64,000 bases of DNA from Haliclystus octoradiatus (Eukaryota; Cnidaria; Staurozoa; Stauromedusae; Haliclystidae). Positions 1-64,000 of the stretch are shown here, one piece after another. The position numbers and the translations under genes are program-made. Each line of letters opens with the position of its first letter. Position 1 is the first letter of the stretch. The notes under the pieces were generated by a model. It searched no databases. It was not told where the DNA came from and was given only the letters and a program-made list of their open reading frames with translations. The stretch is from the NCBI GenBank assembly GCA_916610825.1, contig OU744446.1:30270445-30334444 (forward strand). The letters are read 5' to 3'.

Positions 1-182
1 ATAGGGCCACAATTTAATATCAACATTTTGTTGACAGCTAAGCAATACATGTACGCAAGCTATCGTTGCTATGTGCAGATGTTTACTCTTTCAAATGTCC
101 AAAATTAATTTATACATACTCGTGAAGATTACTAACCGGTACAAAAAAATTTCAATTAGGCTATGGCAAATAATGCAGCCAT

Positions 183-288
183 ATTAAAATCCCCACCCTT
201 TGGTGGGGTTTTGGGATTGGTGCTTGGTTGGTGGGAGTTACTCATTCGTTCGTTAGGCAGCTAAACTCGTGCTAACCTGTCTCCACCA
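183..288. repeat. Split direct repeat copy B2 (pairs with 864-969)
   Basis: This 106-bp segment recurs at a constant offset of 681 bp at 864-969, apparently without differences. It opens with a hairpin, CCCCACC-CTTT-GGTGGGG, flanked by AAAA and TTTT that extend the stem. On the element's own strand this hairpin forms the extreme 3' end. Related terminal sequences in inverse orientation occur near 34020-34137 and 44190-44310. Confidence 0.85.
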
Positions 289-523
289 CTCGAACCAAGC
301 ACCGTCACACTGATATTCAGTGGAGAAATTAAAACTACCCTGTTGAAATAAAGGTTAGACATTCTACATTTTTATACAGAAATATTAACTCAAACATAGA
401 CTCTACATTCATCTAATAGCAGTCACTATAGTGTCGAACAAAGCCTAGCCTATATGAGACTAAATACCTGCTAACTTATCTGAAGTATAACCAGCAAAGA
501 CAGTAATGGAGAGGGCGGGTGGG

Positions 524-866
524 AAGCAATCGAATCACGACTGTTTCGTGTACGTCTTGACATACTTGCGTTGCGTTTAATTAAATGCGAATTCGTTCGT
601 TCGTTATTGACCTGCTAGCAAGCTAGCACATGCAAGAATGACTACACCCTTACAGTATCACGACTCTTACCGTCTGTTGTGGAGAAGAGGCTGACCAAGA
701 TCACATGATTCCAGGTAATGCAGTGCACTAATGCCTCGTGGCATCTGATGGCATACATTCAAACGAGGCAATTCCAGCATAACGATTGTACGTAGGACGT
801 ACTTCGAACCCCCCCAAAAAAGGTCTGGATTTTAACCTCAAAACTACATGATATCTAGTTACAATT
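524..866. repeat. Split direct repeat copy A2 (pairs with 5841-6160)
   Basis: The segment repeats 5841-6160 with a few substitutions and a roughly 20-base extra stretch near 580-600. On the minus strand 5841-6160 covers the element's 5' end and the first codons of the gag-like ORF, so the internal copy duplicates the gag start. It contains a CTAGCAAGCTAG dyad and runs directly into repeat B1 at 864, giving the contiguous B1-A2 junction expected of Ngaro elements. Confidence 0.82.
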
Positions 867-969
867 AAAATCCCCACCCTTTGGTGGGGTTTTGGGATTG
901 GTGCTTGGTTGGTGGGAGTTACTCATTCGTTCGTTAGGCAGCTAAACTCGTGCTAACCTGTCTCCACCA
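864..969. repeat. Split direct repeat copy B1
   Basis: This is the second copy of the 106-bp terminal module at 183-288. It lies immediately 3' of the recombinase ORF in element orientation and abuts copy A2. The two B copies look nearly identical although the ORFs have decayed, which suggests either a recent insertion or homogenisation of the repeats. Confidence 0.85.
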
Positions 970-1086
970 AAATTGGACTCCAAGGTGCTTGGAGAAGAGA
1001 TACAGGTTCTTATCTGTAGCTCCCACCAAATTATGCCCAAGCAGCAAGCACAAACATCAAACTGACTTTCTGGAAAAGACATCAAG

Positions 1087-2108
1087 CTATGCCAGAACAC
1101 TGGAAAAGGTTGAAAGTGATGCTGGTGAAGTTCTGGTATATAGCAGATATGCTTGGTTATTCCAGCGTCCTAGAGCTTTGATGATATGATCTGGAATGCC
1201 ATTACGACCAGCCACTGTTGCGGCCCCAATTCTGAAACTGTGCGTTGAGAAATTTCCGGGAATTTTGGACTCCACAAAGATAGAGCGCAACCAAGTGGAC
1301 AGACGAAGACGAGACAAGGTATCGCCAGATTTATATAAGAAAAGGGGTCCAGCCTTTTCACCACGCTTGAACAAATAAGCAGACATAGCTGCAACAGCAC
1401 ACAGTCTTGATGATCCAAGGCCAATATGGACATAACGTCCTTCACAGAATGAATCAGTTTTGGATGCCTTGATTCTAACTCGCATACAAGTAGGTGTAAT
1501 GACTGAATCAAAAGACAGATCAGAAAGCTGCAAATGGATTGCTGAATCAAAACTTTGTAGATTCGGTACGGTGAACTCTGATGACCTGAGGAATCCAAAG
1601 TATGCTAGCGTGCATGCAGCCCAAAACATTATGTGGTCTTCACATGTGAAATTCAATGACCGATGAATAATTTCCATGAGCGAGTCTGTAATGGGCAGAC
1701 GAGGTATAGTGCTGTCAAGGTGTGTCTTTTTGATTCCTTGACAAAGTCGATGGAGGCATGCACAATTTATTAGTGGGTCTGCAAAACCTTGCTCTAGATG
1801 TAATGCTCTTACAGCCGATAGGTAAACCTTGATTGAAGGTAGCTTGAGTGAATCAGACAAATGAGTCACAAACAAGCATAACATTGACTCAGTAGTAGGA
1901 CAAGGAGATGAATAGCCATGCTGAGTTGAGAACACCAGAAAACGATGTTGGGCAGATACGTACGTCTAGTGGAGGGTGCTAGGCTGTTGCATATAAGTTG
2001 CTGACATCTTGCTTGCAGTTGATTTATGCCAGGTCCATCAACAACCGGTTGTCTAGCAGTGTTGGACAGTCTTTGGCAGAGGGTGCCAGTTTGAAGAATA
2101 CCTGCCAA
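1087..2108 (-). pseudogene. Tyrosine recombinase (YR) of the Ngaro-like element, frameshifted
   Basis: Two overlapping frames cover the gene: an N-terminal piece (2108-1866) and the main domain (1935-1087), so a frameshift lies near 1900. The main part has the expected core residues. An arginine sits in a YFGFLRSSEF context, a lysine in ASKTD, an HxxR box in HSFRIGAAT, and the probable nucleophilic tyrosine near the end in LGRWNNQAYLLYTR. The family catalyses strand exchange between a circular DNA intermediate and the target. It is the most 3' ORF, as in Ngaro elements, and its N-terminal piece overlaps the end of the pol frame. Confidence 0.82.
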
Positions 2109-3688
2109 TGAAAGCGAGATAATGCATCAGCAATCCTGTTGCTGATGCCAGCAATATGCTGTGAGCTGTGAAGTGAAAGAAAAATTCTGTTGTGCGGCCA
2201 CAAATAGTAATTTTCTTAATAGTCGCATGATTACAGGAACCTTAGAAGTCCGACAATTGAGAATGTGAACAACTGCTTCGTTGTCGCATCGAAAATTTAC
2301 ATGACAACGCGTCCAGTCTGAACCCCAAATGTGAGCTGCAACTACAATGGGGAACAGTTCCTTATATGCAATTGATTGCTCTGCTTGATATTTGCTCCAG
2401 ATTCCATTAAACCAATTTCCTTGGTAGTATGCACCATAACCCATTGAAGCAGAAGCATCAGTAAACAATTCAAATTCAGCGACTGTTGGCATTCCCGGGA
2501 ACAACCAAAAACTGACGCCATTCCATTGACCAAGGAAGTTATGCCACCAAAACAAATCTTGCTTAAACTCGCAATTCAGTCGCACCGGATGAGAGTTTGA
2601 TCTAAAGGAGCCCAGCAAATTCAACATACGGCGTATAAAGGTGCGACCAGGCCAAACTACTTTAGCTGCATATGGTAAATGACCAATAAGAGATTCCAAT
2701 TCGTTGCGGTTACATCGCCGTTTGGAAACCCACGACTCTATCATAGATTGAAGGTTGGTCAGTTTGTCTGCTGGGAGACAAGCAGTCTGAGTTAGAGAGT
2801 CTAGCTCAATGCCTAGTACAACCATCGACGTAGAAGGTCCTTCACATTTTTTGGAATTGAGTGGTAGGCCCAATTCCCTGCATACCTCTTGCGCTAAATA
2901 CCATTGGCGAGCACATTGATCTGAATCAGGTGGCCCTACCATGATAAAGTCGTCCAAATAGTGGACAATATTTGATACATCAAAATGGAATGATAGAATC
3001 CATTTGACCGCTTCAGCCACTGCGTTGAAGATAAATGGTGCCGATCTCAACCCAAATGGTAGGGTCAAGTCTACAAAGTAATTGCCTCGCCACTTCATAC
3101 CTAGTAATGCCCGGTCTGTCGGGTGAACCGGAATATTCCGGTAAGCAGCTTCAACATCAAATTTTGCCATCAGCGCTCCAACCCCAAGGCTTCCTATCAT
3201 TGAGAGAATCTGGTCTAGCTGGACATAATGCGTACTAAATTCAGACTTATCAATGCCGTCGTTGACGCTAGAGCCACAGGGGGCTGACAAATCTACTATG
3301 AATCTACAAATCGCCATTTTCCTGGTTGATTCTTCTTAGGAATAACGCCAAAGCTACTGACTTGAAGTCCATGGATAGGAGGAATGTTGAAAGGGCCAGC
3401 AACTCTTCCTAAGTGTACTTCATTGTCCAGATAGTTATCAATCACTGAAGAATATTTGTGGGCCGAAGCATTATTCTTTTTGGATGACTTGAGACGCTGC
3501 ATAGGGTTAAATCCCAATCTAAAGCCTTCTCTGATTCCACTTATAACGTAAGAAGCAAATAAGGAATTAGGATGAGAGGCCAAATAATAGGCAAAACAAT
3601 CCACTTGTAAAGGAGTGATTGATGCAATTGAAGGCAAAAGACTTGCAGCTAGAACAAAAATCAAAACACACTGAGCCACATCCAACAA
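2024..3688 (-). pseudogene. Reverse transcriptase-RNase H polyprotein of the Ngaro-like element, frameshifted
   Basis: An N-terminal piece (3688-3296) ends in KKNQPGKWRF. The reading continues in another frame at 3317 with VDLSAPCGSSVND and the RT core: FDVEAAYRNIP, LPFGLRSAPFIF and the YLDD catalytic box. An RNase H domain follows (FTDASASMGYGA, then an asparagine/aspartate-rich tail). The break near 3300 looks like an 8-base insertion made by a small local repeat. A second, 1-base shift near 2165 moves the RNase H end (RIADALSRF) into the frame that closes at 2024. Family membership is clear; the copy cannot be translated as one protein. Confidence 0.85.
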
Positions 3689-5118
3689 TTCTGCTCAATC
3701 AACACTGAATTAAAAAAAAAAAAAAAAAAAAAAAAAACGGATTACGGATTACGGATATCGGTCCGCTATTCTGTATTCCGTATTTTAATTCGGTGTATCC
3801 GTTAAATTTGATTGCGGACTTCTCGGTCGTTACGTCTGAAAAGATCTGCTGCTATCTAAGAAAAAATTTTTTCAATAGTAGCTGATGAATTTGGCAGCTA
3901 AATGAGACAAACAAAGGGGGGTTACACAATTACATTGACCATGCCTTGGCCAATCTAAAAGAGAGGAAGCATTTATTAGCCAATCGGCTTTGACTACATT
4001 TTATAATGAACCAGTATAGCTATTGGATTGAGTAACGAATTTGTTAAGCTGCCTATTTGTTTGGTCTAAACCTATGGTCAAAGGATTAGTCACACCTTTG
4101 TACAAGAAACGTTTTTTTTTGGCGACACAAGCAAGGTAAACTATATGCCTTGAGATTTACTTGAATAGTAACGTAAATTTGCATTTAAGTTTTGATTTAC
4201 AATTCTATTGGCTCCAATTTAATCTACACTCGTATAACAACATCGAAAGTTACAACAATAACCAACGATCAAGGTGCGATAAATTGAATATATTTTTTCA
4301 TTTACAGCTAACAGCAGTTTATGTTTTTGTAAATAAAACTGACAGTACTATTGCATGCATACATTCCTCGACCTTGGTTTGAAATCGTGACCTTATTGAA
4401 GTCGTGATAAACAATGTTTCGGATAATTAAATCGTCACAGTTGAGACACTCAAAAACAAAAACAAGACATATTTTATGAATAAGCTCAATGACCAAAAAC
4501 TCGCTTTTTTTAACGCATGCCTCGGTTTTCAGACTTGTATGGCCACAAACAAGAAACTCAGAACAACCCTTCACCGTTTTTTAATGACAATAAATAGACA
4601 CAAAAACACAACGAATTGAATTGAGTGTAAAATAATCATTGAAACACTATGATAACATTAAGAAAAGAGTAAATAAGAGAAAACAGTTATAAAACCACTA
4701 ACTACTATTTTGTCAGTGAAGGAAGTCAACAAAATAGAAATAAAATAAACAAACTAGACCAACATATATATAAGGACTAACGCCGTTGCAACTGCCTGCT
4801 GTCGGAAGGCTTGAGAGGTTGTACCAAAGCTGGCACATTAAATTGTTTATTGCAGTCAATACTTTGATGGCTTTCTGAACATTTTGAACATATATGATTG
4901 AATCGGCATACTCCATACCGCGATGAACACCATCCACCGTTCTATGATGTGCATACTCGTAATCCGTCACTGGTACCACTGTTACTCATAGTTCTGCACC
5001 TCTTGTAGCTGTACCACCTTTTTCCGAACGCGTGTGGTCTAGTCGAGAGCGAACAACAGCTCCAGCAGTATGGTACGTGTATAATTGATGGTTGATTAGA
5101 GACCAATCTGATTGTTGA
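3689..5118. other. Non-coding interior of the Ngaro-like element
   Basis: This AT-rich stretch lies between the gag-like and RT frames. It contains a poly-A run at about 3712-3737 followed by a short tandem of CGGATTACGGATTACGGAT. No domain-bearing ORF was seen on either strand. A nested insertion or deep decay of a gag-pol linker would both explain it. Confidence 0.5.
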
Positions 5119-5880
5119 CTAGCTGCGGAATTGGCGGAATAGCCGGATTATGACAAGTTTATAAGACGATAAGTCCTTCCATCGTCCAGGGCAATAAGTG
5201 GTTAGTACTGACATAAATATTGTGAAAACTTCCACCCAGCTGATAATATCGTCAATCTTTCGACGATTTGATTTTGGCTTACCAATTAAAATAGCGAGAC
5301 CGTCCATAACTAATTGTGGCTCTGTCTCAACGTCAACCACCGAAGGCGACAATAGTTCAGATAGCTCTATGAAGCGACCATTGACTATCTGGCCAACCAG
5401 CTTAGCTGGAATTGGCGAGTAACCTGGACCAATAATATAAGGTTGAAAGACCTGTGGCAGCGTAGGCAATAGGCTGCTGGTGATTGGTGTCGTAGTATCC
5501 AGTGATGCAGATGTACCAGATAAATATGTGGCAGCTGCAACGGCGTCTCCGCTAGACAACGGCATAGAAAAAGTATTCACAAAAGAGGGCATAGACAATA
5601 AACCTGACGTACCTGGATTAACGCTGGCATTTGCAGTTGGTAAATGTGCCGATGGTGCGCTTACCGGAGCCGATGGTGATGGTCTACTAGCTGCCATTAC
5701 AGCTTGTGCCACGTCGTTAACAAAATCCTGGCGTTGTTGAGGGTCTTCAAACATACCACTCGGAAAAGAAGGAACTTCTGAAGTGACTTGAGGAGACGTA
5801 ACCAAAGATGATCTTGATTCCGGTATCACATAAGGCATTGAAGCAATTGAATCACGACTGTTTCGTGTACGTCTTGACAT
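5119..5880 (-). CDS. Gag-like ORF of the Ngaro-like element
   Basis: This 253-codon ORF is rich in Ser, Pro and Ala over its first two thirds. Its C-terminal part has a tryptophan-led segment (WVEVFTIFMSVL followed by YCPGRWKDL) resembling the conserved stretch of DIRS/Ngaro gag proteins. The last residues look out of frame, so the true gag is probably cut short by a lesion near 5150. Its first codons lie inside repeat A1, which explains the duplicated start at 524-560. The gag assignment rests on position and this short motif. Confidence 0.6.
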   Translation of the reverse strand: MSRRTRNSRDSIASMPYVIPESRSSLVTSPQVTSEVPSFPSGMFEDPQQRQDFVNDVAQAVMAASRPSPSAPVSAPSAHLPTANASVNPGTSGLLSMPSFVNTFSMPLSSGDAVAAATYLSGTSASLDTTTPITSSLLPTLPQVFQPYIIGPGYSPIPAKLVGQIVNGRFIELSELLSPSVVDVETEPQLVMDGLAILIGKPKSNRRKIDDIISWVEVFTIFMSVLTTYCPGRWKDLSSYKLVIIRLFRQFRS

Positions 5881-6160
5881 ACTTGCGTTGCGTTCGTTCG
5901 TTATCGACCTGCTAGCAAGCTAGCACATGCAAGAATGACTACACCCTTACAGTATCACGAGACTTACCCTCTGTTGTGGAGAAGAGGCTGACCAAGATCA
6001 CATGATTCCAGGTAATGCAGTGCACTAATGCCTCGTGGCATCTGATGGCATACATTCAAACGAGGCAATTCCAGCATAACGATTGTACGTAGGACGTACT
6101 TTGAACCCCCCAAAAAAGGTTTGGATTTTAACCTCAACTACATGATATATAGTTACAATT

Positions 6161-6583
6161 TAATTCAAGCATTATTTATGCCTGGAGTATGCCTTATAGT
6201 GCGCATTAAATACGCCTGCTGCATTCGATCCAGTTAAAATGCCAAAATACGCCTAGTAGCTAGGTGTATTTTTCTTGTAGGTGTAATCCTTAATTGTTCG
6301 CAAATTATTTGAACAAAGACAGGGGTTGAGACATTTAATTTGTATCGTTTAGACGCAGTTGCATGGCAACAGCATAGCAACTCACAAGAAATATGCCAAT
6401 GATGGTAAGGTCGTTTGGAGATGATTCAATGAACAACAGAGACAAAGGACCAGCGACTTAAGTGTTTCAAAAATTGATTTTTGAAGTGGTTCACTGTTAT
6501 AAGGATTATTTTCTTCGCTTTTTAGAGTTAATACTTGATCTGTCTATTGTATTAATTTATAATTGTTTTTGTTGCCTTTTTAG
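6161..6583. other. Intron or flank upstream of the visible RGS exons
   Basis: This AT-rich stretch lies between the retroelement end and the first recognised RGS exon. It probably belongs to the RGS intron into which the Ngaro-like element inserted. No exon was recognised in it. Confidence 0.4.
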
Positions 6584-7372
6584 TGAGTTTCTATCGAAAG
6601 ATGCTATTCATCCCATAAATGTTGACTCCAAAGCACAAGATTTTGTTAAAGAAAACCTTAAAAATCCAACCCATTTTACATTTGAACCTGCAGAGGTAAG
6701 TTAATCATAAACTTTCTGTAAACTTCTGATGAGCTGTTTATCAAGTGTTCATCATGAACTGTTCTTGAAATGCATCTGATATTCATGAACTATTGAAAAA
6801 GGTCTATGAATTGATCATGTAGGCCATTTATGACTTGTTCATGGAATAATTCATAGGGGTTTGTTTGATTAATTAACACTGATATTTCATGATTTGATTG
6901 AACATGACAATGAATTTGGCGGCAGAGAAAGTATCATATTATTTCATGGATCCTTTTGTAGGATCATAATTTATGCATTCAAATATTTTAAACAGTTCAA
7001 GTGTATTATTCTTCCATGGCATCAGTTTAACATTCATTTTTACTCCATTTTTCTAGATGCAGATTTTCAAACTGATGAAAACTGATTCCTATCCGCGATT
7101 TTTAAAATCAGACAGCTATGCTGCTATGTCCAGAGGAACACCAGGGACTAAAAAGAAGTAAGCAGCACAAACACTGTTTATGGTAAAATATAAAAGATTA
7201 GCCTGCATGCAGACTTAATTTCTTTCTAAGCAAAACAGTAAAGCCTGTGAATCCGACTGCAAGGTCTAGTTATGCTGACGCATCACTAGCTACCATAAAC
7301 AATGACCCAATCAAATTGCAAGATTATATCACATCTGTTCGATTAAGTAATTGTTATTGCAACATAGCCTGA
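6584..7372 (+). CDS. RGS-domain protein, 3' terminal exons only
   Basis: Three exons are inferred: 6584-6695, 7057-7157 and 7231-7372 (TGA), and phases match across both introns. The first two encode the last half of an RGS box: EFLSKDAIHPINVDSKAQ, NPTHFTFEPAE, then QIFKLMKTDSYPRFLKSD. RGS proteins accelerate GTP hydrolysis by heterotrimeric G-protein alpha subunits at the membrane. The SYPRFLKS ending fits R7 or R12-type RGS, but the subfamily cannot be set because the upstream exons are not seen; they probably lie left of the window, beyond the retrotransposon. Reading through the second exon would hit TAA immediately, so a shorter isoform ending near 7160 is possible. The third exon uses a TTTCTAAG acceptor and adds a 47-residue tail. 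Confidence 0.72.
6715..6860. repeat. Dispersed 'GTTCATGAAC' MITE family, copy
   Basis: This intronic stretch is dense in TTCATGAAC-type words and belongs to the same family as the full copies at 18669-18839 and 30762-30868. The boundaries are vague here because the copy is diverged. Confidence 0.4.
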
Positions 7373-8681
7373 AATATGGTAATTAGGGGGAATCACCTAC
7401 CGTTAAAACACGCAAAAGACAAAACCGTGAAATATTAGTCCTGTGTTTGTTTCGTATTTTATATTGACCAAAAGAGCCTTTGATTTTAAAGAAAAGGTTA
7501 TCTGAGATTGAATTAGGAATGCTTTAGCCTTGATGTTTGAAATCAAGCAGAATATTTAAAATTAATTTATACCAGTATCACATATGTCATTTTGTTTTAA
7601 GAAGGAAATCGCTGCATAGACAATGATAGACAGTGACCATGTAGTTAGTGTTTTTGAACGCATGTCTTTCATTCAGAAGAATATGACCTTGCGATCAGAT
7701 TTGCAGACTCTACTGTTTTGCTTACCGGTAGAAACATTTTGAGTATCCAAGCAGGCTAATAAAACATCAGCTCAGCCAGAGCCATTGAGCGATGGCTCTG
7801 GGCTCAGCTGCATCAACGTATCATAAGTGGCCATCAAGCTACATTGAAATCAGCCCATCCTAGTAGGTAACTTTAACCTCCATCTTAACTAATTTTAAAT
7901 ACTGTATTCTAAGAATCATTTTACATAATGCTAATGCATGCAATATTTTTATGTTTAGATTTCTTGATGTGAAGAAATTATTCCATATTCAACCTAGCCC
8001 TCAAAAGAATTGAAATAATCTTCCGTAGGTTTGTGAGATTTCAATGTAAGCACACTCTAGCTTCAATGTACATTTCTATACCATAATTAAAAAGGTAACC
8101 TTAAAAACCAAGAAGGGTTTTGAAGACATTAAAACATTTTGTGAGATAGCTACGACAAATGTAATACAAAAATATGAAGAAGAAATAAAACTTAATTTAT
8201 TAAATGATAACTATTATGGTTTATGTTTATATGAAAATAAAAGAGAATAATTTTATAATATTAGTTTATTGATTTGTCGTATTATTATTTGCATTTTCAA
8301 AGTGCTGATTGCATAATATTTTGTAGTTTTAAAAGAGTTTAAAATGACCAGCAGCCTTTTTATCTTTGGTTTTTATTGCGGAGAAAACGAGAATCGAAAA
8401 ATGCAAGGGCTACCAGGTAATCTCTTAAGATCGACTTTGAAATATAGATCTAGATTTCAAACGTTTTACAGGCAAGGTTGCTGGTAATTTTGAAATCTTC
8501 AATCTACTAATGTGTAGCTTACATCACAGACTAAGGGCAAGAGCATTCATTCACGAATAACTAGCACTACTAACACCAAAGTCATGTCAATGATATGAAA
8601 GTGTTGTAAAAATACCATGCAGGCTAAATAATGAGCAAAGATTAGTTGAATGAATGCGGTAAAACTAATGTTTATGTATAA
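7373..8681. other. Convergent intergenic region between RGS and SLC35F genes
   Basis: No coding exon was recognised on either strand. The region must hold both 3' UTRs. An AATAAA-type signal lies near 8185 on the plus strand for the RGS transcript. A GAGCCATYGAGCGATGGCTC dyad occurs near 7780-7803. The rest is unremarkable AT-rich DNA. Confidence 0.5.
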
Positions 8682-11600
8682 TTAATTACATGAGTCACTT
8701 CTGTCCCTATTTTTAATTTTGTTTTTGAATCTTGAAATAATATCAATTGGTAGTAACATTAATAGAAACCCTGTAATAATAAGGCAAGCTGCTCCAGCTT
8801 TTATATCTCCAAATGTTTTATCTCTGAACCAGGAATCAACAAATGCATTGATTGGTATCCCCAAGACAGTCCCAAGTGATATAAATAGTGGAAATGTAAA
8901 AGCAACACCAAAATTGATTAAGAAATTAAAAATTAATCCAATTGATGCTGATGATAGTAACATTTTCCATGGGATATTTTCCCAGTCCACATATTCATTG
9001 TTTGTATAATAGAGGATTTCCCAAATTGGCCAAAAACACAATAACGTAATTAATCCAAGCAACGATAAGAATAATGCAACTTGTGGCATTTCTGGTTCTC
9101 CAAATACCCGTTTAAATGTCACCTGTGAGTTAGAAAATAAAATCTTTGGGGTTAGAATTGATAATATATGATTAGCATTTTGAAATATATAGTTGAATAA
9201 AATAGATTGGAGTGGTATGTTAGGGAACATGTTCTTTGCAATATGGGTTTTTAGTCATCGACGAAATGGTCAATATTGAAATTGAACCAAATCAAGCAAT
9301 TTGATTGGTTGAATTATTAACAACCTCTGGTCAATTCTAAACTGTATTGATCTCTCCGTGCTTTTTAACTGTTATAGCGGAAAGGTTCAGCGGATAATTA
9401 CGCTTTTGATGTATTAAAATACTTTTAAATTTGTGTTATGGTCAGGGTACGACAAAAGGTTCGGTCTTTTGGAATCCTAGAGGCACTTTAACATTTTCAG
9501 AGAATTTTTTGTTGATGTTTGACCAATAAATTGAATTTGAATCCTTGTTTTGTCAGACCCTGATTATGGTTATATCTTCTTAATTGACCTGTTGATCATT
9601 GACTAAACAAGGCCTCAGAAAAGAACATAAGGAATGCAATATTTGTAAAACGTTGTCTTACTGATTGAACATAGATTGAATACATTGCATAGATTGCCTG
9701 ATGATCGATCGGCGTGAAACTTAAAGTAGCAAACATGACTGTCTGATTCTCTAACTATTATTAAGGAATGCAATACAAATATACCCTAATTCTATTTATA
9801 AAATCATATATTTATTGATTACTCAGATGTACAAAATGTGTTTTCTACAGTGAAGCTTGCTATAACAGTCATGTTTTTGATATTTTCTCCACTGATTATC
9901 TATTGTTAAACATGTTATCTAGATTTGAGTGACATATACAGTTATTGCACAGAGTTAGCTGTCAAATGACGAGATAAGTAACCCTCGCAAACCAAGAAGT
10001 AAATGGTGATGAATTGAAGAAAATCACAAATGATCCAATTACCTTGTATAACGCTGCTCCAATTGCAGCCATCACAGACAATAATACACCTTCAAGGTTG
10101 GCACTAGAAAATCCATCAACACTTGCCATCAAAACAATTCCACTCAATGCCAACGTAACTGATAACACCTGCAAGCAGATGATTAGTATCTTCTATTGAA
10201 ATGCATGACACAGAGAATCAGGTATAAGTGATGTGAAATCACAAAGAATTTGGACTTTGATAATAAGACAAATAAAATACTTTCTGTGCAATATTCATAA
10301 ACACATACAAGTATTACATCACGAGAAAGGTGTAATGCTGTGTGGCAGATAATATAGCTTCCAAGAAAGTCCATGCCAGAAAAAATAAAAGAGTTCAATA
10401 CGGAAAATTAGAAACATTTCAGACCTACGTACTCGTATCTGAACATGGCCCACTCCTCTGTGACAACAGTTCATGAACATTAAATGGCCCAATTTTCATA
10501 AACTGTTTATAAGGTGCTGGGAACTGAGCTAAATACTTCTTGTAGAGTCCTGATTTCAATTTTACCAGTATTGGGTGCTAATAAATCCATAATTTATCCT
10601 ACATATTGCCAAGTAGTTAATTATTTTGTTTGATGGTCCCAAGAAATGCATTTGGCACTTACCCTTATCACAGATAGAGGTTCTTTTAATATAAATATTG
10701 AAAATATATAAACAAAGGCACTGCATGACGAAAAGACAGCTGTCACATCCGATGCACTGATATAGAGCAATGCCTTGAGATAGCAGTAATTTGCAATGAG
10801 CCAGAGAATGACAAACGGTAAAACAGATCTTGACAATGAAATTGGACTTATACCAGATTTGCCTAGAAATAGCTGATTTTCCCTGAAAGAGAAAAAAGAC
10901 GTATGAAAAATATCTGATATACTATACAGTTACACCTGTTATAGCGTTCACCTCTTTACAGAAGCCACCTGTTCATAGTGGTCACTCCAGCAATATCCAA
11001 AATGATTTTTTCAATTGAACCAACCTTGTAAATAAAGGTCACCTGCATATAACAGTCAATTTCTCTACAGCTCGTAGCTGGCTGGTATAGGTATACAGGT
11101 TTCACCGTACATAAATTTCAAACATGGCATATTTCTGAAGTAAATAGTAGCTGATTTGTCATAAATTTGGAGTAGGCTATATGTCATACCTAATACTAAC
11201 TCACTTAATATCCAACCTTGCTTAATGTCCCAATTTTTATCCGTACCAGAAGGGGGATATTAAGCAGGTTTGACTGTAGTTGTTGGCCTATTTTGAATGT
11301 TGGCTTGGTGTGGAGTAAACTTGGCTTTAGTGCTATGAGATATACTAAATATAAATACGAATAAAACACACCCGTGATAGAGTGTAACTTACAAAATTTT
11401 TGATGAATATGCATTGAATTGATTGAATAAATTAGTAAATGATACGCCCAAGCACCAAGCGCCAAGCAGGCGGCCGACCCAATGAGAAAACGTAACTCAT
11501 AAGTTACAATCTTGTCTCAAAATTTCACATTACCTGAATATTTGGGAATAGCTTTTACATCCATTTTTTGAAAAAAAATAATATATAAAGAAAGGTAAGG

Positions 11601-11835
11601 AAATTAAAATTGTACAGCTAGTCGACAACCACACAGTAAAAAATGGCGCATTAAAACCGCTTGTGTAAGTACTTTGCGCAGTTTGAGTAGATCCAACCCA
11701 CGATAACGCAACTCCGATAACAATTAAAAGTCCAAGAAATAGCTTTCGTCTTGATGAAAGTGAATATTGAACATGAAGATGAATAATTTCTTCGCTATGT
11801 TCCTGTTTTAAGTGTTCTTCTAAATCTTTTTCCAT
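8682..11835 (-). CDS. SLC35F: SLC35F3/F4-like nucleotide-sugar-family transporter
   Basis: Four exons are inferred on the minus strand: 11835-11534, 10882-10663, 10168-10043 and 9122-8682. Phases fit at every junction and give 362 residues. Family-like segments run in order: SWVGSTQTAQ and APFFTVWLST (exon 1), ILWLIANYCYLKAL and ISASDVTAVFSSCSAFV (exon 2), SGIVLMASVDGF (exon 3), and FPLFISLGTVLGIP with TGFLLMLLP (exon 4). About ten hydrophobic segments are present, as in the drug/metabolite transporter fold. The substrate is not visible; vertebrate SLC35F3 has been linked to thiamine. An in-frame TAA two codons before the ATG supports the start. F3 versus F4 cannot be resolved. It is head-to-head with WDHD1, with 222 bp between start codons. 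Confidence 0.85.
9443..9562. repeat. Dispersed 'CAGGGTCCGACAAAAG' MITE family, copy
   Basis: The inverted ends read CAGGGTACGACAAAAG on the left and its near reverse complement on the right (TTTTGTCAGACCCTG). The inner GGAATCCTAGAGG and GACCAATAAA words recur in the other copies. It lies in the last intron of the SLC35F gene. Confidence 0.7.
10440..10530. repeat. Dispersed 'GTTCATGAAC' MITE family, partial copy
   Basis: The segment has ACAGTTCATGAACATTAAATGG followed by CATAAACTGTT. This is the core of the family whose full copy is at 18669-18839. Confidence 0.5.
10923..11109. repeat. Dispersed 'TACAGTCAAACCTGT' MITE family, copy
   Basis: Diverged copy in SLC35F intron 1. It starts with TACAGTTACACCTGTTATAGCG and ends with TATACAGGTTTCACCGTA. 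The two halves are roughly inverted, and each carries GGTCAC/GGTGAC-type words, as in the better copy at 34624-34804. Confidence 0.7.
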
Positions 11836-12057
11836 CTTTTAAAATTTTAATCCTCAAATATCTACCATTTTCGATTTTTTATTTCTAGGAATTTCACATG
11901 CGAGATTTCAACCTCATCTTGAAGCTATGTCATTTGGCGCGAAGATCTTCCAAAACAACATGGCTCTTTCCATTTTATGTTGAACAAGTAAAGGCGCCAA
12001 CAAATATAGTCTTTTGATACAATTTGATTGCGAAATTTCAAGAAAAAAGAAGGAAAC
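11836..12057. promoter_or_regulatory. Bidirectional promoter region, SLC35F / WDHD1
   Basis: A 222-bp gap separates the two divergent start codons, so both promoters and both 5' UTRs must lie here unless non-coding upstream exons exist. It is AT-rich with no obvious TATA box. A TTTCAAG just upstream of the WDHD1 ATG could act as a splice acceptor. The regulatory role is inferred from position only. Confidence 0.5.
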
Positions 12058-15000
12058 ATGAGCATTACATTAGGAGAAGTTCGTGTTTCACACAATGAAG
12101 GGAAAACTCTGGCTTGCTTTAATGACAACGGCAGGTAAATAGTACAATGGTACATAGAATGATAGACTGGTGACTCTTCTAAATAAACTGACAAAATAGA
12201 TGATACGTTAATGCTTTCTTATTCGCTTATGCCACAGTTATGTATGTTTATATTTGACCGATATTTCGGTTGACTCTATTTCTTTGTAATTTTCTAGCGT
12301 TATCTATACAGCTGGAAATGATGGTGATTTTAGGTCATACAAAGGAATTGAAGATGATGATGCTGTTTCATTTCATGTTGGTTCTACAATCTGCGCTTTT
12401 GACGTCAAGGTACGAAGTGGCAACACACCTTGGGAGAGAGGAAGGGCGATTGCGTAATCATCATTATTAAACATTAGATCGATAATTTCTTCATTGTCAA
12501 CAACCGTAAAATCGAGGATCAAACCGCAATTGCTAATGAATTTAATAACTATTTTGTAAATGTAGGCTATAACCATAACCTCGCTCAAAATTTTTACCCA
12601 ATGAAGATTTTAAATCATACTTACCCCAAAAGTCTAAAAGATCATTCATTTTCAAACCTGTATCTCAAACGACAGTGAGAAATGTAATTTCAAAATTGAA
12701 AAGTAAATCTAGTGCTTCAATCGATAATGTCTCTAGCAAGTGCTTAAAATTTGTACATGAAGAAGTTCTCTCCCCTTTAATGTATCTTGTAACCTACCCT
12801 GCAACGTTAAGGGACGTCTACGATGGTCGATGGACAGTCTCCCTGATGTCTCAATGGTTGAATAATTTCTTAATCTGTATAAATATAACTTTCATTCGTA
12901 ATAAAATCAGACTTGAAAATGTTGTCAAGAAATCTATATTTATTGTTCGAGTTTTTGTAATCAGAAGAAAAATATTTTGCTTTCTTTTCTTCGGAAGATA
13001 AGTAAAAAGGTGCAGTGTTATCATACTTTGGGACAATAACCCCTAAAATGTTCAGCTGTGAAAACATTTACATGATGTAGTCACCCAAAAAATCTTGAAA
13101 GCAAAATTTGGAATCCCGGAAGCAAAAAATGTTTATTGGGTCTGGTGCCTGACGCTAAAAAACGAATGTAAACATTTTGTGTCGATCCAAATAGCACAAA
13201 ACGAATGCAAAGTATCAAGGTGCGTAACAACCTAGTTTTTAACAAGTGGTAACATACCTTAGGGGAGAGGAAGGGCAATTGCGTAATAAGGGATTACATC
13301 ACTCTGAGTGATGTAATCATTTTAATAATCATGTAACATAACCTTTGTCTGGAACATCAATTATCTCTCATCAATTTCAAGACAACAATGATTTGTTTTC
13401 TAATTCAATGGGTCATTACTTTTTCATTAAATAGAATTTTAATGAAATTTGTTACGAATATCATTTAAAAATATAACGCTAAGAATTCAACATGTTTGCA
13501 ATATTAGAAATATATAGTAAAAGTTACATCTAAATATAGCAAATCCCAAGCTGTTACTTTTTTTAATTTCTCAATTGAAGTTTCAATTACAGGGTATACA
13601 TTTAAGTTGATTTTATGAAAAAATATTCAATCTGTCGCAGCTCATCGCCATTTTCAAAACATATGTTCTAGTTGTTTGGCTAAAACCGTGCAGGTATAGG
13701 TCTATAACCGCACATGTGCGGGTATAGACCTATACCTGCACGCTTTTAGGGGTTGCCATGGAATTTCGTGGGTTGTCTTGACATAACTGCTAAACACGTG
13801 GTACAAATCCACCAATCATGATACAAGTTTTTTTCAAGTGATTATTAATCATCATTATTAAACATAAGATCGATAATTTCTTCATTGTCAACAACCGTAA
13901 AATCAAAGATCAAACCGCAATTGCTAATGAATTTAATAACTATTTTGTAAATTTATATATCAGAATCTTCTTAGTGATAATTTTGGTACAAATAACAACA
14001 CAACTAAATTTGCACAACGTTTCGACTGATTGACTTCAGCCATTCTCAAGTGAATGTTTTTTATTATTAGTTAAGATATATATATACATAAAAATGTTTG
14101 CCCCTTGAGGGTAAAGTTACATCATGAAAAATATTTACAATAATATGAGATCTATATCAGTGACAACAGTAACTATGGTAACTAGCCTATAGATATGAAA
14201 TGCATACATGAAATCTAGCCCTCTCGACAATACTAATTTTTCAAAAAACTTCAATGAGTAATCTGACAATTAGTTATTAATGTGTTGATCAACATCTGTT
14301 GTATTATTTATTAGCCGGCTTAATTTCTTGACATGTTTTCTTGTTAATGACTGATACTTTCGCTCTCTCATAATACTAGAGGCCTGTAAAATTGATAAAT
14401 ACATGATTGTGGTGAATTTCTCTTTTATATCTACGAATAGACCATTTACCTCTAGTTGGAATTTTTTCAGTTCCTTTGTTCTCACTTTGATTTCTTCTTT
14501 GATGATATTCATCTGATAACTTTCGTAGAATCTTTCCATTTTTTTGACTTTACACTCTCTACTCTGGCAATTGTCGAGAGGGCTAGATTTCTCGTTACCA
14601 AGACGATCAACGCGTAGGGACGAAATTGACACGAAGGCTGAGTTTGAGAAGGCATACTTCAGGGCAGAAAGATATTTACCATCTGACGAGAAAGATATCA
14701 CAGCATCTACGCTCAAGTCTGTTGCCTTGAATTACTGCCGTTTACAAGGACAGAAACCACCCAAGTCTTTACTACGAGCAATATCATCTTTAAAACGCAA
14801 TAAGAACATTGTAATAACTAAGCCGGATAAGGGTAATGGTATCGTCATTATGAACAAAGAACATTATAATAGACTATTGATGGAAGCATCGATTGACAAA
14901 CGAGATAAATTTACCTTTGTAGACCCGAATAAAAAACGTAGATGGAGGCCTGCAAAACATCCCCACCCTCTCCTTTATAAAGAAAGAATGATAAATAATT

Positions 15001-18000
15001 GTATAAAAAAAATTTTACCAGAAGAAATAGCAACAAAACTTTGTCCTAAAGGCTCTCGGCTAGCACATTTATATGGCCTACCAAAAACACATAAAACTAA
15101 CTTACAAATGCGACCAGTTCTATCGGCAGTGGGATCTTATAACTTTCTATTGGCAAAATGGCTAGATGACAAGCTCAAACCTTTGGCTATCAATAGTTTT
15201 ACAATATTAGATATATTAAATTTTAGCGAAGAGATACGCAACGTAAAATTCCGAAAAGGTAGTATTATGGTCTCTTTTGACGTGAGTGCTCTGTTTACCA
15301 ACGTCCCCCTACTGGAAACAATTGAAATTTTAGTTACGGATGCATTTTCTAACAATTGGTTCAATGAAAAGTATTCCTTGAATTTAACGCCTGGCGATCT
15401 GCGTGACCTATTATTGATCAGTACCAAAGATCAATTGTTTCAATTCAGTGGTGAGCTGTATGAACAGTCAGATGGAGTGGCAATGGGATCACCATTGGGA
15501 CCTTTATTAGCTAATGTATTTATGTCCAATATTGGAAAATTTTTATCAGAATCTAATAAATTACCAGAGTTCTACTGGCGCTATGTAGATGACACCTTGG
15601 CAATTGTCAACAATATCAAAGAAGCAGAAAACTTATTATCGATTCTGAATGCAGCACACTCGTCAATAAACTTCACAATTGAGTTAGAGGAAAATAAAAA
15701 ACTACCTTTCTTGGAATCAAAATGACCAATACCGGCACAGAAATATCAACGAGTGTACATTGAAAATCAACAAACAAAGGACTTCTTTTACATTATCAGA
15801 GTCATGTAGACCAAAGGTATAAAACCGGTATTTTGAAGACAATGCTTCACAGAGCGCATCGTCTTTGTTCCTCTGAAGCTGATTTTAATATTGAATGTAA
15901 AATACTTTTTAACATTTTTAGTAAACTTAAGTATCCGCCCCGTGTTTTCAATTCTATTTTAAATAAAATGCTAAGTAATGATTTTAATTCTCCAGTTTTA
16001 CCAGACGATAATTTAAAATATGTTAGTATAGTTTTACCGTTTAAAGATCAACAATCATGTGATGAAACAAGAAAAGAACTTTACCGTTTAAATTGTAAAA
16101 TAACTGTAAAGTTTAATGCTATTTTAAAAAATAAGAAACTCGACGATGACTTGCGTACCCGTGAGGAGAAGCCAGATTTGTTAACCCAGCAATGCGTCAT
16201 ATATCATTTTAAATGTGGTCTGTGTGAAGCAGACTATGTTGGCTATACATGCCGGCACTTATATGAACGCATAGATGAACATAACAAAAGTAACCTTGGT
16301 ACACACGTCCGTCAAGAGCACGGAATATCTACTGATCAATTTGAAAAACATTTTAGAATAATAAAAAGTGCAAAAATAAATTCGATTGTCTCGTGAATGA
16401 AATGCTGGCAATTCAAGAACTGAAACCAACATTAAACGTTCAAGGCGATTCCATCTGGGCCAAAGTTTTCAAATAACTGCATGCATTTCATATCTATAGG
16501 CTAGTTACCATAGTTACTGTTGTCACTGATATAGATCTCATATAATTGTAAATATTTTTCATGATGTAACTTTACCCTCAAGGGGCAAACATTTTTATGT
16601 ATATATATATCTTAATTAATAATAAAAAACATTCACTTGAGAATGGCTGAAGTCAATCAGTCGAAACGTTGTGCAAATTTAGTTGTGTTGTTATTTTGTA
16701 CCAATATTTTGTAAATGTAGGCTATAACCTCGTTCAAAATTTTTACCCAATGAAGATTTTAAATCATATTTACCCCAGAAAGTCTAAAAAATCATTCATT
16801 TTCAAACCTGTATCTCAAACGACAGTGAAAAATGTAATTTCAAAATTGAAAAGTAAATCTAATGCTTCAATCGATAATGTCTCTAGCATGTTCTTAAAAT
16901 TTGTACATGAAGAAGTTCTCTCCACTTTAACGTATCTTGTAAATTTGTCTTTGACAACTGGATTTTTTCGTCAAAACTACAAAATCGCAAAAGTAATACC
17001 ATTGTTTAAAACGGGAGATTCCCATCTATTTTCTAATTACAGGCCAATATTAATTCTTTCAACTTTTTCGAAAGAAATTAGAGAAAATCGTATAATCAAG
17101 TCTACTTTTACTTTGATGAATTTTTTCTATCCAATTTCAATTTGGATTCTGGAAATTTTACGGAACAATGGACTGTTTAATGAATTTTTTGAATAATATT
17201 TTTACTCATCAAAATGATAAATATCACCTTTCGATTTTTATTGACCTCAAAAAAGCATTCGATACTGTGAATCATACCATTTTATTGTCAAAATTATCCC
17301 ATTATGGGATAACATACATATAATTGGTATGGTTTACTAGTTACTTCTCACAAAAAAAAAATTGTCTCAATAAAAAACCACCATTCATCACCAGGAACTG
17401 TCAGTTGCGGAGTCCCGCAAGGAAGTATTCTCGGGCCATTGTTCTTTTTAATTTTTATTAATGACTTGCCAAACTCCACCAGATTCTGAGTCAGTCTTTT
17501 TGCCGATGACACTACCCTACAATGGTCAGACAATGATGCTGGTCATCTGCAGGATAAAGTCAACGAAGAGTTAAATGTAGTTCCCAAATGGGTTCTATGA
17601 TAATCAATTGACCTGCATGAATCTAAAACTAATTTTATTCTTTCTAACAAACCGGATGTCAACATGGAACTCAAGATTAATAATACTCAAATAGAACGAG
17701 TCAAAAACAAAAAGAGCAACAGGTAAAATTTTTAGGCCTGATAGTTGACGAAAAATTGAGTTGGAAACTCCACATTGACTTTATGTGCAAAAAACTAAGA
17801 CGGTTGTGTTACACCTTAATGAAAATCAAAAGCTTTCTCTCTATAAAACATAAATCTCAAATTTACATAGCAATTGTCAAAACCCATCTTGAATACGGAT
17901 TGCCAATCTGGGACGACTCAGCAAACTCAAATAGAGTAAACACACTCCACAAGAAATGCATACGCATTATCTTAAATTGCCGACCTTTAACTCACACTGA

Positions 18001-18908
18001 GCCACTTCTAAAATCGTTAAACATTCTAAAATTCCATGATCTATATATTCTTAAATCCTTAACACTAGGCCTACTCTTTAAAGCCATATCTGTGAAATCT
18101 GCTATAGCTACTAACTTAATGTTTACATTCATAAATGCAAACAAGCGTAGGATAAATGAATTTTATGTACCTTTTGCCGGGACAACCTTCCTGCAACAAC
18201 TCCCTAATCACAGACTCCCTTCATTGTGGAAAAACAAAAAGAAAACTTTGAAATTCGAACCATCATCATCAGCAAGCTTCAAACATTAGATTAGAAATAC
18301 TTTACTTGGCATCTACTCAGACACGTGTACAGAACCAAACTGTTATGTTTGCCAATTGGATTGATAAATTGAATTGCAAACAAGAAAAAAAAATCAAATC
18401 AAAATAAATCAAAAATACATATATATATATATACAAATCACACAAGGCATTCATTATAAACCACTTCATCATCTTGAACAATTGCCTTTCCTTCCAATTT
18501 TCTCAACTCGATCACAAACACTCACTTGCTAACTCTTACCATTTCTCTAAATTCTTACTTTTTCTTTTAATTTTCTATTATTCTTAGTTCGAAATCATTT
18601 AACCTGTAAATATATTTTGTGTCTCCCAATAAGCAGGCTTTGATGCCTAAGGGATGACCACAATCATTCCCCTGCGAAAAAAGTTCAGGAGTTCATGAAC
18701 GTTAAATGGCTCCAATCTTCCTGAACTGTTCATGAGCTGTCTATGAGGGTTCATGAACTGTTGATGAAAAGTTTAGGAAAATCGAAACCATTTAACGTTC
18801 ATGAACTCCTGAACTGTTTTTTGCAGGGGTTGTTTCAATATACCTTGTAAATGTTAATCATGTATGTGCTTCTTACGAATGATGATTGAAATAAATATCT
18901 ATCTATCC

Positions 18909-19002
<94 letters not shown>

Positions 19003-22000
19003 AAATCTGACAACTGGTGACAAGTAAGCCAGATTGGAAAGAATGCATTGTACGCGGCCAAGGTTGAATTTTTTCTCAGAAAATGTGCGGCTGAAAGCCA
19101 AATTCTAGTGTAAGTTTGCGAGGGAGGATCGCATATGTAGGCACATTTTAGCTATAAAATCTAAATCATGGAAATTATGTCATTTTCTTATAAATACGGA
19201 TTAAATTATGAAATGCGCGGCTGGAATTTTAGCCGCAAAAATGATTGCGCGGCCAAGATCTGGCAAGTAAGCCTTCTCTGCAGGAAAGGAAATGCATTGT
19301 AACTTGACAGTAAGAGTAAGTTACAGGGCAGTATATCTATTCCAAATAATTGTTCAAAGATTTCTATATACAGTATAGGCCTACTGTATCAGCCTGTTTG
19401 AAGAAAAAGGTGCTTTTCAATGAGATATCGAGGGTGCCTGCGGGCCTGTGAGCTTTAACAGAGTTCTGCCTCGATAAATAGATATAAATAGATAGATAGA
19501 TTAAGTTTTGATATTTCTAATATTATTACTATATATATTTATATTTATAAATAGATAGATAGATAGATAGATTTCGATAAATAATAAACCAAATTGATTT
19601 GTTTTAAGAATATAGGGGTGAGAGTTTCTTGCAAAACGTTTTGCAGGCGTCGTCAGCTACTTACAAATATCATCTTAGGAGTGGCCCTACCTTACTCTGC
19701 AAACTAGCGTATCAGCTCAGAAACATGTGAAGAAATAGAAATTGGAAAATATTGCTTGTTTATTTTATTGAATTAATAATAGTATCATTAAATAATTAAA
19801 TAATGATTAGTGTTATCGCTCTTATTTTTATTATGTTAAATACGTGTAATGTACATCTTGGTAATATCGTTTGCACATTTTTCATTTCACAGGGAGATAA
19901 AGCAGTGGTCGGATTAGAGTCAAATGAAGTTAACATTTATAATGCTGCAGATGTACGTATGAAAATGTATCAAGGCCTGAGTAAACAATATAAAAATGTT
20001 GCTTCGATTCTGTCGATTTTGTTGAACCACAAAGTCAGATTGTTTGCCCAAGTAATTGGATCATCCATAATGGACAGTGAATGCTGCCTCAGACAGTTGA
20101 ATTAACTGAATTTGTTTATCTAGATGAGGAAGCTGTGGAATTTTGATGAGATCCCCATGTTTGGGAATGTCTGAAAAGCACGATGCACGATCGCACATGT
20201 AGGCGTAGAGACTAGGATACTTTCAAGTTACATTTCTCAGAAAATTTGTCATGGATGATAAAAAGTCAATCTATGCTGCAACATTAAGGGACGTCTACGA
20301 TGGTCAATGGACAGTCTCCCTGATGTCTCAATGGTTGAATAATTTCTTAATCTGTATAAATATAACTTTCATTCGTAATAAAATCAGACTCGAAAATGTT
20401 GTCAAGAAACCTATATTTATTGTTCAAGTTTTTATAATCAAAAGAAAAATATTTTGCTTTCTTTTCTTCTGAAGATGAGTAAAAAGGTGCAGTTTTTATC
20501 ATACTTTGGGACAATAACCCCTAAAATTTTCAGCTGTGAAAACATTTACATGATGTAGTCACCCAAAAAATCTTGAAAGCAAAATTTGGAATCCCGGAAG
20601 GAAAAAATGTTTATTGGGTCTGGTGCCTGACGCTAATAAACGAGTGTAAACATTTTGTGTAGATACAAATAGCACAAAATGAATGCAAAAAATCAAGGTG
20701 CGTAACAACCTAGTTGTTAAAAAGGCAATTTGAATGGTACTCCAGGTCACAGAAATAATATCAAGAATTGAAGAAGATATACACAAAAAATGTTGATCAA
20801 CAAAATTATCAACAATAGCAAAATTGAAGTATTATGCAAGAGGGTATAGACAACTACGGTATTTTCAAAACAGCCAAACAATTAAATCTCAAGTGGTTAC
20901 TCTAGAAATTTCCATCGTAGTATTTTTAATTGAATTTGAATTAACCCTGTTTTCCAAAAAAAATCAAATTTGGAAATGTGGATGGGATAATCGATTTTAT
21001 TGTTACTGTTAGTAGTTTAATCATAATTGCCCTTCTTATTTAATACAAAAACTTCACAGAGAACACACTGGCAAACTTTGAGAATGATTGTATTCAATTT
21101 TCAACAAATAGTTCTTCATTTCTTTTCGATCAAAGAAAGCTTTTAATCTTAAAGGTTTTATAATAATGCTTAAAGTTTCAGAATTTGTAATCAATTCCTT
21201 ACTGAATAAAATGATGCATCCAGCCGCACTACGCCCATGTGGGACCCCCTTCATAATGATGATGGTTTAACTTTGCTAAAATTCAAAATTGTAAATACAT
21301 CCTAGCCCCATATAAAATAGAAGATTAAGTAGATAACATTTGATAATTAGTTTTTGATGTTGTGTATTTGTTGTTCTAGGGTACAATGGATTGTTTACTT
21401 CTGAGATTCACTGGACTCATCAACGATTTGAATTTCAGTTATTCAGGAAAAATGATTTCAGCTGCATCTAGGTAATTATTATCAGTAAATGTGTAACGTG
21501 CATGTATTATATCCTAGTCTTTGTAAATGTACTTTCCTTAAATCTGTATATGTCGCCTGTCAATATGTAAATCACTCCCTTCATCTTCAACCATCACCGA
21601 ATAAGGTTGGTCCTGTCATAGAGGCTCTGTCATTATTGTTACACACGTATCAAAGCCATCCTCTCCCTGACAGTGACCAACCTCCAACATTATATCAAAT
21701 AAATAGATTACATGTCAATATTAGTTATGTGGTAACTCATTGTACGTTACAAACGATTTAGAATTGTACATCATTATACATTTTAAATTTTCTGTTGACC
21801 ACTTGATCTTGTTTAAAGGTGTTCCTCTTCTTTCTACACCCTATTATCACATTTGATTCAGTGATTTATCAGAATATTTTTAAAACTTGTTAAACTTCTC
21901 TGGGGATTTTGTTATTTGCCTTTTCCAGAATAATTGAAACTGGCATTGCTGCAGTTTATTGTCTGAATAGTTTTGCTTAAAATGTTGTATTGTTCCTGAT

Positions 22001-25000
22001 TATGTATGTTAACTAATTGTCAAGAAATATAGTTTACTAATTTTACATAATTTTAGAGAAATAGGCCTGACCCACACCACCTCCACAGTGTGCCAAGTCT
22101 CCCCATTCAAATGGTTGATCTTCTGTGCTAAATATTTGAAAAAATTACTAAAAAATTTTACTCTTTTGAATTGAGCATGAAGGCTGTTTAATGGGGTAAG
22201 ATTTGTTACATTTTCACAACCAAAATAAATGTAATGCAATTTTATAAAAGCCTACTTTTTCTCTGGGCCTACAGCATTTGTTTATTCTGCTTACAACTAA
22301 ATCCGGGCTGGAAACAGATCATCGATCAATGGTCTATTCTGACACCGTAGTGGAGACCGGAAAGACTTTGATGACCAGTTTTCACGTTTTTAATCAGTTA
22401 ATTATTTTACAAAAAGAGCATGGATGATTGATAATTATGATATACAAAACATAAACCAAAGCTTTACAATAGATTTTAAAAGGAGCAAAGGCCTATTTCG
22501 GAGATGTAGGCCTAATTCATGTTTCAACACGTAGACCAGTTTGGTAGGGCTCCGCTAGATATGTTGTGATTGGAACAATTATTATATCACATTCTATCTA
22601 CACAAGGCTGAGTAAATGATGAGTAGATGTTTGCTTGCTGCAACTCACTAGTTCAACATAATAAAGAACGCTTTATCAAACAATATGCAGCTAATGGTCA
22701 TTCCAGGCAAGTGGTCATATTCAGAGGTTAACCATGTATTATATGATGATGATGATGGTGATGACCCAAGTCTTTGTTTGTTTTCTACAACCAACTATCT
22801 CAGCATTAATTACCAACATAGTACTTCAACAAGACTTAATTAAGTTAATGACCACTCTGGAAAAGTGGTCATACTCGGATGTCAAGTGGTGATATAGTAT
22901 GTTTTGTTTTATAATTTACAGTGATTTCAATTGTAAAGTTATCAACTTTGATAAAACCAATCAAAAATCATTTACTGGCCATGAGGCACCTGTTCTATCA
23001 GTTCATGTGGATCATTTAGATATGTACTTGGTAAGCAAACCTATTTGTCAGATTATTGCCTCATTTGATTAAACAGTACAAAACAATATATGAATGTGGG
23101 GCCTTAAAAGTAATGTAGACGGTGTCGCCCTACCGAAGCACCCATACCACTCCTCTATTTCTAGATGAGTTGCTTTTTTCGCTGAGAGCAATGATTTTCA
23201 ACGCTCTTTGTTGATCTCAGCCGCGACACTGCAGATCAATTGCAACAGATTTCATGGCAGATAGGTCTTGATTATCAATGCGCAACGATGCGCCGCAGCT
23301 ACTCACAATGTAATTCACTCTAGACCATTCCATCCGCCATCCTCAGATGGTACTCATTTGATGTTTCAGATAAAGTCAAGGCTGAGTTGACCTTAGGGGG
23401 ATTTGAACCACGGTCGATCAGATATTATCCGATCTGAAGTTTGGTTGCTCTGCCATCTGAGCTAATCCTCCTTAATGAATGTGGGGCCTTAGTGTATTGG
23501 TTGGCCACCCCGGTGGAAAAAGATACAGTTGGCTTACCCGGTTTGTAGAAAAATGATCAATCCAAAAAGAAATCTATATATATTCCATAGACTAGAAATC
23601 AATGATGTGATGTGAATTCTTCCATATCATCAGTCATTTCTGTTTAAGTTCAAATGTTCTATGGCTGCTAATTCTTTTGCTGTGCTATGTTTTCTCCTGG
23701 TGCCGATATATATATTTATTGTTCATTCAACAAATGAGAATTTCTACGCAAATCTTAAAGATAATTGGACATGGCCAATTGACCATTGATGCCTAGCAAT
23801 ATAAACAGTATTTTGAAACATTTTCGTTTCTTATTTTTTATTTGGCATGTTTTCTTTTACTGTTTTACTATTTAGGCTTCTTCAAGTTGTGATGGTACTG
23901 TAAAACTATGGCGTATTGTAGATCAGGTAACTAATGCATTAAGAATTGTTTAATTAGTTGTATGTGTACTTATAATTAAGAATGTGGCTGAAACAAAGAT
24001 TAATTCATTACGATATATATATGCCCATAGGGTAGGTTAATCACCAGTCATAATGGACCTCCTTATAGCTTCTAGCTAGTCTGACCTAACAGAAAAATAA
24101 AATGAAAGTTCAGCAACTATTAAAGCGAGATAACTATGTACATACAGGGTCGGATATAATATTTATGCTTCCCGGATTCAAAACATTGCTAAGTCCAAAG
24201 TTTTCCTAGGGATTTGGGAGCAGGGTCCGATAAAGGCGGGATCCTGGAATCCTAGATTCCGGAAGGCTAGAGCAAAATAGGTCAAACCTCGACAAAACGT
24301 TCAAAAAAATAAAAGCTGACAATTTTATTAAATTCCGAAAGGCTAAAACTTTTGCCGGAGACTGTTCAGGAGTCATTCTCATAAAGATTCATGATAAAAA
24401 ACTGTAGGCATAGGCTATCTTTTTACATATCTTACATAGAAAAGAAAATTAATTTTCTTATGAGTATAAAAACGTGAGTATAACTATTTCCTACCCTTCC
24501 TTCTGAATTTGGACTAGCCTTCTGGTACTCTCAGCCCCGGAGTCCCCCATTTTATCGAACCCTGTGTACATAGTAGCCTATCTAATGCGAAAATAAATTT
24601 ATTAACCAGTCGACAAGAAAGAATAAAATGCTTATAGATTATTTTTGGACTATAAAAATATACATAGTAAAGCCTACCACAGCAACATGAAGCTGTTATT
24701 AAAATAACTTCTCAGTTGGATTGGAAGTCATTTCAACACCCCTCCCCACTTTTTTTGTTTTGATTTGAAATCAAAGTTTCTTTGAGGAAAAGATGACAGT
24801 AGGCCTATTCTATAACTGTGGTATGAAACTTAGTACTATAGAACGTATAATTATATTATTCTCAGAAACCAACAAGATTGGGAATCTTAGGTTACAGAAG
24901 ACCAGAGAAAATCCTTTTATCACATCCTGGTCACTATATTATTTCAAAATGTAAGAAAACTTTATTATCTGATTACTTTACAACAAGCAATATATCAAAG

Positions 25001-28000
25001 GAAGTTTCAATGGAATGAAGTGACCATGTAATTAAAATACGAAGTGTAGTTTTATGTTGAAGTAATAACTTGAATCTATCACAGGTTGCTATTTCTTCAT
25101 TGGCAATATTACCCAAAACAAATGATGTTAGGTAAGTTACTGCAATGTAACCTTATGTGCAACCTTGTGACAACCTGACACTCATGACACTAATAAGAGC
25201 GTTCACAATAGGGGATTCCCACCAAAACAATATTGACAGTTTTTCCTCATAAATCTATTCAAGTATCCTTAAAGGTAATGTACAGTATCCAACATATTTT
25301 GAAAAAATATGAAGAAATAAGTGCATGTATGTAATTAATGATTGAAAATCATCAACAAATTACGCGGAAAATCGTCTTATTTGGCGTGACATTATTGTGA
25401 CAACAATATTGACTGCCTCAGGCGAACCGCTTGGTCTGAACGGTTCTTACCATATTTTGTTAGATAATCTGTGTGTGCTATTATGGCTCAACCCGCGAGA
25501 AAAACAGCAATTGGAAGCATTGTTTTGCTCCTGGATGTATCAGCACAGATACAAGAGTACAGATATACATCGTAGAGACAAAGATAATTACATTGTTTAA
25601 AGTTTCCAGAACTGTGGTGACCGAAGAAGGAAACAATAACATTTCATCGCTCATCTGTGATCATTTCAATGCAATTATATGATTCAACAGATTTTAATAA
25701 ATTTTATCAATATATTATTAATCATTGCGATTCCAGGGGTTGTGTGGGAGTTGACAACATGTTATTAAATAATAAAAACTCTCTTTAAAAATGTTAAAAA
25801 GAATGAGTTGGGAGTTCCAAAGTTGACTTACCTGTGAATTGTCCCTCATATCAGTATCAGAGGTGTTCTTGTGAGACACTGCATACAGAAGTCCAGAATT
25901 GTTATCACTCTGGTCATATTTCGTGATATTTCCTATTTTGTTTGTATATCACAGTTTATCAAAGAGCCATTATAGTCTTTCTTGGAGTCCAGTTAAACAG
26001 GTAAATACCACACATCAGTGTTACATTGTGTAGTCAAATGTAAAATATATTTTATTAGTCATATGTTTCTCTAACACTTCTCTTTCTGCTTCCAGTAATA
26101 CTCTCGCGCGAGCAACTAATGTCTCGTTAGTCGCATGATGTAAATGCCTCAATTGCATTGAGATAGTTTCGGGTAGTCCAACCACGAAATCTACACTCGG
26201 TGATTTGCTTTCTGATAGATTGCATAATCTTTTAATATCGCTGTAATATGTAGTCAAATGTAAAATATAGTGTATTAGTCATATGTTTCTTAATTACTAT
26301 ATAAGGATAGACGATATTGTAATTAAAAAACATAGGACTAATAAACTATATTTTACATTTGACTACACATTGAAGTATCAAATATCATAGGTAATTCACA
26401 TATATGCCTATTCTAATCTTTTTATTTTCCTGCAGATTCTTGCTATCCCAACTGAAAAATCAATCCAGGTAATTAATGAATAGCGGATTTTTCTTGGAGC
26501 AATCCGTTTCCTTTAGAGACTATTCCACACACCATCATTTATTTATAATGCTCAGATAGAACCAATGTTCCTATGACATTTGAGGTCATAGGAACAACAG
26601 ACTATCAAATTTAAAGTTGTGCTGCTCTACCGTCTCAGCTAATCCTGTCAAATATGAAAGTTTATGGGTCTACGTTGAATGATTACTGGTAGTAATAATC
26701 AGGTTACACAGATATCAATTTGGTGGGATATTTGAGGGATATTCAGGATCCAACAAAAGGTTCAGCCTTCTGGGATCCTAGAGGCATTTCAGCATTTTCT
26801 TCTGAATTATTTTGTTGAAATTTGACCAATAAATCATAAAAATATCAATTTTCTTCTGAAGACAGACTTTGCTTTAACCTTCCGGAATCAAGGATCCCAG
26901 GATTCCTACTTTTATTGGGTCCTGGAAATATTGAGCGAGTATGGCTATACTGTGAGTTATGAGATTGGATTTGATGGCCATCAAAATTTTTCATTAGATT
27001 TTTCTGTGATTCAGAAACTCACAATTCATATCAATGTCAATTTCTGAATAAAAATTGATGTCCCATGCCATCAATGTAAGGAGACATTTGTCAAGATACA
27101 CTATAAATAGTTCAGGGTTCCCTTTTATACCCTGACAAGTGAGAACATAAAACGTTTCAGATATTTTATTGTTATATAGAGCCTTTGATATCCAATCGTA
27201 ATCAATGATTGAATGTATTATTGTCGAAATAGATTGTTGGATCAGATTCATGGAAAGTTGATTATGTCCTTGAAAGCAATGACATGCAAGATGTAAGTAT
27301 CTCAGTATTCGATTGTTATAGGGTTGGCACGGAGGAGACAAAAACATGCAAGAAACTTTACATAATTTAAACTCATCCAAAACACTGAGGCTTGCCATTC
27401 ATTGCTTGATTCGGTGGTTGCTATGAAGCTGCAACCAGCTTTGCTAAATAGATGTTGTCGCCACGAAGGGCAGACATGAAGAGACTTAATACATTACAAG
27501 GTATACGTGATTACAAATGGGAGCTTTACAGTTAACAAAGGAAATACATTATGTAAGACATTACAGTCAAACCTGTTATAAAGTCACCTCTATAGAGCAG
27601 CCGCCTGTCTATAGTGGTCACTCTTGCAATGTCTAAAATAGGCCTAGTATTTCTATTGAATCAAACCTGTATATAAACGCCACCTGTATATAGCGGTCCA
27701 TAAAGAGACCTCTTGTAGCTGGCCGTTATATACAGGATTCACTAACTGTAGACATAAAACAGTCCACTACCGTTACTAACCACGAATTACGAATTATCAC
27801 TGTGTGATTTTTGTTTAGATATATTGCGTATTGTCCCTTGCTGTGATCATAGCTGTGATGTAATTTATGATGTAATGTAAACTTATAAAGTCTGCCAGCT
27901 GACTGTGGTATCACAGGTCAGCGGTGATCAGAGCTATGTAAGCAGAGTTTTGTGAAAAGACTCGCGTTCAGAGTTCTTCCAGGGACCAGTGCTATGAGAA

Positions 28001-31000
28001 TTATTTAAATCAATTACTTTGCCGTACATGTCTCCCTCACATCGACCATAGTCTTATAATCACAATACATGACTAAGTATCACACATCATCGCTTGCACT
28101 CAGACAATCACATATGACATCACATATTTAATGCATCATAATAATAACAATTCAAAGCCAGCTATGAGATGTAGGTAAAGTGACCACTATATGCAGGTGA
28201 CCTTTATATACAGGGCTGTTTCAATGGAAAATACTAAATGATGAGAAAACTTAATTTGCTATCCAATAACTGTTTTAGTCAATTGATGTCTAACTGGTCA
28301 TTTTGTAGTAGATAATTGTAAGATGAATTTTAATGTATTTTAATCATGATTCTAATGCATCAAAAACGCAATCATCTGTTGTGTCTTACGCCAACGGTAA
28401 GAAACACTAATAACGGTGAATCAAGGAGCGTTCAATACAGCTTTAGAATTGACCGCTGTTCGGCCAATCGAATTGCTCGATTTTCATACTGATGTGTTAT
28501 TAAATGACTAATAATTATTAATATATTTTTCATTTTCTTTAAAAGTTTTCTATTGTGTGTTGGTCTAAATGTGGTAAATTCATAGTTGCTGCAAGTAATG
28601 AATGTTCAATATCAATTTGGGATGTTGAAAACAAAAGTCTCCTTGCAAGGTTTGTCTTCTCTAATGTCATCATCATGTCATTCAGCCTTGTTTCTCAGTT
28701 CTTGTCTATTAGTAATCTCTATGAAACCTGTCTATAACAGCCAGTTATGAGATTATTGACCACTGAAAGAGAGATCACCTATCTACGGTGGCTAAATTCA
28801 ATAATAATTAAGATTTGTAACATTACGATGTGACCACTACGAACAGGTGGCTGCTCCATAGGGTGACCTTTATACACAGGTTTATCTGTACTCTGGTCAT
28901 AGATTGAAAAGGTAAAAATGTCAAGTCTATTATTCTGCAAATTTAAATTTGTCAAAATTTCTACAATGATTTCTACAATGGTTCGATAAGGTGAATTATG
29001 TGATTACTCTAATTCCAGAACAACTTTATCTGATCAAGTCAAATTGACGTCATTGTGCTGGAATCATTCAAAGAAAAATGAAATATTGTATGCTGATAAC
29101 GAGGTAGGTTTATGATTTACATTAATTTTATATTTTGTTTTAGTAATATTTGTTATGTCGATATGATATTTATACTATGCTGATCGATCTGTTATTGTAT
29201 TGTTATGAATGGTTTGTTTCCATATCTCTGCATGATTGTTTACATGTTATAGATTAGTCATGCATTGTCAATAGGGGATTCTACAAATATTTTTCAAAGT
29301 AATAATTGATGCTTATCTGATGTATAACAACTGAAAGAATTGATTGGTTAAAGTTTGAAGCCGATCCGATAAAAAGATGACGGGGATAGCAATATTTTAA
29401 AAAGTCTATTTCTGTCGCACGTTTAACATTGTGACATAAATATTCAATTTTGTTTCAAAATATTTGGTAATATTGAATATGCTGAATATTTGTTGAGTAT
29501 GAGCGATCTCAAGTGCTGATAGATGGATCAATTGGATACAATACAATATTTGTTTTTATTTGCAGGGGCAATTCAGCTTGAGTGCAGTTGACATTCCTTG
29601 GGGGGCTGATGAAAAACATGTAAGTTAAATAGTGAGATAGGGAGTGAAGACCTAAAATTCAGTTTGCTTGTGTGTAAATAATACCAATTCCAATGTCCAA
29701 CAAAATTTGAACTCCTTCATCCTTTATAGACAACTTTTAATTCCTTACCCCGACATATGTGGCGACATATGTTGTAATTTAGAAAATCAATGTCCCGTGG
29801 TGCTAATCAACATCTGTGCAAAGGCCAGTTTAGCATACTCGTTGTATCAATGTTGGTAGGTGTTTAAAGGGGTAAAAATAACCAAGCTTCAAACCAGAAA
29901 TATTTTTTCAAAATGGAAGATCTTTCAAATCATATTCTTTTATTTATTACTGCTCTGTTCTCTTTGTAATAGCCCATGCGAACAAATTTACTGAGTTCAT
30001 CAACTGTTCATGCATTTTATGGATTTTATGAACACTAATGAACTGCTTGTGAAATTCTTATAAACAAAATCAATTTATTTTTATTGATTTTCCTTTCGAT
30101 ATCTTTCTAATAATCTCATTAGAGGGGCAAAATTGACCGGTGGGTTCTACACGCCTAGAGTCACGTGCATGTTTGTCATTCACATTGTTTCTGTGCCTGA
30201 AACCATGCTGAAACTTGAAATTTGATCCCATGCTAAACCATGACTGACTTTGATTGTTAAAAACTTAATTCAAGTTGAGCTTGTATCGACTGCCGGTCAA
30301 TGTTGCTAAAGCATTCCATCTATGTTAAAAAAGAATTTTATGCTTGTACTACGTTCTTGACTTTCCACAGGTAGGAGATATGTACACCGCTGCAGACCTC
30401 AATGAATCAGATGATGATCTCCTTGGTAAAGAACTTGAATTATCTGAAGATAGTGGTTTCCAAGAAAAATCAAGTTCAAAAGTTGAAACCAAAGCTCATC
30501 GTATACAAAATTTTGATAATTTTCTTGACAATGAGGCTGATGATGATGACATGGCTGATGATGACGATCCAAATATCTCTCTAGGTAAGATGGATTTCAC
30601 AGCCAACCTAATCCAAACGTCTTTATAATAAGAATCAAGTCCCACTAATAGTATCAACTATGCCACACTTTTGGACACCCTGTGAGTACCATCGTTGTCG
30701 GAAATTAGGAAGCTAGAATCACGAACCAACACCAAAAATGAAAGTGGCATGAATGAACAAACCCCTGGGAAAACCAGTTCAGAAGTTCATGAACAGTTCA
30801 TGAAGATTAGGGCCATTTAACGTTCATGAACTGCTCATGGACTCCTGAACTGTTTTTCATAGAGGACCTTCTGGAATCTTTGCATTTCTTTTCCTTTGGA
30901 TTTTTGTTGAGGTTTGGCTAGACTAAAATTCTTAAAATATCAATTTTCTTCTGAATTTGTTCTACCCTGCCGGGGTCTAGGATCCCTGGATCGCCACTTT

Positions 31001-34000
31001 TGTTGGACCTTGCTCTGAGTGTAAAGCACAACTAAACTCTAGAGCAGGAATGTTGGATCAGCCTCGTATTTTCAAAGTAGAACATTTATAAATTTTTATA
31101 AAGATTTGGGCATCTACAGTTGTTCTGTTTTAATATAGCTAATAATCAATTGACATACAGTTTCCTATGAGCTATTGATATTTAGCGCATGGGAGGCACG
31201 TAAAGAGAAAATGAGAAAGCTTCAGAAAATTACTCACCGAAATGGCTCGTAATTTTCTGATGCCTTCTCGCTATCTGCTTGCGTGACTGGAATGCGCCAA
31301 ATATCAATAGCTCATAGGAAAGTGTGCGCCAATTGCTTTGTATTATAACTAGCACAACTTTTATAAGCATTTACATGACTTTCTTGTTCATGAAATGTTT
31401 TTGAAAACTCCTGATCAAATTGGAAATTCTGATTCGTGGTATCAAGTTTGAATTGTAAGATCGATTGCGTTCTCGAACCTAGTTTTGCTATGGTAATTTG
31501 GCGCGGCAAACTCTAAACCAATCAGATTGATTGAATAATTTTCGTTATAATACAATTGACAACAGCTCTGAATTTTCTAAGCAACTCTCTAATGCAAGTA
31601 GGCTTCAGTTATACATTATCATATAGCAGCAGACAAGTACATGTTTCTGGCCATTAGCCTTCATCATCATACGGTATATATATTGTTGTGTACCATATTT
31701 TATGTTGTATTTTATCTAGATTTAATCAAAGAGGGACTTCTTCCTTCTTCTCGGCCAAAACTCACAATAAATGATGATGATGATGATGATGTTGACAGTA
31801 ATTTTTCTGCACCTATACAGCAAAAAGTAAGATACATCTAATTTATGTCAAGCTATATCTGACAAATTACTGATTACAATGGATTCATTAAGCTAACAAA
31901 TGTTATTGTTTAATTTGTATTTCACATTAGGCACCTGTTGCAGCTCCTCTTCAGAATTGGATGCAAAAGCCTTTCCAGTCAAGTGCTACACCGCCTCATC
32001 TATTACATCGGTATATGGTAAGCTAACTTTATATCAATCTATGTTTGCCCCAGCATACTTTGGATAAATAAGCAAATAAAAACACGATTTTAGAGCTTGA
32101 TATTCACCATTCTCGGATTTCCTCCTTTTCTATTAGCTCCGAACAAAGTAAACTCTGATATAGCTATTGTTTAACTTGATTTTCAAGGATTTTCCTCTCT
32201 TTTTGCTGAACTCCACTCTCATGCATACATTCCATTGCATTACATGTTATATCTGGCTATGTTGATTACCCACCATATACAACCTCTATCATTTTATTAT
32301 CCTACCTCACTTGGTGGTCCAGTTTTTACATGCACCATATATCAGGAATATTAAGCAAGTTTGACAATATAATGCCTACAAATTCTGATAATAACGATAA
32401 CAATTTATTATATTGCAATTGTTTTAGGTATGGAATTCTACTGGAATAATAAAATGTCATGCAGAAGATGACTTCTCCACAATTGATATTGAGTTTCATG
32501 ATACATCAACACATCATTCTTTGCATGTCAGTAATTCATTAAATCACACAATGGCAGCGTTATCAACTACAGCAGCTGTGTTGGCTTGTGAGGGGGACAA
32601 TGAATCACCAAGGTACATATACATATGTTATTTTAAGTCACAAAAAGGCTGCCGAGGGACACATTCTGATCCTCATTTTTCGTGATCAAGAACTGACCCC
32701 AGTCCAAAAAGTGTGGTTTCGGATAAATAATTTGAAAAGTCAAACCTAGTCTTTTAGATGCATCACATATCCTCATGAACATTGAACATTTCATGAAAGT
32801 TATGGTAAAATTTAGGCAATTTCACATCAATGAACCGGTTCATGAATTTTTTCACAAGGGACGCCTGTGGAAAAATGATCCGAGTTCACGAACGTTAAAT
32901 GGGTCCGATTTCTGCAGATTCAAAGGTGGGATGAATAGATGATTCTGAGGTGAGTTTCACACAAGAAGATAATCAGGCGATTTATCAAGTCTAATGTGCG
33001 TCATCTTCATCTTTTAATGTTCAAATTCAAACTTTCAAAAAAAATTAACCTTGATTTCCTCATACATGGTATGGAGTAGGTAAGTTATGGCTATACGGGG
33101 TAGCTCTTACAAAAAACAGTCAAAACTTAGAATTAAAAACGTGTACAAAATTTAGCTTTAGAAGCTAATTGATCCCAGGTTATGTTTAAATGCAGTAAGA
33201 GAAGACAAACATACAATGAACCAAGGTAATTGGTTCCAATTATTTAATGTTGTTGAATGTAATTCAGACGATATTAAATTTGGATGCACCGGGGGATGCA
33301 CTAAGAAATCTCAGGTGATTGACAAGACATGTACTCATTGTAATGGTCTGGGAATAGATATCAATTAGGTCACACGATCACATCTTCAACTGGGCATGTC
33401 GAAAGCTCAGAGATGTTCTTGTGCAATCATTGCATATCATCATATTGTTCTGACCTCAGCGTCAAGCATATCTTGTGCAATCATTGCATATCATCATATT
33501 GTTCTGACCTCAGCGTCAAGCATATCTTGTGCAATCATTGCATATCATCATATTGTTCTGACCTCAGCGTCAAGCATATCTTGTGCAATCATTGCATATC
33601 ATCATATTGTTCTGACCTCAGCGTCAAGCATATCTTGTGCAATCATTGCATATCATCATATTGTTCTGACCTCAGCGTCAAGCATATCTTGTGCAATCAT
33701 TTGCATGTCATCGTGTGGCTCGTCCTCAGCGTCAGTCAAATTGTCTCTCTGGTCAGCCACGTCTGCACCAATTCATCAATATTTTCGAGATAGTCATCTC
33801 AGAATCTCTCGCATATTCACATGCGTCATACTCACACAGTAACGTTGTTGCTATTCCTGACATCTTGATGTCGGTGACCGCTTGCTTACAAGCTAAAACA
33901 ATAGTTCATACAATCTGTTCAACTGTAACACTAATATCAATCTCAATCATGAACTGGAAGAAGGTGGGGATTTCTTTCCCCATCCTCCTCCCATTACCCA

Positions 34001-37000
34001 AGTATTAAGGTGAAGAGGTTAGTATATTAGATTCCACTGTATTATCAGTGTGACTGGTGTCTGATGGTGGAGACAGGCCTCTCTCCAGCCAGCTTGTGTC
34101 CACAATGACCGTATCCCACCATCCACGCACCTAGGCCAAATTCTAGATATCTTAGGCAGTTAAGTTTAACAACGCGAAATGAGAAAATTAAGACCGTGCA
34201 TATTGATAGTGAAAGCAAAGTGATTTAATTAAGGCTCATATTATATTTCATTATCTTTCAAATTAGAAAAAACCTCATTCATTAAATTTGAAACTTATGT
34301 CTTTTGTCTCTTGTATAGTCAACTAGTTTGTATGCATTTTGGTTCATGGGATACAACTAAGGAATGGACTGTTTCTATGCCAAAAGATGAACATATTAAG
34401 GTTAGAAAATTGATATCCAATGATTATCTAAATAATAATTGGGACAGTATCGCAATGTCGAAGGCACCCGTACCACTCTTCTATTTCTATTAGAATGGAT
34501 CTTTTCGCTAACAGATTAATGATAAACGATGATACAGAATCCATCTAGAGAGTCCTTCTTGCAAAAACAGATAAAGTTTACAATACTGTAAATAATCACA
34601 TTTTCTGCTCATTGAATTCCTAGTACAGTGAAACCTGTATATAACGGCCAGCCAAGAGAGGTAGATAAAATGACCACTATAGACAGGTGGCCTTTATATA
34701 CAGGTTTGATTCAATAGAAAATACTGTTTTAGACATTGAAAGAGTGACCACTATAGACAGGTGGCCGCTGTATAGAGGTGACCGTTATAACAGGTTTGAC
34801 TGTACCATAGCCTACTTACGTGCACTACAAATTTTGAAAATCTGAAAACATACTGAAAACATACTGAAGAGTCTACTGGATCGGACACTTTTCATGATCA
34901 GTAGCTTTCAAGTTTCAAGATGCGTTTCAGTAGCTTTCAGTAGAATGAGAAGAATCTAAATTTAAGTTTCTGGTGAATTTCATTATGGTTTCAGCAGCCA
35001 ATCCCATTTCAATGTGTTTTCAGTACGAGTAGCGATTCAGTAAAAGGAATGCTTGCTAGGATGTAATCTTACAAAGAATTACAAACTTCTGTGAGAACAG
35101 ACAACTATTTTATAATCTTATAGGACCTTGTTGCAAATTCATGTTTGTTTATGTTCAATAGACATTTGCCATGTTTCTACTTCAATTAACAGAGTCACCA
35201 TACCAATATTCTGTGTTATTTTGTTCCTAGTGTGTTGCAGTGAATGATACACATATTGCTGTTGCTACTGATGCGGAATTCATTCGGATATTTAGTAGCA
35301 CTGGAATACAATTGCAAATGTTCTCAATACCAGGTCCGGTTGTTACTATGGCAATGAGTCCCATGGAATTAATATTAACATATCATATTGGAATGGGTGA
35401 GTTTAGATTTCAAAATAACCTAATTTACACCATTAGTGATACCATAATGTGGTTGTAATGTAAAAACTCATTATCTATACTTGTAATTGTGCGGTAATTG
35501 ATGTTTTAATCCGTGCTAAAAATTACCTGGCTGATAAAATGTCCATATCAGAAACTCTGTCTATGCCGGATTAGCTAGATAGGGGTATAAGATATAAATC
35601 CTTAAATCAAGACAAGCAAAGATTTTATCAAATAAAAAAAATTATTACATGACATCTCGGTCCTTTGAAACTATTTACATTCAAAAAATAGCAAATTCAA
35701 TCTAAATGGTATAGAGAAATGATTCTGAATTGAGAATTGTTCTGATCCTTTATGCAATGATCTGGATCCGATATGGACCCCAACATTATGATCCAATAAT
35801 CGATAATAATACTAATATCACAGATGATAAGTTGTAGGATCAATTTTCTTCTGACTTTGCTCTAGCCTTCCGGAATCTAGGATTCTTACTTTTGAAGGAC
35901 CCTGGGCAAATGCAATTATCTCTTGGTAGATTCTTTGGATTCTGTAGTTCCAAAAACTCAACAAATGGTATCTTGTATTGTGCTACTCATATCCTGTTTC
36001 AACTCTAGGTCTACCGAAATCACAAAGTCTTGGTATGCAATTGTATGGTATAAAAAGAAAAATTAAAATGCTAAAAGAACAAAATTTACCATTGAAATTA
36101 GAGACAACACTTGCATGGCTCGGGTAACTTCAATTTTCAATCTTAGTTTATGATTGTGTTTAATTATGTAATGTAAAAAAATACATTTTTTGGTATATGT
36201 ATGATGTTGTAGTAAAAAAAAATTGGCTCGACGCAAGGGAGACAGAAACAATGCACTCGTTACACAATATACGTTTACTGAATCTTCAACGAGAACCAAA
36301 AGCAAGAGGTGCAATTACAAACATGTGGTACAACTTATACAATAATCTACGCATGACAAACAATACCGCTGACACTATAACCTAATTACCCAATTAAAAT
36401 ACACCATTTACAATCACATGATAAACAATCAATTAGCAACAACTTTTACATCAATAAATCACAGTAAGACCTACAACACAAGACGATATAAATATAATAA
36501 TACATACATAATATCAAGACAACATTCCCATAACATGCACAAACACATCTTTCTATACATTCCACCCAGCAAAAGAAATACAAATTTATACAACAACAAT
36601 TAATCTATGAATTTAACAATAATTCAAGGCATTCTATCAAAAACAAGCACTTTAAACAAAATAAATGTCAATTCAAAGTATCATAACGTCAGTAATGTCA
36701 CTAATCAATTGACATAAACTCGTGAACACACAATTCTACCATAAAAGATGATAATAATGATAAAAGTTTTAAATAAAACGTTCAATAATTACCATTAACT
36801 CAATCCAATCTTCATTTTTCACCAGCATTCACAGACAATCAAATAATTATACGATATAACTTTAAAACAGCCATATGTAATTGCTACGCAAATTCTTTCA
36901 ACATTTCAATCTTTAATCCAATGTAAACAAATCTTCAATCCAATATAAACAATAATATTTATAAAGCAGCCACGCAAACATTACAGCACCTCTCCTGGTT

Positions 37001-40000
37001 GGCAAACCAATCTGCCCATTCTTCAGACGGCAAAACAGTAGCGACTCTCCTTCAGTAGTATTTATTAAAAAAATGTGGCATTTCAATTTCATATCAATAA
37101 TTATCATTTCTAAACATTTTTAAAAAGGACTTGAACAATTTCTTAAACACATCAATTTGAACAATGTATATTATGAAACAAGGTTGTCCCCCTTGTATCT
37201 TACGTTTGACAATTGGCCCGTTAGCCATTCAATGTAGAAAATAATAATAGCAAAGTTTATTTTCGACTTGGAAATTTGTTTTTTGTGCATTTTCATTGAA
37301 AGGGCCACGTTCTGATTCAAATATAACCAGAGATAAACAAGAATCTGTATTACAGCAAAACTCCATTTGATTTTACATATAAGAGAAATTTCAGACTTTG
37401 TCACTCAACATCACAGAAAATTTTTGTTTTAATACATTATTGTGAAACTTGAACCATAAAACATTTTTTCAAATTATAAATTTGTTTTCATTAATAATTG
37501 CCTTTGTGATTTTTAAGTTAACTTATTGTTTTGAGATTCATTTTTTGATCACTTGGATGCTCATGATTTTCATTAGAAGATGAAAGGCAGAGAAATGGTT
37601 GTTTTTTATGTAATCCTTTTTATCTCTATTCAAACAGACCTACTTTCTTTGTTTGTGGTTTGGTTTAAAAACATTTCTTATTTTGAACTCACAAATATAC
37701 TTGTTGCTCAGGTGGTCATCTTAAAAGCTGAATTTTGAAAAGCTGAGTCCATAAAATGCTCTAAACATTGTGACTATGCTCTCTAAGTTTCCTTGAACAT
37801 CCTTTTGTCAATTCTATTCAACTCTCCACTGAATGCCATGACGTGTTCTTGGTTTCACGTCATAACGCTAGATCTAACATAAATTACAAATTTCCTGATT
37901 TTACAAAAGAAAATTATACCCTTGCTAATATTTTCATCCTCAAATGTTCTGTCTTTAGATTCACTGTTGAAGGGTCTCCAATATTTGCTGATTCCCGTGG
38001 CATTGTTCATCTCTATCAAAGACAGAATATCAATATGTGGCTACCAGTGGCTAATTTGAGATCTCAGGTAATTATAATCCTTTATAAGAACTTGAAAAAA
38101 AATTTAAACAGTATGATGCATTGATATATGTAGCAAATATACTGGATTGAGATTAAGGATTTTGTTAGTAACTTTGAACATGATAGGTACTGATTATTAT
38201 TATAGCCACTTTAAACATTGTGTTTTATTTTTTAACATCATTTGTTATTTCTTTATAGCTGAAAAATCGTCTTGATAATTATTGGTTAATTGGTGCCCAT
38301 GAGAACCCTGCTCAATTAAGGTAAGTTAAATACTGATTTAAAATACTGATTCAATGGAATGGAAATGTGGTATTTTACTGTCAAGTTGACCAATATAGGC
38401 AGGTTGTTAAAATCTATGTGACCATTATCTCAGGTTTGATTGTATATAACTTTGTTTTAATTTCTAGATGTGTATTTTGCAAAAATGCTAAATTCCCTCC
38501 AATATTACCACGACCTATACCATGTAATGTTCCATTTTGTATGCCATTGTGCGACTTATCGACAGATAAAGGGAAAATGGAGGTAAGTTACGTAGACCTA
38601 CTGATTGAAAATACACAATGATAAAATTGTATCTAGGGAAAGGATAAACAGCTGTATGCTGTTATTATAGTAGCATGAAGAATTACCTCAGATGACATGT
38701 TTAGAAAATTGATTGATTGATTACATCAAGAACTAAGATATTGCAACTCTTAGGCAATACCAAGGAAGAAAAACCATTGCATCTCTCAATCGGCTTACAA
38801 AGGTTTATTTGCTTGGAATCTCAAAAGCTCAGCTAAAAATAGTAACAATCAAACGCTCACTTTGTAAGTTTATTGTTTCCAAACCTATACCAAATTGATA
38901 ATTTATGAAAAAGGCTTCGCCAAAACATGAATTTCATGGCTTTACATTGCAAATTGGTTTTATCAAATGATCCGTCAAATGTGTTGGTCGTAACTCGGAG
39001 ATGTGAAATATATTTAATTTGATTCATTTTCATTTCATAAAGGTTAGATAACTTTCTACCCTTTTAAGAGTACGTAAAATTGCAGTTTTGAGTTACACTA
39101 TCTTCATTCTAATTCTAATATCTTGATTATATGTGCCAATCAGTTGTTGCAGCCTTTTGAAATCCTATGACTTTTATTTTACCTATAATAATTAACTTCC
39201 AACTGTTGTATAAAATATATATATATGTATCAATTGTTCAATTCAAGGAAAACCTCATCCGCTCTCAAATGCTATCTGAATCTTTATCGCATCAAAGAAA
39301 ACATCACCTACCTGTAGATGATGAACTAGGTGCAGCCAATTCAAAAGAACATCTTCAACTATTAATGAAACTATTTGCTGTAAGTATGTGCTCCATGGCA
39401 GTTGATGATACAATTGGGCTTGTAGATTCAAGATAGGATTAATGGATTAATGGCAAGTTCATTCTACAATCGATCAATTGATCAACACTATTTAAAAAAA
39501 GCTAAATATAATCTCAAATTTTATAGTGAACGATCCTTCTCTTATGTAGCACCGGCCCTTTGGAATGAAGTCACTACTGAGCTAAGAGATTGCACTTCAA
39601 TAGATATTTTTAAATCAAAATTGAAAACATTTTTATTTACGAAAGCTTTTATGTAACTGGACTGCTTCATAGATATATAATAAATTGATAAATGTAAATA
39701 ATAATTTTTAACAATAGAACACAAATTCTTTTAATAAACTGTTTACCGTTTTAATTGTATATATTGTAAAGCGCTGTTAGATATTTTTTTATAGAAATAG
39801 CGCTATATTAAATAAAATATTATTATTATTATTATTTATCAGAATCTTCTTGGTGATAATTTTGGTACAAAATAACAACACAACTAAATTTGCACAACGT
39901 TTCGACTGATTGACTTCAGCCATTCTCAAGTGAATGTTTTTTATTATTAATTAAGATATATATGTACATAAAAATGGTTTCCCCTGGAGGGTAAAGTTAC

Positions 40001-43000
40001 ATCATGAAAAATATTTACAATTATATGAGATCTATATCAGTGACAACAGTAACTATGGTAGCTAGCCTATAGATATGAAATGCATGCAGTTATTTGAAAA
40101 CTTTGGCCCGGATGGAATCGCCCTGAACGTTCAGGATTACAATGTATTCAACTAACGTCTTGCTTGGACCCTTAATCTGACCTGTGAAGTGGTTTCAAAA
40201 TTTAGAGCTCAGAATACCAATCGCTTATTATATTTTTATAATTTGATGGCTATTATATTTAAAAATATTATATTTAAGTTTCATTATTCAAATTATTCAG
40301 ACTTATACAGATAGTAAACTTGATTCTAAAGAATATCAAATGGCTAAACGAATATTTTAATTATTGCTAAGAAGATTTTGCTTGATTCAAAGTCTGTTTC
40401 ATTTGTTTTGAGCATAAATTGATTGTTCATATCCAATTTCAAGCGATTTGGACTTACAAGCGACTTTGCACAATATACAGTGTACAATACAATAGGTTTT
40501 ACAATGTACAATAAGAAAATAAGAAAGTAAAATACCTTGAATTCACTAAATCCTATTGCATTTTTCCTGTGTATACAAACTTCTTGTTCTTATTTACAGC
40601 TTGCTTGCAAATCTGATCGTGAATTCCGTGCATTTCAAGTATGTGAGTTAATGCCATCATCTGATCACGTCGCTCTTGCTATCCAATATGCAACACGGAT
40701 GCGTAATATGGCACTCGCTCGTAAACTGGATGACTTAGCAAGACTCAAGGCAAGCAGAATGGATTCTGATATTGAATTAAGTTCTGAAAGTGAAGAAGAA
40801 ATTGAACCAGCATTCACATCAAATCAAAATAACAGTAAACGGAAGACAGTTGTGATGAAACGCTCAAATTCAGTTTCAGTAAGCGGAAGGTTGGTATGCT
40901 GTAAGACTAATTTATATTCGACGCTTGCCTGCTGGATATTGATCTCCATCACTGGAAGGATCACTATCGATTGGGACATTTCATCATTTTCTTCGGAATT
41001 ATTTGCTTGATGTTTGACCTATAACTTAAAACAACCTATTAACTCTTACAAATATAAATTTTTTTCAGAATTTGTTCTAACCTTGGATCTAGGATTTTAG
41101 GATCCCCACTTTTGTTGAACCCTGTTTATGGGATGTCCAAGTATGAAAGAGTTCCCCAAAAATATATAAACCCCCTTTTTTAGCTGAATTGTACTACCTG
41201 GCATGTATGTTATTGCACCCAAGTCAGAATAACGATAAAAAATACAATCAGTTACAAAAAAGGTAATGAATACTTATTATGACATTAAATTTGTGCTGGA
41301 TTCTGTTCATCACCTCTAGTAAAAAAAATATGTGCTATAGCATAGCTGATGGTAGTTAAGTATCATCTATATTACTTAAATCTTGTTTAACCTTTCATAC
41401 CCACACCATCTATCCATGTAACCTTCAAATAGCCTTGCGCACTTGTACCTCAGTGGCAGAGTGTCCGCATTCTGTGCGGGAGGCCGGGGCTCGATTCCTC
41501 GTCAGTGAACACAAGGTTATCGTTAGCAATCATTTGTATATGGGGCGGGGTGACTCTTGGTCAGTAATTGACTCTATAATGTAATATTATTATATATTAT
41601 ATTATATTTCAATTGAATAACAATATCACAGAAGTAGTCAGTATAGACAGGTAACTACTATGTAGAGGTGGCTGTTATATCACATTGGACACATCAGTGA
41701 TGGAATAGCATTGAATTGTTATCTTGGGTCAATCTTTGTAATGTCACTCCTATAATTATTTCATAACTTTACCTATAGGTATGTTAAAGGGTTGCCATGC
41801 CGTGATAAACCAACAAAATCAATTAGCTCAATTCGAAAATCTGTTCCTCGTGTTGAACCAGCCCCATTTACAGACGATGAAAGTGAAAATGAGGCAATGA
41901 TAACAAATGGCATTGACGATGATGGTAGGTATAGATGTATAAATCTTGTGATTTCCATAATTCGATCTATTCTAAATGTAGCATACTTGTGAATAATACT
42001 TTTTTCTATACCGTCACAAGAACAATTAACATCCCCTGTTTTTACGTCCCATCTTGCTTGATACTCCTCCCCATTTAAAACTTATATCTTGCTTCCATTC
42101 TCCATACAAACTCTCATATACTACCCCTCTTTTTATTAGGGTCCGACAAAAGGCCAGTCTTCTGGAATCCTAGAGGCATTTCGACATTTTCTTCTGAATG
42201 TTTTTGTTGATGTTTGATCAATAAAGCATTCAACATATCAATTTTCTTCTGAAGTTGCTCTAACCTTCCTGAATCTAGGATTTCTACTTTTGCCCCACAA
42301 TGCTTGATGTCCAATCTGCACCAGAAAGGGTATTAATCAAATTCGACTAGATGTATGTACACTTCAAATCAATACCACTTCATGTATGGCTTTTATTTGA
42401 TAATTGTATTGATTTTAGACGCTTTAATCTCCAATGACGAATCTTCTCAGCCACCTGCCTCCGTCTCATCACAGCCATCATCTACAGTTCGTTCCAATCC
42501 TTTTAAATTATCAAACGCTGGGAATGATAACAAATCAGCGAAAGGAACATCATACTTTGAAACATTAGATACAACAACTGTCAAAAGAAAGTCCAATGGT
42601 AAGAAATTTCAAAAGGGATATGATTGTTTCTGATTGCTGATTGCTAAGCCGTTGATTTAATTATTATGACGAGCATATCTTACTTTCTTACACTCCGTCA
42701 ATTTCTTTCTCTAGATAGAAAAGTGTGTTTGCATTATACAAATATTAAACACTTTCTGTGCAATATGGGCTATATAAACACCAGTGCTGCGTCATGAGAT
42801 ACGAGGAAAGCGTAAGAAAATCCCGAGCCGCCGCTGCGAATGATTTTACGAAGCCTCTTGAGTTCCTCATGGCAACCAAATAAATAGATTGTGTTGTTGT
42901 TTACCTATACACTGTACCATGAGCTAGCTAGTATCATCAGATTGGATGTAATCTCATTTAACAATAGACTACTATTACAGTCACGTATGTTACAACGGTC

Positions 43001-45830
43001 ACCTCTATACAATGGCCACATTTCTATAATGGTCACTCTTTCAATGTCTAAAATAGTTCTTTGTATTGAAATAACCATGTATAAAAAAGGACACCTGTAT
43101 ATAATGGTCAGTTTATCTACGTCTCAAAGTTGGTTGTTGTGTACAGGTTTTACTGTAGTACGGTCGGAAAAAGAACCAATTTGAGATAAGTAGGGATGAG
43201 ACAATTGTTCTGAAAATAATTGTTTTTGCTGATCATTGGCACTTTTTTGATGATCGAAATATAATCGGCATATTTTATCAAGACAAATTGATTGTTTTCC
43301 GATTATTTTAGTGGTGAAAACAAGGTTTGTACATTAAAGAAACACAACTTGAGTTACGTTTTCGATCAGTTGCGTTGGCTGATAGAAGTATGATGATTAA
43401 TCACTAAGAGATTATAGGTACTCCTTGTGCAATTCTTTAGATACGCTTAAGGCCACTCGAGATTTTGAAGAAGAATTTTGTTTTATTTTGTTTTGATTTG
43501 TTAATATTTAAGCCCGGTTAGGCCATCATCCTTACAACTGATGCATTTATGCATGCATGCTATAAGAGTGCAATTCTAGAAAGAGAGTGGCATCTATACA
43601 CTTGCTCATTAATAGTAACCATCTTTCTAAATCTAGCAATAGTTAGGGTGTTTCTTTTCAATCCTCGGATTACCAGCCTGCTGCAGAGTCCTGAACAAAA
43701 GTTTGCTCATTTTTATTGCTTTTGCTTGTTGCTCTGCTGATAAACCAATGTAGGGTTATCCTGCTCATTGCTATCTTCAGACATAAGCTTGTTGCAATGC
43801 TTATCACCCGTTGTAGGGTTAAGTGATGTATCCGCATATATTTGCTGCAATGCTGAGCACCCGATGTAGGGTAAACTTCTGATTCTGCTATGCTAATCAC
43901 CCGTTGTAGGGTTAATTGATGTATCTGCATATATTTGCTGCAATGCTGAGCACCCGATGTAGGGTAAACTTCTGATTCTGCTATGCTAATCACCCGTTGT
44001 AGGGTTAATTGATGTATCTGCATATATTTTCTGCAATGTTGAGCACCCGATGTAGGGTAAACTTCTGATGCTGCCAACAGGCGCAAATGCAACCGTCTAG
44101 TTTTAATTAGAAGAGGGCTGTGGAGGGCTATGTTTGATTATCGCCCTCCCTCCCACACCATTGGGCAAGAAGGTGAGTATAACTAAGAACTCCACTGACT
44201 TAGCAGTGTGATTGGCCTTGGTTGGTGATGTCAGGTCTGCCTTTGGACTGCTAGCTCTTGCATATCGCTATAGTCACCTTCCACCAACCAAGCACCTATC
44301 CCAAATATCAGAGTAAGGTGAAGGGTTTAAAGAAGAATTTTGTTTTATTTAGTTTTGATTTGTTCATCTAGGTCAATCACACATGCAACAAACAATTACA
44401 ACATCGAAGTCAAAAAAAACGAATGAACAGAAATCAGTTCAATTGACATTAGGTGGTTTGAAACCAGCAGCAAAAAAGCAACAAGAAACGAAACCTAAAA
44501 AGTGAGTTAATAGTGAGCCACCATAAAAAAAATCTGATCAAAATCTTCTTATTATTACAGAGATGAGAATTTTCAGACTTTTAGCGGATCTCAGACTATT
44601 TCCATCCTTCTAAACTCTATGTATTGCCTTTTCTTCCATTGGAATCCATTACAAATTTCTAGATTTCCTTGATTTCAGACTATTTTTGAAATCTGAATTC
44701 TCATGTCTGTCTTAAACATTTTAAGGCAACAAGGATTACAGTTTCTCGATTTTATTTAAATGAGACCTGTATACTACGGGTTTGATTCAATAGAAAATAC
44801 TATTTTAGACATTGCAAGAGTGACCACTATGGATAGGTGGCCGCTGTATAGAGGTGATCGTTATAACAGGTTTGACTGTATTAAGCTCCACGTCGTTTTG
44901 ATTATAATTTATAATCATTTTCAAGAGAATAAAAATGTCAAATTGTGCATGTTATACACAACTTAAATAGAGTTTGAGTTTGAAATTTCAAAAATATAAA
45001 GCAATACAATATTTAACATTCTACAATTATGATTCTTTAAAAGCTATAAACTTTCCTGGGAGGATAGAACCATGGCATGTAGTTTGTTGGAACATGTTAA
45101 TTTGTGATCAGAGCGACTGCGGCTAACATTGTGATGTGCAATTTGTAGCTATGATACAGATAACTTACGTTTTGTTGAACATAAGCGTATGCCTCTTTTG
45201 CTTTTAATACTTGTAATGGTTATTAATATCTATACGGGGTATTTTGAATTGAATTAGCATTCCCCGTTCTCCAACATTTCTCTGGCATCCCCTTGTTAAG
45301 TCCTGGGCCTTTATTTAAATGGTTTGGATAGATAGAGAATGCTCCTGTGTTTATGGTCCCTCCCCACAGAAACTTAAACTACTGTAACCACGTGCGTTCT
45401 GCTGACGATCTAACTGTTTGTAACGATCTAAATGTAACTGCTAGCATTGCCAGACCTTATTCGATACCAATTTGTTCCTTCTAGACTAACTGGATTCCAA
45501 TTATACCTTGAAAATCTGAGAGAAAATACTGAGAACGATGAAAATGAATCGGACGCAGAACTAATTAAACGCGCAGCAGTCGCATGGAAAGGACTATCAA
45601 GCGAGGAGAAAAAAATATGGAATTCGAAAATAAATGAAAATAAATCCATAGATGAAGACACAAGAAAAAGGCAAAGAGTAATATCACCAAAATTAAATGA
45701 TGATACAAATAATAAAAAAGAGGAGGATAATGAATCAAAGAAACGAAAAGTTATATCAAAAGAAACAATTTCTACAGGAGTTAAAAGTAAATCAAAACTA
45801 GCTTCTTTTGCTTTTCAAAAGAAGGATTAG
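12058..45830 (+). CDS. WDHD1: WDHD1 / AND-1 (Ctf4) replisome adaptor, 29 exons
   Basis: Exons: 12058-12134, 12298-12409, 19893-19952, 21380-21471, 22922-23030, 23876-23926, 25085-25131, 25955-26000, 26436-26468, 27233-27292, 28546-28649, 29019-29103, 29566-29619, 30371-30584, 31720-31826, 31931-32017, 32428-32612, 34319-34400, 35231-35396, 36009-36123, 37959-38067, 38259-38320, 38468-38582, 39248-39379, 40600-40889, 41779-41924, 42419-42598, 44372-44501, 45485-45830. They sum to 3396 nt, 1131 residues, in frame throughout and close to the human length. N-terminal WD40 repeats include GTVKLWRI and SISIWDVEN. An acidic linker precedes the SepB-type middle domain ([39 protein letters not shown]). 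A C-terminal HMG-type box ([26 protein letters not shown]) and a basic tail close it. The family links CMG helicase to polymerase alpha and supports cohesion. Confidence 0.93.
12460..12797 (+). mobile_element. LINE fragment (same family as 13845-19010)
   Basis: In the second WDHD1 intron, this 340-bp piece matches the flank and start of the larger LINE: AATCATCATTATTAAACAT, TTCAAACCTGTATCTCAAACG and TGTACATGAAGAAGTTCTCTCC recur at 13845-13950 and 16720-16930. It encodes part of the region before the RT core ([20 protein letters not shown]). It is cut off at about 12797, where another repeat begins. Confidence 0.75.
12798..13250. repeat. 450-bp dispersed repeat, copy 1
   Basis: The segment from ACGTTAAGGGACGTCTACGATGG to about GGTGCGTAACAACCTAG recurs as a direct repeat at 20276-20722 in the next WDHD1 intron, with a few percent differences by eye. 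A diverged part is seen near 60725-60900 in ACTR3. No convincing coding potential was found. It may be a non-autonomous element. Confidence 0.75.
13681..13748. repeat. 68-bp near-perfect palindrome
   Basis: The two 34-base arms meet without a spacer at CCGCACATGTGCGG and contain the words GTGCAGGTATAGGTCTATA and its complement. I count two mismatches. Such a sequence can extrude as a cruciform. It sits in unique-looking intron DNA of WDHD1. Confidence 0.85.
13952..16704 (+). mobile_element. Penelope-like element (GIY-YIG type) inserted in the LINE
   Basis: Terminal segments are inverted: about 13969-14215 is the reverse complement of about 16478-16705. A further 25-base inverted match (14210-14234 against 14569-14593) joins the left end to the coding start. 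The LINE sequence ATTTTGTAAAT occurs on both sides, which suggests an 11-bp target duplication. Inside is an RT related to telomerase-type RTs and a GIY-YIG endonuclease, the defining pair of canonical Penelope elements. The inverted pLTR layout is one of the arrangements known for this class. Confidence 0.88.
14544..16476 (+). pseudogene. Penelope-like RT plus GIY-YIG endonuclease, three lesions
   Basis: The RT part (14544-15725) shows [40 protein letters not shown], the [14 protein letters not shown] box and the YVDDT catalytic motif. A 1-base shift near 15712 and an in-frame TGA near 15770 interrupt the linker. The next open piece (15833-16396) carries the endonuclease, with [19 protein letters not shown] and [10 protein letters not shown] third shift near 16388 displaces the last 28 codons, which end near 16476. 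The family copies RNA at a nick made by its own endonuclease. This copy is not functional as read. Confidence 0.87.
18669..18839. mobile_element. 'GTTCATGAAC' MITE, full copy nested in the LINE
   Basis: The ends are inverted: CCCCTGCGAAAAAAGTTCAGG on the left mirrors CTGAACTGTTTTTTGCAGGGG on the right. The interior has GTTCATGAACGTTAAATGG in both orientations. It interrupts the 3' region of the LINE, so it inserted after the LINE did. Confidence 0.75.
18896..19003. repeat. (ATCT)n microsatellite, LINE tail
   Basis: About 27 tandem ATCT units follow the LINE 3' end. A shorter GATA-type tract occurs near 19480-19570. Confidence 0.95.
20276..20722. repeat. 450-bp dispersed repeat, copy 2
   Basis: This is the direct repeat of 12798-13250, lying in the intron after WDHD1 exon 3. 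It starts with ACATTAAGGGACGTCTACGATGG and ends near GTGCGTAACAACCTAG. The right flanks differ, so the shared unit ends there. Confidence 0.75.
23107..23474 (-). mobile_element. tRNA-derived SINE with 17-bp target duplication
   Basis: Perfect 17-bp direct repeats (ATGAATGTGGGGCCTTA) flank it at 23090-23106 and 23475-23491. On the minus strand the 5' end is tRNA-like. A box A (TTAGCTCAGATGG) is followed by a box B (GTGGTTCAAATCC), the internal pol III promoter. The body runs about 290 bp to the 3' end. A fragment of the same body (CACCCGTACCACTCTTCTATTTC) occurs at 34455-34510. It sits in the WDHD1 intron between exons 5 and 6. Confidence 0.85.
24213..24563. repeat. 'CAGGGTCCGACAAAAG' MITE family, long copy
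   Basis: It begins with CAGGGTCCGATAAAGGCGGG and GGATCCTGGAATCCTAG, and ends with CCATTTTATCGAACCCTG. The ends are inverted relative to each other. It is longer than the other copies, so the interior may hold extra sequence. Confidence 0.65.
26030..26372. repeat. Fold-back element with three TIR copies and a captured gag-like segment
   Basis: TGTAGTCAAATGTAAAATAT followed by TTAGTCATATGTTTC occurs twice in direct orientation (about 26030-26070 and 26250-26290). It occurs once inverted (about 26322-26372). Between the direct copies lies an open minus-strand segment containing [18 protein letters not shown] and [13 protein letters not shown]. This resembles the middle of LTR-retrotransposon gag proteins, though the match is by eye only. 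The element lies in WDHD1 intron 8. Confidence 0.6.
26575..26650 (-). other. tRNA-like SINE head, degenerate
   Basis: The minus strand reads GGATTAGCTGAGACGGTAGAGC, a box A-like start close to the SINE head at 23474. No clear box B follows within tRNA distance. It is probably a SINE remnant. Confidence 0.4.
26744..26925. repeat. 'CAGGGTCCGACAAAAG' MITE family, copy
   Basis: It starts with CAGGATCCAACAAAAGGTTC and ends with CTACTTTTATTGGGTCCTG, which are inverted ends. Both GGGATCCTAGAGG and GGATCCCAGGATTCC are present. It lies between WDHD1 exons 9 and 10. Confidence 0.7.
27562..27750. repeat. 'TACAGTCAAACCTGT' MITE family, copy
   Basis: It runs from TTACAGTCAAACCTGTTATAA to TTATATACAGGATTCACTAACTGTA. 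Both halves have CCACCTGTCTATAGTGGTCA-type words, giving nested symmetry. Partial relatives follow at 28150-28225 and 28725-28890. Confidence 0.75.
30124..30305. repeat. 'TTGACCGG' dispersed repeat, copy 1
   Basis: The ends TTGACCGG and CCGGTCAA face each other. Inner words GAGTCACRTGC, CTGAAACCATGCT and AATTCAAGTTGAGCT are shared with the copy at 63195-63390. This copy lacks the outer CAGTG inverted repeat seen there. Confidence 0.7.
30762..30868. repeat. 'GTTCATGAAC' MITE family, copy
   Basis: It runs from CCCCTGGGAAAACCAGTTCAG to CTCCTGAACTGTTTTTCATAG and has inverted ends. TTCATGAAC occurs near both ends. It lies between WDHD1 exons 14 and 15. A weaker copy is at about 32770-32930. Confidence 0.65.
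30868..31015. repeat. 'CAGGGTCCGACAAAAG' MITE family, partial copy
   Basis: It abuts the preceding MITE. GGATCCCTGGATCGCC and ACTTTTGTTGGACC mark the right end. The left end is eroded. Confidence 0.55.
31148..31335. repeat. Fold-back element
   Basis: Outer arms TTTCCTATGAGCTATTGATA (about 31161) and its complement (about 31303-31322) extend outward with mismatches to CAATTG on both sides. An inner pair, CAGAAAATTAC and GTAATTTTCTG, gives a second-level hairpin. A similar two-level layout is seen at 52215-52403. Confidence 0.75.
33370..34140 (+). mobile_element. Non-autonomous element with 54-bp tandem core and Ngaro-like terminal module
   Basis: A 54-bp tandem array (33421-33713) is followed by a tail at about 34010-34137. 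The tail reads TCCACTGTATTATCAGTGTG, GGTGGAGACAGG, then CCACCATCCACGCACCTAGGCC. This matches, in order and spacing, the reverse complement of the Ngaro-like repeat at 183-310 and the tail at 44190-44310. A non-autonomous derivative of the split-repeat element, in plus orientation, is the simplest reading. The left boundary is not seen. It lies in the intron after WDHD1 exon 17. Confidence 0.5.
33421..33713. repeat. 54-bp tandem array, about 5.4 copies
   Basis: Units start GTGCAATCATTGCATATCAT at 33421, 33475, 33529, 33583, 33637 and 33691 (the last is partial and diverging). The units look identical up to the last. The period is a multiple of three, so long ORFs cross the array on the plus strand; these are not taken as genes. 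Confidence 0.95.
34624..34804. repeat. 'TACAGTCAAACCTGT' MITE family, best-preserved copy
   Basis: The left end TACAGTGAAACCTGTATATA mirrors the right end TATAACAGGTTTGACTGTA. Within each half, GACCACTATAGACAGGTGGCC occurs once in the same orientation. Other copies: 42980-43160, 44763-44882 and 55295-55482, plus fragments at 38380-38442, 41632-41690 and 54030-54080. Confidence 0.8.
39437..39837 (+). mobile_element. LINE 3' end (CR1/L2-like), truncated
   Basis: The ORF at 39450-39656 encodes a LINE RT C-terminus: [16 protein letters not shown], then [10 protein letters not shown]. After it come an AAGCGCTGTTAG / ATAGCGCTATAT hairpin region and an (ATT)n tail ending near 39835. This is the usual 3' end of L2-type elements. 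It is 5'-truncated and lies after WDHD1 exon 24. Confidence 0.8.
39838..40131 (-). mobile_element. Penelope-like element terminal fragment
   Basis: It matches the inverted terminal segment of the element at 13952-16704. It also includes the end of its coding region: AACTTTGGCCCGGATGGAATCG is the complement of the codons near 16440-16470. The copy is therefore 5'-truncated and in minus orientation, and it abuts the LINE (ATT)n tail. Confidence 0.8.
40940..41122. repeat. 'CAGGGTCCGACAAAAG' MITE family, diverged copy
   Basis: CATTTTCTTCGGAATTATTTG, TGTTTGACC and GGATCCCCACTTTTGTTGAACCCTG mark the family. Further copies are at 35838-35911 (partial), 42139-42297, 61473-61575 (partial) and 63880-64000 (cut by the window end). 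Confidence 0.6.
41445..41515 (+). other. tRNA-like sequence (possible SINE head or tRNA pseudogene)
   Basis: A box A-like TACCTCAGTGGCAGAG and a box B-like GGGCTCGATTCC are present. An anticodon stem (TCCGC/GCGGG, loop ATTCTGT, anticodon UCU if the loop is read normally) and a good T-stem (CGGGG/CCTCG) can be drawn. The acceptor stem pairs at only about four or five of seven positions. A working tRNA is therefore unlikely. Confidence 0.45.
43503..44329 (+). mobile_element. Element with 93-bp tandem core and Ngaro-like terminal module, flanked by 35-bp direct repeats
   Basis: The flanks at 43468-43502 and 44330-44364 are 35-bp direct repeats with one mismatch. The interior has a 93-bp tandem array (about 43798-44070). 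The tail is TCCACTGACTTAGCAGTGTG, then CCACCAACCAAGCACCTATCCC. This corresponds to the reverse complement of the Ngaro-like repeat at 183-310 and to the tail at 34020-34137. It lies just before the acceptor of WDHD1 exon 28. Confidence 0.55.
43798..44070. repeat. 93-bp tandem array, about 3 copies
   Basis: Units begin GCTAATCACCCGTTGTAGGG near 43798, 43891 and 43984. Each unit holds two related sub-units marked by CACCCGTTGTAGGGTTAA and CACCCGATGTAGGGTAAA. The minus-strand ORF over it is a by-product of the period being a multiple of three. Confidence 0.9.
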
Positions 45831-46247
45831 ATATAATGAAATAAGATTAATTTGATTTCTGGATCATAATCCTGATCATTGTAAAATACTAATTGAAGAA
45901 ACTTGTTCTTAGTTTAACACGAATTTACAGTATTTTCGATGTAATTTACTATGAATTAAATATTTACATATCGATTGCTATATATAGCTGAGTAATAATA
46001 AGTCTAACAAGATCGCATAAATTGAAACAATCCGAATTTTGTTACCCTTTTGTATAATATGTTATAACACCTTGCATATTTGCATTGATTTCTTCATCTG
46101 CAGTATTTCATAATTCAAATATTCTCTCGCTTGGTCAATTGTCATCCTACATATTATTTGATTTGATATATTTTGTCAACGCTGTTGACAGGCAAATAAT
46201 AAAGGACCATAAAGGACTGGTATGCATTTTAAATAATCTACATATAA

Positions 46248-46302
<55 letters not shown>
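45831..46302. other. WDHD1 3' flank ending in (AAT)n
   Basis: AT-rich 3' UTR or flank with no recognised gene. The last 57 bases are an (AAT)n microsatellite that runs into the assembly gap. Confidence 0.6.
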
Positions 46303-46502
46303 NNNNNNNNNNNNNNNNNNNNNNNNNNNNNNNNNNNNNNNNNNNNNNNNNNNNNNNNNNNNNNNNNNNNNNNNNNNNNNNNNNNNNNNNNNNNNNNNNN
46401 NNNNNNNNNNNNNNNNNNNNNNNNNNNNNNNNNNNNNNNNNNNNNNNNNNNNNNNNNNNNNNNNNNNNNNNNNNNNNNNNNNNNNNNNNNNNNNNNNNNN
46501 NN
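46303..46502. other. Assembly gap (200 N)
   Basis: Exactly 200 unknown bases begin inside the (AAT)n tract. The round number suggests a placeholder rather than a measured gap. Confidence 0.98.
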
Positions 46503-48040
46503 GTAACCTCTACTATTTGAACGTCCCGGTATACAAGAAGTATGGAAGTTACGGCAATCGTATCTGAAACTGAAATCATCGACTACACAGAAAAAACAAG
46601 TGAGTAATTTTTACGCTGTATATAAATCAAATAGTACACGTCCATACTCTAAGCTTTCCGAACGACGCTTTAAAGTTCAAACGCTCATGATAACTCAAAT
46701 GACGATGTCCTAACATGATCTCCTTATAAAATATCGCTGAACTGAACCTGACGCAAGACACTTGACACTCTTTTTCGATGTCTATTAGAAGACATGGAAT
46801 ATCTGAAGTTAAATCATGTCTTCGATTATATGGGCGGTATACTTATGTACTTACGTTCATGTGGAATTGATCAATTCTCATTTTCATTTCCATTAAGCCT
46901 CCATAGGTCACCCTTATAGGTATCTCATACAAATGGTTATGGAAATTCAGTTCAAAGAACAGCAATGGATTGCTCAGTTGAGAATAGATCAAAGTGTCAG
47001 CGTTGTTGGGCTAGGAAAGACTTGGCCTTCCATCTCTAGTTGATTTCAACCATTCAATGTATCATTGAACATGAGAAATGTTGTATAGGTCATTGGGAGG
47101 TCTTCTTTGTGAGAATAATTATTACTTAATTAAAGACTAGTAATTCAATGGAATGGTCTGTAGTTACAACGCGAAACTTTGTGGATGTCAATCGCCTACG
47201 AGGTCCTACGAGCAAATGCATCCTGATGCCAACATTGGCATAGCGATCATGCTATCTAAACATTGAACTCTCAAATAGTAATCATTGAAAATTAAAAAAA
47301 ATACGAAAATTTGACAGACACGCACATTATTCAGCGTCTGGCAACAACTAGAAAAAACTGCATGGAGTAAATGGCTCCATCAATAAAGAAGTTTGTAGAT
47401 AAGTTAGGACGTTTATCGATAGACATTTCCAAAGATAAAGAGCAAGACATTTTCTACTACAAAGTCTACAAAGATTAAATATATGTAATAACAAACCAGA
47501 TAGTCTGCACGAAACTTTCAATTTATCATAAATCTCAAGTTATTTTAATCTAGTTAAGTAATGTATTAAAAATTAAAAAATTCAATGTATTGACTATTTT
47601 ACGCCCTCATCTCTTCATAAACCAGTGGTCTTTATATGTGACCAAAATTGCATTTAAAATAGACGTCCCCCCATTGTTTAAATTTCTAATACTTGACTGA
47701 AATATATTCAACAAAAGATATGCTCAACAATGGATTATCCATTGTTTATCATTTCCTATTTATGGATTGCTTGTTTCTTGCTATTTCGCTATTGTCTAGC
47801 ACTATTTGAAAGTAAAACGAATAGCGCTCAATCTAGATTACGTCGAAAGTCGAACACTTGTGAAACTAAGTGGAATGTGTTGGCAAAAACATTTCTTACT
47901 GCAATATAACGCTATTTGTTACAAAAATATTTGAAGTTTGAGCATAACCGGATTAACCGCGGTTAGCCTCGTGTTAATATAAGTGTACCTGCTATGTGTC
48001 TCGTTTTGAATTTCTATCTTTTTCAACGGTATAGACAAAG
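46503..48040. other. Intergenic region upstream of UBE2E
   Basis: Two weak coding hints exist. An open stretch (46542-46599) starts with ATG and ends at a GTGAGT donor, but joining it to the acceptor at 48034 would be out of frame with UBE2E. A 35-codon ORF (47371-47478, MAPSIKKFVDKLGRLSID...) has no known match by eye. The rest is AT-rich without visible repeats and should hold the UBE2E promoter. Confidence 0.5.
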
Positions 48041-52696
<4,656 letters not shown>

Positions 52697-53815
52697 TAAA
52701 CTCGAATTGAGATTTATTCTTCTTTACCTCAAACGACACTCACCAAATTATGTAATATGCAACTTAATTTGTTGTTAATTCTGTCATAAGTCCTTCTAGA
52801 TTCTAGGCGCATATGACTGTATCTGCTATTATACAGTACTGCAAATTATAATAAAATACAAATTGTAATTTATTTTTTCCGATATTCAGTTTATGTTATA
52901 TTTGAAACAAACAATGTTAAACAATTAGTTATTATTATGTATATAAATGATTCTTCATAATTTTGTTGTTATGATCTATTAAACTGTAATATTGATTATC
53001 TTTTTCACATATTTACATAGCTTTATCTTTCTTGTATATATAAATGGATATATGTAGTGTTAGTGTAGATTATTCGATCCTTATTCAATCGTTATGTCCT
53101 ATCAATTGTACGCAAACAAAGTTGTTGTATCTTTAGTAACCTGTTTCATCTTTCGTGTTTGCGCTGCGTTATAAGGTTGACATATATTGATGGCTTATAA
53201 TATAGATGAAGAACACTGGAATTTGGACCGTATATGAGCCAGGGACTCAAATATGAAAGGCCAAACACTTCTATCAAACCAATTCTTGAACCCGGTCCCC
53301 CGTGATCAATCAAATAAATTTTATTGCGCATCAACGGTACCTACGTTATCATGACCGTATTTTGATCGATCGTCAATAATTGCCTGCATCCTGCTCATAT
53401 ACTGCTCAATATTGATATTACACTAGTAAATTCGACACTTTTTTATCGGACAGCCTCATTCCCTCAACAGTCAATACTGATAGTGCCGTAGAATACAGCT
53501 GCGAATCCGGAGATAGACTAACTTTCAGCATCGTATCCAACTGTCAGAACACGAAGAAAAGCGTTCAAAAATAAAAATACGCTTCAAACATCTAGAATGA
53601 CATATCTTAAACCTTCGGCTCCAGAAAGAAGTTAAAGGGGCATGCGACGAGTACAAAGACCAATCTAAAGACTGGATGTATAAAGATACACAGAGGACAA
53701 TCAACACATTCAAAATATCAATAAGTTATTTTATTGCAAATATATTTACAAATTTATTTTAACGTTGTTAACTTCACACCAACATACACAATCTAATGAA
53801 TATGATTAACTTCAA
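52697..53815. other. Convergent intergenic region
   Basis: It holds the UBE2E 3' UTR on the left and the 3' flank of the minus-strand gene on the right. No coding exon was recognised. Simple AT-rich sequence dominates. Confidence 0.5.
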
Positions 53816-56800
53816 TTATTGATGTATTTTTCTCGCACTATTCAGATGATCCAAAAATGAAGATTTGGTAGAATTCTCTCTAGGACCAAGAATAGGATCT
53901 CCTAATGTTTTGATTTGACTCTTGATAAGTTTTTGAAACTTTTCAAAATTCTTTTGCTTGGCATGACCACTTTCTTCTTCCTAAATTAAAAAGATAAACT
54001 ACCATAGCGAAAGATATAAATAGCAACCGACTATAAGATTTAGATAAATTGACCACTATAGACAGGTAGGTTTTATATAAAAATAATAATATAATATATA
54101 TATATATATATATAATAATGCTTCAGGGCTGGTGTTAGTCATCAGTTAAATTTGAACCATGTATATCCGTCACTCATTAAAATTTCAAATCAAAAACTAA
54201 AATAATTAACCATGGTAGCTGTAGTAGGCTATAAATCCTGGTAACCCACTCACACAACTGCACCTTTACATCAATAATGGCTACTTACAAAAGTTAAATA
54301 AGGAACTGCCAAAATTCGCTCAACTTCTGAAATTTGGTCAGTCTTCATCTGCGATCGATGAATTGCTTGATTACTGATTCGTATTGGCTTTCGATGCTTC
54401 CTACCAACACAATGATAACATCATTGAGTACATCATTGCAGTATTTACGTCTTTTGGTGTTGTTGACAAATTAAATATCATTTAATTTGATCAATGATTT
54501 ATTAATTTATCGGTTTTATGGCACTGCAGCAGCTTTGTCTTGAAGATTCATTGATATCTGACATTGCACGCTATCATATGATTGAGGAAGGATGCCGTAA
54601 ACTTTGGATCTTTCAGAAATTTTAGATCAAATTTGAATTGACTTAGTAATCTGGATTGATATTTAATGGATTTTAATTATTTTAAAGCATTGTGTGTAGT
54701 CTACCACTGTACTTGTCGTACATGCACATAATTATGATTGTTATTCAACATTTGCTTTGCATAAGTGCTGAATAGAATATAGCCTAGCTCCACAGGGCCC
54801 ATTATTCCGCAACTCTACATCTGGGCCTTGTAAAATTTTAGCAAATGAAATGATGCGCTAGCAACGTTGTAGTCAAACGCCGTTAGCCTGTGTGCATTAT
54901 GTCAGAACTCCAATCATACTCTTAGTATCATGGAGCGGAACACAGGATAGAGGCTCTTGCCTAGCAACGTTGTGTCATCAATTTTATGAACAAAATACAA
55001 TAGACCACTTGAGAAAAACGGGTGTAATCTACATGTGAAACGATGTGCCCCGCGATGTGTGAGTAATTTTTAATGCCTTTTCAATTCACATACGTTAGAA
55101 AATAGACCAATCACCAGTTCACCACCCAAGGTTGCACATGCTAAGCAGTGATTGGTCATTCTGATTATTGTAATAAGTACATCACTTTATTCATTAAAAA
55201 GTTACATTTTCCCTATACGAAACGGATGCTGGTAAAGTGGAGTACAAGGGGCATGTGGAACAGGTCTAAATAGAATACAGGTATCCAGTACAGTTGAACC
55301 TGTACATAACAGCCAGCTATGAGGGATATATAAATTGACCACTATAAACAGGTGACCTTTACATACAGGGATGATTCAATAGAAAATACTATTTTACTAT
55401 TTTAGACATTGCTAGAGTGACTGCTATAGATAGGTTGCCATTGTATAAGGTCACCGTTATAACAGGTTTGACTGCAGTTGCCTAATTTATAATTCAAACT
55501 ATTTTCTCTAAATATTGTTATCTAGTTTGCTAGATGCAAAAGTGTTGCACCCATCAATAAATGAGTTACAAATCAAATACACAGAGTTTACAAGCAAACA
55601 AACAAATAAAATGTAATAGAACCAGAAGTTACTTTTTTACATTCATACCCAATTGTAATTCTGCCAGGGTATCCGCGTCCCTTCAGTAGAATCCTTGTTA
55701 AAAACATCTTTTTTATTCAAATTCAGATGCCCTGAACAAGAATATGATGCAAAACAATTGTCAATTACAACCTAATGTAGGATATATACAAGTAATTGAT
55801 GCAAATTAAAAAGGTTTAATTTTATCAGCATGATGACATGGCACTATGATGCATTACATAAGAAATAAGAAATCGAGCAAAGGATGTAGTACTAAAAGTT
55901 TGTTAAAATTTCAGCAATAAAGGCACAAATAAGTCTCAAAACATAAACATTTTATTGAACTAAATTAAGGTACAGATCGTACAGCGCTTGTGTAATAAAA
56001 TATTTTCTAGGCAAACAATATATCAAAACGAGTGAAAACATTCCGTTATGACATTTTCAGACAAAATTTTAAACAATTATATTTCGCTTCAGAAATAATT
56101 TGCTCCAAAGAAAGGTCTCTAATGAGTCCCTTGGTAGGGACGAACCATTGTGTCAGACAAGCCTTATCAGAAAAATGTTTGGTTTCTGAAATAATTTCTC
56201 ACAGTTTTGCAGACTTTAGTAGGCTACTCATTTCTTATGACTTGGTTTCATAAAAAATAAATCACATTGAGGAAACAAATCTGCAATCTGTGTAGCCTAT
56301 GAGTATATATATATAGTCCCATAGAAAAAGTCAACCAATCATAGGGTCACTGCGACTATTAGATCGTTATTGGAAATAATCTAGAATTATTCACCATGGT
56401 TTTAAAGGGGCACTATTGGCCAGCGATAATTGTTTTTGAAAAAAATGTACTTTTTTCAAAACCTCATAATTTTCAAACATCAGTTGTGTATATCATCAAA
56501 TCGGTTTTGAGTTTTCATAATGATGAAATCTAGTAACTGGAACATATCACGAGAAGTGTTTCGATGGCAGTAAAACTATACAAAGAAGTGTTTGTGATTC
56601 TGGAATAAAGGAATAAAGAATTCTGTTGAAAGAAAGCATAAGTTGATTGGATAATATGGTTTGCTACAAAATTGATTAATTGATTGATGATTCTAACTCA
56701 AACTATAATTTATTACTGACCGTTGCCCAGTCGTCCAGCCGCAATGTTTTTGTTAGGAAATATTCTGATAAATTTCAGGCTTGTTCGCATGGAATGATGA

Positions 56801-58125
56801 TTTTAAGGTCATATATATATATATGTCGTATTTTAAATCCTGATTGTCATCATCTTTACATTCAACTCGCATTGTTTAACTTATGTCTTTCGAGAAATGT
56901 TACAATATTAAAAATTGATTTCTAAAATTCACGTGTCAAATACCATCAACTCACAGAAATAAGATGACATAAATAAAAAAGCCACGAGATCCAATTTCAA
57001 AAAATTCAATACAAAGGCTGCCGGTCTTGTTTGACCCTCTAAAATCTAGGAAATTGTTGTGAACCAGAAAAGTATGAGAGTTGAACCCACAATCTCTTAA
57101 TGTCCAGTCCAATGCTCTAACCTTTGAGTTACGCGATCATCTGATCTACTCACAAAACTACTGACCAGTCACTCTTGTACCACTGGTACCGGTACATCAA
57201 ATTTCCATCAATAAAAGTACAGTAACAACGTGGACAGATGTAATCTGAGTACGGTTTAACTGGATACCAATACGATGTAGGAACCTTCCTGAAACATCTA
57301 GAACATTCTAGAACATAGGAGAACCTACATAACTTCCAGCATGACTCACAATGACCAATGACCATGCATGGTCTAGCACCTTCTAGCATTTATCTAAACA
57401 CTATAAATACAGTAAATGAGAACTATGAGAACTATGAGAACTTAATGCACAGTCTACTATTAACATGTCAACTTGGAACTAATATTGTTATTCATAAGAA
57501 GAAATATACAAATCAATTCAGCCTACGTTGTTATTACTATTTTTCAAAGTAATTCTACAGTTCTCATCAACGACACTGTTCTTCAGAAATGGTTGGTTTA
57601 AATTTGCTTTAAAGAGCAACAAAAAAGCAATTAAAGTATTTATTTTTGAATTATCATGGGCAGATATTATACCAGCGAGAAAATATTCGTGTAGGGAGCA
57701 AAAAGACCCATCGGATAATCCACATAAATGTCATATTACAGAATACTTACATTAGTTGCGGTATATTTCACGTGTGACCTTGTAAACATTCCTCCATCAT
57801 GAAGTTTGAGAGAGAACGAAATCGAGTCTCTTCCTATCACTTAATAAGAAATAAAATCACATTATTTATGTTAAATCTCATCAGTCTAGAAAACTTTAAT
57901 AAAGCCATCAATCTTGTGAAATACAATTTAATAATGTAAAATACAAAATATGAGAATCACATAATATGTAGGGTTACTTCACTAAACTTATACACGAGTT
58001 GTTTCTAAAATACTGTGAAATAAGTAATGAATGAACAGCCTGGGTTTGATTGAACTGACCAATCAGCAGAGACCTTCTTCCGCCTTCGCCCAACTAACTT
58101 TCTCGATCTCCTCCTCCAAAGACAT
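53816..58125 (-). CDS. Unrecognised 5-exon gene, 156 residues
   Basis: Exons on the minus strand: 58125-58074, 57833-57751, 55707-55649, 54400-54289 and 53980-53816 (TAA). Phases agree at all four junctions. The product is soluble and basic, without signal peptide or membrane segment; I do not recognise the family. Landmarks are SLKLHDGGMFTRSHVKYTA, LLKGRGYPGRITIG, RISNQAIHRSQMKTDQISE and IKTLGDPILGPREN. The last two exons are the most convincing. The first intron uses a weak GTCTCT donor. The third exon's acceptor has no pyrimidine tract, so that exon could be wrong. The start is head-to-head with ACTR3, 65 bp apart. The compact, charged composition recalls small ciliary or nuclear proteins, but this is only an impression. 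Confidence 0.5.
55295..55482. repeat. 'TACAGTCAAACCTGT' MITE family, copy
   Basis: It runs from ACAGTTGAACCTGTACATAA to TTATAACAGGTTTGACTGCAG and has the family's ACTATAAACAGGTGACC and CTATAGATAGG words. It lies in the intron between exons 3 and 4 of the unrecognised minus-strand gene. Confidence 0.75.
57058..57142 (-). other. tRNA-like sequence, degenerate
   Basis: The minus strand reads GATCGCGTAACTCAAAGGTTAGAGC, a box A-like part, and then GTGGGTTCAACTC, a box B-like part, at tRNA spacing. Anticodon and T stems pair poorly. A tRNA-derived SINE head or pseudogene is likely. Confidence 0.45.
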
Positions 58126-58190
58126 GGAATATTAGCGACAACAAATAAATTTGAATAAATTCAGTTCTTTTTAGTGAGGATTAGAGCAAA
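58126..58190. promoter_or_regulatory. 65-bp divergent promoter between the 156-residue gene and ACTR3
   Basis: Only 65 bp separates the opposed start codons. TTCTTTTTAG at 58165-58174 lies 16 bases before the ACTR3 ATG and looks like a 3' splice site. This would suit either a non-coding first exon further upstream or spliced-leader addition. The promoter role is inferred. Confidence 0.5.
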
Positions 58191-61100
58191 ATGACTGGAC
58201 GGCAGCCTGCTTGCGTTATTGACAATGGAACTGGGTATGTGTCCAATTTATTTAACATAATATCTATTTAATACCGATTCTATACTCCACCATATGTCAA
58301 GTGAAGCATAATGTTGACGAAGTCAGCTTTGTGATCATTGAATGCTAAACACTTCAATTCCGCACTAAACTGAATTATTGAAGCCAGTTTAAAAAGGACA
58401 TGTGACACGTTTGAAATCATGTTTTGTTGTTTTTCTACTCAAGTTAATGCTATATTAGTCTATCCAATAACGAACCTATTTCCTTGTCCAAACCCTCAGA
58501 TAAAACAAATCTGCCGATTACGCTCTCTTGATGTATGGGTAATTACATCGAGATTATAAATATTGAAAATGGCTAAACAATAGTTACGTAATACTGTATT
58601 TTATCTGCATCACCGTTCTAGCAATCTAGCATGCGAAGCTGTATGAATACTATGCATATTACAGTTTAACACTTTCAAGCTCATGTTCCAAGTTTGCAAC
58701 ATAGTATCATGTACAGTTTATAGTAGTAGGTGTGTCTGTAACCTGTCCTGCCGTACGTTTGAAAACAGAAAAAGATTCAATAACCTGATCAGTGTGCATG
58801 ATTTAATCAATAATCTAAATTTTATCAAAATAGAAGTTGTTATATTCATTATGCAATACACTTTTTTACTAAAGGAAAGACAAAAGCCGATTAATATTTT
58901 ATTCCGCAAGTTATCCAGTAGCAGTAATGTAATTGTGTGGAAGGACCCTTACGGGTCCTTCCATAGGATACTCTCATAATCCATAGTCCAGTTCCGAAGC
59001 ATATCTCTCTATTAAACACGATTAACCAACTTTATTTGAATAAAAACTTCGTTTGACTGCCATGTTTTCAATTAAATTTATGCTCGAAAAGTCAGTAATG
59101 TAACTTCATTATAAGAATGTCACACTGCAATATATGCCCACAAAGTTATGACCTGATAAGTATTTAGTAAAATGACTGTTCACAGACTGGGTTGACCTGA
59201 TATAGCTTGATTGAAGTGATCACGATGTATTTATGTATTTATTGATGCAGAGCACACGATCCCCGGGACACGATCTCTGGAATGCTAGCTGGTGATGTCA
59301 CTGTCCCCTAATCTTATCAGCCCCACCACCCCATAGAATTGTGGTCTTTTCAGGGAGGCTTTAAGAGGATTGTCAAGAATAAAATTAACGTTGATTTAAA
59401 CAAACGCAAAAAAAGAAAGAAACAGCACAGATCTTTTCCCATCCGTCAGGAAGCTCTTCGAACCCCAGAAAGTATTTTACTGTCAATAGTTAGTGTCAAA
59501 CATGCAGGTCAGTAGGCAAAACTCTCTAGTGAAAAGCCCATTTTCTCATAACCGCCTTTGCAGCAAGAAATCACTATCGGCCTAACAGAACGATTCCATA
59601 CTTAGGCAGAAACAATCTCGTCCAATGGTGATTGAAAGCATTACTTCCTTGTGCATAAAATAATTAAGCTGGACGAATTTAACAGAGCATAACACAGTAA
59701 ATAAGAAACAACAATAGGTGCAATCAGCAGGCAAACATAATAGACATTAGACAATCATAATAGCGGCACGAACGATCATTCACAAATACAACTTTGAATA
59801 AGACAACAATGAGGATAACAATTAACAACCATTGTGTAAACGTGACAGCGCTACAACTACGTGCCCTGAGGCACAACATACCAGCGAGCGGACAAAATCG
59901 CAAGACCACGTGACTGTAAAAAAGCGTAAAAGACAAAAGAGTGAAACAAAGGGTATTACAGAAAAGGTCGAGTTTAAAAATTCATATAAAATAAAATACT
60001 TGATTGATCTTGATAAAAACAGAACCACGATGCTAATAAGTAGTGGAACATTCCAGCGACACAAACAGAATCTTTGTAAAGCGCGCAGGAGAAACTATCG
60101 GCTGAAATTGGGGTCTCCAATATCCTTGGTTGAATTTTGACTCCGTATGCGCAGATCTGGGCTGGCGGTCGCGGCCGCTTCGCGACCGCTTGCCTGAGCT
60201 CGGGCCTCTAGTTTGTCCTAGCGATTACTCCAGTGAGCCCGCAGAATTCAGATCTCATTCTCCTTCTTATTAATTGTGTGGTTGTGTGTTGTTGCAGTTT
60301 TCGGTGGCGGGTTGGCAGGGGCAGCACAGAGGATGCAGGAGTAGGCGTTGGATTGGGGTGTACGTTTCTTTTAATCTCCAGTGCGATTTCTTGCAAGCAG
60401 CAATCGTTGTACTAATTATTAACATGTTCATGTCGCCACTGTTACCGATTAATGGTCGCAGATTCTCCGCAAATTTTACTGAGATGATCGTCGTCGGTGG
60501 TGTTACCAACACAAGAAACGTACTTGTGTGTGTTATCCTGAGGAGAGGAGGAAAAAAGCAGGCTTTTACACGGCGCTGTCCACTGTAGGACCCTTGATCA
60601 GCATAATATATCCAATTGCCGCAGTCAATTAACGTGCCATAGAACCACACTGAAAAGCAGACTGCTACCCAGCTTCTCGGAACGATAGTCCACAATCATC
60701 ATACATGGAAGGAAAGGAAAGAAATTGCTGTATTCAAGTTTTTACAATCAGAATAACTTCTTTCTTTTCTGTGAAATATAAATGGGAAAGTGCAGTTTGT
60801 ATAAAATATTAATGACAGGAAATGGACAAAAAAACCTCTAAATCGTTTGCACGATATAATTAACCCGAAAAATTTTGAAAGAAAAAATATTTTATCGAAC
60901 CCTGATTAATTGTCACTTTTATAAATTGATTCATGAACCTTATTTATTATTCTGTATATTTCTTCAGACCCATTACTACCTTTATGTAAAATAATCCAAA
61001 AATTAATGTTCAAACTTCTCAAACTCTTGTTTCAGCTATACCAAGATGGGATTTGCTGGAAATACTGAACCACAATTCATTGTTCCAACAGGTATAATGT

Positions 61101-63865
61101 TTTCTTAGTATCAGAAATTCCAATTGATTCAAATGTTCCATAGTGTTATCTGTTTTTGGACTGCCTCAACAATGCTGAGATGCTCTATATTATTAGTATT
61201 TTTTATTATAAATCCTGAATATTCTTCCATCTGCTCAATGAAAATTACATTATGTGGAATGCAAAGGGTTTTATGCTTCTTCAGAAGAATATTACTGTAT
61301 AAACACTATTAATTTTCATTATTTCAACCATCAATTCTTGCTTGTCCCTCATAGTTTGTACTACGTAGCCTACAGTAGTTCAAAACTATTGGAAGAAGGA
61401 AAATAATGCTTCTTTCCGAAGCAGTGGAGAGAAAAATCGCTGTCTTTGAAATTTTCTGTCCAATGAAAGTTGGGAACATAGGATCCTAGATCTGTGAAGG
61501 CTAGAGAATATTCAGAAGAAAATTAATAATTTTTTGATTTATAGCCCAAACGTCAACAAAATATTTGGAAGAAACATATCATCGAATTCTCACACCATAG
61601 GTCTACTTGATTATATGTCAGTCAGGCCTCTCTTTTGTTGTATGTTTTTAACACTGAATTAAGTTTTGTATTTGTCGGCAAGCATTACTGCCATAACTAT
61701 TAACATTAGTGAAATATTTCCTTATTTCATTTATTTTCATATGTTTTAGCTATTGCATTGCGTGAATCTGCCAAACTTGGAGGTGGTGGATCATCTTTAC
61801 GAGGAGTGGACGATTTAGGTAAGCTCCATTGCCATGTTACTAATTATATTTGGTAGCTCAGCTTGTATTTTGAAAATATTTTTCCAATTCAAGGCTTCAA
61901 ATTATGTTCAGTACTAATTGAGCATGGCCAAATGGAAGAACATTTTAACAGAACATCAATATACATGAATATTCTGTGTCAGGTCCGTTTGTTTGTCGGG
62001 TTTACCGAACAAACATTGTGGTTGGTACAATTGATGTCCCCCCAGGACAAATTTGTAATCGAATAATTCTATTTAATTATTAAGTTCTTCGAACAGAGTT
62101 TGATCTGTATCTCATTTAGCAATAATCTGAAAAGAGATTATTAGTTTGTACAAGAAAGTGTTAAAACAAAAGTTACAACTTTGAATGTATATATCATTTT
62201 TTGGGATATGTTATACTGACAGAAAAGTAGCTTGCTAGCTAGCAGGATGCAGATGAACAGTTGAATATTTATTGAAAAAAAAGTAAAACGATTCTGACTT
62301 TCTTTTTGCCTGTAGCAATTAAAACACGTTTGCCGAAAATCACGGCAAACTCTGTCTCTTGTCGTAAATAACTTTGTCCTTAATACCATGTTTGAGGCCA
62401 ATTATGAAGGGGAAAGAGTCACGCTATGCAAAAATGCAACAGCGACATGTACGGACAGAAAAGAAAGTTCTATCCAAATCCGTTGTGTCCCAAAAGGCGA
62501 TATATACACTTTTTAAGAATAAGAATTATCTGTCTCATTTCTTCTGCACAATCTTGATTTGTCTGCCCTTACTTTTTTGCGTTTGCCCGTACTGACGTCA
62601 TTCTATTTTTGGTGAATATGATTCCAATATTGGCTAACATTGTTTCACGTTCTTTTGCAGATTTTCATATTGGCGATGACGCCATTGACCATGCAGGTTA
62701 TGCAACAAAGGCAAGTTAGACATGTGGAACTTTACTTACTTGCAATTAAATGTTATGCTATCTAAAATGCAAAATATTTTAATGAATGAAAATCAGGAAA
62801 TTGAATGTTTAATGTCTCATTTGTTGTTACTTTTAGTGGCCAATTCGACATGGTATTGTAGATGACTGGGATCAGATGGTATGTTATTATAACGAGTATT
62901 TAACATTGTGTTAAATATGGTCAAGTATATAATAATAATTGGATTGTGTTGTAGAATTGATTTAATTATCTGTTTAATATCACCCTTCTGGGACAAATGA
63001 AGCATGGGGATTTAGCATTACAGTGTAACCCACTTAAGTGCAAGTCAAAATTGTCAACGATTCCCATTGCATTTAACCGGACTTGCACTTACACGAAATT
63101 GTTTAACAAATACTTGACTCCAAAATATTTTATAAGGTTTCAAGGCAATTTTGCTGATAAGAGGGAATTTCACTTATTCGAATTGCACTTAAAGGAGCAA
63201 ACTTGACCGGCGAGCTCTACGCGCATAGAGTCACATGCGTGTTGACGTACGTATTGTTTCTGTACCTGAAGCCATGCTAAAACTGAAATTTGAAGCCATG
63301 CTGAAGCCCTGACTGACGTTGATTGTTGAATTTACGCTAGGCTTAATTCAAGTTGAGCTCGTAGCAACTGCCGGTCAATTTTTCTCCTTTAAGTGGGTTA
63401 CACTGTATAGATTATGAAAGTTTTGTATGAAAAATGGAAACTAAGAATCAATTCATATTGGGATTTAAAGCAAGGTGGGACATTGAAAAGGGATATTATA
63501 TTGACCAAGCTCTACTGTACTGGAAATTTTCAATCTGAATACATTTTCAATCCAATATTTCATTCATATAAGCATTCAGGCAAATAATGCCCAATCCAAA
63601 CCAGTGCTGACCTATTTATTTTTCAATATCTGATGGGTATAAATTGTTTGTGTTCACAGGAACGGTTCTGGGAACAATGTATATTCAAATATTTGAGAGC
63701 AGAACCAGAAGATCATTACTTTTTATTGGTATGTATATTTTGCTATGTCTGGACTCAGGTTGATTATTTCATTTGTATGTTTTCAACTATTTTTATATCT
63801 GAATCTCCTCTTTTTCTAGACGGAACCTCCACTTAACACGCCAGAAAACAGAGAATACACAGCAG
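58191..63865 (+). CDS. ACTR3: Actin-related protein 3 (ARP3), first seven exons, 3' end beyond window
   Basis: Exons: 58191-58234, 61036-61091, 61750-61818, 62661-62710, 62837-62878, 63660-63728 and 63820-63865, phases matching, giving the first 125 residues. Recognised pieces are ACVIDNGTG (the actin-fold phosphate loop), [26 protein letters not shown] and [21 protein letters not shown]3 is the nucleating subunit of the Arp2/3 complex and drives branched actin growth. The intron after exon 4 has an AG|GCAAGT donor, a GC-AG intron whose position is confirmed by the conserved YATK-WPIRHG junction. A Gly/Ser-rich stretch ([10 protein letters not shown]) replaces the corresponding loop of vertebrate ARP3. 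The final exons lie off the right edge. Confidence 0.93.
58939..58962. repeat. Perfect 10-bp hairpin
   Basis: GGAAGGACCC, loop TTAC, then GGGTCCTTCC. At least one more pair extends the stem. It lies in ACTR3 intron 1 with no known role. Confidence 0.7.
59250..60710. other. ACTR3 intron 1 stretch of unusual composition
   Basis: This part of the intron is richer in G and C than its surroundings. It holds overlapping ORFs on both strands (59832-60140 plus, basic with a KKRKRQK run; 60270-60695 minus, hydrophobic start) that I cannot assign. A GC-rich core at 60143-60250 has a perfect GCGGTCGCG...CGCGACCGC dyad. It may be an old insertion; no boundaries or target duplication were found. Confidence 0.4.
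60725..60900. repeat. 450-bp dispersed repeat, diverged partial copy
   Basis: TTCAAGTTTTTACAATCAGAA, TTTCTTTTCT and AAAGTGCAGTTTGTAT follow the order of the middle of 12798-13250. Divergence is much higher than between the two WDHD1 copies. Confidence 0.5.
63019..63407. mobile_element. MITE with CAGTGTAACCCACTTAA ends and TA target duplication
   Basis: A 17-base perfect inverted repeat (TACAGTGTAACCCACTT at 63019-63035, complement at 63391-63407) includes a TA on each side, which fits a TA target duplication as made by Tc1/mariner-type transposases. Inside, 63195-63390 is a copy of the TTGACCGG repeat also found alone at 30124-30305. It lies in ACTR3 intron 5. Confidence 0.8.
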
Positions 63866-63879
63866 GTAACATTGAGACA

Positions 63880-64000
63880 GGGTCCGACAAAAGTAAGGAT
63901 CCTGGAATCCTAGATTCTGGAAGGTTAGATCAAATTCAGAAGAAAATTGATATTTTTAATCATTTATTGGTCAAACATCAACAAAAATATTCAGATGAAA
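63880..64000. repeat. 'CAGGGTCCGACAAAAG' MITE family, copy cut by window end
   Basis: It begins CAGGGTCCGACAAAAGTAAGG 14 bases after ACTR3 exon 7, so it sits right at the start of that intron. GGATCCTGGAATCCTAG and TTGGTCAAACATCAACAAAA follow the family order. Confidence 0.75.

Follow-up and report, generated by a model that had tools for sequence, protein, structure and literature searches.

Ngaro retrotransposons are not known to leave a target-site duplication, are held to insert as circles via a tyrosine recombinase (YR) without target duplication and, in the usual model of their replication, need a B1-A2 junction. Their order is given as A1, open reading frames (ORFs), B1, A2 and B2 in the relevant sections of PMC9210276 and PMC8547959, and the corresponding part of PMC4157794 describes DIRS and PAT as carrying a methyltransferase domain that Ngaro is without. 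The solo AB repeats of Cafeteria burkhardae Ngaro elements have, in the portion of PMC8547959 that treats them, the same anatomy as the two solos reported here, and the same recombination origin has been proposed for them; they belong to different families, and the phrase 'tandem repeats' is absent from the main text of that paper. Within a narrow range of the literature, including parts of PMC2685390 and PMC3783388, no tandem arrays in Ngaro repeats are described. DIRS-53_XT of Xenopus, in the section of PMC9210276 devoted to it, resembles the present elements in having A1 at its 5' end, B1, A2 and B2 at its 3' end, an RT (reverse transcriptase) and a YR, but differs from our families 1 and 2, whose A-B units include tandem arrays. 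The Xenopus elements described there also carry an SGNH hydrolase ORF; here, the search that would reveal such an ORF was a Pfam scan of four ORFs.

Architecture of the coding element in the window

The window analysed here is a stretch of 64,000 nucleotides of Haliclystus octoradiatus DNA, and at 184-6163 it contains an element (family 3) whose order of parts is that published for Ngaro and whose split direct repeats are complete:

184..6163, minus strand: Ngaro-like coding element of family 3, A1-[gag-like, RT, YR]-B1-A2-B2, about 5.98 kb
184..290, minus strand: family-3 B2, with 106 bp identical to B1 at 864-969
306..324, minus strand: family-3 dyad between A2 and B2, with a 5-base loop
523..863, minus strand: family-3 A2 (350-bp alignment, 90.6% to A1 at 5840-6166)
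864..970, minus strand: family-3 B1, with A2 directly after it
1090..1965, minus strand: family-3 tyrosine recombinase ORF (PF00589, E 1.2e-5, 25.6 bits, under the curated cut-off of 27.1)
2130..3335, minus strand: family-3 reverse transcriptase ORF (PF00078, E 1.2e-13)
5122..5919, minus strand: family-3 first ORF, gag-like by position only, with similar sequence in the family-2 region L070
5840..6163, minus strand: family-3 A1

The gag-like ORF was without a Pfam match, and no methyltransferase domain was found in the four family-3 ORFs scanned with Pfam.

Ends, tails and tandem arrays of two further elements

An earlier note had observed two array-bearing stretches elsewhere in the window, each followed by the same tail, and had matched that tail to the minus strand of the end at 183-310. 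We searched the 262-Mb assembly (33 contigs) with the three tails, took the best 40 of 130 (family 1), 471 (family 2) and 211 (family 3) candidates and, per family, fetched 20 of these best 40 matches, each with 2 kb upstream. Element limits were set by comparison with sister copies, the 5' end being counted as reached when the probe matched from its first 10 bp. Both ends were located in 43 of the 60 fetched copies; 17 of these 43 had B1 and were uninformative on the left flank, and the other 26 were solos. One family-2 copy (L046), a short internal-deletion form, was left out of the solo count. The two elements were resolved as follows:

33244..34169, plus strand: family-1 solo A-B terminal repeat, whole unit, ends from sister copies, no B1 upstream
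33417..33734, plus strand: 54-bp tandem array within family-1 A, 5.9 units, 96% match
34033..34052, plus strand: family-1 dyad TCCACTG-N6-CAGTGTG just before B
34062..34169, plus strand: family-1 B repeat, end GTTTAA (a B1 copy precedes A2 in L076; B also in L077)
43464..43502, plus strand: left copy of a 39-bp flanking direct repeat, overlapping the element by 2 bp (37/39 match to 44326-44364)
43501..44330, plus strand: family-2 solo A-B terminal repeat, whole unit by comparison with sister copies, first ~10 bp of A missing
43793..44074, plus strand: 93-bp tandem array of family 2, 3.0 units, 96% match
44191..44210, plus strand: family-2 dyad TCCACTG-N6-CAGTGTG just before B
44222..44330, plus strand: family-2 B repeat, end GGGTTTAA (in L030, L037 and L039 a B1 copy immediately precedes A2)
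44326..44364, plus strand: right copy of the 39-bp flanking direct repeat, its first 5 bp being the element's own TTTAA end

Copies with sharp common ends were recovered in all three families. Aligned copies shared a 3' stop point (GGCAGTTAAGTTTAA in family 1, GGTGAAGGGTTTAA in family 2 and GGGTGGGGATTTTAA in family 3), and their 5' ends were about as sharp (TTAAATGTTGTTGAATG, ACAAGCTTAATTAACATTTAAG and TTGTAACTATATATC, respectively), which places the window units at 33244-34169 and 43501-44330. Of the limits first proposed, 43503-44329 therefore held to within 2 bp, whereas 33370-34140 had to be extended, as sister copies show the unit to begin 126 bp earlier and end 29 bp later. Complete solos without an upstream B1 made up 11 of 20 fetched copies in family 1 and 10 of 20 in family 2; the remainder had no recognised A start or, in family 2, carried B1.

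The tails of the three families are homologous: pairwise local alignments scored 35, 44 and 47, where shuffles gave at most 26, 24 and 26, and for each pair the observed score was reached by 0 of 1000 dinucleotide shuffles. All three have the CCACC..CC..GCACC block after the dyad (34033-34052, 44191-44210 and, on the minus strand, 306-324). The tail is nevertheless not the single module first envisaged, and is made up of two things, the B repeat and a dyad stretch that sits between A2 and B2 and is absent before B1. Judging by eye only, B1 is preceded in the three families by a second short dyad around CAAGCACCTTG, at about 978-994 of the window (minus strand), about 1978-1996 of L045 and about 2088-2108 of L077. 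On RNA folding, the family-3 tail did better than shuffles (z -5.3) and those of families 1 and 2 did no better (z -1.1 and -1.0), and for this reason we make no structural claim for the tails.

Both internal arrays reported earlier are present, and in the genome the repeat finder gave an array of period 54/55 for 15 of the 20 family-1 copies fetched (2.6-5.9 units) and one of period 93 for 5 of 20 family-2 copies (2-3 units), with none reported in the A-B region of 20 family-3 copies. Family-2 copies of 631-661 bp, compared with 726-755 bp, look like one-unit forms. That simple tandem arrays merely lie by chance beside truncated Ngaro ends would accommodate the varying unit number and the copies in which no array was reported (5 of 20 in family 1, 15 of 20 in family 2), but the same array sequence occupies the same place in 15 of 20 family-1 copies and the copies share a 5' end beyond it, leaving this reading a negligible probability. 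The arrays are instead a family trait, part of each family's own terminal repeat unit, rather than unrelated cores set between the ends as had been supposed. The 54-bp array of the window is 96% uniform compared with 76-89% in sister copies, suggesting local amplification after insertion.

A further alternative is a Helitron or Helentron derivation, in which elements with tandem cores carry tails that only resemble Ngaro ends; a Helitron family had been named in the earlier note as a possible refutation. Non-autonomous Helentron relatives are known for tandem-repeat cores and terminal hairpins; a Helitron/Helentron 3' end is CTRR with the hairpin just upstream, and the autonomous partner carries a Rep-helicase gene. 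Here, both window elements and the 43 of 60 fetched copies in which both ends were found terminate in TTTAA rather than CTRR, and the tails adjoin split repeats and have remains of Ngaro-type RT and YR as their linked genes, so that this alternative does not fit and is exceedingly unlikely.

Coding remains of families 1 and 2

In family 2, B1 (GGGTTTAA) is followed directly by the A start ACAAGCTTAATT in 3 of 20 fetched copies (L030, L037 and L039). Homologues of YR lie upstream of B in four of five long family-2 regions (L069-L072, with short C-terminal pieces only in L071), two of the five match the RT1 query and two the RT0 query, and RT pieces occur in L069, L070 and L072; the fifth region, L073, had neither an RT nor a YR match upstream of B. 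These remains share 39-63% amino-acid identity with the window proteins, and stops interrupt the translations of those from L069, L070 and L072. L069 has retained, ahead of its RT, a 192-bp part of A1 that is 97.9% identical to its own A2; this A1 stops before the array, and a family-2 array in A1 ahead of coding sequence was not seen. The split-repeat order of family 2 is seen in pieces only (L069 together with L030). Two regions picked as possible family-2 A1 copies (L079 and L080) were truncated or broken, with no coding match below E 0.08.

Some family-2 regions contain further repeats. Between the RT0 and YR matches of one copy lies a 116-bp tandem repeat, about 98% identical (L070:8116-8441), and a 141-bp direct repeat, 95% identical, stands on either side of a family-2 coding remnant (L072:7101-7241 and L045:2109-2249), and may represent either another kind of A or a repeat of the host. 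A family-2 YR fragment gave 150 genome matches, many in long open frames and falling into several identity classes; Ngaro copies seem to be numerous in this genome, and are perhaps recent.

The family-1 case rests on two decayed copies, and here too the split-repeat order is seen in pieces only. L076 has B1, then an A2 without array, then B2, and neither RT nor YR was seen within its 3.7 kb. L077 has an array-bearing A (252-674), RT remains (740-1075), YR remains (1347-1778) and B (2120-2225), an order which, in this one copy, indicates that the family-1 array belongs to A1 in a family that once had coding sequence. An initial protein search, for which three pieces from family 2 were used, gave no match in L074-L078, L077 included; a more sensitive protein search found the L077 remains of RT (E 8.7e-12) and YR (E 1.4e-6), with a best score of 38.5 bits, where the highest among 30 single-base shuffles was 24.3.

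No family-1 B1 was found upstream in the 20 fetched family-1 copies. Intact elements were found neither for family 1 nor for family 2, and the coding remains of both are broken. Several family-1 candidates were set aside: L074 (C7:13980200-13986100), considered as a full-length element, is broken by other sequence and matched neither RT nor YR; in L075 no more than about the last 15 bp of B stand ahead of the A start; and L078 is a broken copy. Two 29-bp matches in L010, considered as family-1 B1, belong to another Ngaro-like family. L010 itself has a family-1 tail without family-1 A, and upstream of that tail (245-440 and 1338-1481 of the reverse complement) lies sequence of this further family, with the same kind of tail.

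Origin of the solo repeats

Taken with the junctions and coding remains described above, 33244-34169 and 43501-44330 are in all likelihood solo A-B repeats of two Ngaro-like families distinct from family 3, left by recombination between A1 and A2, with the arrays as part of the repeat unit. A whole element would read A1-[gag-like, RT, YR]-B1-A2-(dyad)-B2, and A1 x A2 recombination would remove one A, the coding part and B1, leaving one A, the dyad stretch and B2. This would resemble the solo LTR of an LTR retrotransposon, likewise a single terminal repeat left after recombination between two; unlike solo LTRs, the present repeats are split, are associated with a tyrosine recombinase and show no target-site duplication in 26 solos. 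The number of array units would change by slippage or unequal exchange, and L077, with A, coding remains and B but no A2, could reflect a matching B1 x B2 event.

The earlier note had instead proposed a new non-autonomous class that keeps only the recombinase-recognised end. Were A-B units with tandem cores copied in trans by Ngaro machinery, the ratio of complete solos to B1 copies (11:0 in family 1 and 10:3 in family 2, among 20 fetched copies each) and the presence of both natural ends in a solo would be accounted for. However, B1-A2 junctions and remains of RT and YR occur in both families, and a solo is without such a junction, which the usual replication model requires. Family 3 offers a further comparison, in which B1 stands directly before A2 in 14 of 20 fetched copies and is absent in 6, in which unrelated flanking sequence runs up to the A start and which are therefore solo A-B units. 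A tree built from the A-B sequences of all 20 copies requires 6 changes of the solo label, compared with a mean of 5.3 for shuffled labels, so that the solos are scattered among B1-bearing copies without clustering; with only one well-supported (starred) branch, the tree says little more. We consider the non-autonomous class very improbable. It is also unlikely that the array-bearing A segments are working regulatory modules and that family-1 and family-2 solos spread partly in trans through Ngaro machinery, not by recombination alone.

The flanks of the 26 solos with both ends contained no target-site duplication, the longest string common to the 40-bp flanks being 9 bp. The copy at 43501, which was outside this test, has the 39-bp flanking repeat, whose score was equalled by 0 of 650 pairs of window stretches set at the same spacing; the solo A-B explanation does not account for this repeat.

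The earlier observation was thus largely right and is partly confirmed, and its interpretation was half right: the tails do come from Ngaro ends, copies across the genome share sharp ends and there are split repeats, but the elements belong to Ngaro families of their own, with RT/YR remains, and each solo has both natural termini, the A start and the B end. Nor is the structure without a described counterpart, as had been thought, given that the solo AB repeats published for Ngaro in the relevant portion of PMC8547959 share its anatomy. As solo terminal repeats from further families of Ngaro, a known retrotransposon group, the two stretches are of an ordinary kind, and what was proposed as a new class finds its place among the solo repeats of that group. 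In annotation, array-bearing units of roughly 0.6-1 kb in this genome are accordingly to be labelled as Ngaro and not as unclassified or satellite-like repeats, and the tail of dyad plus B, common to diverged families, provides a handy probe for Ngaro ends.
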